Position numbers and translations under genes: made by a program | The notes under the pieces: generated by a model | The model's input: only the letters and a program-made list of their open reading frames with translations | Database searches by the model: none | Told to the model about the DNA's origin: nothing | Part shown: positions 1 to 64,000 of the stretch, piece by piece | Layout: each line of letters begins with the position of its first letter | How positions within the stretch are numbered: position 1 is the stretch's first letter | Origin: Bacillota bacterium | Lineage (GTDB): Bacteria > Bacillota > Sulfobacillia > JAJYWN01 > JAJZPE01 | DNA length: 64,000 nucleotides | NCBI GenBank assembly: GCA_021787335.1 | Contig: JAJYMC010000003.1 | Location: 62,001 to 126,000, forward strand | Direction: 5' to 3'

Positions 1-5
1 TTACC

Positions 6-1163
6 TTGTTGAGCCGCAAGATACGCGTCGGGGTCGTTTTCGGAGGCCGTTCGGGGGAGCACGAGGTCTCGCTGATGTCGGCCTCTTCGATCATCAACGC
101 CATCGACAAAGACCGGTATGAGGTCGTCCCCATCGGGATCACCCGCTCGGGGAAATGGCTCCTGTCCGGCGACCCCTTGAAAGCCCTGAAGTCGGGCATC
201 GAGGAGGCGACCGGCACGCCGCTGGCCTTCCTCACCGACCCCGACCGACCCGCGCTGGTCAGGCTGTCCGAAGAAGGGACCGCGCTGCCGGCGCCGGTCG
301 AGGGCGGCAAGGTCGCGCCCGCCGGCGCCCCTCTGGAGACGGTCGACGTGGTCTTCCCCGTCCTGCACGGGACCTACGGCGAGGACGGCACTGTCCAGGG
401 CCTGCTCGAGCTGGCCAACCTGCCCTATGTCGGGGCCGGCGTCCTGGCCTCGTCGGTCGGTATGGACAAGGCGATGGCCAAGGCCGTCTGGCGTGAACGC
501 GGCTTGCCCATTGTCGACTATCTTGTCTACCTGCGCCGCGATTGGGAGCAGCGGCCGGACGCGGTGGTCCGGGAGATCGAGGTCAAGTTCGGTTACCCGG
601 TCTTCATCAAGCCGGCCAACCTCGGCTCCAGCGTCGGCATCAGCAAGGCCCACGACCAGGAGGAGTTGCGCAAGGCGATGGCCCTGGCCGCCCGCTACGA
701 CCGCCGCATCCTCGCCGAGAAGGCCGTCGACGCCCGCGAGATCGAGTGCAGCGTCCTCGGCAACGACGACCCGGTGGCCTCGGTCCCCGGCGAGGTCGTC
801 CCGTGCAACGAGTTCTATGACTACAACGCCAAGTACATCGATGACCGCTCGGAGCTGAAGATCCCGGCCGAACTACCGCCGGGCGTGGCCGCCGAGGTCA
901 GGCGGCTCGCCGTCGAGGCCTTCAAGGCCATCGACGGGGCGGGCATGGCCCGGGCCGACTTCTTCCTCGAACGGGGCACCAACAAGCTGTACATCAACGA
1001 GGTCAACACCATCCCGGGCTTCACCAAGATAAGCATGTACCCGAAGCTCTGGGAGGCCAGCGGCCTGTCCTATACCGACCTCATCAACCGCCTCATCGAG
1101 CTGGCCATTGAGCGGCACGCCGAGAAGAACCGGACCGAGACCATCTACCGCGCGGAGTCCTGA
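6..1163 (+). CDS. ddl: D-alanine--D-alanine ligase
   Basis: ATP-grasp ligase joining two D-alanines for peptidoglycan precursors in the cytoplasm. At 385 aa it is slightly longer than usual. The N-terminal motif [13 protein letters not shown] (about 10-22), the glycine-rich ATP loop [13 protein letters not shown] (about 202-214), YDYNAKY (271-277) and the Mg-binding [10 protein letters not shown] (331-340) are all visible. The YDYNAKY tyrosine is typical of D-Ala-D-Ala rather than D-Ala-D-Lac enzymes (family knowledge). The start is one of two adjacent TTG codons at 6 and 9; the SD lies outside the window, so the true N terminus could be further left. It is followed after 1 base by sfsA. Confidence 0.95.
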
Positions 1164-1164
1164 G

Positions 1165-1890
1165 ATGCGTTTCGAGCCTCCGCTCGTCCCCGGCCGCCTC
1201 GTTGCCCGGCAGAACCGTTTCTCGGCCGCGGTCGAGGTGGACAAGTCGATCGTGATGGCCCACGTGGCCAACTCCGGCCGCCTGCGGGAGCTACTCGTCC
1301 CCGGGGCGGCCGTCTATCTTGAGCCGCGGCCGCGCGAAGGCCGCGTCTGCCCGTACGACCTAGCCCTGGTGGAGCACCAGGGCCGTCTGGTCTCGATCGA
1401 CGCGCGGGTCCCCAACCGGGTCATCGGCGAGGCTCTGGCCCGTGGCGCGCTCGAACCCTTCCGCGAATACCCGCTGGTCTTCGCCGAGCGGCGGTTGGGC
1501 AAGAGCCGCCTTGATTTCGCCCTCGCGACCGCGGCCGCTGAAGATTCGCCGGCGGACGGGGCCGACGCGCGCGCTGCCTGTTTCATCGAGGTCAAGTCGT
1601 GCACCCTGGTCGTCGACGGGGAGGCTCGCTTCCCGGACGCGCCGACGGCCCGCGGGGCCCGGCACCTCGATGAATTGCGCCGTTTGCGGCACCGCGGTGG
1701 CCGCGCCGCGGCCATCTTCTGCGTGCAGCGCGACGACGCCGTCGCCTTCGCCCCCAACGACGCGACCGACCCCGGCTTCGGCCAGGCTCTGCGCCGGGCG
1801 ATGAAGGCCGGGGTCGAGGTCTACGCCTATCGGTGCCGGGTCGGGCTCGACGGGATCGCCATCGAGGGCCAGGTGCCCATCCGCGTCTGA
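1165..1890 (+). CDS. sfsA: Sugar fermentation stimulation protein A (SfsA)
   Basis: SfsA family protein of 241 aa, the usual family length. It has an N-terminal OB-like part (RLVARQNRFSAAVEVD) and a C-terminal nuclease-like core containing FIEVKSCTLVVDGEARFPD and RGARHLDELRRL. In E. coli the protein was linked to maltose metabolism and non-specific DNA binding; the true role is unsettled. The ATG at 1165 is preferred to upstream in-frame codons because those lie inside ddl and the family begins at this position. It starts right after the ddl stop, so the two are probably co-transcribed. Confidence 0.92.
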   Translation: MRFEPPLVPGRLVARQNRFSAAVEVDKSIVMAHVANSGRLRELLVPGAAVYLEPRPREGRVCPYDLALVEHQGRLVSIDARVPNRVIGEALARGALEPFREYPLVFAERRLGKSRLDFALATAAAEDSPADGADARAACFIEVKSCTLVVDGEARFPDAPTARGARHLDELRRLRHRGGRAAAIFCVQRDDAVAFAPNDATDPGFGQALRRAMKAGVEVYAYRCRVGLDGIAIEGQVPIRV

Positions 1891-1940
1891 GCGGCGGCAG
1901 GCCGCCTCGGGCCCACTCGGGCTGGCGGGGCGGGGACTGG

Positions 1941-2405
1941 TCAGGTCCGGTGGATGTCCCACTCGACGTTCATGTTGATGCCGGCGTCCTTCAGCAGGTT
2001 GTAGGCCGGGCAACGATCGGCCCAGGCCCGCTTGACCTCCTCGAGCCGCTCGGGCGAGGCGTCGGTGATCAGGCTGACTCGCTCGGTGACCCGCTGGAAG
2101 TGCTCGCTGACCCGGGGGTTGCCCTGGAACCCGCGCGGGTCGATGGTCCCGCCGGCGCTTATCTCGATGCCGGCGATGGCCACCCCGATCTCTTTGGCGA
2201 CCATCTTTAGGATGATGGCCGTGCAGCCGCACAGGGCGGCCAGGACGTACTCCATCGGGCTCGGACCGGCGTCGCCGCCGCCCATGGCCGGGGGCTCGTC
2301 CATGAACAGCGGCGGGAAGTCGCGGACGTAGACGGCCGTCTTGGCCTGGCCCTCCCAGCGGGCGCGGACGTCCAGTTTGAGCGGTTCGACGGTGGTGGTC
2401 TCCAT
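1941..2405 (-). CDS. OsmC family protein
   Basis: OsmC/Ohr-superfamily protein of 154 aa, probably a thiol-dependent hydroperoxide reductase or stress protein. The first cysteine region is AALCGCTAIIL and the second is ADRCPAYNLL, matching the two-cysteine active site of the fold. The first site carries two cysteines. The ATG at 2405 is chosen because AAAGGGG lies 11 bases upstream; the frame stays open further but without a better signal. It is convergent with sfsA and its 5' side abuts a decayed gene on the plus strand. The substrate cannot be inferred. Confidence 0.88.
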   Translation of the reverse strand: METTTVEPLKLDVRARWEGQAKTAVYVRDFPPLFMDEPPAMGGGDAGPSPMEYVLAALCGCTAIILKMVAKEIGVAIAGIEISAGGTIDPRGFQGNPRVSEHFQRVTERVSLITDASPERLEEVKRAWADRCPAYNLLKDAGINMNVEWDIHRT

Positions 2406-2463
2406 CTGTTCTTCAACCCCTTTTGCTGACGGCCGGCTCACGGCCGATCGCCCATGCGGCTAT

Positions 2464-2796
2464 CCTTCCCGTTTCCGGGGTGCTTTCTGCGATGAGCGAG
2501 GTGGCTTCACCCCCCGGCGGCTGGCGCCGGAGGAGGACCATCTGCTCCCTGACCTGGGCTACCGGCTGACCAACCTGTCGCCCGGGCCACCCCGGGGCAC
2601 GGCCGACCTGAAGACGGCCGACTACCGGCAGGGCGCGGCCGTCCTCGCCGCGAAGATAGAGAAGTACAGGCCGCGAGTCGTGGCCTATCCGAGCGGCCGC
2701 AGCGCCATCCCCTTCGCCGAGAAGGTCGCCGCCTTCAGGGCCCTGCGCGCGAACAGGGCCCTGCGCGAACTCGTCGCCGACCAAGTCAAGAGGTGA
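2464..2796 (+). pseudogene. Remnant of a mismatch-specific uracil/thymine DNA glycosylase (Mug-like)
   Basis: The plus-strand frame here encodes GGFTPRRLAPEED, then a block ending in AAKIEKYRPRVVAYPSG, then EKVAAFRALRANRALRELV. This follows the order of E. coli Mug: AGFTxRxLxPxE, the IEKIEDYQP helix, the NPSGLSR loop, and the C-terminal helix. Two essential pieces are missing. The N-terminal GxNPG catalytic loop is absent, with the opposite-strand OsmC gene in its place. The strand between the helix and the PSG loop has been deleted in frame. No plausible start or SD exists. Interpreted as a truncated, internally deleted gene. Its 3' end supplies the SD for the next gene. Confidence 0.6.
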
Positions 2797-2801
2797 CCCT
2801 G

Positions 2802-3902
2802 TTGCCCTCATTGTTCGACCCGTTCCATTTGAACGGACTGCGCCTCAGGAACCGCGTGGTCATGGCCCCGATGGTCAGCGACTACGCGACCGAGGACGGG
2901 GAGGTCACCCTGCGCCTCATCAGCTACTATGGGGAGCGGGCCGACGGCGGCGTCGGGCTCATCACCGTCGAGGCCACGGCGGTCAGCCCAAACGGCCGGC
3001 TCGGTCAGAACCAGCTCGGCATCTGGGCCGACGACCAGCTTCAGGGCCTCCGCTACCTGGTCGAGCGGATCCACGCCACCGGCGCCATGGTCGCCGTCCA
3101 GCTGCACCACGCCGGCCGGCAGTCGTCCTTCGGGGCGCGGACTCACGCCGACCTGGTCGCGCCGTCACCCATCCCTTCGCCGACCCTGCCCCTCTCGAAG
3201 CCGCGGGAACTGGCCCCCGCCGAGGTCCGGGCCATCGTCCCGGACTTCGCCCGGGCCGCCCGGCGGGCCGTCACGGCCGGCTTCGACGCCATCGAGGTCC
3301 ATGCCGCCCACGGCTATCTGCTCAACCAGTTCCTCTCGCCCTTCTCGAACTACCGGACCGACGAGTACGGTGGCGACCTCGAGGGTCGCCTGCGCTTCCC
3401 GCTCGAGGTCCTGTCGGCTGTGCGCGCGGCCGCCGGCCCTGATTTCCCGGTGGGGGTTCGGATCAGCGCCGATGAATACGTCCCCGGGGGCCACACCCTG
3501 GCCGAGAGCGCCGTCGTCGCCCGCCGCCTGGTCGAGTCCGGGGCTCATTACATCCACGTCTCGTCCGGCGTCCCCGGCGGCCATGCCCCGCCCGATGCTT
3601 CGGGCAGCGACTTCAGCGCCACGGTCCTTCTGGCCCGCGGCGTGAAGCAGGTGCTGACGGTCAACGGCCTGGCCGCCCCGGTCATCGCTGTCGGCCGGGT
3701 CATCCGCCCGTCGACGGCGCGCCGTATCGTCGAGGAAGGCCTGGCCGACCTGGTCGCTGTCGGCCGGGCCGTTCTGGCCGACCCGCTGTGGGTTCGCAAG
3801 GCCGCCGCCGGGCTGGACGACGAGATCAGGGTCTGCTCGGGCTGCCGCGACTGCATTCACCACGAGCGCGGGTGTCCCCCACTCGCCAAGAGAGCCGGCT
3901 GA
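2802..3902 (+). CDS. Old Yellow Enzyme family NADH:flavin oxidoreductase
   Basis: FMN-dependent TIM-barrel ene-reductase of 366 aa. It begins LFDPFHLNGLRLRNRVVMAPM and carries HAAHGYLLNQFLSPFSNYRT and the phosphate-binding VIAVGR and ADLVAVGRAVLADP segments. The C terminus has four cysteines in CSGCRDCIHHERGC, reminiscent of the [4Fe-4S] motif of 2,4-dienoyl-CoA/enoate reductases. The FAD/NAD(P)H domain that follows in those enzymes is absent. TTG at 2802 is preferred over the in-frame GTG at 2793 because AGAGGTGA ends 5 bases before it. The substrate is unknown. Confidence 0.9.
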   Translation: MPSLFDPFHLNGLRLRNRVVMAPMVSDYATEDGEVTLRLISYYGERADGGVGLITVEATAVSPNGRLGQNQLGIWADDQLQGLRYLVERIHATGAMVAVQLHHAGRQSSFGARTHADLVAPSPIPSPTLPLSKPRELAPAEVRAIVPDFARAARRAVTAGFDAIEVHAAHGYLLNQFLSPFSNYRTDEYGGDLEGRLRFPLEVLSAVRAAAGPDFPVGVRISADEYVPGGHTLAESAVVARRLVESGAHYIHVSSGVPGGHAPPDASGSDFSATVLLARGVKQVLTVNGLAAPVIAVGRVIRPSTARRIVEEGLADLVAVGRAVLADPLWVRKAAAGLDDEIRVCSGCRDCIHHERGCPPLAKRAG

Positions 3903-3970
3903 CGCCCCCTGGCCGCGCGTCACCGCGGGACGATGGACGTCTACCGTCGAACGATAGGAGGTCCTGGCCG

Positions 3971-5554
3971 ATGATGAAAAAAACGCTCTTCGTCAACGGC
4001 CGCATCCACACCCTTGACGCCCAGAAGCCAATGGTGGCGGCCATCGCCGCGCAGGGCGGCCGGATCGTCGCCGCCGGCGAGGACCACGAGGTCATCAGCC
4101 TGAAGGGCGCCGCCGATGAGGTCATCGACCTCGAGGGCCGGACGGCTCTGCCCGGGTTCACCGATAGCCACGTCCACTTCCTCTCTCTTTCGGAGCGGTT
4201 CGAGGAGGTCGACCTGGAGGGGGCGGCCAGCCTCGAGGAGGCCCTGCGCCGCGTGGCCAAGGGCGCCGCGGCGGCCTCGCCAGGCGGCTGGGTCACCGGC
4301 GGCGGCTGGAACAAGAACCTCTGGGGCGGCTTCCCCACCCGCGGGGACCTTGACCGCGTCGCGGCCGACCGGGCGGTCGCCATGAGCAGCAAGGACGGGC
4401 ACGCCCTGTGGGTCAACTCGAAGGCCCTGGCCGTCGCCGGGGTCACCCGCGCCACCGAGGACCCACCCAACGGGGCTATCCAGCGGGCCGGGGACGGCGA
4501 GCCGACCGGCATCCTCTTCGAGTTCGCCCAGGGGCTGGTCTACCGCCATGTCCCACCCCGCACGGCCGCGGACTACGCGCGGCTGCTGGCTCGCGGCATC
4601 CGCGAGGCCCATGCCCTGGGGCTCGTCGGAGTCCATTGCCCCGAGGGAACCGAGGCCTTCCGCGCCTTCCAGGACGTCAGGGCGGCCGGCGCCCTTGATT
4701 TCCGCGTCTTCATGATGGGCCCCGCCGAGGCCCTTCCGGCAGCCATCCCGCTGGGCCTGCGGACCGGCTTCGGTGACGAGTTCCTCCGTGTCGGAGCGGT
4801 CAAGGCCTTCGCCGACGGTGCCCTGGGGCCGCAGACCGCCGACATGCTCGACGACTACGAGGACCGCCCGGGTTACCGCGGCATCGCCACGACCACCCCC
4901 GAGACGGTGAAAGAACTGGTCGCCACGGCCACCCGCAGCGATTTCTCCATGGCCATCCACGCCATCGGGGACCGGGCCAACCGCATCGTCCTCGACGCCT
5001 ACGAGGCCGTGGTCGAGGAGAGCCGCGCCCGCGGCCTGCGTCACCGCATCGAGCACGCCCAGCTCCTGCACCCCGATGACCTGCCGCGCTTCGCCCGGCT
5101 CGGAGTCATCGCCTCGGTCCAACCCATCCACGCCACCTCCGACCGCTATATCGCCGACAAGTACTGGGGCGCGCGCGCCCGCCTGGCCTACCCATTCCGG
5201 TCGCTGCTGGCCTCCGGCGCCCGCCTGTGCTTCGGCTCCGACGGACCGGTCGAATCCATCGACCCGCTCAAGGGCATCTACGCGGCGGTCACGCGGAAGC
5301 GGGCCGACGAGCCGGACAGCCGCCCGTGGTACCCCGAAGAGCGCCTGACCGTCGACGAGGCCGTCCGCGGCTACACCGAATGGGCCGCCTACGCCTCGCG
5401 CGAGGAGCGCTCGCGCGGCACGCTTTCCCCGGGCAAGCTGGCCGACCTCATCGTCCTCTCGCGGGACATCTTCAACGAGCCACCGGAGGTCATCCCCGAG
5501 ACCCGCGTGCTGATGACCGTCGTCGGCGGGAAGGTCGTCCACCGAGCCGGCTGA
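3971..5554 (+). CDS. Amidohydrolase family protein (YtcJ-like)
   Basis: Metal-dependent amidohydrolase of 527 aa in the amidohydrolase-3 class. It shows the HxH metal motif in GFTDSHVHFL, then HAIGDRANRIVLDAYE, HRIEHAQLLHPDDL and a terminal Asp site in FGSDGPVESIDPLKG. The composite beta-sandwich is formed by the N terminus (FVNGRIHTLDAQKP) and C terminus (LSPGKLADLIVLSRD). The start is ATG at 3971 with AGGAGG nine bases upstream; the frame is open further left over the OYE gene, which is rejected. YtcJ-like enzymes have poorly known substrates, so only the class is safe. Confidence 0.92.
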   Translation: MMKKTLFVNGRIHTLDAQKPMVAAIAAQGGRIVAAGEDHEVISLKGAADEVIDLEGRTALPGFTDSHVHFLSLSERFEEVDLEGAASLEEALRRVAKGAAAASPGGWVTGGGWNKNLWGGFPTRGDLDRVAADRAVAMSSKDGHALWVNSKALAVAGVTRATEDPPNGAIQRAGDGEPTGILFEFAQGLVYRHVPPRTAADYARLLARGIREAHALGLVGVHCPEGTEAFRAFQDVRAAGALDFRVFMMGPAEALPAAIPLGLRTGFGDEFLRVGAVKAFADGALGPQTADMLDDYEDRPGYRGIATTTPETVKELVATATRSDFSMAIHAIGDRANRIVLDAYEAVVEESRARGLRHRIEHAQLLHPDDLPRFARLGVIASVQPIHATSDRYIADKYWGARARLAYPFRSLLASGARLCFGSDGPVESIDPLKGIYAAVTRKRADEPDSRPWYPEERLTVDEAVRGYTEWAAYASREERSRGTLSPGKLADLIVLSRDIFNEPPEVIPETRVLMTVVGGKVVHRAG

Positions 5555-5694
5555 CCGGTCTGTAAACCGTCGACAATCGGTTTCCAAGAAAGGGATTCTT
5601 CCCCGGGAATCGAATAAATGGGACGGCCCTTTCCGATACTCTACCTGATAACGCCGTCATCCCACAAACAGTCCGACTCGGAGGTTTCGAAGGC

Positions 5695-6039
5695 ATGGAG
5701 AAATGTCTCTTCTGCCGCCTCGCGGCCGGCGAGATCCCCAGCGACACCTTGTTCGAAGACGACCGGGTGAAGGCTTTTAAAGACATCAACCCGGGCGCCC
5801 CGGTGCATTTCCTGGTCATCCCGAAGGAGCACATCGCGTCCGTCCGCGACCTGGCCGAGCACGACGCCGATCTGCTTGGGCACATCTTCGACGTCATCAA
5901 CACGCAGGCCAAAAGAGCCGGACTGGTACCGAACGGTTATCGGATCGTCGTCAATCACGGCGCCGACGCCGGTCAATCGGTGCAACATCTGCATTTTCAC
6001 GTCCTCGGCGGACGTAAGTTAAGCTGGCCGCCGGGCTAA
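5695..6039 (+). CDS. HIT family protein (HinT-like purine nucleoside phosphoramidase)
   Basis: Small histidine-triad protein of 114 aa, the usual HinT size. The N terminus CLFCRLAAGEIPSD carries the Cys-x2-Cys often seen in the family, and the C terminus has the triad QHLHFHVLGG. It is expected to hydrolyse purine nucleoside phosphoramidates or adenylylated intermediates. The ATG at 5695 follows GGAGG. In many Firmicutes a HIT gene precedes rpsU, as here. Confidence 0.93.
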   Translation: MEKCLFCRLAAGEIPSDTLFEDDRVKAFKDINPGAPVHFLVIPKEHIASVRDLAEHDADLLGHIFDVINTQAKRAGLVPNGYRIVVNHGADAGQSVQHLHFHVLGGRKLSWPPG

Positions 6040-6071
6040 AGAACGGGCGTCACAAAAGCCTCGCCTATTGA

Positions 6072-6101
6072 TTGACATAACGAAATGCGGCATAGTATAA
6101 T
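6072..6101 (+). promoter_or_regulatory. Sigma-A type promoter upstream of rpsU
   Basis: TTGACA at 6072-6077 and TATAAT at 6096-6101, separated by 18 bases. Both hexamers match consensus. It lies 85 bases before the rpsU start and after the HIT gene stop. Confidence 0.8.
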
Positions 6102-6186
6102 CTTTCTGTCTGTCCGGAGCATCTGATTAGGACAGGCATAATCAGGCCAACAGGCCCACCCCCATCAGGCGAGGGGAGGGATAATC

Positions 6187-6360
6187 GTGGAAGTCAAGAT
6201 TGGTAAGAACGAGAGTCTCGAGAACGCGCTGCGCCGGTTCAAGCGGCAGTGTCAGAAGTCCGGTGTCCTCGCTGAGGCACGCCGGCGTGAGCACTACGAC
6301 AAGCCCAGCGTGAAGCGGAAGAAGAAGTCCGAGGCGGCGAGGAAGCGCCGATATCGTTAA
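6187..6360 (+). CDS. rpsU: 30S ribosomal protein S21
   Basis: 57-aa basic protein reading [18 protein letters not shown], then [16 protein letters not shown], and ending in a Lys/Arg-rich tail. This is bS21, a small-subunit protein near the 16S 3' end. The start is GTG at 6187 behind GGGGAGGG. A strong promoter precedes it and a compact terminator follows, so it can be made as a short transcript as well as part of the downstream block. Confidence 0.97.
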
Positions 6361-6368
6361 GAGACATG

Positions 6369-6393
6369 GCTGGGCCCGACGGGCCCAGCTTTT
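6369..6393 (+). terminator. Intrinsic terminator after rpsU
   Basis: Perfect 9-bp stem GCTGGGCCC/GGGCCCAGC with a 3-base loop, followed by TTTT. It starts 9 bases after the rpsU stop. Confidence 0.85.
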
Positions 6394-6445
6394 GTTCATT
6401 TTCATCACAACGGCCCGGTCGCCCGACCGGATGGAGGTGTCGACG

Positions 6446-6895
6446 GTGACCCTTAAAGAGCGGCTCAACGAGGACATGAAGACGGCCATGAAGGAGCGCG
6501 AGGCCGGCAAGGAGAGGCTCTCGGTCATTCGCCTGATCCGCGCGGCCGTCAAGAACCTGGAGATCGAACGCGGCCACGAGCTGTCCGACGAGGAGGTCCT
6601 CGAGGTCCTGGCGCGCGAGGTCAAGCAGCGTCGCGACGCCATCATCGAGTACCAGAAGGCCGACCGGCCTGACTTCGTGGCCAGCCTCGAACGGGAGATC
6701 GAGATCGTCCTCGGCTACATGCCGAAGCAGATGTCGGCCGACGAGATAAGGGCCCTGGCCAAGGAGGTCATCGCCCAGACCGGGGTCAAGGACGCCAAGG
6801 AGATCGGCAAGGTCATGGGCGTCCTGATGCCCAAGGTCAAGGGCAAGGCCGACGGCAAGCTGGTCAACCAGATCGTCCGCGAACTGCTGGCCTGA
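6446..6895 (+). CDS. yqeY: GatB/YqeY domain-containing protein
   Basis: 149-aa protein resembling the C-terminal tRNA-binding tail domain of GatB: TLKERLNEDMKTAMKER at the start, EIEIVLGYMPKQMSADEI in the middle and GKADGKLVNQIVRELL at the end. It is probably a tRNA-interacting factor, but its function is not established. GTG at 6446 is chosen because GGAGGTG sits 6 bases upstream; the ATG at 6431 would place that SD inside the gene. It normally follows rpsU in Firmicutes, as here. Confidence 0.93.
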   Translation: MTLKERLNEDMKTAMKEREAGKERLSVIRLIRAAVKNLEIERGHELSDEEVLEVLAREVKQRRDAIIEYQKADRPDFVASLEREIEIVLGYMPKQMSADEIRALAKEVIAQTGVKDAKEIGKVMGVLMPKVKGKADGKLVNQIVRELLA

Positions 6896-6911
6896 CCGGC
6901 CGGCCTGAGAG

Positions 6912-6942
6912 GGAGGGGGTCATCGAGGCCCCCTCCTTTTTT
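6912..6942 (+). terminator. Intrinsic terminator after yqeY
   Basis: 8-bp stem GGAGGGGG/CCCCCTCC with a 9-base loop and a run of six T at 6937-6942. Confidence 0.88.
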
Positions 6943-7014
6943 CATGCCCCCGCCCGAGGCCGCATAGTCTGTGAAGAACCGGGCCGCGTGGGGCCTGAAC
7001 GCGGGGGTGCGAAG

Positions 7015-7353
7015 ATGGCGGAAAAGGCGAAGCGGCCGCGGCCGGAACGGGCCATCGAGGAGCGGATGACCCGCTACCGGGTCCGCAGTCGCCGCCTCCG
7101 GCAGAAGATCGCCAACCTGCTCGAGCTCCCCAGTGACGTGGTCCTCGACCTGCCCCGCGTCGTCCTGGTCGGCAACGTCCAGGCGGTCATCGAGAACCAT
7201 CGGGGGCTCATCGAGTATTCCCCCGGCCTGGTCCGCGTCGGCCTCGACGCCGGCCAACTCGTCCTCACCGGCGAGAACCTGGTCATCGGCACCGTGGGGG
7301 CCGAGGACATGATCGTCCTCGGACGCATCATCGGCCTGGAGTACCGGGCGTAG
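7015..7353 (+). CDS. yqfC: Sporulation protein YqfC (YabP/YqfC family)
   Basis: 112-aa YabP/YqfC-family protein. It has a basic N terminus and a beta-rich core (ELPSDVVLDLPRVVLVGN, LVLTGENLVIGTVGAED) typical of the family. In Bacillus yqfC is a sporulation gene of the mother-cell programme. ATG at 7015 is used rather than the in-frame GTG at 6988. It is followed by yqfD, its usual partner, which supports both calls. Confidence 0.9.
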   Translation: MAEKAKRPRPERAIEERMTRYRVRSRRLRQKIANLLELPSDVVLDLPRVVLVGNVQAVIENHRGLIEYSPGLVRVGLDAGQLVLTGENLVIGTVGAEDMIVLGRIIGLEYRA

Positions 7354-7398
7354 CGCGGCCCGCGGCCCCGCCGCCCGGCCGGGGGGGCTCATACGACG

Positions 7399-8634
7399 AT
7401 GCTGGTCTCCCGGCTCATCGCCTACCTCATAGGCTACCTCATCCTCAGGGTCGAGGGGCAGAACCCGGAACGCCTCGTCAACCTGGCCATCAAGGAGGGC
7501 ATCCCGGTCTGGAACATCGAGGCCGGGCGCCACGTCCTTCGCATCCGCGTTCCCGCCCACCACTTCCGGACCCTCCATCCCCTGGCCCGTCGCGCCCGGA
7601 CGATGATCCACATCGAACGCCGCCTCGGCCTGCCCTTCGGCGCCCAGCTCATCCTGAAGCGCCAGGGCCTGGCCATCGGCGTTCTCCTGTTTCTGGCCGG
7701 CCTCTTCGTCCTGTCGTCCTTCGTCTGGAGCGTCGAGGTCAGCGGCCTGGAGACCCTCCCGCCCGACGCCGTCCTGCAGGGGGCCGCCCGGCTCGGCCTC
7801 CGTCCCGGCGTCCTGAAGCGCTCAGTGGACTACCACCGCGTCGAGACGGGCCTCGTCCTCGCGGTCCGCGAGATCTCCTGGGCCGGGCTGGAGTTCCACG
7901 GGACGCGGGCCCTCCTGAAGGTGGTCGAGAAGGCCCTGCCGCCCGCCGAGCCGCCGGCGAACACCCCGGCCCACGTCATCGCCTCGAAGAGCGGGCTCCT
8001 CACCGACGTCATGGTCCTCAAAGGCACCGGCCTGGCCCAGGCCGGTCAGACCGTCAGCCAGGGCCAGATCATCATCTCCGGGCTCATCGGGCTGTCGGCC
8101 GAGGAGCAGCTCGGCCTGGTGAAGCCGAGGGAACTGCCCGGGGGGCTGCCCCCCTGGACAGCGCTGGTCCACGCCACCGGCATCGTCCGGGCCCGCGTCT
8201 GGTATCGCGGCCATGGTGAGGCCCTCCTGACCCGGTACCTCCGTGACCGGACGGGGCGGGTGGCGACCCGTGTCCTCATCAAAATCGGAGGGCAGGAAAT
8301 AATAGTCAAAGGCCAGGGCGACGTACCCTTCGGGGAGTACGACACGGAGGTCGCCCGGCGGTCCCTGCCGGTGTGGAGGAATATAAGGATTCCTGTCGAA
8401 GTCATTGTGACGACATTTCACCAAGTCAAGCTGGTCGAAGAGGCCGTCGCGGCCGAAGTCGCCGAGCAGGATGCCCGGGAGAACGCCATCATTCAGGCGA
8501 TGACGAAGGTCCCACCCGGCGTCCGCCTCCTCGGCGTCCAGTCAGCGGTGACGTCGAATGATGGCAAAGTGAGCGTCGACGTGGTCGTCGAGACCCTCGA
8601 GGACATCGGCCTGGCCGAACCGGTGACCCGCTGA
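7399..8634 (+). CDS. yqfD: Sporulation protein YqfD
   Basis: 411-aa membrane protein of the YqfD/SpoIV-associated family. A cytoplasmic part (about 1-88) precedes one strong transmembrane segment (GLAIGVLLFLAGLFVLSSFVW, roughly 91-111). A long extracytoplasmic region follows, starting with the FtsQ/POTRA-like VEVSGLETLPPDAVLQ. Required for efficient sporulation in Bacillus. The start is ATG at 7399. The position yqfC-yqfD-phoH is conserved. Confidence 0.9.
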   Translation: MLVSRLIAYLIGYLILRVEGQNPERLVNLAIKEGIPVWNIEAGRHVLRIRVPAHHFRTLHPLARRARTMIHIERRLGLPFGAQLILKRQGLAIGVLLFLAGLFVLSSFVWSVEVSGLETLPPDAVLQGAARLGLRPGVLKRSVDYHRVETGLVLAVREISWAGLEFHGTRALLKVVEKALPPAEPPANTPAHVIASKSGLLTDVMVLKGTGLAQAGQTVSQGQIIISGLIGLSAEEQLGLVKPRELPGGLPPWTALVHATGIVRARVWYRGHGEALLTRYLRDRTGRVATRVLIKIGGQEIIVKGQGDVPFGEYDTEVARRSLPVWRNIRIPVEVIVTTFHQVKLVEEAVAAEVAEQDARENAIIQAMTKVPPGVRLLGVQSAVTSNDGKVSVDVVVETLEDIGLAEPVTR

Positions 8635-8678
8635 CCACGGGCGCGGCCGGCCGCAACAGGGAGGTCAGAACACCAGTT

Positions 8679-9677
<999 letters not shown>

Positions 9678-9681
9678 GTCC

Positions 9682-11883
9682 TTGGTGTCCATCGAAGACC
9701 TCGGCAAGAGGTGGAACCGTTTCTTCAACCAACGCCTGCTGCCGGATCCCGCCCAACGGCGCCTCGTCTGGGCGGTTGTCTTCTTTGTGCTCCTGACAGC
9801 CGTCATCGCCGGCTACTCGCGCCCGGAGAAGGTCTCGGTCCAGGCCGGACAGCCCGCCTCGCGGGACATCGACGCCCCGAAGACCATCATCAACCGGCCG
9901 GAGACCGATCGCCTGCGTCAGGAGCAGGCGGCGGCCGTCCCGGACGTCTACGAACTCAACCCGTCGGTGTCCAAGGCCGCCGCCGAAGACGTCTCCCGCT
10001 TCTTCGCCAAGGCCAAAGAGGTGCGAGCCGACGCCGCCCTGACCTATCAGCAGAAACTGGCCAAGCTCAAGGCCGAAAGTGGCGTGACCCTCGATGATGA
10101 GAGCCTTGCCCTGGCCCTGCGGGCCGGCCCGGCCGGACTTGCCAACCTCGAGACGTGGACGAGCGGGGTCGTCGGCCAGGTCATGCAAGGCAGCCTGCGG
10201 GCCGACACCATGGACGCCGCCAAGCAGCAGGTCGACGCCCAGGTGGCGGCCCTTCAGCTGACCTCGGCCGACCGCAACTTCGTCTCGGCCTTGACCAAGG
10301 CCACCGTCCGTCCCAACACGGTCCTCAACCAGGCGGCCACCCAGGCCCGGCGCCAGGAAGCGATGGACTCGGTCGAGCCGGTCAAGATCCTGAAAGGGCA
10401 GCGCATCGTGCGCGAGGGGGCCATCGTCACCCCCGCGGACGTCGCCATCCTGCAGGACCTGGGCCTCCTCCGGCAGGGCTTCGACCTTGCCTACTTCGCC
10501 GGCGCGGCGGCCATGGCCGCCATCCTCATCGCTGCCGTCGGTCTGTACCTGAGGGTCATGGCCCGTAAGGTCTACGACAACGAGCCGGCCCTGATCATGC
10601 TCGGGATCATCCTCGTCGTCACGGCCTTCCTGGCCGGCGCGGTCAACACCATCTCCGGTTACCTGGCCCCGGTGGCCTTCGGGACGATGCTCGTGGCCAT
10701 CCTCATCGACCGGCCGACGGCCATCGTCTTCGCCCTCATCCTGGCCATCGTCACCGGGCTGGTCAACGGCAACGACTTCCGCTTTGTCACCGTCGCCCTC
10801 CTGGGCGGCCTGGCCGGCGTCTTCTCGGTGGCCAGGGTCGGCCAGCGGTCCGACGTCATGCGGGCCGGCTTCCTGGTCGGCCTGGCCAACCTGTCGGGCA
10901 TCCTGGCCCTGTCCCTCATCGGGGCCCGCTCCCTGTACGAGGTCGAGACGTGGCGGACCTACCTGTGGGGGATGGTCAACGGCCTCGTCGCCTCCATCCT
11001 GGCCATCGGTTCGTTGCCCTTCTTCGAGAACTTCTTCGGCGTCATCACCTCGGTCAAGCTCCTCGAGATCTCCAACCCCGGCCAGCCGCTCCTTCAGAAG
11101 CTGCTGCTCGAGGCGCCGGGGACCTACCACCATAGCATCATGGTGGCCAACCTGGCCGAGGCGGCCACCGAGGCCATCGGCGGCGACCCGCTCCTGGCCC
11201 GCGTCGGCGCCTACTACCACGATGTCGGCAAGACCAAGCGGCCCTACTTCTTCATTGACAACCAGTTCGGCGTGGAGAACCCGCACGACAAGATCTCGCC
11301 CTCGCTCTCCACCCTCATCATCACCTCGCATGTCCGCGACGGTGTCGACCTGGCCCAGCAGTACCACCTGCCGCCGGCCATCATCGATATCGTCCGCCAG
11401 CACCACGGGACCTCGCTGGTGTCCTACTTCTTCTCCCGGGCGACCGAGAACGGCCGCGCCGAGGAGGTCGTCGAAGAGGACTTCCGCTACGAGGGCCCGC
11501 GCCCGCAGACCCGCGAGGGGGCCGTGGTGATGCTGGCCGACTCGGTCGAGGCGGCCGTCCGCTCGTTGTCCAAGCCCACCCCTGGCCGCATCGAGACGTT
11601 GGTCCGCAAGATCATCAAGGACCGCCTCGACGACGGGCAGTTGAACTCGTCCGACCTGACCCTGCGCGACCTCGACGCCATCGCCTCTTCGTTCGTCCGC
11701 GTCCTTTCCGGCATCTTCCACCCGCGCATCGAGTACCCCGACACCGTGCTGGCCGAGCTCCGCAAGGAGACCAGGAATGGCAAGAACGGCCGGGAAAACG
11801 GGAAGGATAGCGGGAAGGAAGTCCAGAACGGGGCCGACCATACGAACGGGGAGAGTGACGCCAATGGCCGTACTGATAAGTAA
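9682..11883 (+). CDS. pgpH: HD family c-di-AMP phosphodiesterase (PgpH/YqfF, 7TM-HD)
   Basis: 733-aa membrane protein. One N-terminal membrane segment is followed by an extracytoplasmic 7TM-HD extracellular domain (about 45-265), a seven-helix membrane region (about 268-460) and a cytoplasmic HD domain. The HD residues are visible in TYHHSIMVANLAEAA (His483/484) and AYYHDVGKTKRPYF (His513-Asp514). Homologues hydrolyse the second messenger c-di-AMP. The start is TTG at 9682 (or GTG at 9685), 5 bases after the phoH stop. The C terminus is a polar Asn/Gly/Lys-rich tail that overlaps ybeY by 20 bases. Confidence 0.93.
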   Translation: MVSIEDLGKRWNRFFNQRLLPDPAQRRLVWAVVFFVLLTAVIAGYSRPEKVSVQAGQPASRDIDAPKTIINRPETDRLRQEQAAAVPDVYELNPSVSKAAAEDVSRFFAKAKEVRADAALTYQQKLAKLKAESGVTLDDESLALALRAGPAGLANLETWTSGVVGQVMQGSLRADTMDAAKQQVDAQVAALQLTSADRNFVSALTKATVRPNTVLNQAATQARRQEAMDSVEPVKILKGQRIVREGAIVTPADVAILQDLGLLRQGFDLAYFAGAAAMAAILIAAVGLYLRVMARKVYDNEPALIMLGIILVVTAFLAGAVNTISGYLAPVAFGTMLVAILIDRPTAIVFALILAIVTGLVNGNDFRFVTVALLGGLAGVFSVARVGQRSDVMRAGFLVGLANLSGILALSLIGARSLYEVETWRTYLWGMVNGLVASILAIGSLPFFENFFGVITSVKLLEISNPGQPLLQKLLLEAPGTYHHSIMVANLAEAATEAIGGDPLLARVGAYYHDVGKTKRPYFFIDNQFGVENPHDKISPSLSTLIITSHVRDGVDLAQQYHLPPAIIDIVRQHHGTSLVSYFFSRATENGRAEEVVEEDFRYEGPRPQTREGAVVMLADSVEAAVRSLSKPTPGRIETLVRKIIKDRLDDGQLNSSDLTLRDLDAIASSFVRVLSGIFHPRIEYPDTVLAELRKETRNGKNGRENGKDSGKEVQNGADHTNGESDANGRTDK

Positions 11884-12325
11884 CATCCAGGATAAGGTGC
11901 CGGTCGACGAACGCCTGGAGGACCTCGTCCGCCGGACGGTCGAGGCCGGGCTGGCCGAGGAACTTTCGCCGGCCGCCCGCGACCGCGCCGAGGTCAGCGT
12001 GGCCCTGGTCGATGACGACCACATCCATGAGCTGAACCGGAAGTATCGCGACACCGATTGCGCGACCGACGTCCTGTCCTTCGCCATGCTGGAAGGGATC
12101 GACGGCGAGGAGGGCCCGCTCCTTCTGGGCGACATCGTCGTCTCCCTCGAACGGGCCAAGCAGCAAGCCGAAGACTACGGGCACGGCTTTGAGCGTGAAG
12201 TCGCCTTCCTGACCCTGCACGGACTGTTCCATCTCCTGGGCCACGACCACGAGACCTCCGAACGGGAGGCCGAGATGAATGGACGACAGGAGACCATCCT
12301 CGCGAAGCTCGGATTACCGCGCTGA
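11864..12325 (+). CDS. ybeY: Endoribonuclease YbeY / rRNA maturation factor
   Basis: 153-aa UPF0054 metalloprotein. The zinc motif HGLFHLLGHDHE is at about 119-130 and DTDCATDVLSFAM is upstream, both diagnostic. It acts in 16S rRNA 3' maturation and ribosome quality control. ATG at 11864 lies inside the end of pgpH, implying translational coupling. In this block it sits downstream of phoH as usual. Confidence 0.96.
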   Translation: MAVLISNIQDKVPVDERLEDLVRRTVEAGLAEELSPAARDRAEVSVALVDDDHIHELNRKYRDTDCATDVLSFAMLEGIDGEEGPLLLGDIVVSLERAKQQAEDYGHGFEREVAFLTLHGLFHLLGHDHETSEREAEMNGRQETILAKLGLPR

Positions 12326-12833
12326 CCCAGGCATAGATTCATCCCGGGAGAGGGACCGGCGGCACGCGCCGTTCCTGCGCTCCCTGAGTTGGGCCGCCTC
12401 CGGCGTGGCTGAGGCCACCAGGCGCGAACGCAACCTCCGCATCCACTGGACGGTTGCCTACCTGGTCCTTGCCGCCGGGCTTTTTTTGGACTTCCTCATC
12501 AGCGACTGGCTGTGGGTGACCCTGGCCATCTCCCTGGTGGTCATGGCCGAACTCATCAACACGGCCGTCGAAGCGGCGGTGGACTTCGCCGGGACCCGGC
12601 CCGATCCCGCGGCCAGGTTGGCCAAGGACGCCGCGGCCGGGGCCGTGCTGGTGGCCTCCTTCTTCTCCCTGATCGTCGCCGGGCTGGTCATCGGGGCCAG
12701 GAACCCGGACCCCTCACTCTTTTTTTACCGGGCCGCCGGGCGGCCCTGGTTGGCTACCGTCCTGGCCGTCGGCTTGGTGGGCATGGTCATCTGGGCCTGC
12801 CGCGGTGGCGGCGGGGATGGGAAAAAATGTTAG
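12279..12833 (+). CDS. dgkA: Diacylglycerol/undecaprenol kinase
   Basis: 184-aa DgkA-family membrane kinase. The family signatures RRERNLRIHW and VMAELINTAVEAAVDF are present. Three transmembrane helices form the usual core, and a fourth follows after RNPDPSLFFYRA, making the protein longer than typical 120-130-aa members. In Gram-positives the substrate is usually undecaprenol. The start is ATG at 12279, the only standard start before the conserved FLRSLSW segment. GGGAGG lies 9 bases upstream, and it overlaps ybeY by 47 bases. Confidence 0.9.
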   Translation: MDDRRPSSRSSDYRADPGIDSSRERDRRHAPFLRSLSWAASGVAEATRRERNLRIHWTVAYLVLAAGLFLDFLISDWLWVTLAISLVVMAELINTAVEAAVDFAGTRPDPAARLAKDAAAGAVLVASFFSLIVAGLVIGARNPDPSLFFYRAAGRPWLATVLAVGLVGMVIWACRGGGGDGKKC

Positions 12834-12857
12834 GCACGGAAGGGGAGAGTCCGTCCG

Positions 12858-13508
12858 ATGTGGAAGAGACTGCGTAACTATTTCCTCGCCGGGGTCATCG
12901 TCCTTTTGCCGGTCATCGGGACGTTCTACGTCCTGCGCGCGGTCTTCTCGTTTCTGAACGGTCTGACCGGCGGTATCGTCAAGAACGTGAGGTTCTTCGG
13001 GTACCCAACCCCGGGCCTGGGCGTCCTTCTGACCCTGGCTGTGGTCCTCTTGGTCGGCCTCCTGGCCAATATCTGGCTCGGCCGGCGGCTTCTGAGCTGG
13101 GCCGAGTCGTTGTTCCTACGGACCCCGCTGGTGCGGGGGGTCTACGGGACGATCAAGCAGATCGTCGACGCCTTCACGAAGTCCAACCAGACCGCCTTCA
13201 AGCGGGTGGTCATGGTCGAGTGGCCGCGCCAGGGGATGTACACGGTGGCCTTCGTCACCGGCGAGACCCGGCGACCGCAGAACGGCGCCGCCGCCGGGGC
13301 GGGCGGCGGTGGGAACGGCGGGAAGTTCGTCAACGTCTTCGTGGCCACCACCCCCAACCCGACGTCCGGCTTCCTGATGCTCGTCCCCGAGGACCAGGTC
13401 ATCCCGACCGACCTCTCCGTCGAGGATGGCATGAAGATGGTCATCTCCGGCGGGGTCATCTCGCCCGGGCCGCGCCGGTCCCAGAATCACCCGACCGACG
13501 TCAGCTGA
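12858..13508 (+). CDS. DUF502 family membrane protein
   Basis: 216-aa protein with two N-terminal membrane segments (FLAGVIVLLPVIGTFYVLRA and LGVLLTLAVVLLVGLLANIW). They are followed by the family motif RTPLVRGVYGTIKQIVDAF and a soluble beta domain with PNPTSGFLMLVPEDQVIPTD. The function is unknown. A Gly/Ala-rich insertion (about 142-151) interrupts the soluble domain. It sits inside the dgkA-cdd interval and probably belongs to the same operon. Confidence 0.88.
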   Translation: MWKRLRNYFLAGVIVLLPVIGTFYVLRAVFSFLNGLTGGIVKNVRFFGYPTPGLGVLLTLAVVLLVGLLANIWLGRRLLSWAESLFLRTPLVRGVYGTIKQIVDAFTKSNQTAFKRVVMVEWPRQGMYTVAFVTGETRRPQNGAAAGAGGGGNGGKFVNVFVATTPNPTSGFLMLVPEDQVIPTDLSVEDGMKMVISGGVISPGPRRSQNHPTDVS

Positions 13509-13544
13509 GTCCACATCCCTATCCCCTGGAGGACAACTTCACCT

Positions 13545-14591
13545 ATGCCCCGTTTCTCGCGTCGCTTCGCCTGGTATCTGATCGCCATCTTCGCCGTCTC
13601 GGTGGCCCTGGGAGGGGCCGCCGCGTATCGCCTGCGGCTGGCCCGGCGCCCGCCGCCGCCCCCGCCTGAGCCGCCGAAGTTCTACTCGCCGCTCACCGGC
13701 GAGCTGACCACCGAGGACTTGACGAAACATCGGCCGGTGGCGGTGATGATCGACAACCACCCCGACGCCCGTCCGCAGTCCGGCCTCGACCAGGCGAGCC
13801 TGGTCTACGAGGTCCTGGCCGAGGGCGGCATCACCCGCTACATGGCCGTCTACCTGGACAAGGCCGTGCCCGAGGTGGGGCCGGTGCGGAGCGCCCGTGA
13901 CTACTTCCTCGACCTGGCCATGGAGCTGGACGCCATCTACGTCCACTGCGGCCAGAGTCCAGAGGCCGAAGTGCAGATCCCGAAACTGGGGATCAACGAC
14001 CTCAACCTCGAGTTCAGCGTCCCGTTCAGTTACTCGTGGCGGACCACCGACCGCCGAGCGCCCCACAACCTCTACACGAGTTACGATAAGCTGATAGGGG
14101 CGGCCGCGGAGAAGAAGTACCGGACGGTCATCAACGGGGAACCGCGCCAGCTCTTCAAGCGCGACGCGGCCCTGGCCCCGTCGGGCGCGCCGGCGACCGA
14201 GGTGACCATCCCGTACCCCAAGGGTTACGAGGGTTACGTCGTCTCGTGGAAGTACGACACCGCCACCGGGCTCTACTCGCGGTTCGTCAAGGGCCAGCCG
14301 TACCTGGACAAACCCAGCGGCAAGCAGCTGGTCACGCCGAACATCATCGTCCAGTATGTCCGGTCCGAGGCCATCCCCAAGGACCCCAAGCTCCGCATCA
14401 ACGTCTATTTCGTCGGTGAGGGCCGGGCCCAGCTCATCGTCAAGGGCGTGGCCATCGAGGCCACGTGGAAGAAGGCCTCGCGGGAGGCTCCCACCGTCTT
14501 CACCGACAGTCAGGGCAACCCGCTGGTCCTCGTGCCCGGCCAGACCTGGATCGAAGTCGTGCCCCTGGAAACGAAGGTGGACACGAAGTGA
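13545..14591 (+). CDS. DUF3048 domain-containing protein (YerB-like)
   Basis: 348-aa protein with one N-terminal membrane anchor (FAWYLIAIFAVSVALGGAAA), a short Pro-rich spacer and a DUF3048 region. Recognisable motifs are RPVAVMIDNHPDARPQSGLD, EGGITRYMAVYLD and RRAPHNLYTSYDKL. No lipobox cysteine is seen, unlike the lipoprotein YerB of Bacillus. It is presumably exposed outside the membrane; the role is unknown. Its last codon overlaps the cdd start (GTGA), so the two are translationally coupled. Confidence 0.85.
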   Translation: MPRFSRRFAWYLIAIFAVSVALGGAAAYRLRLARRPPPPPPEPPKFYSPLTGELTTEDLTKHRPVAVMIDNHPDARPQSGLDQASLVYEVLAEGGITRYMAVYLDKAVPEVGPVRSARDYFLDLAMELDAIYVHCGQSPEAEVQIPKLGINDLNLEFSVPFSYSWRTTDRRAPHNLYTSYDKLIGAAAEKKYRTVINGEPRQLFKRDAALAPSGAPATEVTIPYPKGYEGYVVSWKYDTATGLYSRFVKGQPYLDKPSGKQLVTPNIIVQYVRSEAIPKDPKLRINVYFVGEGRAQLIVKGVAIEATWKKASREAPTVFTDSQGNPLVLVPGQTWIEVVPLETKVDTK

Positions 14592-15028
14592 GCGCCGTCC
14601 AGAGACTGCGCGCCGAACAGCTCGAACCGGCCGACCGCCGGCTCTTGGACACGGCCGCCGACTACCGGGGCCGGGCCTACACGCCCTATTCGAACTATCA
14701 GGTCGGGGCGGCCCTGCGGACGCCCGAAGGCAAGACCTACGGAGGGTGCAACATCGAGAACGCCGCTTATGGTCCGACCAACTGCGCCGAGCGGACGGCC
14801 GTCTTCAAGGCCGTCTCCGAGGGCGACCGCCGCTTCTCGGCCATCGCCGTCGTCGGTGGGGGGGCGGGGTTCCCATACCCCTGCGGAGTCTGCCGGCAGG
14901 TGCTATCCGAGTTCGCCAGGCCCGACCTCCGCGTCATCATGGCCAACCTCGACACCGGAGAAGCCGTCATCGCCACTCTCGCCGACCTGCTGCCCTTCTC
15001 GTTCGCGCTCGAGAAGGGGGGTCTTTGA
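14588..15028 (+). CDS. cdd: Cytidine deaminase
   Basis: 146-aa zinc hydrolase converting cytidine/deoxycytidine to uridine/deoxyuridine. The catalytic motif CNIENAAYGPTNCAERTAVF and the zinc ligands PCGVCRQVL are intact. GTG at 14588 is taken because it overlaps the preceding stop and because upstream in-frame sequence lies within DUF3048. Together with deoC further on it points to nucleoside salvage. cdd-era is the usual Firmicutes order. Confidence 0.96.
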   Translation: MSAVQRLRAEQLEPADRRLLDTAADYRGRAYTPYSNYQVGAALRTPEGKTYGGCNIENAAYGPTNCAERTAVFKAVSEGDRRFSAIAVVGGGAGFPYPCGVCRQVLSEFARPDLRVIMANLDTGEAVIATLADLLPFSFALEKGGL

Positions 15029-15030
15029 CC

Positions 15031-15951
15031 TTGTCTGAAGAACAGACGGCAACGCCGTTCCGCTCGGGCTTCGCCGCCCTCATCGGCCGGCCCAACGTCG
15101 GCAAGTCGACCCTCCTCAACCGGATGTCCGGCCAGAAGCTGGCCATCGTCTCGGACAAGCCGCAGACGACGAGGAACAAGATCCTCTCGGTCCTCACCGG
15201 CGACGACTATCAGGTCATCTTCCTCGACACCCCGGGCATCCACAAGCCGCGCCACAAGCTCGGCGAGTACATGGTCAACCTGGCCCAGCGGACGCTGAGC
15301 GAGGTCGACCTGATCGTCCACGTCGTCGAGGCCCAGGCCGAGATCGGCCCGGGCGACCAGCTCATCGCCCGCAAGCTGAGCGAGGTCAAGACCCCGACCG
15401 TCCTCGCGGTCAACAAGATCGACCTCGTCGGCCGCGACGGCGTCGACCGGGTCGTCGGCGCCTACGCGCGCCTGCACGACTACGCGGCGGTCGTCCCCAT
15501 CTCGGCGGCCACCGGCGAGGCCCTCGACGTCCTCCTGCGGGAGATCATCGACCACCTGGAACCGGGCCCGAAGTTCTACCCCGAGGACACCGTCACCGAC
15601 CAGCCGGAGCGGTTCATCGCCGCCGAACTCGTCCGCGAGCAGATCCTGCGGCTGACCCGCGAGGAGGTCCCGCACTCGGTGGCCGTCGTCGTCGAGGAGA
15701 TGTCGCCGCGGCCCAACAACCTGGTCTACGTCAAGGCCATCATCTTCGTCGAGCGGGATTCGCAGAAGGGCATCATCATCGGCGAGGGCGGGCGGATGCT
15801 CAAGGAGATTGGCAAGGAAGCCCGCGCCGAGGTCGAGGGCCTCCTCGGCTCGCCGGTGTACCTGGATCTGTGGGTGAAGGTCAACAAGGACTGGCGGAAC
15901 AGCCCGGAAGTCCTGCGCCTGCTGGGTTACTCCGAACAGAGCGGCCGCTGA
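15031..15951 (+). CDS. era: GTPase Era
   Basis: 306-aa GTPase acting in 16S rRNA processing and 30S assembly. G1 GRPNVGKSTLLNR, G3 DTPGIHKPRHKLG and G4 NKID are visible. The C-terminal KH domain holds GIIIGEGGRMLKEIGKEAR and PVYLDLWVKVNKDWR. TTG at 15031 has AAGGGGGG nine bases upstream; TTG at 15025 is only 3 bases from it and is less likely. The frame is open far upstream over cdd, which is not coding. Confidence 0.96.
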   Translation: MSEEQTATPFRSGFAALIGRPNVGKSTLLNRMSGQKLAIVSDKPQTTRNKILSVLTGDDYQVIFLDTPGIHKPRHKLGEYMVNLAQRTLSEVDLIVHVVEAQAEIGPGDQLIARKLSEVKTPTVLAVNKIDLVGRDGVDRVVGAYARLHDYAAVVPISAATGEALDVLLREIIDHLEPGPKFYPEDTVTDQPERFIAAELVREQILRLTREEVPHSVAVVVEEMSPRPNNLVYVKAIIFVERDSQKGIIIGEGGRMLKEIGKEARAEVEGLLGSPVYLDLWVKVNKDWRNSPEVLRLLGYSEQSGR

Positions 15952-15993
15952 AGGCCGCCGCATAGAGAAGACCGATGGGGGAGGAGACCATTC

Positions 15994-16734
15994 ATGCTTA
16001 GCCGGAAAGCCCTGGCCGGGATGATCGACCACACGCTCCTGAAGCCCGTGGCCATGCCGCGGGACATCCTCGCCCTGTGCGAGGAGGCCAAGGAGAACGC
16101 CTTCATCTCGGTCTGTATCAACTCGTGCCACGTCCCGTTGGCCGCGTCCAACCTCGACGGCTCGGGGGTCAAGGTCTGCACGGTCGTCGGCTTCCCCCTG
16201 GGGGCGGCGTCCACGGCCGCCAAGGCGGCCGAGGCGGCTGAGGCCGTGTCGGCCGGGGCGACCGAGGTCGACATGGTCGTCAATGTTGGGCTGCTCAGGG
16301 GCGGCCGCGACGACCTCGTCGAGAAGGACATCCGGGCGGTCGTCGAGGCCAGCCGGGAGGCTTTCGCCAAGCGCGCCGCGGGCGCGCCGGCGGGCCCCGC
16401 GGCCAAGCCGGCCCAGGCCGGGGCGAAGGTCGTCGTCAAGGTCATCATCGAGGCCTGCTTCCTTTCTGACGAGGAGAAGGTGCGGGCTTGTCAGGCCGCC
16501 GTCCGGGCGGGGGCCGACTTCGTCAAGACCTCGACCGGCTTCGGTTCGGGCGGGGCCACCGTCGAGGACGTCAAGCTGATGCGGCAGACGGTCGGGCCGA
16601 CCATCGGGGTCAAGGCTGCCGGCGGCATCCGCACGCTGAAGGACGCCCAGACGATGATCGAGGCCGGGGCTACCCGTATCGGCGCCAGCGCCGGCGCGGC
16701 CATCCTCAAGGAGTTGGATAGTGTCCCTCTATAA
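15994..16734 (+). CDS. deoC: Deoxyribose-phosphate aldolase
   Basis: 246-aa class I aldolase cleaving 2-deoxyribose-5-phosphate to glyceraldehyde-3-phosphate and acetaldehyde. The Schiff-base lysine is Lys178 in [10 protein letters not shown] and the second lysine is Lys207 in GVKAAGGIR. An Ala/Pro/Gly-rich insertion of about 20 residues (about 127-146) precedes the strand [12 protein letters not shown], where the family has only a short loop. ATG at 15994 lies behind GGGGGAGGAG. It overlaps recO by 14 bases. Confidence 0.94.
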
Positions 16735-17512
16735 GACCGAAGGCATCGTCCTCCGGGCCCGCAACCTGGGCGAGGCCGACAAGTCCCTGACCATCTACAC
16801 CCGTGAGGAAGGCAAGGTCCAGGCAGCCGCGGCGGGGGCACGACGCTCCCGGAGCCCGCTGGCCGCCGCGACCCAACCGTTCACCCATGGGTTCATGCTT
16901 TGTTTCCGGGGCCGCGGCCTCGATCGCCTGAGCCAGTTCGAGATCCGCGAGCCCTTCGCCGGCCTCCGCGAGGACCTCGCCAAGTCGGCCTACGCGACCT
17001 ACTTCGTCGAGCTGACCGACGAGTTCACCCGGGAGAGGGACCGCAACCCGGACCTCTTCCTGCTCCTCCTGGCCGCCCAGCACATCCTCCAGGCGGGGAG
17101 CGACCCGGAGGTCACGGCGCGCCTCTATGAGCTGCGCCTGCTGTCCCTGGCCGGCCTGCGGCCCGAGCTGAACCGGTGCGCGGGCTGCGGGAAGACGGTG
17201 GCGCCAGCCGAGGGGCGCGGCGGAGTGGCCGAGGGGCGAGCCGAAGGCGGCTGGAACCTCGGCGGGTTCTCGGTCGCCGCCGGCGGGGTGCTCTGCCCCG
17301 ATTGCGCGGGCACGGACGAGACGGCCATCTCCGTCCCGCCGGGGGCCATCGAGTCGGCCCGCTTCCTGCTCACGGCCGACCTCCGCAAGGCCGCCGCCCT
17401 GAAGCTCTCGGCCCCGGTGGCCAGGGCCCTCGAGGATATGCTCAGCGCCTACATCCTGCACCATTTGGAGAAACCCCTGAAATCCCTGAGTTTCCTGCGC
17501 GAGGTGCGTTGA
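16721..17512 (+). CDS. recO: DNA repair protein RecO
   Basis: 263-aa RecF-pathway mediator that anneals ssDNA and loads RecA with RecR. The N-terminal OB fold begins [19 protein letters not shown] helical region follows, and a zinc site has CAGCG and CPDC separated by about 50 residues. A Gly/Glu-rich stretch interrupts the zinc domain. The start is GTG at 16721 inside the end of deoC. It is the usual neighbour of era and glyQ in this cluster. Confidence 0.93.
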
Positions 17513-17532
17513 GCCGGGCCAGAGCCCGGCTC
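17511..17532 (+). terminator. Hairpin at the recO stop codon
   Basis: 9-bp perfect stem GAGCCGGGC/GCCCGGCTC with a 4-base loop, starting within the recO stop codon. Only ATTCTGT follows, so termination may be weak. Confidence 0.5.
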
Positions 17533-17557
17533 ATTCTGTCAACTATTGGCACAGCCC

Positions 17558-17605
17558 AACCCCCTCCCATAGACTATAGCGCGCCCTACGCGCGGAGGGG
17601 GTTTT
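17558..17605 (+). promoter_or_regulatory. Hairpin overlapping the murT Shine-Dalgarno
   Basis: CCCCCTCC (17560-17567) can pair with GGAGGGGG (17594-17601), followed by TTTT. The loop contains a second small GCGC pairing. The right arm is also the only SD for murT, 10 bases before its TTG. It could be a weak terminator or a translation-control stem. Confidence 0.5.
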
Positions 17606-17611
17606 CGCGCT

Positions 17612-19012
17612 TTGAGCCGCTATGGTCTGCGGGGCCGGTTGGCCCTGACCGCCGCCAAGCTCTCCTTCTACACCAGCCGGGCCGTCGGCCGGGGGGGTTC
17701 CAACCTGCCCGGCAAGGTCGCCCTGACCATCGCCCCGGGGCTGCTCAAGACCCTGGCCACCAGCGTCAAGCGGGGGACCATCCTGGTCACCGGGACCAAC
17801 GGCAAGACGACCACCGCCCGGATGCTGGTCTCCATCCTCAGGACCGCGGGCTACCGGGTGGTCCACAACCCGTCCGGGGCCAATCTTCGCTACGGCGTGG
17901 CCGCCGCCTTCATCAACGCCTCGGACTACTGGGGCCGGATCAAGGCCGGCTACGCCGTCTTCGAGGTCGATGAGGGCTGGCTGCCGCTGGTCGTCGGCGA
18001 CCTCCGCTGCACCGGCCTCGTGGTCACCAACTTCTCCCGCGACCAGGTCGACCGCTACGGCCAGATCGAGGCCGTCGTCCAGAAGGTCGGGCGCGGTCTG
18101 GCCTCCATCCCCAACGGCTTTTGTGTCCTCAACGCCGATGACCCGCTGGTGGCCAGCCTCGACTCGCACTCCGGCAAGGTCGTCCGCTTCTTCGGGGCCG
18201 AGAACGGGTTCAAAGAACTTCGGACCGAGGGCCACCTCAGCGAGGGACGTCGTTGCCCGCGCTGCGGCTCCCGGCTCGAGTACAAGGTCGAGTACTTCGC
18301 CCACGCCGGCATCTACCACTGTCCGGGGTGCGAATACAAGCGCCCGGAGGCGTCGGTCATCCTCCGCAAGTACAAGGCCCGCGGGGCCGAGGGGTCGGTC
18401 CTCGGCATCCAGATCGGCGGGGCCATGGAACAGTTCAGGATCCCCTTCCCGGGCCTCTTCAACGCCTACAACGCCCTGGCCGCCCTGAGCGCCGGTCTGT
18501 GCCTCGGGGTCGACCTGCGGCACATCCGCCGGGGCCTGGAACGCTGCCGCCCAGCCTTCGGCCGCGGTGAGGTGGTCCGGGTCCGCGGGCGCAAGGTCTT
18601 CATCGGCATGGTCAAGAACCCCGTCGGCTGCAACGAGATGATAAAGACCATCGTCGGTCACCCGCAGCCGAAGTCGCTGTTGGTGGCGATGAACGACCCC
18701 CTGGTGCGCGGGATCGACGTCGGCTGGATCTGGGATGTCGGCTTCGAGACCCTCTTTGAGGGGCCCGATCACTTCGACCGGGCCATCGTCTCCGGGACCT
18801 GGGCCGACGACCTGGCCGTGCGGCTCAAGTACGCCTCGCCCGACGGGCCGCCCATCCGCCGCGTCCCCGACTATCGCCAGGCCATCGAGACGGCCCTGGC
18901 CACCACGCCGCCGGGCGCCTTCATCTTCGCCCTCTGCAACTACACTGGGATGATGACCATCCGCCAGGCGCTCTACAAGATGGGGCATCTGCCGCGGGTG
19001 TGGATGACGTAA
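17612..19012 (+). CDS. murT: MurT-like Mur ligase family protein (lipid II isoglutaminyl synthase subunit)
   Basis: 466-aa Mur-ligase homologue. The ATP motif ILVTGTNGKTTTARML is at about 57-72 and TNFSRDQVDRYG in the centre. An inserted four-Cys zinc ribbon (RRCPRCGSRLEY and YHCPGCEYKRP) and a C-terminal DUF1727 region (FIGMVKNPVGCNEMIKTI) match MurT. With the glutaminase GatD, MurT amidates D-Glu of lipid II. No gatD lies next to it: a T-box and glyQ follow directly, and the preceding gene is recO. The start is TTG at 17612 behind GGAGGGGG. Confidence 0.9.
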   Translation: MSRYGLRGRLALTAAKLSFYTSRAVGRGGSNLPGKVALTIAPGLLKTLATSVKRGTILVTGTNGKTTTARMLVSILRTAGYRVVHNPSGANLRYGVAAAFINASDYWGRIKAGYAVFEVDEGWLPLVVGDLRCTGLVVTNFSRDQVDRYGQIEAVVQKVGRGLASIPNGFCVLNADDPLVASLDSHSGKVVRFFGAENGFKELRTEGHLSEGRRCPRCGSRLEYKVEYFAHAGIYHCPGCEYKRPEASVILRKYKARGAEGSVLGIQIGGAMEQFRIPFPGLFNAYNALAALSAGLCLGVDLRHIRRGLERCRPAFGRGEVVRVRGRKVFIGMVKNPVGCNEMIKTIVGHPQPKSLLVAMNDPLVRGIDVGWIWDVGFETLFEGPDHFDRAIVSGTWADDLAVRLKYASPDGPPIRRVPDYRQAIETALATTPPGAFIFALCNYTGMMTIRQALYKMGHLPRVWMT

Positions 19013-19061
19013 CGCGAAGGGCGTGACTCGACGCGGGTGACATACGGCGGGCCACGCTTCT

Positions 19062-19090
19062 TTGACAACCCCCGGCGAATTTGGTAGAGT
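19062..19090 (+). promoter_or_regulatory. Promoter of the T-box/glyQS transcript
   Basis: TTGACA at 19062-19067 and TAGAGT at 19085-19090 with a 17-base spacer. Transcription would start near 19097, just ahead of the T-box stem I. Confidence 0.8.
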
Positions 19091-19097
19091 TAGATAC

Positions 19098-19322
19098 GTA
19101 CTTAGTCGTCTAACGGAGCGATGACCGAGAGGGTATCTGGAGCGGGCCGCTCAAGAGAGCCGGTGGTCGGTGCGAACCGGCGCGGTGCCCCCGGAGAGGC
19201 GCTCGGTAGCTCGGATGATAAAAGCGGGTCGGGCAGAGTCCCGGCCAACCAGGGTGGAACCGCGGGAACACAAATCCCGTCCCTGGGCAGCGACAAGCCG
19301 CCCGGAGACGGGATTCGTTTTT
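19098..19322 (+). promoter_or_regulatory. Glycine T-box leader
   Basis: The invariant T-box AGGGTGGAACCGCG is at 19251-19264. Upstream, GAGAGCCGG and GGTGCGAACCGG match the distal stem I elements. Downstream, AATCCCGTC (19273-19281) pairs with GACGGGATT (19307-19315), followed by five T, forming the terminator. Uncharged tRNA-Gly should stabilise the antiterminator and allow glyQS expression. A GGC at 19198-19200 is a candidate specifier codon, but the stem was not modelled. Confidence 0.92.
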
Positions 19323-19356
19323 GGGGGCGGACACTCACGTGCGAGGGGAGAACACC

Positions 19357-20340
19357 GTGGTCGGAAAACAGCGGGCCCTGACTTTTCAAGAGGTCTTCCT
19401 CACCCTGAGCCAGTTCTGGCAGGACCGGGGCTGCCTCATCGGCCAGCCGTACGACGTCGAGAAGGGCGCCGGGACGATGAACCCGATGAGCTTCTTCCGG
19501 GTCATCGGCCCCGAGCCCTGGCGGGTGGCGTACGTCGAGCCGTCCCGTCGGCCGGTCGACGCCCGTTACGGGGAGAACCCCAACCGGTTCTACCAGCACC
19601 ATCAGTTCCAGGTCATCCTCAAGCCGTCACCGGACGACGTCCAGGAGCTGTATCTGCAGAGCCTGGCCGCCCTGGGCATCGACGCCAAGCGGCACGACAT
19701 CCGCTTCGTCGAGGACAACTGGGAGGCGCCGACCCTCGGCGCGGCCGGCACGGGCTGGGAGGTCTGGCTCGACGGCATGGAGATCAGCCAGTTCACCTAC
19801 TTCCAGCAGGTCGGCGGGTTCGAGGCCCGGCCGGTGTCGGTGGAAATGACCTACGGCCTCGAAAGGCTCACCGGCTACCTGCAGGACAAGGAGAACCTCT
19901 TCGACATCATCTGGGTCGACGACCTGACCTACGGCGACGTCTTCAAGCGGGCCGAGTATGAGCATTCGGCCTACAGCTTCGAGGTCGCCGACGTGAAGAC
20001 CCTGACCACCCTGTACGACCTCTATGAGGCCGAGGCCAAGCGGACGCTGGAGCAGGGGCTCATCCTGCCGGCCTACGACTTCGTCCTCAAGTGTTCGCAC
20101 ACGTTCAACGTCCTCGAGGCTCGGGGGGCCATCAGTGTCACCGAGCGCACCGGCTACCTCGGGCGCATCCGGGCCCTCGCCCGCGCCTGCGCCCAGGCCT
20201 GGCTGAAGCGCCGCGAGGAGATGGGCTTCCCGCTCATCGGCAAGTTCAGGACGGCCGCCGCCCCGACCGCCACGCCGGCCGCCACGCCGGCCGCGGCGAA
20301 AGCGGCCCCGTCCGTCGAAGGAGGGAAGGCCCGTGCCTGA
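19357..20340 (+). CDS. glyQ: Glycyl-tRNA synthetase alpha subunit
   Basis: 327-aa catalytic subunit of the tetrameric bacterial GlyRS. Diagnostic segments are [38 protein letters not shown] and [14 protein letters not shown]. The conserved domain ends about residue 297; a 30-residue Ala/Pro/Thr-rich tail follows, with a repeated ATP motif not usual in the family. GTG at 19357 has AGGGGAG upstream; the earlier in-frame TTG lies in the terminator. It overlaps glyS by 8 bases and is controlled by the T-box. Confidence 0.96.
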
Positions 20341-22450
20341 GAACACCGCCCGCCGGACCCTGGACGGCGCCGTCGACTTCGTCCTCGAGGTCGGGACGGA
20401 AGAGATCCCGGCCCGCTTCTTGCCCGCCGCCATCGAGCAACTGGAGGCCCGCGGCCGCGCCCTCTTCGAGGAATCCCTTCTCGGGGCGAAGGACATCGTC
20501 GCTTACGCCACCCCGCGCCGGTTGGTCCTCCTGGTCGCCGGCGTCGCCCAGCGCCAGGTTGACCGCGAGGCCGACGTCAAGGGTCCGGCCAAGAAGGCCG
20601 CCTTCGACGCCGAGGGCCGTCCGACCAAGGCCGCCGAAGGCTTCGCCAAGTCGCAGGGCGTCGACCCGGCCGACCTCGTGGTCAAGGCCGTCGCCGGCGG
20701 GGAGTACGTCTTCGCCCACAAGCACGTGGCCGGCCGCGCCGCCGAGGACGTCCTCGGCGAGGCCCTGCCCAAGCTGATCACATCCCTCGAATGGCCCAAA
20801 CTCATGCGCTGGGGCGACCACGACCTGCGCTTCGTCCGTCCGGTGAAGTGGCTCCTCGCCCTCTACCGCGGGACCGTCGTCCAGTTCAGCCTGGACGGTG
20901 TGACCTCGGGCCGCACGACCCTCGGCCACCGTTTCCTCCATCCAGAGGCCCTCAGCGTCGCCACGGCCGCCGACTACCTGGCGGTGGCCCGCGTCGGACA
21001 GGTCATCGTCGACCCGGCGGAGCGCCGGGCGCAGATCATCGCCCAGCTACGGGCCCTGGCGACGAAGGCCGGAGGGAAGGCCATCGAGGACCCCGACCTT
21101 CTGACCGAGGTCACCCACCTGGTTGAGTACCCGACGGCCCTCATCGGCCGCTTCGCCCCCGAATACCTGCAGCTCCCGGCGGACGTCCTGATCACCTCGA
21201 TGAAGCACCACCAGCGCTTCTTCCCGGTCCTCGACGACCAGGGGCGCCTGGCCCCGCTGTTCATCACCGTCCGCAACGGCGACGACTACGCCCTCGACGT
21301 GGTCCGGGCGGGCAACGAGAAGGTCCTCCGGGCCCGCCTGGCCGACGCCAAGTTCTTCTATGACGACGACCTCAAGCGGCCCCTGGCCGACCGCGTCGCC
21401 GAGCTCGACCGGGTGGCCTTCCAGGAGCGCCTCGGGACCATGGGCGACAAGACCCGCCGCCTCGAGGCCCTGACCGCGGACATCCTGGGGCTCGCCCACC
21501 GTCCCCTCGTCGAGACCGTCCGCAGGGCCGCCCACCTGGCCAAGGCCGACCTCGTCACCAGCATGGTCAAGGAGTTCCCCGAACTGCAGGGCCGGATGGG
21601 CCAGGTCTACGCGGAGAAGTCCGGCGAGCCGGCCGAGGTCGCCGTGGCCGTCGGTGAGCAGTACCGCCCGGCCTTCGCCGGCGACGAGGTCCCGTCGACC
21701 GTGGCCGGCAAGGTCCTGGCCCTCGCCGACAAGGTCGATACCCTGGCCGCCGCGTTCGGCATCGGCCTCGTCCCGACCGGTTCGCAGGACCCCTACGGCC
21801 TGCGCCGCGCGGCTCAGGGCGTGGTCGCCATCCTCCTGGCCGCCGACTTCCGCCTGTCCCTCGGGCAGCTCATCGACCGGGCCTTCTCCCACCTGGGCGA
21901 CCTGGCCGCCAAGGCCGCCGAGGGCCGGCCCGCCCTGATGGACTTCCTCCGTGCCCGCCTGACCAACGCCATGGCCGAGGCCGGGCTGCGTTACGACGTG
22001 ATCGAGGCGACGCTGGCGGCCGGCTTCGACGACCCGGCAAGGGCCTTCGAGCGGGCCCGGGCCCTGGCCTCCGTCCGCGACGAGGAGGCCTTCGCCGACG
22101 TGGTCACGGCCTTCACCCGCGCCGCCAACTTGGCCGGCAAGACCGCGGCCGTCCGTCCCGTCGACCCGGCCCTCTTTGAGCACGACGCCGAACGCCGTCT
22201 TCTCGAGGCCTACGAGTCGGTCGCCGCCGAGGCCCTGGTCATGGAGAACGACGGGCGTTACACCGCCTTCCTCCGCGAACTCTCCAAGCTCCGTCCGGCC
22301 GTCGACGCCTTCTTCGACGCGGTCATGGTCATGGTCGACGACCAGCGGGTCAGGGAGAACCGGCTGAACCTGCTCCGGTCCGTGTCCGGCCTGGCGACCC
22401 GCGTCGCCGACCTGTCCAAACTCGTCGCCGCGCCCGCGGCCAAGGCCTGA
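20333..22450 (+). CDS. glyS: Glycyl-tRNA synthetase beta subunit
   Basis: 705-aa beta subunit carrying tRNA recognition functions. The start [20 protein letters not shown], the central [16 protein letters not shown] and the HD-like FVSGIVKE-type region ([15 protein letters not shown]) are all family features. GTG at 20333 lies within the end of glyQ behind GGAGGG, so production is coupled to the alpha subunit. Confidence 0.96.
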
Positions 22451-22518
22451 CGGGCCGCCAAAGGGCTTGACGGGCAGGGAATTCCGGCGTTCCAGCGTAT
22501 ATGGTGGGGGGTGACCAG

Positions 22519-23329
22519 ATGAGCCCATCGGCGGCGGTCTTCGTCGTCTCGGACTCCGTCGGCGAGACCGCCGAACTAGTGGCCAGAGGCGCGCTGAGCC
22601 AGTTCGAAGAGGACTTCCAGGTCATCCGCGTGCCTTACGTCAGCGACAAAGCCCAGATCGCCGAGGTCGTCGCCCGGGCCGCCGCCCGTGGTCGCAGCGC
22701 CATCATCCACACCCTGCTCCTGCCGGAGCTGCGCGAGGCGCTGGCGGCCGAGGCCGCGGCCAGAGGCGTTCCCCAGGCCGACCTCTTCGGACCGACCCTG
22801 GCCGCCCTGTCCGAGGTGGCCGGGGGCATGCCGCGGATGGAGCCCGGCCTCTTCCGCCGGGTCGATGAGGACTACTTCCGACGCGTCGAGGCGGTCGAGT
22901 TCGCCGTGTCCCACGACGACGGGCTCGACCCGCGAGGCCTCGACCGGGCCGACGTTGTCCTGGTCGGCATCTCCCGGACATCCAAGACGCCGGTCAGCAT
23001 GTACCTGGCCAACCGGCGCCTGAAGGTGGCCAACGTCCCGCTGGTGCCCGAGGTCCCGCCGCCCCCGGAGCTGTTCGCGCTGCCCCAGGGTAAGATCGTT
23101 GGGCTGGTCATCGACCCCGACGCGCTGAACGACATCCGCGAGACGCGGCTCGAGACCCTCGGCCTTCCGGGCAAGGCGGCCTACGCCAGCCGGGAACGCA
23201 TCATCGAGGAGCTCGAGTACGCCAAGGTCATAATGAGGAAGCTCGGGTGTCCGGTCATCGACGTCACCAACAAGGCCGTCGAAGAGACGGCCGGAGCCAT
23301 CTCGCAGATGATCAACGGGAGGGAGACTC

Positions 23330-23343
<14 letters not shown>
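22519..23343 (+). CDS. ppsR: Pyruvate, phosphate dikinase regulatory protein (PDRP)
   Basis: 274-aa DUF299 bifunctional kinase/phosphotransferase that inactivates PPDK by ADP-dependent Thr phosphorylation and reactivates it. It begins AVFVVSDSVGETAELVARGA and carries the P-loop-like GISRTSKTPVSMYLANR. ATG at 22519 is preferred over ATG at 22501 because GGGGGGTGA ends 4 bases before it. It overlaps its target ppdK by 14 bases, so regulator and enzyme are co-translated. Confidence 0.94.
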
Positions 23344-26013
<2,670 letters not shown>

Positions 26014-26014
<1 letters not shown>

Positions 26015-26775
26015 TGGCGCGCGTTCGTTTCGGGGCGGTCGTCCGCGAGGTCGACGCCATCCTCTTCGATAAGGACGGCACGCTCCTCGACGCCTACGTC
26101 CTCTGGCACGCCATGGCCGACGGGCGCCTGCGGGCCCTGGGCGAGAGCGACCGGATCGGCCCGGAGGTCCTGGCCGCCTGTGAGGCGCAGCTCGGTTACG
26201 ACCGGGCGACACGCCGGGTGGACCCCCGTGGGCCGCTGGCCGTGGCCCCGCAGACCGAGGAGATCGTCATCAACGCGGCCGTCGTCTACCGGATGACCGG
26301 CATCCCCTGGACCGAAGCCAAGGCCCTCGTCGAGGGGGCCTACGCCAGGGCCGAGGAGCGCCTGCGGGCCCGCATCGATGACGTCAGCAGCCCGCTCCCA
26401 GGCATCCGCGAGGCCCTCGTGGCACTCCGGGCGGCCGGCGTCAGGCTCGGCGTGGCCACCACCGACGTCATCCCCCGCAGCGAATCCATGCTCCGCGTGT
26501 CCGGCCTGCTCGAGCACTTCGATTTTCTCGGCGGGCGGGACCTGGTCAAGCGCGGCAAGCCCCATCCCGACCTGGCCCTCCTGGTCTGCGAGCGGCTTGG
26601 CGTCGAGCCGGGCCGCGTGGCCATCGTCGGGGACTCCCCCGAGGACCTTCTCCTCGGCCGGAACGCCGGGCTCGGCCTGCGGGTCGGCGTCCTGACCGGC
26701 AGCGGCACGCCTGAGAACCTCGGGCCGCTGGCCGACGTGGTCATTGGTTCGGTCGCCGAGATCAGGCCGGAGTAG
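26014..26775 (+). CDS. HAD family hydrolase (phosphoglycolate phosphatase-like)
   Basis: 253-aa haloacid-dehalogenase phosphatase. Motif I is AILFDKDGTLLDAY, motif II GVATTD, motif III VKRGKPHPDLAL and motif IV GDSPEDLLLGRNAG. An alpha-helical cap lies between motifs I and II. The substrate is unknown; Gph- or PpaX-like pyrophosphatase roles would fit next to a PPi-producing or -using dikinase, but that is inference. It overlaps the ppdK stop by 1 base (TAATG) and ends before a strong terminator. Confidence 0.88.
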
Positions 26776-26802
26776 GTCGGCCACGATCTCCAACAAAAAA
26801 GC

Positions 26803-26835
26803 CCCGGGGCCGCGTTGACGCGGTCCCGGGTTTTT
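26803..26835 (+). terminator. Intrinsic terminator of the glyQS-ppdK-HAD block
   Basis: 12-bp GC stem CCCGGGGCCGCG/CGCGGTCCCGGG (one G-U) with a TTGA loop and TTTTT at 26831-26835. Confidence 0.92.
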
Positions 26836-26979
26836 CTTCTCCCGGCAGATGACTCAACCGCTAGAGTGATTATTATGTTGACCAACTCCCGGCGAGTGAA
26901 TCTTTTCGACGTCAGGAAGGAATGACGGGCCGCGGCTCGTATTAAGAACAGACGTGTCCTTTTGGGGGGATACAAGACC

Positions 26980-28083
26980 GTGCGCGCTGACGACGGAGCG
27001 GGCGCCCCCGCGCCCGCGGCTCCCCGGCTCATCACCGAGGAGATAGAAGACAAGACCCTCTCGCGATTCGCCGTCCGCAGCGCCACTTCGCGCGGCCGAG
27101 AGCGGCCCGAGGAGCCGTGCCGAATCCGCACGGCCTTCCAGCGCGACCGCGACCGCATCATCCACTGCAAGGCCTTCCGCCGTCTGAAGGACAAGACCCA
27201 GGTCTTCATCGCCGCGGCGGGCGACCACTACCGGACGCGCCTGACCCACACCCTGGAGGTCGCCCAGATCGCCCGGACCATGGCCCGGGCCCTGCGCCTG
27301 AACGAGGACCTGACCGAGGCCATCGCCCTCGGCCACGACCTCGGCCACACGCCCTTCGGGCACACTGGCGAGGCCGTCCTGGACGAGTGCCTGCGGCTCG
27401 ACGGACACGACGGCTTCCGCCACAACGAGCAGAGCCTGCGCGTGGTCACCATCCTCGAGCGCCTCGAGCCGGGGCACCCGGCCGGCCCCGGGCTCAACCT
27501 CACATGGGAGGTCCGCGACGGCATCCGCCACCACACCGGGGACATCCGGGACGAGGATGGCCAGCCGGCGACCCTCGAGGGTCAGCTGGTGAAGTTGTCC
27601 GACCGGGTGGCTTATGTCAACCACGACATCGATGACGCCATCCGGGGCGGTATCATCACGCCCGACGAGCTCCCGCGGGGGCCGGTGGTCCTCCTCGGGG
27701 ACACCCGCGCCCGACGCATCAACAGCCTCGTCAGCGACATCATCGACAGCAGCTACGACCGCCCGGCCGTGGCCATCAGCGGACCCGTGGCCGCGGCCCT
27801 GGACGGATTGCGGGACTTCCTCTTCGAACATGTCTATGTGGGCTCGGGGGCGAAGGCTGAGGAGGCGCACTCCAAGGCGATGGTGGTGGCCCTCTACAGT
27901 TTCTACCGCGATCACCCGGAGGAGATCCCCTGGGGCGAGGAGGGGACGTCCGACCCGGCCTGGCGCCGGTCGAGCGACTACGTCGCCGGGATGACCGACC
28001 GTTACGCCGCGCAGCAGTACAATCGGCTTTTCTCCCAAACCCCTGGAAGTCCGGGGCCGAGGGAGGAAAAACCGAAGTCGTAG
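26980..28083 (+). CDS. dgt: Deoxyguanosinetriphosphate triphosphohydrolase-like protein
   Basis: 367-aa HD-domain dNTPase. The motif LTHTLEVAQIARTMARAL supplies the first His, GHDLGHTPFGHTGE the HD pair, and FRHNEQSLRVV follows as in the dGTPase-like type 2 family. It probably trims dNTP pools. GTG at 26980 has GGGGGGA nine bases upstream; the in-frame TTG at 26962 overlaps that SD. An Ala/Pro-rich N terminus precedes the domain. It lies directly ahead of dnaG. Confidence 0.92.
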   Translation: MRADDGAGAPAPAAPRLITEEIEDKTLSRFAVRSATSRGRERPEEPCRIRTAFQRDRDRIIHCKAFRRLKDKTQVFIAAAGDHYRTRLTHTLEVAQIARTMARALRLNEDLTEAIALGHDLGHTPFGHTGEAVLDECLRLDGHDGFRHNEQSLRVVTILERLEPGHPAGPGLNLTWEVRDGIRHHTGDIRDEDGQPATLEGQLVKLSDRVAYVNHDIDDAIRGGIITPDELPRGPVVLLGDTRARRINSLVSDIIDSSYDRPAVAISGPVAAALDGLRDFLFEHVYVGSGAKAEEAHSKAMVVALYSFYRDHPEEIPWGEEGTSDPAWRRSSDYVAGMTDRYAAQQYNRLFSQTPGSPGPREEKPKS

Positions 28084-28099
28084 CGAAAGCGTATAAAAG

Positions 28100-28121
28100 C
28101 CCAAGCGCCGTGGCGCTTGGG
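28100..28121 (+). promoter_or_regulatory. Perfect hairpin at the dnaG ribosome-binding site
   Basis: CCCAAGCGCC and GGCGCTTGGG are perfect 10-bp complements around GT. The last three G are the first bases of the dnaG SD GGGAGGAG. There is no T run on the plus strand. On the minus strand the stem is followed by CTTTTA, so it could also stop antisense transcripts. Confidence 0.6.
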
Positions 28122-28133
28122 AGGAGCGAGGAT

Positions 28134-30108
28134 GTGGGGACGGTGAGAGGGCTCTCCGACGAGTTCATCGAAGAGGTCCGCTCACGTAACGACATCGTCG
28201 ACGTCATCGGTGAGCATGTGGCCCTGCGCAAGACGGGCAAGAACTTCGTCGGGCTCTGCCCTTTCCACCACGAGAAGACGCCGTCGTTCTCGGTCGCCCC
28301 GGACAAGCAGATGTTCTACTGCTTCGGCTGCCACGCCGGGGGCAACGTCTTCCACTTCCTGATGAAGCGGGACAATCTCACCTTTCCCGAGGCTGTCGCC
28401 AAGCTGGCGGAACGCGTGGGTCTCCCGCTCCCGGAGCCTGAGCTTTCGCCCGAGGAAGCCCAGAGGCGCCAGGAACGCGAGGCCTATCTTAATGCCCTCG
28501 AACTGGCCGCCGAGTTCTACAGCCTGGCCCTCCTGAAATCGCGCCAGGGGACCGCCGCCCGGGAATACCTTGGGAAGCGCGGGCTGACCGCCGAGACGGT
28601 CGACCATTTCCGCCTCGGATACGCCCCTGACGCTTGGGATCTGCTTTTCAAGGCCTTAAGTCGGCGGGGTCTTTCGCCGAAGGTTATGGAGGGGGCCGGG
28701 CTGGTCCTTCGCCGCAACGATGGCGATTCGTACTACGACCGGCTGCGCAACCGCGTGGTCTTCCCCATCCAGGACGCCCGCGGGCGGATCATCGCCTTCG
28801 GCGGGCGCGTCCTCGACGACAGCCTCCCCAAGTACCTGAATTCGTCGGATACGGCCGTCTTTGCCAAGGGCCGTAACCTTTACGCCCTGAACTTCGCCCG
28901 CCCGTCCATCCGCGAGAGCGGCCGGGCCGTCCTGGTCGAGGGTTACATGGACGCCATCGCCTGCCACCAGGCCGGCGTGACCAACGTCGTCGCCACCCTC
29001 GGCACGGCCCTCACCCGCGATCAGGGGGCCATCCTGTCGCGGTTGGCGCCCGAGACGGTCATCGCCTATGACGCCGACACGGCCGGCCAGAGCGCCACCA
29101 TGCGCGGTCTGGAGATCCTCAGTGAGGCCGGCTGCAAGGTCAGGGTGGCCGTCATCGAAGAGGGCAAGGACCCCGACGAACTCATCCGCCGGCACGGCCC
29201 CGAAGCCTTCCGAGGGGCGGTGGCCAAGGCCCTACCCCTCGTGGACTACCGGTTCGCTCTGGCCATGAAGGCCGGCGACCCGGCCACCGTGGAGGGCAAG
29301 GTCGGGATTGCCGCGACCATGGCTCCAGTGCTGGCCGGATTGGACAACGCGGTCGAGCGAGAGGCATACATTCAGGACTTTGCGACCAAGTTAGGCCTGA
29401 GTGTCGAGGCCCTGCGCACGGAGGTGCGCAAGGCGGCCAGAGCCCGTCAGACGGGCGCCGCCGCCGCCGGCGCGACGGCCGGGCCGACCGGGAAAACGGC
29501 TGGCAGCCAGTATATTCCAGGGCCTGCCCGGAATAATAATGGGCATGACCTGATGAAAGCGGGCAAGGCGCGGCCTTCAGCCCGCCTGCTGGCTGAGCGG
29601 GGTCTCCTACGGGTGGTCCTGGAGCATCCCGAACTGACGCCGCGGGTGGCCGAGGCCCTCGCGCCCGAGGACTTCGCCGGAGGGGCCGAGCGGGCACTGG
29701 CCGAGGTGGTCTTCGGCGGGGCAGGCGAGGCGGGCGCGGCAGGCGAGGCGGGCGCGGCGGGCGCGGCGGGCGCGGCGGTCCAGACGGCCACGGCGCTTGA
29801 CGCGACTCAACTCATGGCCCACTTCCAAGCGACGGAACACGCCGAGGCGGTGGCGGAACTGCTGATGTCCGAACCTCCGCCGGGCGAACCCGATAAACTG
29901 GTGCAAGGTTATCTCAAGCGAATCCGCGAAGAGTCGGTGAAGTCCAAGGCCGAGCGCGTCCGGGCAGAGATGGAGCGCCTCGAGCGCGAAGGCCAACCGA
30001 TTCCCGAAGCCATGCTCCGGGAATACCTTGAACTCCAGCAATTACGTTCAGCCGCGGGCACGGCCACCCCGCCGGCCCAACGGCCTGATTTTCGAAAGGG
30101 GAAACCGG

Positions 30109-30128
<20 letters not shown>
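28134..30128 (+). CDS. dnaG: DNA primase
   Basis: 664-aa replicative primase. The zinc-binding CHC2 motif (CPFH ... [10 protein letters not shown]) is at about 36-60. A TOPRIM core follows with [14 protein letters not shown] and [11 protein letters not shown]. The C-terminal helicase-binding region is long and contains a Gly/Ala/Glu repeat linker. GTG at 28134 has GGGAGGAG 7 bases upstream; an earlier in-frame GTG at 28110 lies within the hairpin. It overlaps sigA by 20 bases, the usual macromolecular-synthesis pairing. Confidence 0.96.
29721..29778 (+). repeat. In-frame tandem repeat in dnaG linker
   Basis: Two identical 18-bp units (29721-29738, 29739-29756) are followed by two or more 9-bp units GCGGGCGCG. 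They encode alternating Ala-Gly-Glu-Ala-Gly-Ala. Expansion or contraction keeps the frame. Confidence 0.8.
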
Positions 30129-31230
<1,102 letters not shown>

Positions 31231-31267
31231 CGGCCATCGCTCCGTCCGCCGCCATAGGAGCCAACGA

Positions 31268-31299
31268 ACCAGCCCGGCCATGCGCCGGGCTGGTTTTTT
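31268..31299 (+). terminator. Intrinsic terminator after sigA
   Basis: 11-bp perfect stem ACCAGCCCGGC/GCCGGGCTGGT with a 5-base loop and six T. It closes the dgt-dnaG-sigA block and marks the left edge of the accessory region. Confidence 0.93.
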
Positions 31300-31346
31300 G
31301 TGGCCCAGTTCCTGATGGCTATGGCAAAGGAAGATTTCATTATTGG

Positions 31347-31931
31347 TCAGTCATCTGTTTTGCGTATGGCCAGAATGACTGAGGTGCGTGGAGTCACGCG
31401 TAGCTCACAAGCATACAGGCGAAGGTCATTCAGCCAAAACTCCCGCACCGGGTCAATTTTCCCTTGCCTCTCTGGTGGGAAGTACTCTTCGGGCGTCATG
31501 TCGTCTATGAGAATCGCCCCACCCGGCGCCATGGCTTGAAGCAGTGTTTCCGGTTCATTCTCCTTCGCCTTCCCGCCGTCAGCAAAGAGCAGCTGGAATG
31601 GCCCGCGACTGAGCAGTTCGTGCCAATCGCCTTGCAGCACGGTCACACCTGAAACTCCGCGTAGCACGGACCGAGCTGCTTCCGCCCGCTTCGGGTCGGC
31701 TTCAACGGTGATAAACGGGATCGAATCTCTCTTACCCTCGGAGATCCAGGCGGCTCCTACCCCGCACCCGGTCCCTATTTCTCCGATGACTCCGCTGGCT
31801 ACTTGCGATGCCAACAGCGAAAGGAGCCGTCCTACTGGGGGCTCCGAAGAACTGGAGAACCCGAGCCGATGAGCTAGGTGTATGGCCTCGGCGACCCTGG
31901 TTGGGATCCACTGGTCCGAGCGATACGGCAT
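31347..31931 (-). CDS. Class I SAM-dependent O-methyltransferase-like protein
   Basis: 194-aa protein with a Rossmann SAM fold: motif I GEIGTGCGVGAAWISE, motif II PFITVEADPKRAEAA, and LLFADGGKAKENEPE and GGAILIDDMTPEEYFPPERQ later on. It resembles caffeoyl-CoA-type O-methyltransferases, but the substrate is unknown. Its codons are visibly less GC-rich than the neighbours, suggesting recent acquisition. The ATG at 31931 lies behind GGGAGA. The 259 bases upstream (31932-32190) hold no gene, hairpin or clear promoter that I can support. Confidence 0.8.
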   Translation of the reverse strand: MPYRSDQWIPTRVAEAIHLAHRLGFSSSSEPPVGRLLSLLASQVASGVIGEIGTGCGVGAAWISEGKRDSIPFITVEADPKRAEAARSVLRGVSGVTVLQGDWHELLSRGPFQLLFADGGKAKENEPETLLQAMAPGGAILIDDMTPEEYFPPERQGKIDPVREFWLNDLRLYACELRVTPRTSVILAIRKTDD

Positions 31932-32190
31932 GATAGCATCTCCCTATACCTGTCTCTACTTAGAAACACAGTTACTAGTTCACCATCCAAGGTACCATAT
32001 TCCCCGCCTGCATAACAGTCCTGAATGAAAGAGCACCGACCGCTTGGGGTTGGACCTGTCGAACCGTGTCGAAGCAGGTCTGACGATTGGCCTTAAGTGG
32101 CAGCCCTTTCCATCCGACCTAAGGAGTAGAACCAAACGGCAAGCTCAACGGCCCAGTGAACGAAGCTCAAACGAAGCAAGGAGTGGAGCC

Positions 32191-32601
32191 ATGACCGAAG
32201 CAAGCCGACTCGCCGATCAGGTCCGCCAATCCCTGCCCCGCGTCAAGCGGGGAACCCCAAGCTTTTACGGGGACAGGCTGGACCTGCCGGCGGGTGAAAC
32301 CCGTTCCGTGACCGAGGTCGACCTGGAAGACAATTGCGTCGTCCTCCGCTTCGAGACCGGGGAGATCATGCGGGTCTGGGACCCGGCCGGGTACGAGGTC
32401 GCCAACAACGCCTTCGTCGTCACGCGGGCCAGCCGGGTGGTCTGGGAGTGGTACCCGGACCTTCAACAGCAGTCCCCGGAGACCCACCGGTTCCGGGAAT
32501 ACGTCGCCCGCGACTCGGGCATCGAGGCCCGCACCAACGACGACCCATACATGGCGCGCCTGCGTCCCAAAGTCGGTTATCCGGCCGTAGAGATTTGTTA
32601 G
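32191..32601 (+). CDS. Hypothetical protein
   Basis: 136-aa soluble protein not recognised. It has no signal peptide or membrane segment. The central part (VTEVDLEDNCVVLRFETGE, then MRVWDPAGYEVANNAFVV) looks like a small beta barrel, followed by an acidic/aromatic segment VVWEWYPDLQQQSPET and a Pro/Gly C terminus. ATG at 32191 has AAGGAGTGGAG directly upstream. It stands alone between the methyltransferase and a convergent deiminase-family gene. The third-position GC bias supports real coding. Confidence 0.6.
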   Translation: MTEASRLADQVRQSLPRVKRGTPSFYGDRLDLPAGETRSVTEVDLEDNCVVLRFETGEIMRVWDPAGYEVANNAFVVTRASRVVWEWYPDLQQQSPETHRFREYVARDSGIEARTNDDPYMARLRPKVGYPAVEIC

Positions 32602-32642
32602 GAAGGTTGCCACGCGGTCGGCCGGCCGCGACAAACCAAACG

Positions 32643-32670
32643 CAAGAGACCCCGCCCGCGGGGTCTCTTG
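32643..32670. terminator. Bidirectional hairpin between convergent genes
   Basis: 12-bp perfect stem CAAGAGACCCCG/CGGGGTCTCTTG with loop CCCG, between the stops at 32601 (+) and 32680 (-). The flanking T content is modest (GTTTGGTTTG on the minus side). Confidence 0.7.
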
Positions 32671-32679
32671 ACCGCTCCC

Positions 32680-33645
32680 TCATTGGACCGGGTCCCTCTT
32701 GAGGAATCCGGTCATGCAGTGGATTGAACCCCAACCCCTCCGGAGCTCGCTTATGTCGGCCTCGATCACGGTCAGGCCGGCCTTTTCGTATATCTCACGG
32801 CTTCGCGGGCAACCCGAGGGCATGACGATTTTCCCCGGTTCCAGGGCGACGAAGTTGATGGCCATGCCGAGCTTCGCTTCCTCTGGCCAGGCGACCTCCA
32901 GGATCCGATACCCGCGGTTTAGGAGGGCCTCGGCGGCGACGTGGGGCACCTGCCATGGGAACAGCACGGCCACATCCCGGTCGGCCAGGTTGCAGATGCC
33001 GTCGATGTGGGCCTGCCCGAAAGGAACCTGGAACTGGATGACTTCCTCGACGCCGACGTTCCGCAGCTCCTCTTCGACCTGCCGAGCGCCCTCGGCGTTG
33101 GTCCGGTTGCCGACCCCGAGGAAGACGGTCTTGCGGTCAATCCACAGGACGTTGGCTCCCTCGAAGGTCCCCTGCCCGCAGACCGTCTTGATGATGGGTA
33201 CACCGAGCTTCGCCAGCGCTCTCGCGGCGTAGGCCTCCTCGCCCCGCCGCGTGGCCATGGCCGGTCTGGCCAGGATGGCCCCCTCGGGGGTCATCAGGAC
33301 GAGGTCGCGGACGAAAAAGGCGTTGGGCCGGTCCGGGCGCATCTCCTCGATGTAGTGGACGGCGACCCCGTTGTCGTGATATATCCCGGCCAGCGCGTCA
33401 TGCTGAGCCCGAGCCTTCTCGGGGTCCATCACCTCAAGCCACCTCGGCCCGGCCGGGTCGGTGACCCCTTCGACCTCCTTGCCCGGACGCCGCATCAGTA
33501 CCGCGCGCAGCCGACCGACCTCTGAGTCGACCCCCCAATCGCCCCACAGCTCAGCCAGGTCCTCGCGCATGGAGGTGGGTTTCTCGAACCAACGCTCGCC
33601 GGCGCTCAGAAGTTCCCTCTTCGGGCTCTGTTCGGGTCCGTCCAA
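32680..33645 (-). CDS. Arginine deiminase-superfamily protein (amidinotransferase / DDAH-like)
   Basis: Guanidino-group modifying pentein-fold protein, about 321 aa. Motifs include PNAFFVRDLVLMTPEGAI, GTFEGANVLWIDRKTVFLG and GQAHIDGICNLADRD. The catalytic Cys is in WGSIHCMTGFLKRDP near the C terminus. The His-Asp pair and terminal Cys fit DDAH, arginine deiminase or amidinotransferase; they cannot be separated by eye. GGGAGGT precedes two TTG codons. The one at 33645 has better spacing (8) than the one at 33651 (3). Confidence 0.85.
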   Translation of the reverse strand: MDGPEQSPKRELLSAGERWFEKPTSMREDLAELWGDWGVDSEVGRLRAVLMRRPGKEVEGVTDPAGPRWLEVMDPEKARAQHDALAGIYHDNGVAVHYIEEMRPDRPNAFFVRDLVLMTPEGAILARPAMATRRGEEAYAARALAKLGVPIIKTVCGQGTFEGANVLWIDRKTVFLGVGNRTNAEGARQVEEELRNVGVEEVIQFQVPFGQAHIDGICNLADRDVAVLFPWQVPHVAAEALLNRGYRILEVAWPEEAKLGMAINFVALEPGKIVMPSGCPRSREIYEKAGLTVIEADISELRRGWGSIHCMTGFLKRDPVQ

Positions 33646-33843
33646 AGTCAATGACCTCCCGTGGTTTCAGTTTGGCCAAATTCAGGCTGAATTCATCGTC
33701 CGGGCCGCAAGCCGGCTAGCGACCCTGAGAAGCGGTCTCTCCGCCTCCAGGGTCTCCTTGCCGTTCGGAAGGGATGTCCCACCCGCAGGTGGAATAGAGC
33801 AGAGCCTTCCGCCACCGACGGGAAGAGGAAAGGGTGCTACGTC

Positions 33844-34860
33844 TTGACCGATGACACGACGCTACTACGGGCACGGCTGAAAGAATTCGCGCGTTCCCAG
33901 CCCCCCTGGGCCGGCGCCGAGGTTTCCGACCTCAAACGCCTGACCGATGGCTGGGAATCGGACGTTTATTCGTTCTCTGTCCAGCCCGCCGACGGCGGCG
34001 AGCCAAGGGAGCTCATCCTCCGGATGTTCCCCGGCGCGGCCGAGTCGGCTCCGGCGGCCAAGTGCGCCAAGGAGTACCGTGTCCTCAGAAAGCTATATGA
34101 GGCCGGTTACCCGGTACCCGAGATCCACGCCATCGACGCGGACGGTGCGGCCCTTGGAATGCCGTCGTTGGTGATGGAGAAGATCTCCGGCCCCACGCTG
34201 GACGCGACCTTCAACGCGACGCCACCCGAGCGGAAGCGCGGGCTGATCACCCTCTTCGCCGAACTCCTGGCCGACCTCCACGCGTTGGACGTGCGTCCGT
34301 TCGGGGCGGAGGCGCCGGCCTACGCGCCGAGTAGCCTGGACCCGGGCTGGAGCGGGCCCCTCCGTGGTTGGCTCGAGCGTTTCGGCCAACCGGGCTATGG
34401 TCCCGCGGCGGATTGGCTCGAACGACGGGCGGAGACCGTGCGACGCCGGCCTCCGGCGTTGATTCACCTCGACTATCACGGCAGCAACATCCTGATGCGA
34501 GATGGCCGGCCGTACGTCATCGACTGGACCTCGGCCGGCGTCTCCGACCCGCGGTTCGACCTGGCCTGGACCTCGCTTCTGGTGGGCGGGGGAGAAGTGT
34601 GGGCCATGGTCCGCCAGGACTATGAACGAACGGCCGGACCCGTCGAGGACTTCGACTTCTTCGAGGTCTTCGCCTGCCTGCGGCGGCTCTTCAGCGTCAC
34701 CGCGTCGCTGGCCCACGGCGCCGACAAGCTCGGCATGCGTCCGGGGGCCGAGGCCACCATGAGGCGGGCCGCCGGCCAGATGAAGGCCATCTACCAACTG
34801 CTCCTCGACCGTTGCGGGGTGACCATCCCCGAGGTCGAGAGGATGCTGGCGCAGGCTTGA
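33844..34860 (+). CDS. Aminoglycoside phosphotransferase (APH) family kinase
   Basis: 338-aa protein kinase-like phosphotransferase. Brenner's motif is PALIHLDYHGSNILMRDGRP and the DFG-equivalent is YVIDWTSAGVSDPRFDLAW. The N lobe shows LILRMFPGAAE and the hinge VMEKISGPTLDA. The family phosphorylates small molecules (aminoglycosides, choline, homoserine and others), so no drug specificity is implied. The start is TTG at 33844 with a purine-rich GAAGAGGAAAGGG upstream. It is followed by a GNAT gene on the same strand, making a kinase/acetyltransferase pair. Confidence 0.86.
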   Translation: MTDDTTLLRARLKEFARSQPPWAGAEVSDLKRLTDGWESDVYSFSVQPADGGEPRELILRMFPGAAESAPAAKCAKEYRVLRKLYEAGYPVPEIHAIDADGAALGMPSLVMEKISGPTLDATFNATPPERKRGLITLFAELLADLHALDVRPFGAEAPAYAPSSLDPGWSGPLRGWLERFGQPGYGPAADWLERRAETVRRRPPALIHLDYHGSNILMRDGRPYVIDWTSAGVSDPRFDLAWTSLLVGGGEVWAMVRQDYERTAGPVEDFDFFEVFACLRRLFSVTASLAHGADKLGMRPGAEATMRRAAGQMKAIYQLLLDRCGVTIPEVERMLAQA

Positions 34861-34897
34861 AGCCAGAGCCCAAGAACCCATGGAGGTCGTTGAGCCG

Positions 34898-35332
34898 ATG
34901 AGCGATTCTCTCGTGATCCGGGAGGCGTCCCCCGCCGACGCCACGGCGTTGGCCGAACTGCTGGAGGTCTTCAACAAAGTGCCGACGACCCCGGAGACGG
35001 CGGCCCGCCGCATGGAGGCCCTGAAGGCGACGGAGACCATCCTCCTTGCTTTCATGGGCGGGGCGGCCGTCGGTCTCTGCAGCGTCAGAGTCGTGCCGTT
35101 CCTGTCGGAGGACCGGCCCTATGCCGAGGTGACGGAGCTGTTCGTGCGGCCGGAGCAGAGGCGCAGGGGCATCGCCAGGGCTTTGATGGCCCGCGCGGAG
35201 GCGGTGGCCCTCCTCAAGGGGGCGACCGACGTCTTCCTGATGACCGGCTTCAAGAACGCCACCGCGCAGGCGTTCTACCGGGCGACCGGCTACGGCGACT
35301 ACGCCCTGGCCATGCGAAAGAAGCTGTCATAG
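34898..35332 (+). CDS. GNAT family N-acetyltransferase
   Basis: 144-aa acyltransferase. It starts SLVIREASPADATALAELL and has the acetyl-CoA motif A in EVTELFVRPEQRRRGIARAL, then TGFKNATAQAFYRATGY. The substrate is unknown. ATG at 34898 is preferred to ATG at 34880 because GGAGGTCG lies about 8 bases before it. It follows the APH gene by 37 bases and ends before a strong terminator. Confidence 0.88.
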   Translation: MSDSLVIREASPADATALAELLEVFNKVPTTPETAARRMEALKATETILLAFMGGAAVGLCSVRVVPFLSEDRPYAEVTELFVRPEQRRRGIARALMARAEAVALLKGATDVFLMTGFKNATAQAFYRATGYGDYALAMRKKLS

Positions 35333-35354
35333 CCCTGAGTCAACGCAGGAACAC

Positions 35355-35393
35355 GAGGGCGAGCGGGATATCCCGCTCGCCCTCTTCTTTTCT
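35355..35393. terminator. Bidirectional terminator
   Basis: 14-bp perfect stem GAGGGCGAGCGGGA/TCCCGCTCGCCCTC with a TA loop. T-rich TTCTTTTCT follows on the plus side. It lies between the GNAT gene and the convergent lipoprotein gene. Confidence 0.9.
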
Positions 35394-35404
35394 CGCGATT
35401 CCCG

Positions 35405-36784
35405 TCATCTATCCCAGTCCGGGCCACCCGGGGGGAAGGGATGTTGCGGGGTGCACTGCTGCAGGAAGACATACGCATCGAAAGACCGGCCGACGAACCT
35501 GAGCTCGTGGTCGGTATCCAGGATCAGCGTTCGGAGCGGAAGGTTCTTGAACCTTTCCGGTATGAGACCCCTCGTAAAGGCCCGCTCGTCCTTGACCTCG
35601 TGGAGCCCGGCGTAGTAGAAGCTCCCCGAGACCGGCCAGATGGCCAGACTGCGCACCTTGCCTTTGGTCTGAGCGAAGTCCTCGTTCAGGACGATGGCCA
35701 GGTTCCTGGGCTTCGCCGACGCGAACCCGGCGTGCACCGCCCCGCCGTAGACAAGAACCTTTCCGGTCCGCTCCGGGTGATAGCGATCCCACAGGTACCG
35801 CCAGACGGCCATGCGAGTCTCTTCCCGGGTGGCCATCTGGCCGATGACGGTCTCTTTGCGGTTGGAGGTCTCGGTCTCCTTCAGGACCCTGATGGTCATC
35901 GCCAGCTTGTCATAGTCGGGTATGGTGTCCTTGATGGTCGAGGTCTTGGCCAGGAAGGTCTCCTCGAATGTCTCCAGGTCCGGTGGCTTTTGGGTCAGTC
36001 CCGACACGGGCCGCCGCTTTTGGGTGGCCCGCCAGAAGAGGTCCTCGAGTTCCTTGGCCAGGGCCTGGTCGGGGATGGCCCGCAGCATCGCCTGAACCTG
36101 GGCTCGCCCCTGGAGGGGGGCGTAGGCGATATCCGTGCCCCAGACGGTTATCCGTTCGTCCTCGGGCAGCGTGCGGTTCCACGCCTGCAGGGCGCGCCAA
36201 AAGGCCAGTTGCTCCTCGGTGTTCAACCCCCAGGAGACCAGCCACATGTCGAGTTTCCGCAGGTGTTCCTCGTCACCCGTCCTGAGGTACTCATTGAGGG
36301 CGTCGGTGTAGGTGAAGTCGGTCTCCAGGGCCAGGTAGCGGTAGCCCAGACGGTGGAGGTAGGCCAACACCCTCAGGACCAGCTGCGGGTTCTCAGCGAT
36401 GCCGTGGGACTCGCCGAGCATGAAGACGTCCGCTTGCGTGGCCAGGCCGTGCAAGGGCTCGAGGTCGCCGAAGTCCTCAAGGTCGCCCAGGCTGACCAGG
36501 GGGCGCTGGTTGGCTTCGATGAAGGCCATGGAGCCCTCGGGGTCCAGGCCCAGCTGAAGCCGGAGATCTCGGAGGCGCCCCTCGGTCTCCGCCTGTTGCT
36601 TGGCGAGGGCTTGCTCGGCCTGATCCAGCCAATCCCTCGGAGCTGAGCAGCCGGCCAACGACAGAAGGGCCACCAAGGCTAGGCAGACCGCGCCCCGACC
36701 GGCGATTCCCGGACCCCTTGCCGAGGACCGAGCCGTGGCGAAGCGACGCAAAGGGACCGCCCCCCGTCCCGGACATGCCATCAT
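35405..36784 (-). CDS. Erythromycin esterase-like lipoprotein (EreA/ChaN-type fold)
   Basis: About 459 aa. The N terminus has basic residues, a hydrophobic stretch and the lipobox LSLAGC, so it is probably an extracytoplasmic lipoprotein. A coiled, charged segment precedes a domain with VFMLGESHGIAENPQLVLRV, RYLALETDFTYTDALNEYL and VLVYGGAVHAGFA. These conserved His/Glu positions recall the erythromycin-esterase/ChaN/TIKI superfamily. The start is one of two adjacent ATG codons (36784, 36781). Hydrolase activity is an inference; the substrate is unknown. Confidence 0.7.
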   Translation of the reverse strand: MMACPGRGAVPLRRFATARSSARGPGIAGRGAVCLALVALLSLAGCSAPRDWLDQAEQALAKQQAETEGRLRDLRLQLGLDPEGSMAFIEANQRPLVSLGDLEDFGDLEPLHGLATQADVFMLGESHGIAENPQLVLRVLAYLHRLGYRYLALETDFTYTDALNEYLRTGDEEHLRKLDMWLVSWGLNTEEQLAFWRALQAWNRTLPEDERITVWGTDIAYAPLQGRAQVQAMLRAIPDQALAKELEDLFWRATQKRRPVSGLTQKPPDLETFEETFLAKTSTIKDTIPDYDKLAMTIRVLKETETSNRKETVIGQMATREETRMAVWRYLWDRYHPERTGKVLVYGGAVHAGFASAKPRNLAIVLNEDFAQTKGKVRSLAIWPVSGSFYYAGLHEVKDERAFTRGLIPERFKNLPLRTLILDTDHELRFVGRSFDAYVFLQQCTPQHPFPPGGPDWDR

Positions 36785-36841
36785 CTGGGAGTTCGACGGT
36801 CCAGGAGCCAGCCCCTTCAGGCCTTCACTGCGACGGCGCGG

Positions 36842-37213
36842 TTGCTCGTCTCCACCCTTCGCGTCAATGACTCGTCCGTGGCTCTGGGCCTCATCCCGAA
36901 GCCCGGCACGGTCCTCGCCGGGGGCCATACCCTGCCCCGCGTCCAGACCAGCTTCGACAAGGGCAGGAACCAACTGACGCTGACCTTCAAGGACCTGGCC
37001 CTCGGCCCGAACTATTTCAACGGGCCGCAAGCGTGGGCGCCGGGCGAAGGGGCCATCGTCAAGTCCGTGGAGCTGCGGCAGGTCCAAGACGACCTTCAAC
37101 TGATCATCGGCCTGGACGGATCGCCTGTCTTCGCCTCGTCGACGGTCTACGCCGAAGCGGGGGTCCTCGGCGGACTGCTGACCTACGAACTGGAGTTCAG
37201 GGCGGGGAAGTGA
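36842..37213 (+). CDS. Hypothetical beta-rich protein, possibly a 5'-truncated remnant
   Basis: 123-aa frame beginning TTG at 36842 with no SD. The frame stays open upstream into the start region of the divergent lipoprotein gene without a usable start. The product has alternating strands (NQLTLTFKDLALGPNYFNG, SVELRQVQDDLQLIIGLDG) and ends LLTYELEFRAGK. Codon bias looks like the surrounding genome. I do not recognise the family. The missing signal peptide and start suggest a decayed gene fragment, but a functional small protein is not excluded. Confidence 0.4.
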   Translation: MLVSTLRVNDSSVALGLIPKPGTVLAGGHTLPRVQTSFDKGRNQLTLTFKDLALGPNYFNGPQAWAPGEGAIVKSVELRQVQDDLQLIIGLDGSPVFASSTVYAEAGVLGGLLTYELEFRAGK

Positions 37214-37294
37214 GCGCTTCAGTGAGCAAAATCAAAGCCCAGGCGGCGGTGGCCGACCCGGGCTCTCTTGTCGTCGCGCCGGCTGGTGGCCGGC

Positions 37295-38668
37295 TCAGAT
37301 TTTCATCGCCACGGCGCTCTGCGGGCAGGCGTAGGCGAACTCCTCGGACTCCTGAAGGGCCGCCGGGGCCGTGGCCCGCTCGGCGCGGCTGAAGCCGAAG
37401 CGCGGGAAGTAGTCGGCCGCGGTCTGGGTCAGGAGCCAGACGGACTTCAGGCCCCGCCCACTGGCCCAGGCCAGACGGTCGCGGACGAGGGCGTCCCCGA
37501 TGCCCCGCCCGCGCCAGGCGGCGTCGGTCGCGACCGACCGCAGTAGCCCGTCATCCCCGTAGACCTCCACGCCGGCCACGCCGATGACCCGGCCGTCGGC
37601 CGCTGTGGCCACCTTGTACTGCGGCCCGAACTGCGCCTGGAAGGCGGCCTCGGCCAGAGCGGACTCCTTCAACAGACGGCTCACCGCCGGCACGTCGGCG
37701 GCGGTCGCTTCGCGGATGGTGAATGGGCCCTCGCCCGGCTTGCGGGCGCGCACGAAGCCGCTCACCAGCCGGACGCCCGCGGGCAGGATGGTCCCGCCGC
37801 CGCAGCAGTTCTGGCCAGCCTTCTCTGAGTCGACTTTCTCTGAGTCGGCCTTCCCCGAATCGACCTTCCCTGTGGACCCGCAGCACAACCCCGATAGGCT
37901 CGCGACCGCGTCGCCTCCGCAACAGCTCTGCCCGGCTTCATCGGCTAGCCTGCCGGCGTAGACCTGCGTGACCTCCAGGGACTCGCCGATGAACCCCGCC
38001 TCTCGCAGGCCGGCCAGGTATTCGCGTTCCTCCAGGGCCCCGGAGACGCATTCGCACCAGGCGTCGATCGAGCGCCGAAGCCACGTCGGGATGGCCGACA
38101 GGTCGCCCTGGAAGGCCATGTCCGACACGGCGAAGCGGCCGCCCGGCTTCAGCACACGAAAGGCCTCCCGGAAGACCTTTCCCTTGTCGGCGGACAGGTT
38201 GATGACGCAGTTGCTGATGATTAAGTCGACCGACGCGTCCGGGAGCGGGATGGCCTCGATCTCGCCCTTCAAGAACTCGACGTTGGTGGCTCCCGCCTTG
38301 GCCTGGTTCTGGCGGGCCATGGCGAGCATCTCGTCGGTCATGTCCAAGCCGTAGACCTTGCCCGTCGGCCCGACCCGCTTCGCCGACAGCAGCACGTCGA
38401 TGCCACCGCCGCTCCCCAGGTCGAGGACAGTCTCGCCGGGGACGAGGTCGACCATCGCCGTCGGCACCCCGCAGCCCAGGCTGGCCTGGACGGCCTCGGT
38501 CGGCAGCCCTTGCCGATCGTTGTTCGAATAGAGCTCGCCGCCGATGCCGGGCGTACTCGAACCGCAGCAACCGGCCGACTCGACCGCCTTGGCCGCGGCC
38601 GCGTAACGGCGGCGGACATGCTCCTTCATGTGTTCCTTCACCTGTTCGTTCAGATGGTTCACCCCCAT
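37295..38668 (-). CDS. arsM: Arsenite methyltransferase (ArsM) fused to ArsN2-like acetyltransferase
   Basis: 457-aa two-domain protein. Residues about 1-245 are ArsM: CCGSS (34-38), GCGVP (Cys66), the SAM site [28 protein letters not shown] (Cys154) and AWCECVSG (Cys205/207). These correspond to the As(III)-binding cysteines of ArsM. A linker (about 246-300) holds three further CC pairs (SCCGGD, LCCGS, NCCGGG) and a repeated DSEK/DSGK motif. Residues about 315-457 are a GNAT domain with [13 protein letters not shown] and CPQSAVAMK, as in ArsN2. ATG at 38668 follows AGGGA. It is divergent from arsR across a shared operator region. Confidence 0.9.
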
Positions 38669-38692
38669 GGCTGTTTCCCTGAGACCAGGATA

Positions 38693-38710
38693 TATCAACG
38701 GAAGTTGATA
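38693..38710. promoter_or_regulatory. ArsR-type operator next to arsM
   Basis: Perfect inverted repeat TATCAAC-GGAA-GTTGATA, 25 bases before the arsM start. A related half-site pair lies on the arsR side, so one regulator could control both promoters. Confidence 0.7.
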
Positions 38711-38712
38711 CG

Positions 38713-38772
38713 TCAAGACCCCTCAAGACCCCTCAAGACCCCTCAAGACCCCTCAAGACCCCTCAAGACCCC
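38713..38772. repeat. Six tandem 10-bp repeats between arsM and arsR
   Basis: Six identical copies of TCAAGACCCC in direct head-to-tail order, one helical turn each, lying exactly between the two operator-like palindromes. No coding capacity. Confidence 0.95.
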
Positions 38773-38773
38773 A

Positions 38774-38814
38774 TATCAAAATTCGTTGAGATGGACACCC
38801 GCCCGCGTTATACT
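38774..38814 (+). promoter_or_regulatory. arsR promoter with overlapping operator
   Basis: TTGAGA at 38786-38791 and TATACT at 38809-38814 with a 17-base spacer. TATCAA (38774-38779) and TTGAGA form an imperfect inverted repeat with a 6-base gap, so the operator overlaps the -35 element. Confidence 0.75.
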
Positions 38815-38833
38815 ATGATTGGAGGGATTGTCC

Positions 38834-39247
38834 ATGACCGACGCACCGTCGAGGATCGCACCGTCGAGGATCGCATCGTCGAGGACCGAAACGGCGAGGA
38901 CCGAAACCGACGACCAGATCGTCGAGCGCCTGACCGGGCTGGCCAAGGCCCTGTCGGACCCGACCCGGTTGCGCATGCTCAGGATGATGGCCGCCGGGCG
39001 GCCCTGCTGCGCCGACGCCACCTGCGCACCGACGGTCCCGGCCGACGACGCCACCAAGGGCATCTGCGTCTGCGAATTCCAGTACGTCTTCGGCCTCGGG
39101 CAGTCGCGCGTCTCCTACCACCTCAAGGTCCTGAAGGAGACCGGCCTCGTCGACGAAGAGACCCGGGGCAAATGGACCTTCTACTCGTTGAACGAAAGGG
39201 CGGCCCGCGAGCTCGGCCGGTCGCTCGAAGCGTATCTGCGCGGTTAG
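38834..39247 (+). CDS. arsR: ArsR family transcriptional regulator
   Basis: 137-aa winged-helix repressor. The core reads VERLTGLAKALSDPTRLRML, QSRVSYHLKVLKETGLVDEE and a wing RGKWTFYSLNERA. Candidate As(III) cysteines are CCADATC and ICVCEF, ahead of the recognition helix. The first 22 residues are a repetitive Ser/Arg/Ile/Thr-Glu extension coded by 15-bp repeats. ATG at 38834 has GGAGGG 7 bases upstream. It probably represses its own gene and divergent arsM until arsenite binds. Confidence 0.92.
   Translation: MTDAPSRIAPSRIASSRTETARTETDDQIVERLTGLAKALSDPTRLRMLRMMAAGRPCCADATCAPTVPADDATKGICVCEFQYVFGLGQSRVSYHLKVLKETGLVDEETRGKWTFYSLNERAARELGRSLEAYLRG
38843..38902 (+). repeat. 15-bp tandem repeats in the arsR 5' end
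   Basis: Four consecutive 15-bp units, the first two identical (GCACCGTCGAGGATC), the next two diverged. They encode the APSRI-type N-terminal extension in frame. Confidence 0.85.
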
Positions 39248-39334
39248 TTCAAGCGGATTACGCGGTAGCTCAAACAGGTTTTCGTGGCCGGTCCGATGCC
39301 GCCGGCTACCGGCGGCCCTCATCCGCGCAGTGTA

Positions 39335-39371
39335 AAGCGCCCGGCGGGGACCCAACCCCAGCCGGGCGCTT
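39335..39371. terminator. Hairpin between convergent arsR and the lipid-carrier-like gene
   Basis: 11-bp stem AAGCGCCCGGC/GCCGGGCGCTT with a 15-base loop, flanked by TCATGTTTCC. Probably a bidirectional terminator. Confidence 0.7.
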
Positions 39372-39386
39372 CATGTTTCCTCGGTT

Positions 39387-39418
39387 CCCTATGCGCCATC
39401 AATAGATAGCGCATAGGG
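39387..39418. repeat. Perfect inverted repeat, function unclear
   Basis: CCCTATGCGC and GCGCATAGGG are perfect 10-bp complements around a 12-base AT-rich loop. No T run follows; it could be part of the transcript end or a protein site. Confidence 0.6.
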
Positions 39419-39485
39419 TCTTTCGAACCCCACACCGGCGACCTGGGCCGGTGCCCGCCACGCTGCTGCGGCCCCTGGAGCGCGC

Positions 39486-40982
39486 TCACCGCTTGTCGTA
39501 CCCGACCACGGTCCAGATGCCCGTCTCGTCCTGGCGCACCAGCCGCTTCAGATAGACCCGGCGGACCGCGCTCTGGCTGACCTCGACCTCGGCCACGGCC
39601 CCGGTGTTGACCTTGACTGTGAAAGTCGGCTGGTTCCCGCCGGTCGTCCCCGAGCCCGGCAGGCTGCTGACAAAGGTCATCGCCACCTGCGCCGGGTCGA
39701 GCCACCACGGGCTGTGCCCGCCGTCGACCTGCTGTTGCTGCGCCCGGACCACGTTCAGGTCAACCGGGACCTTGACCTGGGCCTCATCCGACGGGTCACC
39801 GGTCATGGTGCCATGGGGCATGGTCAGTTCCCCGGCCACCTGCGCCGCCAGCTCCTGGGCCCGCGGGCCCTTGGCGGTTATCTCCAGGCCGCCCTGGCGC
39901 CAGCGCAGGCTGTCCCACCAGACCTCCAGTGGGCCGCCGGCGGCGTGCCCCACGGCGCTGTTCGGGGCGGGCGTGAATGTTCCGACGGCCTTCTTCTCGG
40001 TCACCAGGGTCTCGCCGTAGTCGAGGACCACGCGGTCCTGAAAAGCCACGATGCGTGCCGGGGCCTCGCTCGGCATCAGGGCCTCGATTCCCGTGATGGC
40101 CGCCGCTTCAGGCACCGAGGCGACCACCCGTCCCGGGTCGTTCGAGACCACGGTGTAGCCCTTCTTGGCCGGGTCGGGGTAGGTGAACACGGACTGGTCC
40201 CCGACCTGGCCGGCCTCGAAGTTGACGAACGTGTAAGTCGTCTGGATGGCGTTCTGCATCGCGGTCGTCAGGCGCAGCGGTAGTTTGCTCTCATTGTTGA
40301 TCCAGAGGTCATAGGGGAGACCGCCGGGCGGCTCGATCCTCAGGTGCGTGGCCTGGCGACCGGCCACCGACTCCTCACCGACGAGTTCGTGCGGGTACTT
40401 CAGGGCGCGGCCAGCCTCGGTCCGGAGGTCGAAGGTGCCCTCGCCAAGCCCGCCGACCATCGGCAGGAGGACGAGCTCCCGCTCCGACGGCCGTTCCTGC
40501 CAGCGCCGCGTCCCATCGTCGACGGTCAACGTGCCGTCCTCGAGCCGGAAGGCCGTCTTGGGCCCGGCCGACCAGACCTCCACGCGGCGGATCAGCCACT
40601 CGTGTCCAGCCGCGTCGGTCATCCGCACTTCGACCACGCCGTGGTAGCCGGTCAGCTTGGCCACCGCCCGCTCCATGGCGTGGACGACGTCACCTTTGAA
40701 CAGGGCCGGCCACGCCCCGAAGACCATGACCAGGGCCAGACAGGCCGCCAGTCCGACGATGGCCAGCATGGTCACCGGGCGCCGTCTCCGCCAGAGCGGC
40801 CTGGCTCCGGCCGCACCGGCCCGGTCTGCCCCGGCCGCCGCCGGCCGACCGCCCAGCACCTTCACCGACCTGGCGACCGCCAGAAGCTCGGCCAGCTCGG
40901 GGTCCTTGGGCGGCTCCGGCCGGCGCTCGCGGTTGAGCGCGTCGATCATCCTATCCAGTTCTTCCTCAGAAGAGCGTTTCAA
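39486..40982 (-). CDS. Membrane-anchored regulator with LolA/RseB-like domain (putative anti-sigma factor)
   Basis: 498-aa protein. An N-terminal cytoplasmic segment EEELDRMIDALNRERRPEPP is followed by one membrane helix (TMLAIVGLAACLALVMVFGA, about 71-90). A long extracytoplasmic region contains a LolA/RseB-type beta fold (MERAVAKLTGYHGVVEVRM, FRLEDGTLTVDDGTRRW, LPYDLWINNESKLPLRL) and a second repeat-like region to the C terminus. It overlaps the upstream ECF sigma gene by 4 bases, which supports an anti-sigma or sensor role. No enzyme motif is seen. Confidence 0.72.
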   Translation of the reverse strand: MKRSSEEELDRMIDALNRERRPEPPKDPELAELLAVARSVKVLGGRPAAAGADRAGAAGARPLWRRRRPVTMLAIVGLAACLALVMVFGAWPALFKGDVVHAMERAVAKLTGYHGVVEVRMTDAAGHEWLIRRVEVWSAGPKTAFRLEDGTLTVDDGTRRWQERPSERELVLLPMVGGLGEGTFDLRTEAGRALKYPHELVGEESVAGRQATHLRIEPPGGLPYDLWINNESKLPLRLTTAMQNAIQTTYTFVNFEAGQVGDQSVFTYPDPAKKGYTVVSNDPGRVVASVPEAAAITGIEALMPSEAPARIVAFQDRVVLDYGETLVTEKKAVGTFTPAPNSAVGHAAGGPLEVWWDSLRWRQGGLEITAKGPRAQELAAQVAGELTMPHGTMTGDPSDEAQVKVPVDLNVVRAQQQQVDGGHSPWWLDPAQVAMTFVSSLPGSGTTGGNQPTFTVKVNTGAVAEVEVSQSAVRRVYLKRLVRQDETGIWTVVGYDKR

Positions 40983-41512
40983 AGGGAATCCTCCTCAGAT
41001 TGCTGTCGCATCAGGCTTCTCAGGGCTTGCAGGGCTCGGTACTGGAGCCCCCGGACGGCGTCCTCGGTCTTGCGCATCAGGCGGGCTGTCTCGGCCCGCG
41101 AGCGGCCGTCGATCATGCGCAATTCCAGGACCGTCCGTTGTTCCTCCGGGAGCCGGGCCATCAACTCCTTGACCCAGGCGCGGAAGACCGCCCCGTCAGC
41201 CTCGTCGGCGTCATCGGGCCGCTGGAGCAAGGATTCCTCCAGGGGGACCTCGACGCCGTGGGCCCGGTGCCGGCGCCAGCGGTCGCGGATGAGGTTGAGG
41301 GCCACGGTCTGCAGGTACCAACGGGAGGGCGTCCCGTCGCCCAGACCGTCTTTCGCCGAGCCGGCCAAAGCGCGCGAATACGCCTCTTGCGTCAGGTCCT
41401 CGGCCTCCTCGCGGTTCTGGACCCGCGCGTAGACATAGCGATAGAGTTGTTGCCACGCCTCGCGATGGCGGGCTTCGTGGAGCGGTTTGTCAGCTGACTT
41501 CGGTTGGCTCAC
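40979..41512 (-). CDS. ECF-type RNA polymerase sigma factor
   Basis: 177-aa sigma-70 family protein with regions 2 and 4 only. Region 2 shows YRYVYARVQNREEAEDLTQE and region 4 shows LPEEQRTVLELRMIDGRSR and AETARLMRKTEDAVRGLQY. GTG at 41512 is chosen because GAGGTGA lies about 10 bases upstream; the longer open frame adds a non-conserved N terminus. It is translationally coupled to its probable membrane regulator. The regulon is unknown. Confidence 0.9.
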   Translation of the reverse strand: MSQPKSADKPLHEARHREAWQQLYRYVYARVQNREEAEDLTQEAYSRALAGSAKDGLGDGTPSRWYLQTVALNLIRDRWRRHRAHGVEVPLEESLLQRPDDADEADGAVFRAWVKELMARLPEEQRTVLELRMIDGRSRAETARLMRKTEDAVRGLQYRALQALRSLMRQQSEEDSL

Positions 41513-41604
41513 AGCGCTGTGTTCACCTCGTCTAGCGTGTAAGACGCGCGGGAGTACCCAAAAGTCACGCGCTTCGGCCGGGAAATCGTCCGCGGTAAAA
41601 TCGA

Positions 41605-41632
41605 AAGCGCCTGACCATACGGTCAAGCGCTT
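41605..41632 (-). terminator. Terminator after the asparagine synthetase fusion gene
   Basis: Stem AAGCGC-TGACC with one C/A mismatch and an ATAC loop. Read on the minus strand it is followed by TCGATTTTACC. It separates asnB from the sigma-factor gene. Confidence 0.7.
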
Positions 41633-41650
41633 CTCGTGTCTTTATGAGGT

Positions 41651-44461
41651 TCAGGCCGCGGGCTGACCCGCGGGCAGCCCCACCGGCTGTCCCGCCGGCC
41701 GGCCCACCGGCCGCAGGATGGCGATGGGCGTCTGCTGGTGGCCCTGGCCGAGCGGGTTGTCCCGCATGAGCCAGGTGACCAGCTCCGGGTCGACCCCGTG
41801 GGACCAGCCCAGGACCTTGGTCGATAGGTCACTCGAATCGATGATGGCCACCCCGACGCCGTCGCCGACGGCGGCCGACAGCTTCTCGGCCACCCCCATC
41901 GGGTCCTTCGGGCCGAGTTTGGCCTGCTTGTTGTAGGGCGGCAGGGTGCCCGGCGTGGGGCCGTCGATGGCCTCGACCGTCGGACCGGCGATGCGGTAGA
42001 AGATGCCGCGCCGCCCGACCAGCCGCCCGAGGGCGGTGGCCGCCGTCGCCAGCAGGATGCGCGGGGCGCCGGCCTCGTTCAGGGCCAGCTGCATCGTCTG
42101 GGGGATGCCCAGGCCGATGCCGTGCGGGGTCTTGGTGACCGCCTGGGTCAGCAGGCGCGCCAGCCACGTGACCTTGATCTCCTCGATCGGCCACGAGCGG
42201 CCCTGGCTGATGGCCACGGGCTTCTCGGCGATGACGGCGATGTCGCCCGGCTTGACGTGAGCGCCGATCGACTCCTTGAAGAAGGCCGCCAGGTCGTCGC
42301 CCCTGCGGACGACCTCGGTCCGGATGGGCAGGCGGGCGTAGGCCCGGCCACCACCCACGGCGAAGAGGTGCTTCGGCGGGTTGGGCCGGTAGGCGGCGAC
42401 CAGCCGCGCGGCCTCGTCCGAGCGGTCGCCGGTGCCGCTCGAGCCGCCGGTGTCGCCCAGGTCGCCGGCCACGTTCACGCTGAGGGCGTCGCCCAGTTCA
42501 GCCAGGCTCCCGCGGTGCTTGGGCCCGGGGATGGCGCCCTTGACGTGCCCCTCGGCCCCGTCACTGACCACGGTGTCCCTGGCGTCGATGAACTCACGCA
42601 GCCACAGCTCGACGTTGATGGCCCGCCAGAAGAACATGGACTGATCGATCCGGCCACTGTTGGCGGCCAGGAAGGCCCGGGCCACCGCCGGACCGTCCCA
42701 GTATGGACGGGCGACGAAGGTGGGTGAATTGAACAGGCTCAGGAAGGCCGCCCGACGGGCTCTGATCCACCGGAACTCGGGCGTGGTGAACCCGACCTTC
42801 CAGCGGCGCAGCCTGATCCTCTCCGGAATGACGCCCTTGAGGCCCTGGCGTAGGAGCCAGCGGCTCCAGCCGTGGCGAATGATGGCGTCCGACGGCTGGC
42901 GGAGGATCCACTCGACCAGCTCCTGGTCCAAGTAGGGTACGCGGGACTCGATGGAATGGGCCATCGAGTTCTTGTCTTCGTAGCGCAGCAGGCACGGCAG
43001 GCTATAGGTGGTCAGGTCCTGCAGGAGCCGCTGCTTCAGGTCGTCGCGCGAACGGGTGTAGCCAGGGTCGGTGACCCGGCCGACGAACTCCGGACGCAGC
43101 AGGCTCTGGAGCGGGAAGCCCTTGCGACGGTCGCGCAGGCGGCGGGTCAGGAGCGGCTTCAAGACGTCCCTGGCCGCCCAGGCCTCGCTGAGGAAACGCC
43201 CGTACTGACGCCGCTTCCACAACTGGCTCAGGTAGACGAACTGGTAAGGCACGTAGCCGGCCAAGAGCTCGTCGCCGCCCTGGCCGTCCAGGACGACGGT
43301 GACGTGCTTCCGAGCCTCGCGCATGACGCACCACTGGGCGTAGGGGCCGGTGCTGATGAACGGCTCCTCCTGGTGCCAGATGAGGTCGCGCAGCTCGTCG
43401 ACGAAGGTTTCGGACAGCGGCCGGACGTAGGACGTGTCGGCCCCGGTGGCCTTAACGGCCACGTCGATGTACTCGCGCTCATCGATGGGGTCGTTATCGA
43501 AGACGGCCGAGAAGGTCTTCAGCTGCCCGCGCATCGAGGACGCGTCGGGGTTCTGGTCCCGCATCAGGCCGCTCATGAAGCTGACGATGGAGGTCGAGTC
43601 GAGGCCGCCGGACAGGCATGAGCCGACCGGGACGTCGGCCACCAGCCGGCGCCGTACGGCCTTCTTGAACAGCTCGCGGAACTCGTCCGGGTCGCCGGAG
43701 CCGTCCTCGCTGAGGCGCGGCGCCCAGTAGGCGACGGGCTTCAGCGCGTCTGCGGCGTCCGCGGCGTCAGCGGCGTCGGTGCCCGCGCCGTCCGCGGTCG
43801 CTGAAGCGCTCGCGCCCTCCGCGGCCGCGCTCTCGCCGAGCTCGAGGACCATGTACGTGGCCGCCGGCAGATGGCGGACGCCTTCGAAGAAGGTCTCCGG
43901 CCGGTGGTCGTGCAGGCCGTGGAGCAGGTACTCGTAGACCATCTGGTCGTTCGGCCGGGCCGGCACGGCTGGATCCTGCAGAAGGGCCTTGATCTCCGAC
44001 GCGAAGAGGAGCCGCCCGCCGGCCTGCGCGTAGTACAGCGGCTTGATGCCGAAGTGGTCGCGGGCCAGGACCAGACGGTTCAGACGCCGGTCGGCGATGG
44101 CCACGGCCCACATGCCGTTGAAGCGGGCGAAGCACTCCGGCCCGTATTCCTCGTAGGCGTGGACGATGACCTCGCTGTCGGCGTTGGTCTTGAAGACATG
44201 GCCGCGCTGGATGAGTTCGGCGCGCAGTTCGCGATAGTTGTAGACCTCGCCGTTGAAGACCAGCCAGACCGAGCCGTCCTCGTTGCCGAGGGGCTGGTGT
44301 CCGGTCTCGAGGTCGATGATGGACAGGCGGCGGTGGCCCAGGCTGACTGACGGCCATTCGAGCGTGCCGAAGTCATCGGGCCCACGGTGAAGAAGGACCG
44401 CGCCCATCCGGTCGAGCAGTTCAGGATCCGGTTTTCCGGTGAATCCGTAGATACCGCACAT
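41651..44461 (-). CDS. asnB: Asparagine synthetase (glutamine-hydrolysing) fused to CofE-like domain
   Basis: 936-aa protein. Residues 2-210 are a class II glutaminase with nucleophile Cys2 (MCGIYGFTGK), LLHRGPDDFG and NGEVYNYRELR. An Ala/Asp-rich insertion (about 209-241) follows. The synthetase domain has the PP-loop SCLSGGLDSTSIVSFM (about 281-296) and ends near 628. A linker of about 80 residues leads to a third domain (about 709-918) with GDIAVIAEKPVAISQGR, IPQTMQLALNEAG, TLPPYNKQAKLGPKDPMGVA and RDNPLGQGHQQTP. I recognise this as the F420-0:gamma-glutamyl ligase (CofE)-like family. ATG at 44461 has GAGGAGGG. There is no stop between the domains. Confidence 0.88.
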   Translation of the reverse strand: MCGIYGFTGKPDPELLDRMGAVLLHRGPDDFGTLEWPSVSLGHRRLSIIDLETGHQPLGNEDGSVWLVFNGEVYNYRELRAELIQRGHVFKTNADSEVIVHAYEEYGPECFARFNGMWAVAIADRRLNRLVLARDHFGIKPLYYAQAGGRLLFASEIKALLQDPAVPARPNDQMVYEYLLHGLHDHRPETFFEGVRHLPAATYMVLELGESAAAEGASASATADGAGTDAADAADAADALKPVAYWAPRLSEDGSGDPDEFRELFKKAVRRRLVADVPVGSCLSGGLDSTSIVSFMSGLMRDQNPDASSMRGQLKTFSAVFDNDPIDEREYIDVAVKATGADTSYVRPLSETFVDELRDLIWHQEEPFISTGPYAQWCVMREARKHVTVVLDGQGGDELLAGYVPYQFVYLSQLWKRRQYGRFLSEAWAARDVLKPLLTRRLRDRRKGFPLQSLLRPEFVGRVTDPGYTRSRDDLKQRLLQDLTTYSLPCLLRYEDKNSMAHSIESRVPYLDQELVEWILRQPSDAIIRHGWSRWLLRQGLKGVIPERIRLRRWKVGFTTPEFRWIRARRAAFLSLFNSPTFVARPYWDGPAVARAFLAANSGRIDQSMFFWRAINVELWLREFIDARDTVVSDGAEGHVKGAIPGPKHRGSLAELGDALSVNVAGDLGDTGGSSGTGDRSDEAARLVAAYRPNPPKHLFAVGGGRAYARLPIRTEVVRRGDDLAAFFKESIGAHVKPGDIAVIAEKPVAISQGRSWPIEEIKVTWLARLLTQAVTKTPHGIGLGIPQTMQLALNEAGAPRILLATAATALGRLVGRRGIFYRIAGPTVEAIDGPTPGTLPPYNKQAKLGPKDPMGVAEKLSAAVGDGVGVAIIDSSDLSTKVLGWSHGVDPELVTWLMRDNPLGQGHQQTPIAILRPVGRPAGQPVGLPAGQPAA

Positions 44462-44570
44462 GGCTTGTCCCTCCTCGGGCCGTGCCCCCAGAATTCGTCG
44501 CGACCAGCCGTCGGGCCTCTTTTCGAGGCCATCCAGCCGTATCTTCATAAGATTCGACGTTCAACTAGTC

Positions 44571-44599
44571 ATTCTAACACAACAACAAGCTGCGGACAA
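44571..44599 (-). promoter_or_regulatory. Promoter of the asnB fusion gene
   Basis: Read on the minus strand: TTGTCC (44599-44594) and TAGAAT (44576-44571) with a 17-base spacer, about 110 bases before the ATG. Confidence 0.65.
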
Positions 44600-44800
44600 A
44601 AAGAGATTTCGCACCAAGTCAGGCAGCCGGAGCCGCGTCGCGCGGTCGGGCGAAAATGCCAGAAAGACTCGGTGTTTACGCAATCTCACCATCGAAGTTT
44701 CCTGAGATATGCCGTCGCCCGCCAAATCTGGAAGGAATAGTCTGGCCGGACGGAGAAGGGTTGGGCGCCGAGAAGCACCATCGTCGTTCAGACCTAGCAG

Positions 44801-44833
44801 GGGAGACAGCCATGAGGCAGGTCTCCCTTTTTT
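44801..44833 (+). terminator. Leader terminator upstream of the ABC transporter
   Basis: GGGAGAC/GTCTCCC stem with an inner GCC/GGC extension and six T at 44828-44833, 30 bases before the transporter start. No gene precedes it on this strand, so it looks like an attenuator. The rest of 44600-44800 has no ORF or RNA I can support. Confidence 0.7.
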
Positions 44834-44863
44834 CTCGTAAGGGCCGGTGGGGGGGGTGGGCGG

Positions 44864-47470
44864 TTGAAACGGTTCAAGTCGAGGTCCGTTGACGCCCGGA
44901 AAGCCCTGCTGTTCCTCGGCCTGCTCCTCGTGAGCGTGGCCTTCGGCCTCTTCCTGTCGAGCGCCAGGACCCTGTCCGCGGTGGCCGTCGCCGACCTGGA
45001 CAGGCAGTGGCGGACGGGCTACGACCTCTTGGTCCTGCCGCCGGAGGTGCAACTCCCCGTCGAGCAGGGGAAGGTTCCGCCGAACGCCCTCACCGGCTGG
45101 TCCGGGGGGATCACCTTCACCCAGTGGGAGACCGTCAGGAGCATCCCGGACGTCGAGGTGGCCGCGCCGGCCGCCGTCCTCGGACGGGTGTTCGGCGCCC
45201 TGCCGCAGAGACACATGCTCAAGCCTCCGGTTATCAGTGAGCCGGGGCTCTACCGGCTGACCAATGACTCAGCCATCCTGGGGTCAATCTGGCCCCGGCG
45301 AGGGACGTCGGTCAGCTACATGTTCATCTTCCGGGGTGCCGGAAGCGTGCCGGCCGACGTGGAAACAGCGGGAAAGGCCGCGGCCCACGTCCCCGGTGTC
45401 TACTTCCGGTCCTACCCGTGGTCCGCCGGGGAGATGGTCTGGCAGTGGATCGATGTCCTGCTGATGGCCGTGGACTCTGGAAGCGAGGATGCCCTGGTCA
45501 ACCTGGAGGGTGCCTTCGTCTGGGGGCGGCTCGATGAGAGCTATAAGTCAGAGGTCGTCCAGCTCGATCGATACCACTCGCGCGAGAAGGGTCAGGCCTT
45601 CCAGATCCCGGTTGTCCTCAACCGGCACCGCTATACCCAGCGGGCGGAAGGCGTACTCATCGAGCGGTTGACCCCTGACGGCGTGTCCCGGACGGACCCT
45701 CTGGCGGCGGCGGATCTGATCGCCCGGCGAGGTGGGAAGGATTATCTGAACTCGCTCCCGGGTTCGCCCGTCCTCTCCCTGACACTGGAGCCCGAGGCCT
45801 ACCACCAGGCCTATTGGGAGGGCTTGGAGACCGCCGTGGGCCCGGGCCGGAACGAAGTCAGCCTGTTCGAACCCAGCGGCCCGGTGACCTACCAGCCGGG
45901 CGTAGATCTTGCCGGCATGAAGGTGATCGCCGCCGTGCCGGTTCCCGGCAACATCCCCTTCTTGGTCAGCTTCAGAAAAGCGCCGGCGCCGAGCGACCCG
46001 CCCAAAGCCAAGATCGTCTTCAAGTTGACCGGGGTCTTCGACATCGAGGCCTTGGGGCTGGCGTCGGCTGAGGGTGGCCCGGCGGCCGTGCCGGTTGACA
46101 TCTACGCCCCGCCCAGCGCGACGCTGGTCTATGACCCTTCCGGGCATCGCCTCGATGAACCCAGGTCCCTCTTACCAAATGGAGACCCCCAAAGCTACAT
46201 CCAGGAACCGCCGCTGATGCTGACGACCATGGAGGCCGCCCGCCTCATCGCCGGGGAAAAGAGCATCTCGTCAATCCGGGTCCGCGTGGCCGGGGTCGAG
46301 AGGTACTCGCCCGAGGCCCAACAGAAACTGGAGCGGGTGGCGGCGGAGATCGTCCATCGGACGGGCCTTCAGGTGGTCATCACCGCCGGGGCTTCGCCCG
46401 AAAGGACCCTCGTCTTCCTGCCCGGTATTGGAAGCATTCCCCCGGCTGGGTACGTCGAGGAGTGGTGGACCAAGGCCGGGGTCAACCTGGCCATCCGGGA
46501 GAAGGTGCAGTGGGAGAACCTGGCCTTCTTCCTCATCGTGCTGGTTGTCGCCGGCCTCTACGTGGGCAACACGGCCCTGGTGACGACCCTACAGCGGCGG
46601 GCCGAGTTGGGGCTGTTGAAAGCCCTCGGCTGGCGCGACGCCAGCGTCGCCGGGCGGGTACTGGGGCAGTTCCTCGGACCGGCGCTGGTCGCCGGTGGGC
46701 TGGGCGTCTTTCTGTCGCAGGGGGTGGCCTGGGCGATGCGCCTCAGGCTCTCGTTTTGGCAGGCCCTCATCGTCTTGCCAGTGAGCCTGGCCCTGGCCCT
46801 CATCGGCGGTGCCGCCGGGCTCGGCGTGGCCCACCGGGCGACGCCGGTCTCGGCCCTGAGGAGCGGCGACGTCAGCACCCGGGCCGGGCGACGAACGCGC
46901 CCCCATCGCAGCGGCGCCGGTCTTCTAAGCCTAGCGTGGAGCGGGCTGGCCGGGCGTCCCGGGACGACCGCGGTGAACGTCCTCATCACCGCGATGGCCA
47001 CGGGCTTCCTGGTCCTGCTGGTGGTCCTCCTGCGGACCACCCGCGGCTACCTCGGTGGGACCCTCCTCGGGCGCTACATCCTCTTGCACATCGAAGGCTA
47101 CCACGTGGCCATGGCCGTGGTGGCTCTGTTGGTGGCCGCTGTGGCCGCGGCGGACTCGGCCCTGCTCGGCATCATGCAGCGGCGGGCCCAGCTCGGGCTG
47201 CTCTCGGCGGTCGGCTGGGCGCCGGGCCACGTCTCTCGTCTCGTCCTGACCGAAGGGCTACTGCTAGGCGCCCTGGGAGCCTTGGGCGGGCTCATCATCG
47301 GCGGGGTCGCGGCCATTGCCCTGACGGCGGGCCGGGCCGCCACGCTCCAGGTCTTGGCCACGGGCGGGTTCGCGGTGCTGGTCCCGCTGATCATCATCCC
47401 GTTGTCCGTCCTCGGCGCGGCGAGACAGGCCGGGCGGCTGGCGCCTAGTCACGTCCTGCGCAACGAATGA
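44864..47470 (+). CDS. ABC transporter permease with two FtsX/MacB-type domains
   Basis: 868-aa membrane protein. One N-terminal helix (ALLFLGLLLVSVAFGLFL) is followed by a long extracytoplasmic region (about 35-545). Three helices with the FtsX motif RRAELGLLKALGW come next, then a second bundle with QRRAQLGLLSAVGWAPGHV near the C terminus. The duplicated FtsX motif is typical of 8-10-TM LolCE/MacB-like exporters that do not span the lipid path themselves. The start is TTG at 44864 with GGGGGGTGGG upstream. It pairs with the ATPase 39 bases downstream. Cargo unknown. Confidence 0.87.
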   Translation: MKRFKSRSVDARKALLFLGLLLVSVAFGLFLSSARTLSAVAVADLDRQWRTGYDLLVLPPEVQLPVEQGKVPPNALTGWSGGITFTQWETVRSIPDVEVAAPAAVLGRVFGALPQRHMLKPPVISEPGLYRLTNDSAILGSIWPRRGTSVSYMFIFRGAGSVPADVETAGKAAAHVPGVYFRSYPWSAGEMVWQWIDVLLMAVDSGSEDALVNLEGAFVWGRLDESYKSEVVQLDRYHSREKGQAFQIPVVLNRHRYTQRAEGVLIERLTPDGVSRTDPLAAADLIARRGGKDYLNSLPGSPVLSLTLEPEAYHQAYWEGLETAVGPGRNEVSLFEPSGPVTYQPGVDLAGMKVIAAVPVPGNIPFLVSFRKAPAPSDPPKAKIVFKLTGVFDIEALGLASAEGGPAAVPVDIYAPPSATLVYDPSGHRLDEPRSLLPNGDPQSYIQEPPLMLTTMEAARLIAGEKSISSIRVRVAGVERYSPEAQQKLERVAAEIVHRTGLQVVITAGASPERTLVFLPGIGSIPPAGYVEEWWTKAGVNLAIREKVQWENLAFFLIVLVVAGLYVGNTALVTTLQRRAELGLLKALGWRDASVAGRVLGQFLGPALVAGGLGVFLSQGVAWAMRLRLSFWQALIVLPVSLALALIGGAAGLGVAHRATPVSALRSGDVSTRAGRRTRPHRSGAGLLSLAWSGLAGRPGTTAVNVLITAMATGFLVLLVVLLRTTRGYLGGTLLGRYILLHIEGYHVAMAVVALLVAAVAAADSALLGIMQRRAQLGLLSAVGWAPGHVSRLVLTEGLLLGALGALGGLIIGGVAAIALTAGRAATLQVLATGGFAVLVPLIIIPLSVLGAARQAGRLAPSHVLRNE

Positions 47471-47509
47471 TCGCTGTGGACGGGGTAAACGACGAATGGG
47501 GGTTGCGTC

Positions 47510-48211
47510 ATGGCTGTGACCCAAATCGAATTGGACAGCGCCCAGGTGGTCGAGGCGAGGGGGCTCCGCAAGGTCTATCCGAGCGGCGAGGGACAGGTCG
47601 TCGCCGTCGACGGGGCCGACCTCGAGGTCCGGCCGGGCGAGTTCGTCAGCATCATGGGGCCGTCCGGTTCCGGCAAGTCGACCCTCCTGTACCTCGCCGG
47701 TACGCTGGAGCGGCCCGATTCCGGGTCCCTGCGGCTGGGCGGCCGGGACGTGTCTGGACTCAACCCCAAGGAGTTGGCCGACCTGCGCCGCCGCCTCATC
47801 GGCTTCGTCTTTCAGCAGTTCCATCTGATCCCGACGCTGACCGCGCTGGACAACGTGATGATTCCGCTGACCCCCTATATGGCCCGTCGACAGCTTCGTG
47901 ACCGGGCGATATCCCTGCTGGCCGAGGTTGGCCTCGAGGGGCGAACGCACCACCTGCCCAGCCAGCTGTCCGGAGGCGAGCAGCAGCGGGTGGCCATCGC
48001 CCGGGCCCTCATTGCCGAGCCGCGGCTCATTCTGGCCGATGAGCCCACCGGCAACCTCGACTCGGCCTCGGGACAGCAAGTGATGTCCATCTTGGTGGAA
48101 CTGGTCAGGCAACAGGGCGTGGCCCTGATGGTCGCCACCCACGACCCTGAACTGGCCGGTCAAGCCTCGAAGCGCCTGTATATGAGGGACGGCATGTTGA
48201 CGACTGATTGA
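47510..48211 (+). CDS. ABC transporter ATP-binding protein (LolD/MacB-like)
   Basis: 233-aa ATPase. Walker A is [15 protein letters not shown], the signature [16 protein letters not shown], and Walker [17 protein letters not shown], with the GNLDS feature typical of the MacB/LolD class. The H-loop is ATHDPELA. It powers the FtsX-type permease encoded just upstream. ATG at 47510 has GGGGG upstream. Confidence 0.93.
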
Positions 48212-48250
48212 CGGTTGGTTGACAGCCAATTCTACCTGCGAAATACGCCC

Positions 48251-48279
48251 TGTTATCACGGCCGCGGGCGTGCTATAAT
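48251..48279 (+). promoter_or_regulatory. Probable tRNA-Asn promoter
   Basis: TATAAT at 48274-48279, 16 bases before the tRNA. The -35 position (TGTTAT, 17-base spacer) is a poor match, so only the -10 is strong. Confidence 0.5.
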
Positions 48280-48294
48280 AGCTCGCACAAACAT

Positions 48295-48366
48295 TCCTCG
48301 GTAGCTCAATGGTAGAGCATCCGGCTGTTAACCGGAGGGTTGTAGGTTCGAGCCCTACCCGAGGAG
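48295..48366 (+). tRNA. tRNA-Asn (GTT)
   Basis: Cloverleaf with acceptor TCCTCGG/CCGAGGA, D arm AGCTCAATGGTAGAGCA, anticodon arm CCGG-CTGTTAA-CCGG with anticodon GTT, and T arm GTAGGTTCGAGCCCTAC. The 3' CCA is not encoded. Confidence 0.95.
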
Positions 48367-48372
48367 CATGGA

Positions 48373-48426
48373 AAGACCCCGGCGGACCAACCCCGGACCC
48401 CGACCCCGCGGACCGGGGTCTTTTTT
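48373..48426 (+). terminator. Terminator after tRNA-Asn
   Basis: AAGACCCCGG (48373-48382) pairs with CCGGGGTCTT (48413-48422), followed by more T (TTTTTT in total). Confidence 0.8.
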
Positions 48427-48455
48427 GGTTTGCCCAAAAACCTTCGGCCAGCCTC

Positions 48456-48484
48456 TTGACAACAATAATAGTAATGATTACTAT
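48456..48484 (+). promoter_or_regulatory. Promoter with Fur/PerR-type palindrome
   Basis: TTGACA at 48456-48461 and TACTAT at 48479-48484 with a 17-base spacer. ATAGTAAT-G-ATTACTAT at 48468-48484 is a perfect 8-1-8 palindrome covering the -10, like PerR/Fur boxes. This suggests that the downstream regulator represses its own cluster. Confidence 0.8.
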
Positions 48485-48593
48485 AAAGAATAGGAACGAT
48501 CACTGCTTACCAAGACGAGGAAACGGATAACTTAACAAGGCGGTCCGGCGCGACTGCGGGCCGGCCCGCGAGGAGGTGAAGGGGCGACCGGAC

Positions 48594-49052
48594 ATGAAGA
48601 AGCGTGAAGTGACTACGAGCCAACGCCGAGACGACCAGGCCGAGCGACCGTTGAGGACCACGCGGCAACGCCAGGTCATCCTGGAAGAACTGCGCAAGGT
48701 GACCTCCCACCCGACGGCCGACGAGGTCTACGAGATGGTCCGCAAACGACTACCCCACATCAGCCTGGGAACCGTCTACCGGAACCTCGAACTCCTCTCG
48801 GCCGCCGGTGAGATCCAGACCCTTGGACTGGCCGGTACCCAGAAGCGCTTCGACGGCAACCCGGCCAACCACTACCACGCCAGGTGTCTCAAGTGCGGCC
48901 GGGTCATCGATCTGGACCTGCCGGTCAAGGCCCTGAACGGCCTGGAGGACGCGGTCGCCGAGACGAGCGGGTTCAAAGTCGTCGGGCACCGCCTGAAGTT
49001 CCTCGGCCTCTGCCCCAGGTGCCAGAAGGAAGAGCAGAAGCAGGACCGCTGA
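48594..49052 (+). CDS. perR: Fur family transcriptional regulator (PerR-like)
   Basis: 152-aa winged-helix metalloregulator. The DNA-binding part reads TRQRQVILEELRKVTSHPTA and PHISLGTVYRNLELLSAAG. The metal part has HYHARCLKCGRVIDLD and a second CPRCQ, giving the structural Cys4 zinc site. The adjacent rubrerythrin and superoxide reductase genes argue for PerR (peroxide sensing) over Fur. ATG at 48594 is taken with AAGGGG upstream; an in-frame GTG at 48576 is possible. A palindrome overlaps its promoter. Confidence 0.88.
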   Translation: MKKREVTTSQRRDDQAERPLRTTRQRQVILEELRKVTSHPTADEVYEMVRKRLPHISLGTVYRNLELLSAAGEIQTLGLAGTQKRFDGNPANHYHARCLKCGRVIDLDLPVKALNGLEDAVAETSGFKVVGHRLKFLGLCPRCQKEEQKQDR

Positions 49053-49148
49053 ACAGAAGCAAGCCCGCTGAACAGAAACAGGGCCGCTGAGCCCAAGCGC
49101 GCAAACTCGCGCGCAGCACCAAAACCGCCATCCACAGGAGGGAACATC

Positions 49149-49721
49149 GTGGAACTCAAAGGAAGCCGCACCGAGAAGAACATCATGACCGCCTTCGCCG
49201 GCGAGTCGCAGGCCCGCAACCGCTACACCTTCTTCGCCAGCCAGGCCAGGAACGAGGGCTTCGTCCAGATCGCCGACATCTTCGAGGACACCGCCAACAA
49301 CGAGCGTGAGCACGCCAAGCGCCTCTTCAAGCTGCTCAGGGGCGGCCAGGTGGCCATCCAGGCCGACTTCCCGGCCGGGGTCATCGGGAGCACCGCGGAC
49401 AACCTCAAGGCGGCCGCCGGAGGCGAGCACTTCGAGTGGGAAGAGATGTATCCCGGCTACGCCAAGGTGGCCGAGGAAGAGGGCTTCACGGACATCGCCA
49501 AGATCCTCCGGTCCATCGCCGTGGCTGAGAAGCAGCATGAGAAGCGCTTCCTCGGGCTCCTCGGGAACGTCAAGGCCGGTACGGTCTTCAAGAAAGATGA
49601 GGTCGTCGTCTGGCGCTGCCGCAACTGCGGTTACCTCCATACGGGCAAAGAGGCCCCGGAGCGCTGCCCGGCCTGCGACCATCCCCAGGCCCACTTCGAA
49701 CTCCTCGCGGAGAACTGGTGA
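49149..49721 (+). CDS. rbr: Rubrerythrin
   Basis: 190-aa non-haem iron peroxidase. An erythrin-like four-helix diiron domain has [25 protein letters not shown] and [11 protein letters not shown], and a C-terminal rubredoxin domain has [10 protein letters not shown] and ERCPACDHP. It reduces hydrogen peroxide using electrons from rubredoxin-type donors. GTG at 49149 follows AGGAGG. It lies 96 bases after perR and 14 bases before the superoxide reductase gene. Confidence 0.96.
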
Positions 49722-49735
49722 AGGAGGCCCCCCAA

Positions 49736-50110
49736 GTGACCAACGTCTTCGAAATCTACAAGTGCGAGGTCTGCGGCAACACCGTCGAACTGGTTCATGC
49801 CGGCCAGGGGCAACTGGTCTGCTGCAACCAACCGATGAAGCTTCTCACCGAGAACACCGTCGACGCCTCGAAAGAGAAGCACGTCCCGGTGGTCGAGAAG
49901 ACCGCCAATGGAGTCAAGGTGAAGGTCGGCTCGGTGGCCCACCCCATGGAGGAGAAGCACTTCATCGAGTGGATAGAAGTCATCGCCGGCGACAAAGCTT
50001 ATCGCCGCTTCCTCAAGCCGGGCGAGGCCCCGGAGGCTGTCTTCGAGATCGACGCCCAGGACGTCACGGCCCGCGAGCTCTGCAACATCCACGGCCTCTG
50101 GAAGGCGTGA
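49736..50110 (+). CDS. dfx: Desulfoferrodoxin (superoxide reductase)
   Basis: 124-aa two-iron superoxide reductase. The N-terminal desulforedoxin domain has [12 protein letters not shown] and LVCCNQPM. The catalytic centre II ligands come from [22 protein letters not shown] and [11 protein letters not shown] at 49736 has AAGGAGG eight bases upstream; GTG at 49718 would place that SD inside the gene. Together with rubrerythrin it removes superoxide and then peroxide without releasing oxygen. Confidence 0.96.
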
Positions 50111-50153
50111 GCGCCGCCTGAAGTCAACACCGCCACCTGAAGACCACTCACCG

Positions 50154-51359
50154 ATGCGCAGACCGTTCAAGGCCGTCAAGGTCTCCGAGCACGTCCACTG
50201 GGTCGGGGCCATCGACTGGGGTCTCCGTGACTTCCACGGCTACTCCACCGAGCGCGGCTCGACCTACAATGCCTACCTGGTGCTGGCCGACAAGCCGACC
50301 CTCATCGACACGGTCAAGGCCCCCTTCGCCGACGAGCTGCTGGCCCGCGTGGCCTCGGTCATCGACCCGGCCAGCATCGAGTATATCGTCTCGAACCACG
50401 CCGAGATGGACCACTCCGGCTCACTGCCGCGGGTCATCGAGGCCGTCCGGCCGAAAAAGGTCTTCGCCTCGACCGTCGGGGCCAGGGTCCTGGCCGAGCA
50501 CCTCGACCTGGGGCTGGAGGTCCAGCCGGTCAAGGACGGCGAGCGGATCAGCCTCGGGAACATGGAGCTGCAGGCGCTGGAAGCCCGCATGCTGCATTGG
50601 CCGGATAGCATGTTCACCCACCTCGCCGCCGACCGCGTCCTCTTCTCGAGCGACACCTTTGGGATGCACCTGGCCTCGACCGAGCGCTTCGTCGATGAGC
50701 TGACGGGCTGGCGATACCAGGCCGCCAAGTACTTCGCCAACATCCTCCTGCCCTACGCCGCGCTGGTCCCCAAGCAACTGGCCAAGCTCGAGCCGGCGGG
50801 GCTGGGCATCGACATCATCGCCCCGGACCACGGACCCGTCTGGCGCCACGACCGCCACGAAATCCTCGGTCTCTACGCCGCCTGGGCCGAGCAGAAGCCG
50901 ACAATGAAGGCCGTCGTCTTCTACGGGACCATGTGGCAGAGCACGGCGGCCATGGCCAGAGCCATCGTCGAGGGGCTGGTCGCCGGCGGGGCCACGGCCA
51001 AGCTTTTCCCGATGGACTCGAGCCACCGCAGCGATATCGTCACCGAACTGCTCGACGCCGGGGCGCTTCTGGTCGGCTCGCCGACCCTGAACAACAACAT
51101 GCTGCCCTCGGTGGCCGACGTGATGACCTACCTCAAGGGGCTCAAGCCGAAGAACCTCGTCGGCACGGCCTTCGGGTCATACGGCTGGAGCGGCGAGGCC
51201 GTCGGGCAGCTCAGGGACATCCTGGCCGAGATGAAGGTCGAGCCGGCCGGGGAGGGCATCAAGGTCAAGCACGTCCCCGGCCAGGAGGATCTCGAACGCT
51301 GCTTCAACCTGGGCCTCCAGGTGGCCGAGAAACTGAAGGAGGTGGCCGTCGGTGTTTGA
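50154..51359 (+). CDS. fprA: FprA family A-type flavodiiron protein
   Basis: 401-aa flavoprotein. The metallo-beta-lactamase-like diiron domain has [12 protein letters not shown] and FSSDTFGMH, and the C-terminal flavodoxin domain starts [18 protein letters not shown]. These enzymes reduce oxygen to water or nitric oxide to nitrous oxide in anaerobes. The ATG at 50154 has only a weak SD, so coupling to upstream translation may matter. It overlaps the next gene, its likely electron donor, by 8 bases. Confidence 0.94.
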
Positions 51360-52110
51360 TCCCAAGGCCCTGTGGAGCATCACCTACGGGCTCTATGTCG
51401 TCACCGCGCGTTCCGGCGACAAGCTCAATGGGCAGATCGCCAACACCGTCTTCCAGGCAACGGCCGAGCCGGCCCGCGTCGCCGTGAGCATCAACCGCAA
51501 CAACCTGACCCATGAGTACATCGAAAAGAGCCGCGCCTTCGCCGTCTCCTGCCTCGACGAGACGACGCCGATGGAGTTCATCGGGCTCTTCGGCTTCAAG
51601 AGCGGCCGCGAGGTCGATAAGCTGGGCCAGGCCAAGCACCGTGAGGGCGCGACCGGCAGCCCGGTGGTCACCGAGAACGCCCTGTCCGTCATCGAAGCCA
51701 GGGTGGCCGACAAGCTCGACGTCGGCACGCACACCATCTTCGTCGGCGAGGTTGTCGCCGCTGAGGTCCTGCGACCGGGCAAGCCGATGACCTACGCTTA
51801 CTACCAAGAGGTGAAGAGAGGCCGCGCGCCGAGGGCCGCGCCGACCTATCACGCGCCGGAGGGCGGCGCCGGCGAGGCCGCGAAGCCGGCGCCGCCCAGC
51901 GCACCGGACGAGGCCGCCAAGCCCGCGGCGCCCGTCCCGGGCCCGACGATGAAGAAATACGTCTGCGACGTTTGCGGCTACGTCTACGATCCCGCGGCTG
52001 GCGACCCCGACGGCAAGGTCCCGCCGGGGACGCCGTTTGAGAACCTGCCGACCGACTGGAAATGCCCGGTCTGCGGCGCGAGCAAGGACGAGTTCTCGCC
52101 GCAGGACTGA
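51352..52110 (+). CDS. hrb: High-molecular-weight rubredoxin (flavin reductase-rubredoxin fusion)
   Basis: 252-aa fusion. Residues about 1-160 form a flavin reductase/flavoredoxin domain ([31 protein letters not shown]). An Ala/Pro linker follows, and a C-terminal rubredoxin (about 200-252) has [12 protein letters not shown] and [13 protein letters not shown]. This matches Moorella Hrb, the NADH-linked partner of FprA. GTG at 51352 lies within the end of fprA. The pair forms an oxygen/NO reductase chain. Confidence 0.93.
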
Positions 52111-52175
52111 AGCTTCAACCGCAAGCAGACCGGCCGCGGTCGAGGAGCGCGGCCTGGCAACAAATGGGCCTTTTC

Positions 52176-52203
52176 TTGACGTAACATGACCGTGTGTTAT
52201 AAT
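52176..52203 (+). promoter_or_regulatory. Promoter of the CAT-anticodon tRNA gene
   Basis: TTGACG at 52176-52181 and TATAAT at 52198-52203 with a 16-base spacer. Confidence 0.75.
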
Positions 52204-52243
52204 TGAGACTGCTTGAGCATACGTCAAGAGCGCACCTTTGCGC

Positions 52244-52319
52244 GGGCCCATAGCTCAGCGGTTAGAGCTACCGGCTCATAACCGGTTGGTCCCTGGTTCA
52301 AATCCAGGTGGGCCCACCA
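52244..52319 (+). tRNA. tRNA with CAT anticodon, probably tRNA-Ile2
   Basis: 76-nt cloverleaf with encoded CCA: acceptor GGGCCCA/TGGGCCC, anticodon arm CCGG-CTCATAA-CCGG and T arm CCTGGTTCAAATCCAGG. The T arm and variable loop resemble E. coli tRNA-Ile2 (lysidine-modified CAT) more than elongator tRNA-Met, but the identity is not certain. Confidence 0.9.
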
Positions 52320-52329
52320 GCGAAAAACG

Positions 52330-52365
52330 AACCCCATGGTCGTGCGACCCTGGGGTTTTCTTTTT
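52330..52365 (+). terminator. Terminator after the CAT-anticodon tRNA
   Basis: AACCCCA-GGTCG pairs with CGACC-TGGGGTT (one internal mismatch) and TTCTTTTT follows. The stretch 52366-52581 beyond it shows no gene or structured RNA that I can support. Confidence 0.85.
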
Positions 52366-52581
52366 CCACCGTTGCCTGTTCAACCAGCGGCGGCCACCCC
52401 CGCGTCGCCCCAGCGATGGCGACTTGGCGGGACTTCCGTGCGCGTCAGTGATTTTCCTTCGCCAGCGCCCGGGGCCGCCGCCGGCGGGTTGAGTCAAATC
52501 GCTAGCAGCGGCTCATACTGATATTGACCACGGAGGCGTGGCACGAACCAGGTCTTTAGCTGGACACAGGAGGTAACGCGA

Positions 52582-52980
52582 ATGGCTACAAAGTCTAGAG
52601 TCGGGTCGGGTAATATAAGTGGCACGGGTGTCACCGTGCGCATCGTCGTCGGCATCATCCTCTTGGCCCTGGCCATCTTCCGGTTCGTCGTCGGGTTCTG
52701 GGCGGGCGTCTTCGTGACCGCGGGCATCGTCGCGTTCATGACGGCCTTCACCCGGACCTGTCCGGCCACGACGGCATGGAATCTATGGTTCGGCGGCGGC
52801 AGCAGCCCTGCGCCCAAGCGCCTGACCGGCGGCGGACCCGAGCCGGGGCAAAGCTCCGCGTCCGCGAAGGGCTCGAGCGGCGGGCACGGGCGATCTGAGT
52901 CCGAGAAGCGCGACGCGTCCGGGGCCGAGAGCGGCAGCGGCGGCGGCAAGCACGGCGGCGACAGCGACAAGGACCAGTGA
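52582..52980 (+). CDS. DUF2892-like small membrane protein
   Basis: 132-aa protein. Residues about 15-60 resemble the DUF2892/YgaP membrane domain, with two hydrophobic helices (VRIVVGIILLALAIFRFVVG and FVTAGIVAFMTAFT) followed by the family-like TRTCPATTAWNLWFG. The rest (about 70-132) is Ser/Gly/Lys-rich and probably disordered. ATG at 52582 has AGGAGGTAA. The function is unknown. Confidence 0.75.
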   Translation: MATKSRVGSGNISGTGVTVRIVVGIILLALAIFRFVVGFWAGVFVTAGIVAFMTAFTRTCPATTAWNLWFGGGSSPAPKRLTGGGPEPGQSSASAKGSSGGHGRSESEKRDASGAESGSGGGKHGGDSDKDQ

Positions 52981-53133
52981 TCGGGTCCCGCCCATTCCTG
53001 ACGAGGTAGGAAGCGGGCGGGGGGGCGTGGAATCACTTCTATGACCGGTCGGTGGCCCCACGCGCCGGCCGACGGTCCGGCCGCCATGAGCGCCGGGCCG
53101 GCCATCCTGACCCTGGACGGAGGACGCGCGGCG

Positions 53134-53868
53134 GTGGCCTTCGGAGTCCTGCCCCCCCGTCTCAACTGCATCGCCGATAAGGTCCCGCCCGGAAGCGTGG
53201 TCGCCGACATCGGCACCGACCACGCTTATTTGCCTATCGGCCTCGTTCTCAGCGGCCGTTCACCGCGGGCCATCGGGAGCGACACCAAGCGGGCCCCGCT
53301 GGCGGCGGCGGCCGCCAACATCGTCGACGCCGGGGTGGCCGGTCAGGTCGAAATCCGGGAGGGCACCGGGCTCTCGGTCCTGACGCCCGGAGAGGTCGAC
53401 GTGGTCGTCATTGCCGGCCTGGGTGGCGTGCTCACCTGTCGCATCCTCGAAGCCGACCCGGCCGTACGCTTCAGCGTCGAGCGCTTCATCCTTCAGCCGA
53501 TGATCGGGGTCGAGGTCGTCCGGCGCTGGATTGACGACAATCAGCTGAAGCTGGCCGACGAGGACCTCGTCGAGGACGAGGGGCGGCTCTACGAGGTCAT
53601 CGTGGCCGAGCCGCGGACGGGCAGCCTTCCCGCGCCGGATGACCCGCACGGGCTCGGGCCCGAGGTCATCGACCTCGTCGGCCCGCTACTCCTCAAGCGG
53701 GGGCACCCGTTGTTGCGCCGCCATGTGGAGACGAAGCTCGGCCAGTTCCGTAAGGCTCTGGAGGAGTTGCGTCAGGCAAAGGCGCCGCGATCGGCCGAGG
53801 TCCGCGCGCGTTACCAGAGGATCGCCGACGGGCTGGCAGAGGTGCTCCGGTGCCTGCCAAAGTCGTAG
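53134..53868 (+). CDS. trmK: tRNA (adenine(22)-N1)-methyltransferase
   Basis: 244-aa SAM methyltransferase of the TrmK/YqfN family. It begins PPRLNCIADKVPPGSVVADI with motif GTDHAYLPIGLVLSG. EVDVVVIAGLGG replaces the usual GMGG, and FILQPMIGVEVVRRWI follows. GTG at 53134 is preferred to ATG at 53041: GGAGG lies about 10 bases upstream and the family N terminus starts here. In Bacillus it lies near sigA; here a 22-kb block separates them. The usual Nif3-like partner does not follow. Confidence 0.88.
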   Translation: MAFGVLPPRLNCIADKVPPGSVVADIGTDHAYLPIGLVLSGRSPRAIGSDTKRAPLAAAAANIVDAGVAGQVEIREGTGLSVLTPGEVDVVVIAGLGGVLTCRILEADPAVRFSVERFILQPMIGVEVVRRWIDDNQLKLADEDLVEDEGRLYEVIVAEPRTGSLPAPDDPHGLGPEVIDLVGPLLLKRGHPLLRRHVETKLGQFRKALEELRQAKAPRSAEVRARYQRIADGLAEVLRCLPKS

Positions 53869-53944
53869 ACGTGGCCGGGGTATTCTGTTAAGCTTGAACA
53901 GGGCGCCCGCCGCCCCACAGGCGATTACGGGGGAGGAAGAGGAT

Positions 53945-54436
53945 TTGCCGGCCAATCAACGCGCGGCCCGACCGCTCGTGGTCTACATCGACGGTGGGTC
54001 GCGCAACAACCCGGGCCCGGCGGCCATCGGCGTGGCCGTCTTCGAGCGGGAGGCGCTCAGTCGCGGCCAAGCGGCCGCGGAAGAGGGGCCCAAGCCGTTG
54101 AGCGAGGTGGGCCTGTACATCGGCCGGGCCACCAACAACGTCGCCGAGTACACGGCCCTCCTGCGCGGCCTCGAGGAGTGCCTGGCTGTCGGGGCCAGTG
54201 AGATCGAGGTCCGCTCCGATAGCGAACTTCTGGTCAAACAAATGAAGGGCGAGTATAAGGTAAAGAGCGAGGGGCTGCAACCCCTCCACGGACGGGCCCG
54301 GTCCCTGAGCCTGACCGTGCCCACGCGGTACGTCCACGTGCCGCGGGAGAAGAACCGGCTCGCCGACGCGCTCGTCAACCGGGCCCTCGACGAGTGGGAG
54401 AGAAGGAACCGCGATGCAGCCAATGGGGAGAAGTAG
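53945..54436 (+). CDS. Ribonuclease HI family protein
   Basis: 163-aa RNase H-fold protein. The four acidic sites are visible: Asp in VYIDGGSRNNPGPAAIGV, Glu in NNVAEYTALLRGLEE, Asp in VRSDSELLVKQMKGEY and Asp in EKNRLADALVNRALDE. It cleaves RNA in RNA-DNA hybrids if active. TTG at 53945 has GGGGGAGG eight bases upstream. It overlaps the next gene by 23 bases. Confidence 0.9.
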   Translation: MPANQRAARPLVVYIDGGSRNNPGPAAIGVAVFEREALSRGQAAAEEGPKPLSEVGLYIGRATNNVAEYTALLRGLEECLAVGASEIEVRSDSELLVKQMKGEYKVKSEGLQPLHGRARSLSLTVPTRYVHVPREKNRLADALVNRALDEWERRNRDAANGEK

Positions 54437-55430
54437 GGCCGTCAGGGCGGCCGCCCTGGTCCTTGCCGCTGTGGTGGTTCTGGCCCTGGCGACGGCCTTC
54501 GCACCATTGCCGTCCCTGGCCGCGGCGGCCTCGACCGAGCCGGTCTACCCGGCCCGACCCGAAGGCTACGTCAGCGACCTGGCCGGGGTCTTCACCGCGA
54601 GCCAGCTGGCCGACCTCGAGGCGATGCTCCGCGACCTCGACCGGGCGACCACGGCCGAGCTGGCCGTCGTCACGGTCAAGACCACCCAGCCGGTCACCGT
54701 CGAGGAGTATGCCGTCAAGCTCTTCGAGAAGTGGGGCATCGGCAAGAAGGGCCGTGACAACGGCGTCCTGATGCTCCTCGCCACGGACGACCGGGCGGTC
54801 AAGATCGAGGTCGGGTACGGCCTCGAGCCGGTCATCACCGACGGCACGGCCGGCTCCATCCTCGACCGTTACGTGGTGCCCCGCTTCAAGCAGAACGACT
54901 ATGCCGGCGGCCTGACCGACGGGGCCAAGGCCATCGCCAACCTCATCGCCCGCGATGCCCAGTCCCAGCTATCGCCCCAGTACCAGATCAAGGGGCGGGT
55001 CGTCGGCGGCATCCTGCCCGATTTCGTCCAGCGTGACGTGGTCATCCTGCTCGTCCTGGGCGTCCTCGGAGTCATCGTCATCGCCGCCGGGCTCAGCGGC
55101 CTCATCACCCGGCGCTGCCCCAAATGCGGCGGACGGATGTGGCGCTTCGACCGGGTGGCCGTCCACGCCACGGAGCACGAGGCCGGCCGCGGCGAGCGCG
55201 TCTACCAGTGCCGCAAGTGCGGGTACGAGACGACCAAGGACTTCGTCATCCCGCCCCTCGGGCACCCGCGCGGCGGGTCGGGCGCGGGCGGCGCCGGCGG
55301 CATGGGCCCGGGCTGGTTCGGCGGTATGGGCGGCTTCGGCGGCGGAGCCGGCGGAGGCAAGCGCGGCGGCGGTTTCGGAGGCTTCGGCGGCGGCCGCAGC
55401 GGCGGCGGCGGGGCCTCGCGGAAATGGTGA
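54414..55430 (+). CDS. TPM domain-containing membrane protein (YgcG-like)
   Basis: 338-aa exported protein. A signal peptide or anchor (AAALVLAAVVVLALATAFAP) precedes a TPM domain (YVSDLAGVFTASQLADLEAM, ELAVVTVKTTQP, EVGYGLEPVITDGTAGSI). A membrane helix (VVILLVLGVLGVIVIAAGLS) is followed by a zinc ribbon (RRCPKCGGRMW and YQCRKCGYETT) and a Gly-rich C terminus. TPM domains are tied to envelope stress or photosystem repair; the role here is unknown. ATG at 54414 lies inside the RNase H gene. Confidence 0.86.
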   Translation: MQPMGRSRAVRAAALVLAAVVVLALATAFAPLPSLAAAASTEPVYPARPEGYVSDLAGVFTASQLADLEAMLRDLDRATTAELAVVTVKTTQPVTVEEYAVKLFEKWGIGKKGRDNGVLMLLATDDRAVKIEVGYGLEPVITDGTAGSILDRYVVPRFKQNDYAGGLTDGAKAIANLIARDAQSQLSPQYQIKGRVVGGILPDFVQRDVVILLVLGVLGVIVIAAGLSGLITRRCPKCGGRMWRFDRVAVHATEHEAGRGERVYQCRKCGYETTKDFVIPPLGHPRGGSGAGGAGGMGPGWFGGMGGFGGGAGGGKRGGGFGGFGGGRSGGGGASRKW

Positions 55431-55487
55431 AAGGCCGCGGGTTTGGGGCGGCTCAGGTGTATCGGAGTGATTGGTGAAAGATGACCG

Positions 55488-55517
55488 GGGAGCCGTCGTT
55501 TGACGGCTCCCTTTCTT
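55488..55517 (+). terminator. Terminator after the TPM gene
   Basis: 10-bp perfect stem GGGAGCCGTC/GACGGCTCCC with a GTTT loop and TTTCTT. Confidence 0.9.
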
Positions 55518-55565
55518 GCTATCCGTTGGGGCCCGGACTGACCAAAAGTGGTCCAGTCTAGTCAC

Positions 55566-55595
55566 TTGACACATTCCAATTGGGAAGTGTATAGT
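55566..55595 (+). promoter_or_regulatory. MerR-type promoter with operator in the spacer
   Basis: TTGACA at 55566-55571 and TATAGT at 55590-55595 with an 18-base spacer. ACACATTCC-AATT-GGGAAGTGT (55569-55590) is an imperfect inverted repeat filling the spacer, the layout used by MerR activators. Confidence 0.75.
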
Positions 55596-55639
55596 GGAAA
55601 CCACAAACCGCCACCCGGCCGGGAGGAGGGCCCACCGCT

Positions 55640-57118
55640 GTGCTCAGAGGCCTTACCGCCAAGGAAGTCATCGCTCGCGCCCGCGAAACGGGCCTCGACA
55701 TGAGCGCCAGGACCTTTCGCCTTTATGTCGACTTGGGTCTGGTGCCCCGGCCGTCCGTGCGCAGCAATCCGCGTGGCGGCCGGTCGGGTTACTACGAATC
55801 CCGTGTCGTTGGCCTTCTGCGGGCCATCGTGCAGCTGCAGGCGCAGGGGCAGACCCTCCAACAGGTCAAGGCTTTCCTGGACCGGCTGGCGGACATCGCT
55901 CGTTCCGGCGGCCGCGACCCACTGGAGGTGCAGTTGGAGGCGGCCGAAGCCCTTGCGGACGGCGATCACGCCGGCGCGGGCGGCCCCAAAGGCGGCCAAG
56001 ACCCGCTCATCTGGCGTTCCGTCGGAGGCCCGCTGATGGCTGAGTTGATGCGGCACGGCCATCGGCCCGACCCTTCAGCGGTGGCCGAACTCAGGCTGCA
56101 GGCGGTCCTGCGCGACGGCGAGCGGGTGGAGGTGCCGTTGTTCCTGTCCCCGGCCGCGGTCGTCCATCGTCACCCGACGCGTCGAGACGACGCCGCCCTC
56201 GGGTTCATCACCGCTGCGCACGAGACTGAAGTCGAGGGCAAGGACCGGCCGCCGGTTTCCGCCACCCGGATGCGCGACTGGCTGGAGCACTCTACCGATA
56301 TCTCCCGGCCGAACTTCTTCGTCGCGGCGCGGGCGGCGCAGTCGCGACGGCCCACGGACGAAGCTTCCACCCTCCTGGGTTTCGCCGCCCTGGGCGTCGA
56401 GCCCGAGCGCCTGCGGGCCGGTCAGGTCCGCCTGGAGGGGCCGTACGTGGTCCCCGAATACCGGGGGCAGGGGCTGGGACGGGCGCTCCTGGAACAGGCC
56501 GAGGCCCGGGCCCTCGAACTCGGCGCGGGCCACATCGACGCCTCCATCGACGCCAGCGCCGCCAGGGCGGCGGCCTTCCTGAGGCACTTCGGCTATCACC
56601 CCGCGTTCTTCTACTGGGTGGCCGAGATGGATCTGGCCCGGACGGCCGCCGAGCGCCTCGAACATCGCCTTCCGAAACGCGCGACCTCCCGATTGGAGAT
56701 CAGACCGGTCGGCGACCGCGTCGAGCTCGATGCCCACCTGGTTTTCAACGCCCGGGTCCGCGCCGGGACGCCCGGCTTCTACCCGCTGACGGTCGCGGAC
56801 CTCGCCGGCCTGTCTCTCCCGAGCACCCACCTCTTCGATGCCTACCTGGACGGCCGCCTTGTCGGCGTCTCCTGGCACAGCCTGGGCGGCCCGCGCGTCT
56901 ACGTCAATGTCCTGCCCGAGTACGGCGGCACCTGGGTCGAGACCGCCCTGTGGGCTCACCTGCTGCGGTACGCCGCGGGCCAGGGCCTCAAGCGGGTCAG
57001 GACCGAGGCGGCCGGGGCTTCCGAGGCGGCCGCTCAGATCGTCATCTCGGTCGGCTTCGCCATCGACAGCATGCGAGTCTGTTATCGGAAGCGCTTCAAG
57101 GAGGCGGGTTCGCCGTGA
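55640..57118 (+). CDS. MerR-type regulator fused to two GNAT domains
   Basis: 492-aa protein. Residues about 1-75 resemble a MerR winged helix (LTAKEVIARARETGLDMSAR, TFRLYVDLGLVPRP, GYYESRVVGLLRAIVQLQ) with a following helix QTLQQVKAFLDRLADIA. A first acetyltransferase-like domain (about 150-340) contains EYRGQGLGRALLEQAEARAL. A second (about 348-488) contains NVLPEYGGTWVETALWAHLL and TEAAGASEAAAQIVISVGF, where the acetyl-CoA loop is less canonical. GTG at 55640 lies behind GGAGGAGGG. Its stop overlaps the ABC ATPase start. Confidence 0.75.
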   Translation: MLRGLTAKEVIARARETGLDMSARTFRLYVDLGLVPRPSVRSNPRGGRSGYYESRVVGLLRAIVQLQAQGQTLQQVKAFLDRLADIARSGGRDPLEVQLEAAEALADGDHAGAGGPKGGQDPLIWRSVGGPLMAELMRHGHRPDPSAVAELRLQAVLRDGERVEVPLFLSPAAVVHRHPTRRDDAALGFITAAHETEVEGKDRPPVSATRMRDWLEHSTDISRPNFFVAARAAQSRRPTDEASTLLGFAALGVEPERLRAGQVRLEGPYVVPEYRGQGLGRALLEQAEARALELGAGHIDASIDASAARAAAFLRHFGYHPAFFYWVAEMDLARTAAERLEHRLPKRATSRLEIRPVGDRVELDAHLVFNARVRAGTPGFYPLTVADLAGLSLPSTHLFDAYLDGRLVGVSWHSLGGPRVYVNVLPEYGGTWVETALWAHLLRYAAGQGLKRVRTEAAGASEAAAQIVISVGFAIDSMRVCYRKRFKEAGSP

Positions 57119-58230
57119 AGGCCGCCCCGCGGCTCGTCAAGCCGACGCTTGACCATGAGCCGGTGATCAAGGTCGAAGGTCTCATCAAAGACTACATCAT
57201 CCCGGCCCCGCCCACCCGGCGGGGCCTGACTTCCTCGCTCCGCGCGGTCTTCGCCACGCGAAAGGCCATCCGGCGGGCCCTCGAGGGCATCAGCTTCACC
57301 GTTCCGAGCGGCCAGGTCCTTGGCTTCATCGGGCCGAACGGGGCCGGCAAGACGACCACCATCAAGCTCCTGACCGGCATCCTCACCCCGACCGCGGGCA
57401 CGGTCCGTCTCCTCGGCTTCGACCCCCAGCGCGACCGCTATCGCTACACCTACCACATCGGCCTCGTCTTCGGCCAGCGGTCGCTGTTGTGGTACGACAT
57501 CCCGGTCATCGAGTCGCTACGCCTTTACGCGGACATCTATGAGATCGACCGGGCCGCCCTCAAGCGGCGCCTCGACTGGTTCTCCGAACTCCTCGGCATC
57601 GGGGAGTTCCTCCACGTCCCCGTCCGCAAGCTGTCCCTGGGCCAGCGGATGCGGGCCGAGATCGCCGCCTCGCTCCTCCATGACCCCGAGGTGCTCTTCC
57701 TCGACGAACCCACGCTGGGGCTGGACGCCGTGGCCAAGGAGCGCGTCCGCGACTTCCTGCGCCAGGTCAACCGGGAGCAAGGGACGACCATCATCCTGAC
57801 CACCCACGACATGACCGACATCGAGGCCCTTAGCGACCGCGTCCTCATCATCGACCACGGCCGGCTCATCTACGACGGGGCCGTCGAGCCGCTCAAGCGC
57901 CTTGACGACGTGCGGGTCATCCAGGCCGAGCTGGCCACCGGGGCGGACGTCGCGGCTGTCGCCGCCTCGCTGGGAGACCTGCGGGAGTACCTGGCCGAGC
58001 CGGGGTCCCTGACCGAACGTGGCACCGCCGAACCCGGCACCGCCGAACCCGGCACCGCGGAGTCCGGGACCGGCCCGCCACGCCTGGTCCTCCGCGTCCC
58101 GCGCGACCGCTCCGTCGAAGCCGTCGGCCGGCTCATGGCCGTCGCCGACCTGGCCGACCTGAGCGTCCAGCCCCCGCGGCTCGACGCGGTCATCCGTCGG
58201 GTCTACGAAAGGGGCGTGGGGGCCGGATGA
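57115..58230 (+). CDS. ABC-2 type transporter ATP-binding protein
   Basis: 371-aa exporter ATPase. Walker A is GFIGPNGAGKTTTIKLLTG, the Q-loop region VFGQRSLLWYDIPV, the signature KLSLGQRMRAEIAASLLH and Walker B EVLFLDEPTLGLDA, with H-loop TTHD. A C-terminal extension of DUF4162 type includes a repeat Gly-Thr-Ala-Glu-Pro. GTG at 57115 overlaps the stop of the MerR-GNAT gene (GTGA). Two permeases follow with overlapping starts, so the four genes form one translationally coupled operon. Confidence 0.93.
   Translation: MKAAPRLVKPTLDHEPVIKVEGLIKDYIIPAPPTRRGLTSSLRAVFATRKAIRRALEGISFTVPSGQVLGFIGPNGAGKTTTIKLLTGILTPTAGTVRLLGFDPQRDRYRYTYHIGLVFGQRSLLWYDIPVIESLRLYADIYEIDRAALKRRLDWFSELLGIGEFLHVPVRKLSLGQRMRAEIAASLLHDPEVLFLDEPTLGLDAVAKERVRDFLRQVNREQGTTIILTTHDMTDIEALSDRVLIIDHGRLIYDGAVEPLKRLDDVRVIQAELATGADVAAVAASLGDLREYLAEPGSLTERGTAEPGTAEPGTAESGTGPPRLVLRVPRDRSVEAVGRLMAVADLADLSVQPPRLDAVIRRVYERGVGAG
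58021..58065 (+). repeat. 15-bp tandem repeat in the ABC ATPase gene
   Basis: Two identical units GGCACCGCCGAACCC and a third diverged unit, encoding GTAEP, GTAEP and GTAES in the C-terminal extension. Confidence 0.85.
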
Positions 58231-59057
58231 GCCGCTTCGTGGATCCGCCGAGCCGCTCTCTTGCCGCCAAGCACCTGCGCCTGCTGGCCCGCTACTGGGT
58301 CATCACCTTCAAGGAATTCACCGCCTACACCTGGGACGTCTACCTGTCACTGGTGCAGTTCGGGCTGTACATGGCTAGGTCGTTCGTCTTCTGGTGGGCC
58401 GTCCTCGGCACGGCCGGGGCCTTCGGCGGCTGGGGCCTGCCGGAAATCGCCCTCTTCACGGCCGTCTCCTACCTACCGGGGGCCCATGAGTTGGTCTGGA
58501 ACTTCTGGAACCGGGCCTCGCTCTCCGATAAGGTCCTCCGCGGCGACCTAGACAAGTACCTGGCCCGCCCGGTCCACCCGTTGTTCGCCCTGGCCGCCGA
58601 AGACGTCAACCTCGCCGTCTTCATCCGCTATGGGCTGCCGCCGCTGGCCTTGGTGGTCGTCGTCGCCAGGGTCTATCACCTCCCGGTCGGGGCCGGGTCG
58701 TTCGTTCTCGGCTACCTCGTCCTTAGCCTGGGCAAGTTCGCCCTCGTCCTCATCCGCGCCACCGTGTCCATGCTGGCCTTCCGCCACGGCGAGGTATCCC
58801 AGGTGCAACGCTTCTTCTTCCAACTGACCGCCTTCGGCGGATACCCCGTGACCGCCTATCCCGCCGCTCTGCGAGCCTTCCTGAGCTATGTCCTGCCGGT
58901 GGGTTTCGTCGCCACCTACCCGACCCTGATCATGCTCGGCCGGTCGCCGACCGCCCCCGTCCTGGCCTTGGCCGCCGCCCTGGCCCTGGCCTGGTTGGCC
59001 GTCCTGACACGAGCCTGGCGCGCCGCCGTGGCCGGATACGATTCACCTGGGGGCTGA
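58227..59057 (+). CDS. ABC-2 family transporter permease (DUF990/ABC2_membrane_6-like)
   Basis: 276-aa membrane protein with about six helices. The N terminus has YWVITFKEFTAYTWDVYLSL, then RGDLDKYLARPVHPLFAL, a motif common in this permease class, and a C-terminal region with FQLTAFGGYPVTAYPAALR. It probably forms a heterodimer with the next permease. ATG at 58227 overlaps the ATPase stop (ATGA). Confidence 0.88.
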   Translation: MSRFVDPPSRSLAAKHLRLLARYWVITFKEFTAYTWDVYLSLVQFGLYMARSFVFWWAVLGTAGAFGGWGLPEIALFTAVSYLPGAHELVWNFWNRASLSDKVLRGDLDKYLARPVHPLFALAAEDVNLAVFIRYGLPPLALVVVVARVYHLPVGAGSFVLGYLVLSLGKFALVLIRATVSMLAFRHGEVSQVQRFFFQLTAFGGYPVTAYPAALRAFLSYVLPVGFVATYPTLIMLGRSPTAPVLALAAALALAWLAVLTRAWRAAVAGYDSPGG

Positions 59058-59917
59058 TGCGGATGAACACCACGACTTCGCGGCCGGCCCGCCGCCGGGC
59101 CGCCACTCCCGTCGTCGCCGCGGTCCGTGTCGCCCTCCGCGTCTACCTCCTCCAGCTCCGAAGGATGCGCGAGTACGGGGCCAACTTCCTGGCCGCGCTG
59201 CTCAACATCCCCGTGCTGATGGTGGTGACCTTCTTCGTCTGGAAGATCGTCTTCGGCGGTCGCCGCGAGGTCAACGGCTACAGCTTCGCGCAGGTCATCG
59301 CCTACTATATCTTGCTGCGTCTGGTCTGGCTGGTCGTCGAGAACGCCGGGACCGTGTCCGGCCAGATATGGCGGGATATCAACTCCGGCGACCTCGGCAC
59401 GTACCTCGCCCGCCCGCTCGACTACCAGCTTTACGGCTTCGCCCGAACGGCCGGACCGGCCTCCCTGTTCTTGGCCGCCGGGCTGGTCGCCTACGCCGGC
59501 GTCGCCTGGGTCTTCGGCCTGCCGCACGCTTTCACCGCCGACCGTCTGGCCTTCTTCCTGGCCTCCGTCGCGGGAGGGTTCGCCCTCTGGTACCTCTTTC
59601 AGTCCCTCCTCGGGCTGGCCGCTTTCTGGATCGGTCGCCCCGACACCCTGCGTGACTTGGCCTGGGAGTTCTACGCCCTGTTCTCCGGCCTGATCGTCCC
59701 GAATGACTTCCTGCCCGGTTTGCTGCGCGCCGCCGCCGACGCCCTGCCTTTCAAGTACCTTTATTATCTGCCCGTCGCGGGCCTCCTCGGGCGGTTGACC
59801 GCGGCCGAGATGGCCCGCGCGGCGGCAGGCCAGGCGGCCTGGGTCGTCGGCCTCTTCCTGGCCACGCGTATCGTTTGGGCCAGAGGAGTCCGGCGTTTCG
59901 AGGCCCAGGGCGGGTGA
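59057..59917 (+). CDS. ABC-2 family transporter permease (second subunit)
   Basis: 286-aa membrane protein, about six helices. It has the paralogous motif INSGDLGTYLARPLDYQLYG and FSGLIVPNDFLPGLLRAAAD. It is similar in layout to the preceding permease. ATG at 59057 shares a base with the previous stop; a second ATG lies at 59063. The exporter's substrate is unknown. Confidence 0.88.
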   Translation: MRMNTTTSRPARRRAATPVVAAVRVALRVYLLQLRRMREYGANFLAALLNIPVLMVVTFFVWKIVFGGRREVNGYSFAQVIAYYILLRLVWLVVENAGTVSGQIWRDINSGDLGTYLARPLDYQLYGFARTAGPASLFLAAGLVAYAGVAWVFGLPHAFTADRLAFFLASVAGGFALWYLFQSLLGLAAFWIGRPDTLRDLAWEFYALFSGLIVPNDFLPGLLRAAADALPFKYLYYLPVAGLLGRLTAAEMARAAAGQAAWVVGLFLATRIVWARGVRRFEAQGG

Positions 59918-59964
59918 AGCGCCCCTGCCCGGGCCCGACCGTGAAACCGGGCCGACCGCCCCGC

Positions 59965-59993
59965 TTGCCAAAAAGCGGCGCAGGCAATAGAAT
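59965..59993 (+). promoter_or_regulatory. Promoter of lemA
   Basis: TTGCCA at 59965-59970 and TAGAAT at 59988-59993 with a 17-base spacer, about 75 bases before the lemA start. Confidence 0.65.
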
Positions 59994-60066
59994 TGAACCG
60001 GTCGACCCGGCCGGGGAGCTCACCACGACCCGGCCGAGGCGTTGAACGGGAGGCGGAGAACTAACG

Positions 60067-60639
60067 ATGCGCAATACCCCTCTGATGATCCTCGGCGTCA
60101 TCGTACTGGTCTTGGTCCTGGCCATCGGCTGGGGCGTTTCCACGTATAACGGGCTCGTCCGGGCCGACCAGGCGGTCAAGGGCCAGTGGGCGCAGGTCGA
60201 GACGCAGTTGCAGCGCCGCTACGACCTCATCCCCAACCTGGCCAACTCGGTGGCCAGCTACAATCAGCACGAAGCGGGCGTTTTCACGTCCATCGCCGAG
60301 TCGCGGGCCAAGATCGGCGGCGGCATCACCCCGGAGAACGCGGCCACCCTCGACAAGCAGTATTACAGCGCGTTGTCGCGGCTGCTCGTCATCACCGAGG
60401 CCTATCCGCAGCTGAAATCGAACGAGAATTACATCAGGCTAATGGACAATCTGGAGGGCACCGAGAACCGGATCAGCACTGAGCGCCAACGCTACAACCA
60501 GGCCGTGACCGACTTCAATGCGCGCATCAAGACCGTGCCGACCGTCTTCGTTGCCCGCTTTGGCGGGTTTGGCGAGAAAACGTTCTTCCAGGCGCCACCT
60601 GAAGCGCAGTCCGCGCCGCAGGTCTTTCCCCCCAAATAG
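60067..60639 (+). CDS. lemA: LemA family protein
   Basis: 190-aa protein with one N-terminal membrane anchor (LGVIVLVLVLAIGWGVSTYN). It is followed by the LemA helical domain: AVKGQWAQVETQLQRRYDLI, PNLANSVASYNQHEAG and SNENYIRLMDNLEGTENRIS. It is expected to face outward. The function is poorly known. It is often found with TPM-domain proteins, and one lies 5 kb upstream here. Confidence 0.93.
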   Translation: MRNTPLMILGVIVLVLVLAIGWGVSTYNGLVRADQAVKGQWAQVETQLQRRYDLIPNLANSVASYNQHEAGVFTSIAESRAKIGGGITPENAATLDKQYYSALSRLLVITEAYPQLKSNENYIRLMDNLEGTENRISTERQRYNQAVTDFNARIKTVPTVFVARFGGFGEKTFFQAPPEAQSAPQVFPPK

Positions 60640-60814
60640 CGGCGGATTTGCGCCAACCTTTGTCGCCGCGGCACGTCAGAACCCGCTGCAATGGTCGGAA
60701 CCCGATGCAATTTGACTTCCATCATGTTCGCGTGTTATTATGTTCTTCCGAAGTCCGCCACGACAATATTTCGCGGCGGGCGACCGGCGAAAAAGCATGA
60801 TATAATCTGGCTTT

Positions 60815-61215
60815 GAGTGAGTCGGATGGTCGCGAGCGCAATGGCCGCAAGGCCGCGTTCGAGGAAAGTCCGAGCTCCATAGGGCAGGGTGCTGGGTAAC
60901 GCCCAGTGGGGGTAACCCCAAGGAAAGTGCCACAGAAACAAACCGCTCGGTGTACCAGCGGCTCAAGCACGCGTAGCGACTCGAGACCGCGCGGGGGCCG
61001 CGAGGCCCGCTACCGAGCAAGGGTGCAAAGGTGCGGTAAGAGCGCACCAGCGTCCGGGCAACCGGACGGCTAGGCAAACCCCACCCGGAGCAAGACCAAA
61101 TAGGGGAAGGTTGATGTGGCCCGCGTACTTCCCGGGTTGGTCGCTGGAGGACGGCGGTAACGCTGCCCCTAGATAGATGACCGTTCTTGACTGAACTCGG
61201 CTTACAGACTCACTC
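60815..61215 (+). ncRNA. rnpB: RNase P RNA (bacterial type A-like)
   Basis: The ends GAGTGAGTC (60815) and GACTCACTC (61215) pair as P1. Conserved segments are present: GAGGAAAGTCCGAGCTCC near the 5' end, the CAGGGTGCTGGGTAA region, GGTAAGAGCGCACC, and the 3' part with GATAGATGACC. The catalytic RNA matures tRNA 5' ends. A TATAAT at 60801-60806 gives a start close to 60815; the -35 is weak. Confidence 0.95.
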
Positions 61216-61231
61216 GAAGCCCATGCAGACG

Positions 61232-61268
61232 AAACCCGCCTTCGCGGAAACGCGAAGGCGGGTTTTTT
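61232..61268 (+). terminator. Terminator after rnpB
   Basis: Perfect stem AACCCGCCTTCGCG/CGCGAAGGCGGGTT with a GAAA tetraloop and a T run. Confidence 0.95.
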
Positions 61269-61420
61269 ATTATCGGTGCGCCCCTGAGATTCAAAAAGGA
61301 CCGCAGCTCAGCGGCCTTGTGATGTCGAAAGCAAGGCAATCCTGTCGAGCGATATGGGTTAACCGGCTCTAGATAACAACCGATTACAGGGGTGGAACCA
61401 TATGGCAGGAGGTCTGAAAG

Positions 61421-61861
61421 GTGATAAGGCTGGCTCGTTCCCGCTTGATCGCCCTGCTGATAGTGGTGGCCACGTTACTGGCCTCAAGCCCCGCCTACGC
61501 AGGGAGCAAGGGCGGTACCATAACACCCTTGTCAACCACCGGGGTAACGGTAAGCCCGAACCCCTATGACCCGACATCAGGGCAGTCACTGACCGTCTAC
61601 TGGTCTTACGATACCGTGGCGCACTCGACCCTGATTACGGTGTCGGGGCCGATGAGCCTGTCCTATCTAACCTATGGCTCAGTAGGGCTGAACAGTTTTT
61701 CCTTCGGCAGTCCACAATGGCCGGACGGATATTACACCATCACCGTGGCTCCCAACGATGAATGGAGTAGCTATTCAGGGTCGACCGGACTGTTCTGTCA
61801 AGAGACCTGCTCCCCCGCCCCCGCCGCCGCCTCCCCCTCATCCCGCCCCGGCCTGGATTAG
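61421..61861 (+). CDS. N-terminal part of a secreted RHS/YD-repeat protein, frame-broken
   Basis: 146-aa frame. It begins with a good signal peptide (RLIALLIVVATLLASSPAYA, cleavage probably after AYA). A beta-sandwich-like domain follows, with TVSPNPYDPTSGQSLTVYW and DGYYTITVAPNDEWSS. It ends in GLFCQETC and an Ala/Pro/Ser tail. The tail is the Pro-rich linker read in the wrong frame: the next frame continues as a poly-Pro stretch into the RHS protein. GTG at 61421 has AGGAGGT 7 bases upstream. Codon use is less GC-rich than the rest of the window. Confidence 0.75.
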   Translation: MIRLARSRLIALLIVVATLLASSPAYAGSKGGTITPLSTTGVTVSPNPYDPTSGQSLTVYWSYDTVAHSTLITVSGPMSLSYLTYGSVGLNSFSFGSPQWPDGYYTITVAPNDEWSSYSGSTGLFCQETCSPAPAAASPSSRPGLD

Positions 61862-64000
61862 TCTTCAGAGTAACCCACTATACAGCCCGCCTCAGGTGGC
61901 CAGGGTTCCGGTTCCCAGCTTCCCGGGCAACGTGCCGCCGGTGGTGGGCGCGAGAATCTCTGTCGACGCCTCGGGCAAGTTCCTCAGTCAGGTTTCCACG
62001 ACCTCCTCTGGAGGAGAATATGTCTTTACCTTTGATCCCCCGGGCGTCGGCACGGTGACCGTATACGCCCAATACGTATTTGCTGATGGACTTCCTGGCG
62101 ATTACGCAACGACCAACTTCGAAGTCGTTCCTCCACCGGGCCCCCCAACCATAAATCACCTTCCCTCGACAACTGGCGACCACCTGATAGCGGTTTCCGG
62201 AACGGTCCCCACAAGCGGAACCCAAGCTGCCTGGGTAGAGCTTCTCGACGGTGGTTCCCCGGTGGCCACCCTGGTTCCATCTAACGGTCGCTGGTCTACG
62301 ACGGTGACTTTGGTTGAGGGGCGCCACCGTTTCGTAGCCTACTCCGTCAGCAACAGAAACGTCAAATCATCGGAGTCTAACATAGAAGAAGTCCAGTATA
62401 GCGCCGCCGACAAACTCCCGGGATATCTTGACCTCAGGACCGCGTTAAGCACCGCTGGCGGTTCGACGCAGTCCGGCTACCTGAGGGATCCCATTAACAC
62501 GGCCACCGGTAACTTCGTGCACACGGAAACAGATCTGGCCTACTCAACCAGTTTTCCGATCGTATTCGAGCGCACCTACAACTCCCTGGACCCATATTAC
62601 GGGCCCCTTGGGAACGGGTGGAGGCACAGCTATGAGTACGCTTTGGACCTGAGCCAGGCGGGGTACGTGATCGTCTGCCGACCGGATGGCCGGCGTGACT
62701 TCCATACCGTTGCGGGCAACACGATCAAGGCGCCGCCGGGCGTTGGCGACACTCTGATGAAGGAGTCTGACGGCACCTATTCTTTGAAGATTTCCGGGGA
62801 AATGACCTACCGGTTTTCTTCCTCGGGAGTCCTCACCTCGGTCGCCGACAGGGATGGGCGTGCGCTGACAGTAGAGTACGCAACCGTCGCCGGCCTCAAA
62901 CGGGTTTCAACGGTCAAGGACGCCAAGGGCCGGGGGTTCACTCTGACTTACGATGGTCGGGGAAGGGTCACAAAGGTCACCGACCATACCGGACGCAAGG
63001 TTTCCTACGAATATGACGACCGCGACAACCTGGTGGCAGCCACATCTGTCATCGGTTACACCATCAGATACAGATATGACAGCCATGACCAAATGACTGA
63101 AATCCTTGCTCCCGACGGGCGGAGCATCGTTCGCAACGTCTATGATGATCACTTCCAGGTAGTTGAACAGTACGACCCATTGGGCGGCAAGACCACTCTC
63201 GATTATGACCGGCCTAACAAGATCGTGACGGTCACCGACCCCTCTGGAAACCGGACAATCGACCGCTATGACGACCGGTTCCGCCTGCTGGAGCGGACTG
63301 ACGGGGACGGCCAGAGCTTCAGCTACGGATATGACCAGTTTGGCTACAGGAGCCAGACCACCTTCAAGGACGGTATCGCCTCGACCGTCCACCACGACGC
63401 CCAAGGACACGTCACCGGGCTGACCGCCAGGAACGGCGTCTCATGGGACTTGGTCTATAGTGGCGACGGAAATCTCACATCGCTGACCAATCCAAACGGG
63501 AGCAAGTGGAATCTCGAGTATGACGCCAGGGGGCACGTGTCCAGGTACACTGACCCAACAGGCGAGTCAACGGCCTATGAGTACGATGACCATGGGAACC
63601 TGCTCAAGGTCGTCGGCCCTTCGGGGCACGTCGTGAACTACGAGTATGACTCGAACGATCAACTCAAACGGGTCTGGGACGACGTCGGAACCCTGGCCGC
63701 CTACATGTATGACGCAATCGGCCGCAAGACGACCGCCACCGACGCCCGCGGAGGGGTGACCCGTTACGAGTACGACGCGGCCGGACATCCCACCGCCATC
63801 GTGGACCCAATTGGGCGGGTAACGCGCCTGACCTACGACTGGCGAGGTCAGGTCACCACCTGCACCCTGCCGAGCGGTAACGTTGTCAACTACGAGTATG
63901 ATGCCGCCGGTCTGCTCACCAGGGAGAGAGACTCCTTGGGCCGGGGCGTGACGTACACGTATGACGCCATGGGCAACGTCGCCACGCAAACCGACGCCCT
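61812..64000 (+). CDS. RHS/YD-repeat protein, partial (runs off the right edge)
   Basis: The frame is open from 61692 to the window end without a stop. It has a poly-Pro linker, two beta-sandwich-like domains (ARISVDASGKFLSQVSTT and AVSGTVPTSGTQAAWVELLD), then DPINTATGNFVHTETDL and TYNSLDPYYGPLGNGWRHSY, which mark the start of RHS cores. A dozen or so YD-type repeats follow (such as GRKVSYEYDDRDNLV and GVTRYEYDAAGHPTAI). Such shells enclose C-terminal toxins or adhesins; the C terminus is outside the window. It lacks its own SD and start, so it must be joined to the 61421 frame by a +1 shift. An ATG at 61758 exists but has no SD. Confidence 0.85.

Follow-up and report, generated by a model that had tools for sequence, protein, structure and literature searches.

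A conserved, apparently undescribed fusion of an asparagine-synthetase-type enzyme and a CofE-like ligase domain

Why would an enzyme built like asparagine synthetase carry at its C-terminus a relative of CofE, the ligase that adds glutamate to F420-0? The question is raised by one gene in the 64,000-nucleotide stretch of a Bacillota genome that we analysed (hereafter, the window), in which an earlier note had seen a single frame encoding a class II synthetase, with Cys2 and a PP-loop, followed by a CofE relative. We found this to be a real and conserved fusion of two known enzyme families; a literature search for an AsnB-CofE-like fusion retrieved no report, its one hit on amino-acid ligases proving unrelated, and the protein is apparently undescribed. 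The answer bears on more than one gene, as about 40% of the genomes in an even sample of the phylum (159/398) carry a PF01996-type CofE-like protein, and even where F420 cannot be made, PF01996 proteins are prone to annotation as F420-0 ligases.

Architecture of the gene and its AsnB half

The frame runs from 44461 to the stop at 41651 on the minus strand, encoding 936 residues without interruption (Table 1). Its start, the ATG at 44461 (MCGIYGF), is conserved and is preceded by the sequence GGAGGGAC; a second in-frame ATG lies ahead of it at 44548. Class II amidotransferases require a Cys directly after the initiator Met, and the ATG at 44461 was therefore chosen over the one at 44548. A Pfam scan placed GATase_7 at residues 43-162. 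In the predicted structure of the full-length protein (pLDDT 85.6, pTM 0.88) the domains are positioned relative to each other with high confidence, and they are separated by a linker in which pLDDT drops at residues 632-639 and 669-677 and helices span 653-665 and 677-690. Pfam, NCBIfam and fold comparison thus agree with the architecture claimed in the earlier note.

Table 1. Coordinates of the fusion gene, its domains and signals, and of related features in other loci
Feature	Location	Strand	Evidence
Fusion gene, 936 aa	41651..44461	-	Uninterrupted frame; same architecture in 8 relatives and 34 named loci
Class II glutamine amidotransferase (glutaminase) domain, residues 1-162	43976..44461	-	PF13537 E 5.4e-49, PF13522 E 2.2e-43; Cys2, R, N, E, D
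Asparagine-synthetase-type PP-loop synthetase domain, residues 260-622	42596..43684	-	PF00733 (Asn_synthase) E 6.4e-74; SGGLDS intact
Linker, ~75 residues, partly helical, poorly conserved	42374..42595	-	Full-length model
CofE-like ligase domain, residues ~697-920 by model	41702..42373	-	PF01996 E 3.9e-12 for the domain alone; Foldseek match to CofE 2phn
Promoter-like site TTGTCC-17-TAGAAT, TG before -10 (extended -10)	44571..44599	-	Consensus scan, 1 found vs 0.3 expected
Terminator-like hairpin with T-rich tail	41597..41636	-	RNA fold -24.3 kcal/mol, z -4.8
Amidase_3-F420_ligase fusion, ~540 aa	L138:1883-3508	-	Pfam
Amidase_3-F420_ligase fusion, ~540 aa	L139:1859-3460	-	Pfam
SpoVB/MurJ-like flippase	L041:8744-10330	-	Near CofE-like gene
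SpoVB/MurJ-like flippase	L138:213-1832	-	Near CofE-like gene

The AsnB half scored 434.8 bits (E 5.5e-130) against the asparagine synthase model TIGR01536, above its equivalog cut-off of 267.1 bits. Its domains follow the complete order seen in AsnB/AsnO/AsnH (TIGR01536; PDB 1ct9), and it shares their glutaminase site (Cys2, Arg, Asn, Glu and Asp all present) and their PP-loop (SGGLDS), whereas E. coli AsnB, 28.7% identical to this half, lacks the extra C-terminal ligase domain. The first half of the predicted structure matched TsnB9 and E. coli AsnB 1ct9 (E 3e-29), and the best PDB match of the AsnB half by both sequence and fold was the hydroxyamidotransferase TsnB9 (PDB 7ylz; 24% identity), which has no ligase domain and whose biosynthetic-cluster context is absent around the fusion.

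The two enzymes differ at the acceptor side. The loop ETYDVTTIR of E. coli AsnB (ETYDVTTIRASTPMY) is replaced in the fusion by EEPFIST--GPYAQW (EEPxxST--GPYAQW), which is conserved in nearly all fusions examined and lacks the D and R of the E. coli aspartate-binding segment, and SGEGSDE is replaced by DGQGGDE. The changed loop suggests that the acceptor is not free aspartate, a weak point because the E. coli segment is also missing from another AsnB paralogue encoded in the same genome (L132). Given that paralogue, which could cover asparagine supply, the fusion need not make the asparagine of the cell. We know of no peptidoglycan-amidating AsnB/LtsA, a further group of AsnB-type enzymes, that carries a ligase domain.

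The gene appears to be transcribed alone, as had been proposed: a promoter-like site lies upstream and a terminator-like hairpin downstream (Table 1), although a pattern scan did not call the hairpin as a terminator. Downstream lie genes for an ECF-type sigma factor and for a MucB/RseB-like protein, and upstream, on the opposite strand, one for an FtsX-type permease; these window neighbours give no hint of a pathway.

The CofE-like domain and its relation to F420

Within the full protein, F420_ligase (PF01996) matched residues 713-876 with 42.3 bits (E 7.7e-11), and the domain scanned alone reached 46.6 bits, in both cases above the Pfam gathering cut-off of 25 bits. Because the match extends over no more than profile positions 2-149 of 218, structure was needed to settle the identity of the domain. 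An AlphaFold model built on 71 relatives (mean pLDDT 89.9) was compared with the PDB by Foldseek, and the only matches with E < 0.001 were five chains of Archaeoglobus CofE (2phn, 7uld, 2g9i), the best being 2phn (E 7.7e-10, probability 1.00, TM 0.56, 18% identity). A PDB search with the single domain sequence gave no significant match (E 0.11), and a profile of the CofE-like family found CofE by sequence (E 1.3e-5). Together, the modelled fold and the profile match indicate that the C-terminal domain is a distant but genuine homologue of CofE.

The domain has the fold of CofE and of the FbiB N-terminal domain (PF01996, TIGR01916; 2phn, 7uld), along with the N-terminal motif GDx(V/I)xxxxKxVxxxxG, the LxPxDP motif and the Asp of the CofE DTFG. 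In contrast, DTFGR of CofE has become DxxD, ANAGVDxSN is not retained, and the C-terminal region has no counterpart. Profile comparison with true CofE was confident over only about 50 N-terminal residues, and a MAFFT alignment placed one metal-site Asp (Asp875, opposite the Asp of DTFG) and not the rest. D833, D875, D878, D901 and N902 are invariant across fusions, and from these residues and the alignment of Asp875 we predict that the CofE-like site is likely active. The domain belongs to a large and uncharacterised CofE-like family.

The link to F420 that the earlier note had drawn from this resemblance did not survive comparison with the CofE equivalog model. Against TIGR01916 the domain reached 14.8-19.3 bits, where the cut-off is 180.65. 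No CofH or CofD scored above cut-off in the genome itself (96.9% complete) or in eight fusion-bearing relatives, and the genome holds no second PF01996 protein. A separate true CofE/FbiB, scoring 249-287 bits, was found in 7/15 other genomes reached via fused or split loci. The fusion is a paralogue distinct from CofE in F420 makers, and stands alone elsewhere. An F420-0:gamma-glutamyl ligase that had gained an amidotransferase could be expected to show the observed PF01996 match and CofE fold, but it is highly improbable given the scores of 15-19 bits, the lack of CofH and CofD above cut-off across these genomes, and the seven fusion-bearing genomes with a true CofE/FbiB of their own. The role of the fusion almost certainly lies outside F420 synthesis.

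Distribution and origin of the fusion

A single frame of about 900-1000 residues that includes the CofE-like domain occurred in 9/61 related genomes, that of the window included, and 34 of the best 80 named loci were fused, a list ranked by similarity to the fused query and hence not a frequency. Carriers belong to Bacillota, Actinomycetota (Thermoleophilia, Acidimicrobiia, Frankiaceae), Chloroflexota and Dormibacterota. That a sequencing or assembly error, or a misread stop codon, joined two neighbouring genes has a negligible probability: the genome is a draft, which is all that can be said for this explanation, and the same single frame recurs in independent assemblies from four phyla, with no stop or start missed. 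In genome G003 the fusion coexists with a stand-alone CofE-like gene (L034, L050), and genome G464 (L122) carries a stand-alone copy together with an AsnB of the same type in an 862-aa frame that is probably a fusion.

When 91 CofE-like domains were placed in a tree, all 36 fused rows fell into one clade (support 100/99), which includes a Symbiobacterium-like genome and whose sole unfused member, L058, is cut by a contig end; the AsnB halves of the fusions likewise formed one clade. The simplest reading of these trees is that the fusion probably arose once and then spread across phyla, the pairing having outlasted long divergence and apparent transfer. The fusion is nonetheless uncommon in a phylum in which the CofE-like family is common, since among the matches listed in the 398-genome sample only the CofE-like domain of the window itself was fused.

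Two loci differ from the intact fusion. In a Chloroflexota MAG (L129), an AsnB of the same type (420-2270) and a CofE-like protein (2239-2940) are encoded by adjacent genes with a 32-base overlap, indicating that the pairing also exists without fusion. The CofE-like protein of L129 falls among the stand-alone copies of Chloroflexota and not in the fused clade (86/91), and the AsnB of this locus is, in a small sample, nearest to the fused AsnBs. In one Bacillota draft genome (L066:6213-8702, plus strand), the AsnB half of a fusion is degenerate: TQGWAS stands in place of SGGLDS in the PP-loop, and the glutaminase residues are gone. The CofE-like half of this fusion is intact, which suggests that the ligase half may be useful alone.

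The latter locus favours a reading in which the two halves have separate jobs: the AsnB half would make asparagine or amidate a target of its own, the CofE-like half would perform the task of the stand-alone family, and fusion would tie their expression or hold them in a complex. The predominance of stand-alone copies in the CofE-like family is consistent with such a division, as is the score of the AsnB half above the TIGR01536 cut-off. We consider it rather doubtful, because a fusion of one origin persists in four phyla, the pair in L129 is split but overlapping, the acceptor loop is unlike that of E. coli AsnB, and the same genome encodes another AsnB.

A possible two-site enzyme and its substrate

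The reading that we prefer, though still tentatively, is that both sites act in tandem on one non-F420 substrate, making the fusion a bifunctional amide-forming enzyme. Given its intact catalytic residues and what is known of the chemistry of its family, the N-terminal half would hydrolyse glutamine at Cys2 and hand the ammonia on to the PP-loop site; there, ATP would turn a carboxylate into an acyl-adenylate and hence into a primary amide. True CofE uses GTP and two metal ions to activate a carboxylate as an acyl-phosphate, to which glutamate is then added (PMC10861534); from its fold and partly conserved motifs, the C-terminal half would similarly use a nucleotide and metal ions to form an acyl-phosphate that is joined to an amino group. 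Acting in turn, the two sites would yield an amino-acid adduct that is also amidated. While the mechanism of each half can be predicted from its family, we infer the activity of the CofE-like site, the sharing of a substrate and the nature of that substrate. Tandem action is supported by the pairing kept across four phyla, by the full-length model, by the second AsnB paralogue in the genome and by the acceptor loop, and a shared substrate gains weight from the overlapping pair in L129 and from the single origin and wide spread of the fusion. It is weakened by the lack of a conserved pathway neighbour, by the distance of most stand-alone copies from AsnB or amidase genes, and by the degenerate AsnB half in L066.

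The product of the glutaminase might instead feed the CofE-like domain directly, with the CofE-like site as the real acceptor site of the enzyme. Glutamine hydrolysis releases ammonia and L-glutamate, the latter being the co-substrate of true CofE (PMC10861534), and the confident placement of the domains in the full model would suit such a transfer. The PP-loop synthetase site is intact, however, and would be pointless if it activated no substrate, which makes direct feeding improbable.

The partners of the wider family offer some guidance to the substrate of a tandem enzyme. Stand-alone CofE-like copies have no conserved neighbours (among 75 neighbours with 146 Pfam families, none occurred in more than four), and most lie nowhere near an AsnB or amidase gene. 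One other partner does recur, Amidase_3 (N-acetylmuramoyl-L-alanine amidase), which shares a frame with a CofE-like domain in about 10/299 Firmicutes genomes, lies within 100 bp of a CofE-like gene in at least nine more, and within 2 kb in others. Pfam confirmed the fusion of Amidase_3 with F420_ligase in two loci (L138, L139), where the same CofE-like family is joined to another amide-bond enzyme, the N-terminal partner being a muramoyl-alanine amidase rather than an AsnB; a signal peptide was not evident by eye in either protein. The Amidase_3-linked proteins form a separate branch distant from the fused clade, and their function may therefore differ from that of the AsnB-fused proteins. SpoVB/MurJ-like polysaccharide flippases were found near CofE-like genes in seven loci, the two in Table 1 and L042, L139, L153, L154 and L029. 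In single loci, stand-alone CofE-like genes abut an Orn/Lys/Arg decarboxylase (L150:1614-3739, minus strand) and an NAD synthase gene (L146:3182-5076, plus strand), neither of which recurred among the loci scanned.

On the AsnB side, it is established that some homologues amidate the diaminopimelate of peptidoglycan, and these mDAP-amidating AsnB/LtsA enzymes have an extra loop in the substrate region (PMC8554201). They are likewise AsnB-type without being asparagine suppliers (PMC8554201, PMC7920481), and the fusion lacks the E. coli Asp-binding segment, as do the enzymes described in PMC8554201, whose clade is absent from our tree. Taken together, the Amidase_3 fusions and adjacency, the flippases and the mDAP-amidating AsnB homologues suggest cell-wall peptides, such as a stem peptide or muropeptide, as the preferred substrate class of a tandem enzyme, which is possible but less likely than not. 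The fuller proposal, that the fusion amidates a cell-wall carboxylate (stem peptide/muropeptide) and also ligates an amino acid to it and that the non-F420 CofE-like family consists of cell-wall peptide ligases, is on present evidence unlikely to hold in its entirety.

A soluble peptide-amide, serving as an osmolyte or storage compound, would be an analogous product. The formation of N-acetylglutaminylglutamine amide (NAGGN) depends on an AsnB-like amidotransferase together with a separate ligase, the same logic as in the fusion, and the AsnB half matched the NAGGN amidotransferase model TIGR03104 with 305.4 bits; the gene also stands alone, with no cell-wall neighbours. Yet this score is below the equivalog cut-off of 570.1, no acetyltransferase partner or transporter is linked to the gene, and the Amidase_3 association of the CofE-like family points elsewhere, so that a product of this kind appears quite unlikely.

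The AsnB fusion and the unrelated muramoyl-alanine amidase fusion together provide a handle on the function of the CofE-like family, which becomes testable with one purified protein. Its assignment would correct a misannotation that may be read as evidence of F420 production.

Elsewhere in the window, a methyltransferase (arsenite methyltransferase-like by eye) and a GNAT acetyltransferase domain share one frame (37295-38716, minus strand) beside an ArsR-family regulator (38819-39247), and an erythromycin-esterase-family protein (PF05139, E 1e-9) is encoded at 35405-37099 on the minus strand, its true start probably lying downstream of the listed one.

What the first reader, a model, noticed from the sequence alone, without database searches (positions are those of the whole stretch)
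55566..59917. MerR-GNAT-GNAT protein coupled to a three-gene ABC-2 exporter
Seen: a MerR-like DNA-binding domain followed by two acetyltransferase-like domains in one protein. Its promoter has an 18-bp spacer filled by an inverted repeat. The gene overlaps an ABC ATPase start, and all four genes overlap end to end. Known: MerR regulators activate promoters with long spacers when they bind drugs. Inference: this may be a self-contained sense, modify and export device, where the same polypeptide senses and acetylates a compound and induces its exporter.
Basis: partly seen in the sequence, partly recalled or inferred. Interest (0 to 1): 0.75.

Follow-up and report, generated by a model that had tools for sequence, protein, structure and literature searches.

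The report
Self-regulating acetyltransferase fused to exporter operon
A bacterial gene cassette makes one protein that looks like a DNA-binding switch joined to a double acetyltransferase, together with the three parts of a membrane pump, and the whole set travels together between distant bacteria, so it is probably a compact device for sensing and disposing of one unknown compound.

Summary
Window 55640-57118 encodes a MerR-type winged helix-turn-helix followed by two GNAT-fold domains. It overlaps, gene by gene, an ABC ATPase and two PF06182 membrane subunits. Its promoter carries a 22-bp dyad centred 8 bp from the -35, the published MerR geometry. The dyad recurs at the promoters of dnaB-linked paralogues that have no exporter. 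In 154 genomes of the class, full-length exporter-type proteins occur in four (three families), each time beside the same exporter; close TM1 homologues occur in only those four; a fifth genome keeps joint remnants. The first GNAT keeps the acetyl-CoA P-loop and a 23-residue invariant block; the second has lost the P-loop, as in Eis. I favour an autorepressor, relieved by a ligand of the GNAT pair, that controls its own acetyltransferase and exporter. Binding, catalysis, ligand and transport are all untested. New variant of the known regulator/acetyltransferase/efflux arrangement.

The parts
55566..55595 (+). sigma-A-type promoter TTGACA-18 bp-TATAGT
   Evidence: 11 of 12 consensus bases; the same 18-bp spacing in G003 and three dnaB-linked paralogues, 16 bp in G077/G061
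55569..55590 (.). 22-bp dyad (putative operator), centre 8 bp from the 3' end of the -35 box
   Evidence: 9 of 11 arm positions; same register in paralogue promoters 10/10, 8/10, 8/10; published MerR-site geometry (PMC5045206 passage)
55563..55589 (.). second, overlapping outer dyad register (10+7+10); weak here (7/10), 10/10, 9/10 and 9/10 in the three exporter-linked orthologues
55640..57118 (+). MerR HTH + tandem GNAT protein (MGG), 492 aa
55640..55909 (+). MerR-type winged HTH and following helix, residues 1-90
   Evidence: Pfam MerR_1 above cut-off; predicted H-H-wing-H-H, pLDDT 51-88 in blocks of ten
56135..56614 (+). first GNAT domain, about residues 166-325; P-loop R275-GQ-G278-L-G280; invariant block 250-272
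56690..57115 (+). second GNAT domain, about residues 351-492, P-loop lost
57115..58230 (+). ABC exporter ATPase, 4-bp GTGA overlap with MGG
   Evidence: Pfam ABC_tran 97.8 bits
58227..59057 (+). ABC-2 membrane subunit 1 (PF06182), 4-bp ATGA overlap
   Evidence: 114.6 bits, cut-off 22
59057..59917 (+). ABC-2 membrane subunit 2 (PF06182), 1-bp TGATG overlap
   Evidence: 84.2 bits, cut-off 22
55487..55512 (+). terminator-like hairpin that separates the unit from the upstream TPM-domain gene
   Evidence: 11 pairs; the scan found 5 terminator-like sites against 2.3 expected

Best explanation
A self-contained detoxification cassette for one unknown, probably amine-bearing compound. SHOWN from sequence: one protein joins a MerR-type HTH to an Eis-like tandem GNAT pair; its own promoter, the only promoter-like site the scan found before or within the four overlapping genes, carries a dyad in MerR register; the four genes are conserved and inherited as a block. 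INFERRED: a dimer of the protein binds the dyad and represses the operon. [quoted passage not shown] The first GNAT domain acetylates the compound using acetyl-CoA, the second only shapes the pocket, and the ABC-2 pump removes the compound or its acetylated form.
For: Domains. GNAT1 P-loop R-x-x-G-x-G in 4 of 4 orthologues, GNAT2 P-loop lost in 4 of 4; longest invariant run is 23 residues at GNAT1 250-272, next 5, shuffled maximum 11. This is the Eis pattern: first GNAT active, second without the P-loop Gln/Arg, substrate between them (PMC4964394 passages). Unit conservation: 4 full-length exporter-type proteins in 154 class genomes, all 4 beside ATPase, TM1 and TM2; close TM1 homologues (60-100% identity) only in those 4. 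dN/dS 0.19-0.26 for all four genes in the G077/G061 pair. Joint decay in G103. Unit absent from the same TPM-lemA interval in a genus-mate and a family-mate. Operator. Spacer literature.
Against: No biochemical evidence for binding, catalysis or transport. The operator register is not uniform: in G077/G061 the inner dyad is absent (5/10, 3/10) and an outer dyad is near perfect; G003 fits the outer register best (10/10 against 7/10). Structure models are weak (mean pLDDT 53.1 and 61.5). The substrate class is a guess: the nearest folds are polyamine, phosphinothricin and many other GNATs with tied Z. No substrate was found here for PF06182 exporters, and TM1 has no sequence relative in the PDB. 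Repression rather than activation rests on spacer length alone.
Confidence: 0.5

Rival explanations
1. Classical MerR activator: the ligand-bound dimer untwists the promoter and switches transcription on; the GNAT part senses and acetylates.
For: Dyad centred exactly 8 bp from the -35, the position PMC5045206 gives for 22-bp MerR sites. Register shared with dnaB-linked paralogues.
Against: Spacer 18 bp here and 16 bp in G077/G061. 16-18-bp mer promoters are constitutive and almost unaffected by MerR (PMC11049809). Consensus hexamers 11 of 12 suggest strong basal activity.
Confidence: 0.15
2. Pure sensor: the tandem GNAT is a repurposed ligand- or acetyl-CoA-binding domain without useful turnover, and the cassette is an ordinary regulator plus exporter.
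For: MerR-family drug regulators sense compounds and control efflux pumps (PMC9909328). The second GNAT has lost its P-loop, and the G006 homologue seems to have lost the P-loop Arg of the first.
Against: The first GNAT keeps its P-loop in all 4 exporter-linked orthologues, and its 250-272 block is the most conserved stretch of the protein.
Confidence: 0.2
3. The exporter moves an endogenous product (cell-surface lipid, sugar or peptide), and the regulator-acetyltransferase modifies that product or reports on its precursor or acetyl-CoA; not a defence against drugs.
For: A distant PF06182 exporter in G014 lies beside radical-SAM-like and carbamoyltransferase-like genes, by eye a biosynthetic cluster. 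No resistance phenotype is known.
Against: No biosynthetic genes next to the unit in the window (TPM-domain and LemA neighbours). Patchy, position-independent distribution fits an accessory cassette.
Confidence: 0.12
4. The GNAT acetylates protein, possibly the regulator itself, so that acetyl-CoA state or a deacetylase tunes DNA binding.
For: A Sir2-family deacylase gene lies at the exporter end of the cassette in G077 and beside the decayed copy in G103 (168.2 and 167.2 bits).
Against: No Sir2-like neighbour was seen beside the window or G003 units by eye; the Sir2 link is within one genus.
Confidence: 0.03

Closest known systems
BltR-Blt-BltD of Bacillus subtilis (MerR regulator, efflux pump, polyamine acetyltransferase)
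   Same: Same three jobs encoded together: MerR-family regulator, exporter, GNAT acetyltransferase. BltR regulating blt was seen in PMC9909328 passages; BltD as a spermine/spermidine acetyltransferase is recalled.
   Different: There the regulator and acetyltransferase are separate proteins and the pump is a secondary (MFS) transporter (recalled). Here HTH and tandem GNAT are one polypeptide and the pump is a three-gene ABC-2 exporter.
BmrR/TipA-type multidrug MerR regulators
   Same: N-terminal MerR HTH with a C-terminal domain inferred to sense a compound; linked to efflux or resistance (PMC9909328).
   Different: Their ligand domains are not GNATs (recalled); promoters of the family typically have 19-20-bp spacers, here 18 or 16.
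Eis and other tandem-GNAT enzymes (MshD, MAB_4324, clavulanate tandem GNAT)
   Same: Two GNAT domains in a row, one with a degenerate P-loop in Eis; best fold matches.
   Different: None of these carries a MerR HTH (recalled); Eis has an additional C-terminal sterol-carrier-like domain.
PF06182 ABC-2 exporters (COG4586/COG4587/COG3694; COG assignments recalled)
   Same: ATPase plus two PF06182 membrane subunits.
   Different: Two distant class members (28-30% identity, G014 and G042) have no such fusion in the stretches fetched; the G042 contig ends close by.
HspR and its HAIR operator (CTTGAGT-N7-ACTCAAG)
   Same: The outer dyad in the G003/G077/G061 promoters, CTTGACAG-N7-CTGTCAAG, has a similar look; HspR is a MerR-family repressor (HAIR consensus seen in PMC6102357 passage; family membership recalled).
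   Different: The CTTGA/TCAAG halves are spaced 2 bp wider and the rest of the protein is unrelated; NCBIfam HspR score 12.9 against cut-off 105.

Membership tests
MerR family | N-terminal winged HTH of MerR type | tested here: met
   PF13411 26.5 bits here, 34.3 and 42.6 in two orthologues, cut-off 21.6
MerR family | Dyad operator in the spacer of its own promoter, centre 8 bp from the -35 | tested here: met
   Window 8/10, paralogues 10/10, 8/10, 8/10; only weakly in G003 (7/10), not in G077/G061; no binding assay
MerR family | Over-long (19-20 bp) spacer required for activation by DNA distortion | tested here: not met
   18 bp in 5 of 7 homologous promoters, 16 bp in 2
GNAT superfamily, domain 1 | GNAT fold with Q/R-x-x-G-x-G/A P-loop | tested here: met
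   PF00583 60.7 bits; R275..G278.G280 in 4 of 4; VIA Z 14.9, 118 residues, 2.5 A to 8a9o
GNAT superfamily, domain 2 | GNAT fold | tested here: met
   Z 10.1, 95 residues, 2.5 A to Eis1 on a pLDDT 61.5 model; sequence alone below the Pfam cut-off
GNAT superfamily, domain 2 | P-loop for acetyl-CoA | tested here: not met
   YGGTWVE in the window, HEGTWVE in G003, YKDKSVE and YKDKSAE in G077/G061, where the P-loop should be
Eis-type acetyltransferases | C-terminal sterol-carrier-like domain after two GNATs | tested here: not met
   Protein ends with GNAT2
ABC-2 exporter (PF06182 type) | ATPase plus PF06182 membrane subunits in one operon | tested here: met
Regulator/acetyltransferase/efflux modules (BltR-Blt-BltD-like) | Regulator controls the exporter; acetyltransferase and exporter act on the same compound class | not testable with these tools
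   needs transcription and substrate assays

The most novel reading that the evidence does not exclude
A one-protein homeostat: the same polypeptide senses the compound through its enzyme active site, derepresses its own gene and the exporter, and by acetylating the compound destroys its own inducer, so that the switch resets itself in proportion to the work done. Regulation would then be set by turnover rather than by binding equilibrium.
Probability: 0.22. Interest if true: 0.75.

Novelty: new variant of a known kind. Interest (0 to 1): 0.5.

Why it matters
Sensing, modification and export are usually encoded by separate proteins. Here the sensor and the enzyme appear to be one chain, kept next to one exporter in three bacterial families and in different chromosomal places. 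If it works as proposed, it is a compact natural sensor-enzyme, testable with one protein and one promoter, and its exporter-free paralogues beside dnaB offer a natural comparison. The 23-residue invariant block suggests one shared ligand in all carriers, so finding it in one would probably identify it for all.

Tried and rejected
Chance adjacency: rejected by the conserved unit in unrelated neighbourhoods.

The outer dyad (55563-55589) as the sole operator: considered because it is near perfect in G003, G077 and G061. In the window and the paralogues the inner dyad is better. I keep both; the family may have changed register.

Operon-wide or genome-wide regulon: the strict inner pattern (3 mismatches allowed) hit only the C23 paralogue promoter in the own genome. 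That pattern is built on the paralogue and misses the window. The outer pattern hit the window, the C23 paralogue promoter and one C1 site. No wider regulon is claimed.

Spread outside the class: single-protein search of 398 phylum genomes found only the own genome at 1e-10. A 9-row profile gave 140 of 398 genomes with matches at 1e-6; among the rows listed (not all were listed) only G000 rows covered both HTH and GNAT, the rest covered single domains or parts of the GNAT region. First genome-contig scan with the single protein: none; with the alignment: 3 loci, the same genomes as G003, G077, G061. Plasmids and phages: no match at 1e-5. MerR-GNAT fusions of other kinds may exist elsewhere; I did not survey them.

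Literature: searches for MerR with GNAT or acetyltransferase fusion terms (one search asked about MarR-GNAT) listed no paper recognisable, by title and start of abstract, as about a MerR-GNAT fusion. That covers only this open library. One listed paper (PMC2701414, passages) treats GNAT genes paired with Xre or RHH genes, not fused to MerR. PF06182/COG names gave 4 papers, none recognised as identifying a substrate; only one passage of one of them (PMC3188533) was read, where COG4586 is listed under antibiotic resistance.

Fold: VIA rows for the full model cover residues 170-321 only; MerR folds are not in that list, which says nothing about the HTH.

Full report
What is there. The gene at 55640-57118 (GTG start, ribosome site GGAGGAGGG) encodes 492 residues. 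Residues 19-82 match Pfam MerR_1 above its cut-off, and residues 243-319 match GNAT acetyltransferases strongly. A third part, about residues 351-492, is below the Pfam cut-off alone (16.9 against 20.7 bits). Folded separately with three orthologues it gives a modest model (pLDDT 61.5) whose best matches are GNATs, with the mycobacterial Eis1 first by Z (10.1, 95 residues, 2.5 A). The whole protein, on a weak model (pLDDT 53.1), finds tandem GNAT proteins first (3tt2, 7q3a). The next three genes are an ABC ATPase and two PF06182 membrane subunits, with overlaps GTGA, ATGA and TGATG.

Conservation of the unit. In 154 genomes of the class, nine hold a protein of this type. Four carry the full-length exporter-linked form: the window's genome and G003, G077, G061, from three families. 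In all four the ATPase, TM1 and TM2 genes follow it. Close relatives of TM1 (60-100% identity) occur in only those four of 154; the next two are 28-30% identical. G103, of the same genus as G077 and G061, keeps fragments of the fusion gene, the ATPase and TM2 and has no TM1 match. The four exporter-linked proteins lie on one side of a fully supported branch (100/99) from the five others. Between G077 and G061 dN/dS is 0.19-0.26 for all four genes. Named records for three carriers are Bacillota bacterium FK3.bin120 and two Candidatus Fermentithermobacillaceae.

Mobility. In the window the unit lies between a TPM-domain gene and lemA. In the genus-mate G001 and the family-mate G002 the same interval holds other genes: DUF3160 and a PGA_cap gene were identified in G001, and G002 has a large gene there that resembles the DUF3160 one by eye. 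In G003, TPM and lemA are adjacent elsewhere in the genome and the unit is in another place. The cassette therefore appears to have changed place as a block.

Promoter and operator. TTGACA-18-TATAGT at 55566-55595 matches 11 of 12 consensus bases. Alone that is only mildly unusual (0.013 over 18 centres). But the dnaB-linked paralogues, which have no ABC genes of this kind beside them, carry the dyad in exactly that register: 10/10 in G000, 8/10 in G001 and G002. The centre is 8 bp from the -35 box, the value given for 22-bp MerR-family sites in PMC5045206 (passages read). Against simplicity: in G003, G077 and G061 the better dyad is a wider one centred 4.5 bp from the -35 (10/10, 9/10, 9/10), and in G077/G061 the inner dyad is gone (5/10, 3/10) and the spacer is 16 bp. 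For the G004 and G006 homologues no such promoter was seen in the upstream stretch printed (by eye); they were left out of the seven promoters compared.

Why repression is preferred. MerR activators work on 19-20-bp spacers (PMC9909328 passages). Engineered mer promoters with 16-18 bp are constitutive (weakly at 16 bp) and almost unaffected by MerR (PMC11049809 passages). MerR-type repressors on normal spacers are known, for example CvkR at tnsB with a 17-nt spacer (PMC9938897 passages). All seven promoters compared here have 16 or 18 bp. This is an argument from sequence, not a measurement.

Why an enzyme with one ligand. The first GNAT keeps R-x-x-G-x-G in four of four orthologues; the second has lost it in four of four. 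Residues 250-272, ending just before the P-loop, are 23 consecutive invariant columns among proteins only 44-51% identical to the window protein; the next longest run is 5 and 2000 shuffles gave at most 11. In Eis only the first GNAT is active, the second lacks the P-loop Gln/Arg, and the substrate sits between them (PMC4964394 passages). The dnaB-linked paralogues keep a P-loop but not the block, which suggests another ligand; G006 appears to have lost the P-loop Arg (by eye).

Verdict. The sense, modify and export idea is the best overall reading, but with a derepression switch and with every functional step untested. It is a new variant of a known arrangement (regulator, acetyltransferase and exporter together), made unusual by fusing the first two.

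Noticed in passing
L041:6354-7763 (own genome C23): A paralogue of the fusion protein lies directly downstream of the replicative helicase gene dnaB, with a perfect 10+2+10 dyad in its own 18-bp-spacer promoter and no exporter; similar copies sit at the same locus in G001 and G002.
   Followed up: partly
L034:2653-3414 and L036:4899-5660: A Sir2-family deacylase gene lies at the exporter end of the cassette (or its remnant) in one genus, next to an acetyltransferase system.
   Followed up: partly
window 54414-55430 and 60067-60639: The interval between the TPM-domain gene and lemA holds different cargo in relatives: the exporter cassette here, DUF3160/PGA_cap genes in G001 and a similar large gene in G002.
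   Followed up: partly
window 34904-35335: Another GNAT-like reading frame with one in-frame TAG inside the match, found by the 9-row profile.
   Followed up: no
L070:839-9000 (G014): A distant PF06182 exporter sits beside glycosyltransferase-like, carbamoyltransferase-like and two radical-SAM-like genes, which looks like a natural-product cluster by eye.
   Followed up: no
L035 near 7806: The G061 copy lacks the in-frame ATG that the G077 copy has, by a one-base difference at the start; this may be an assembly error.
   Followed up: no
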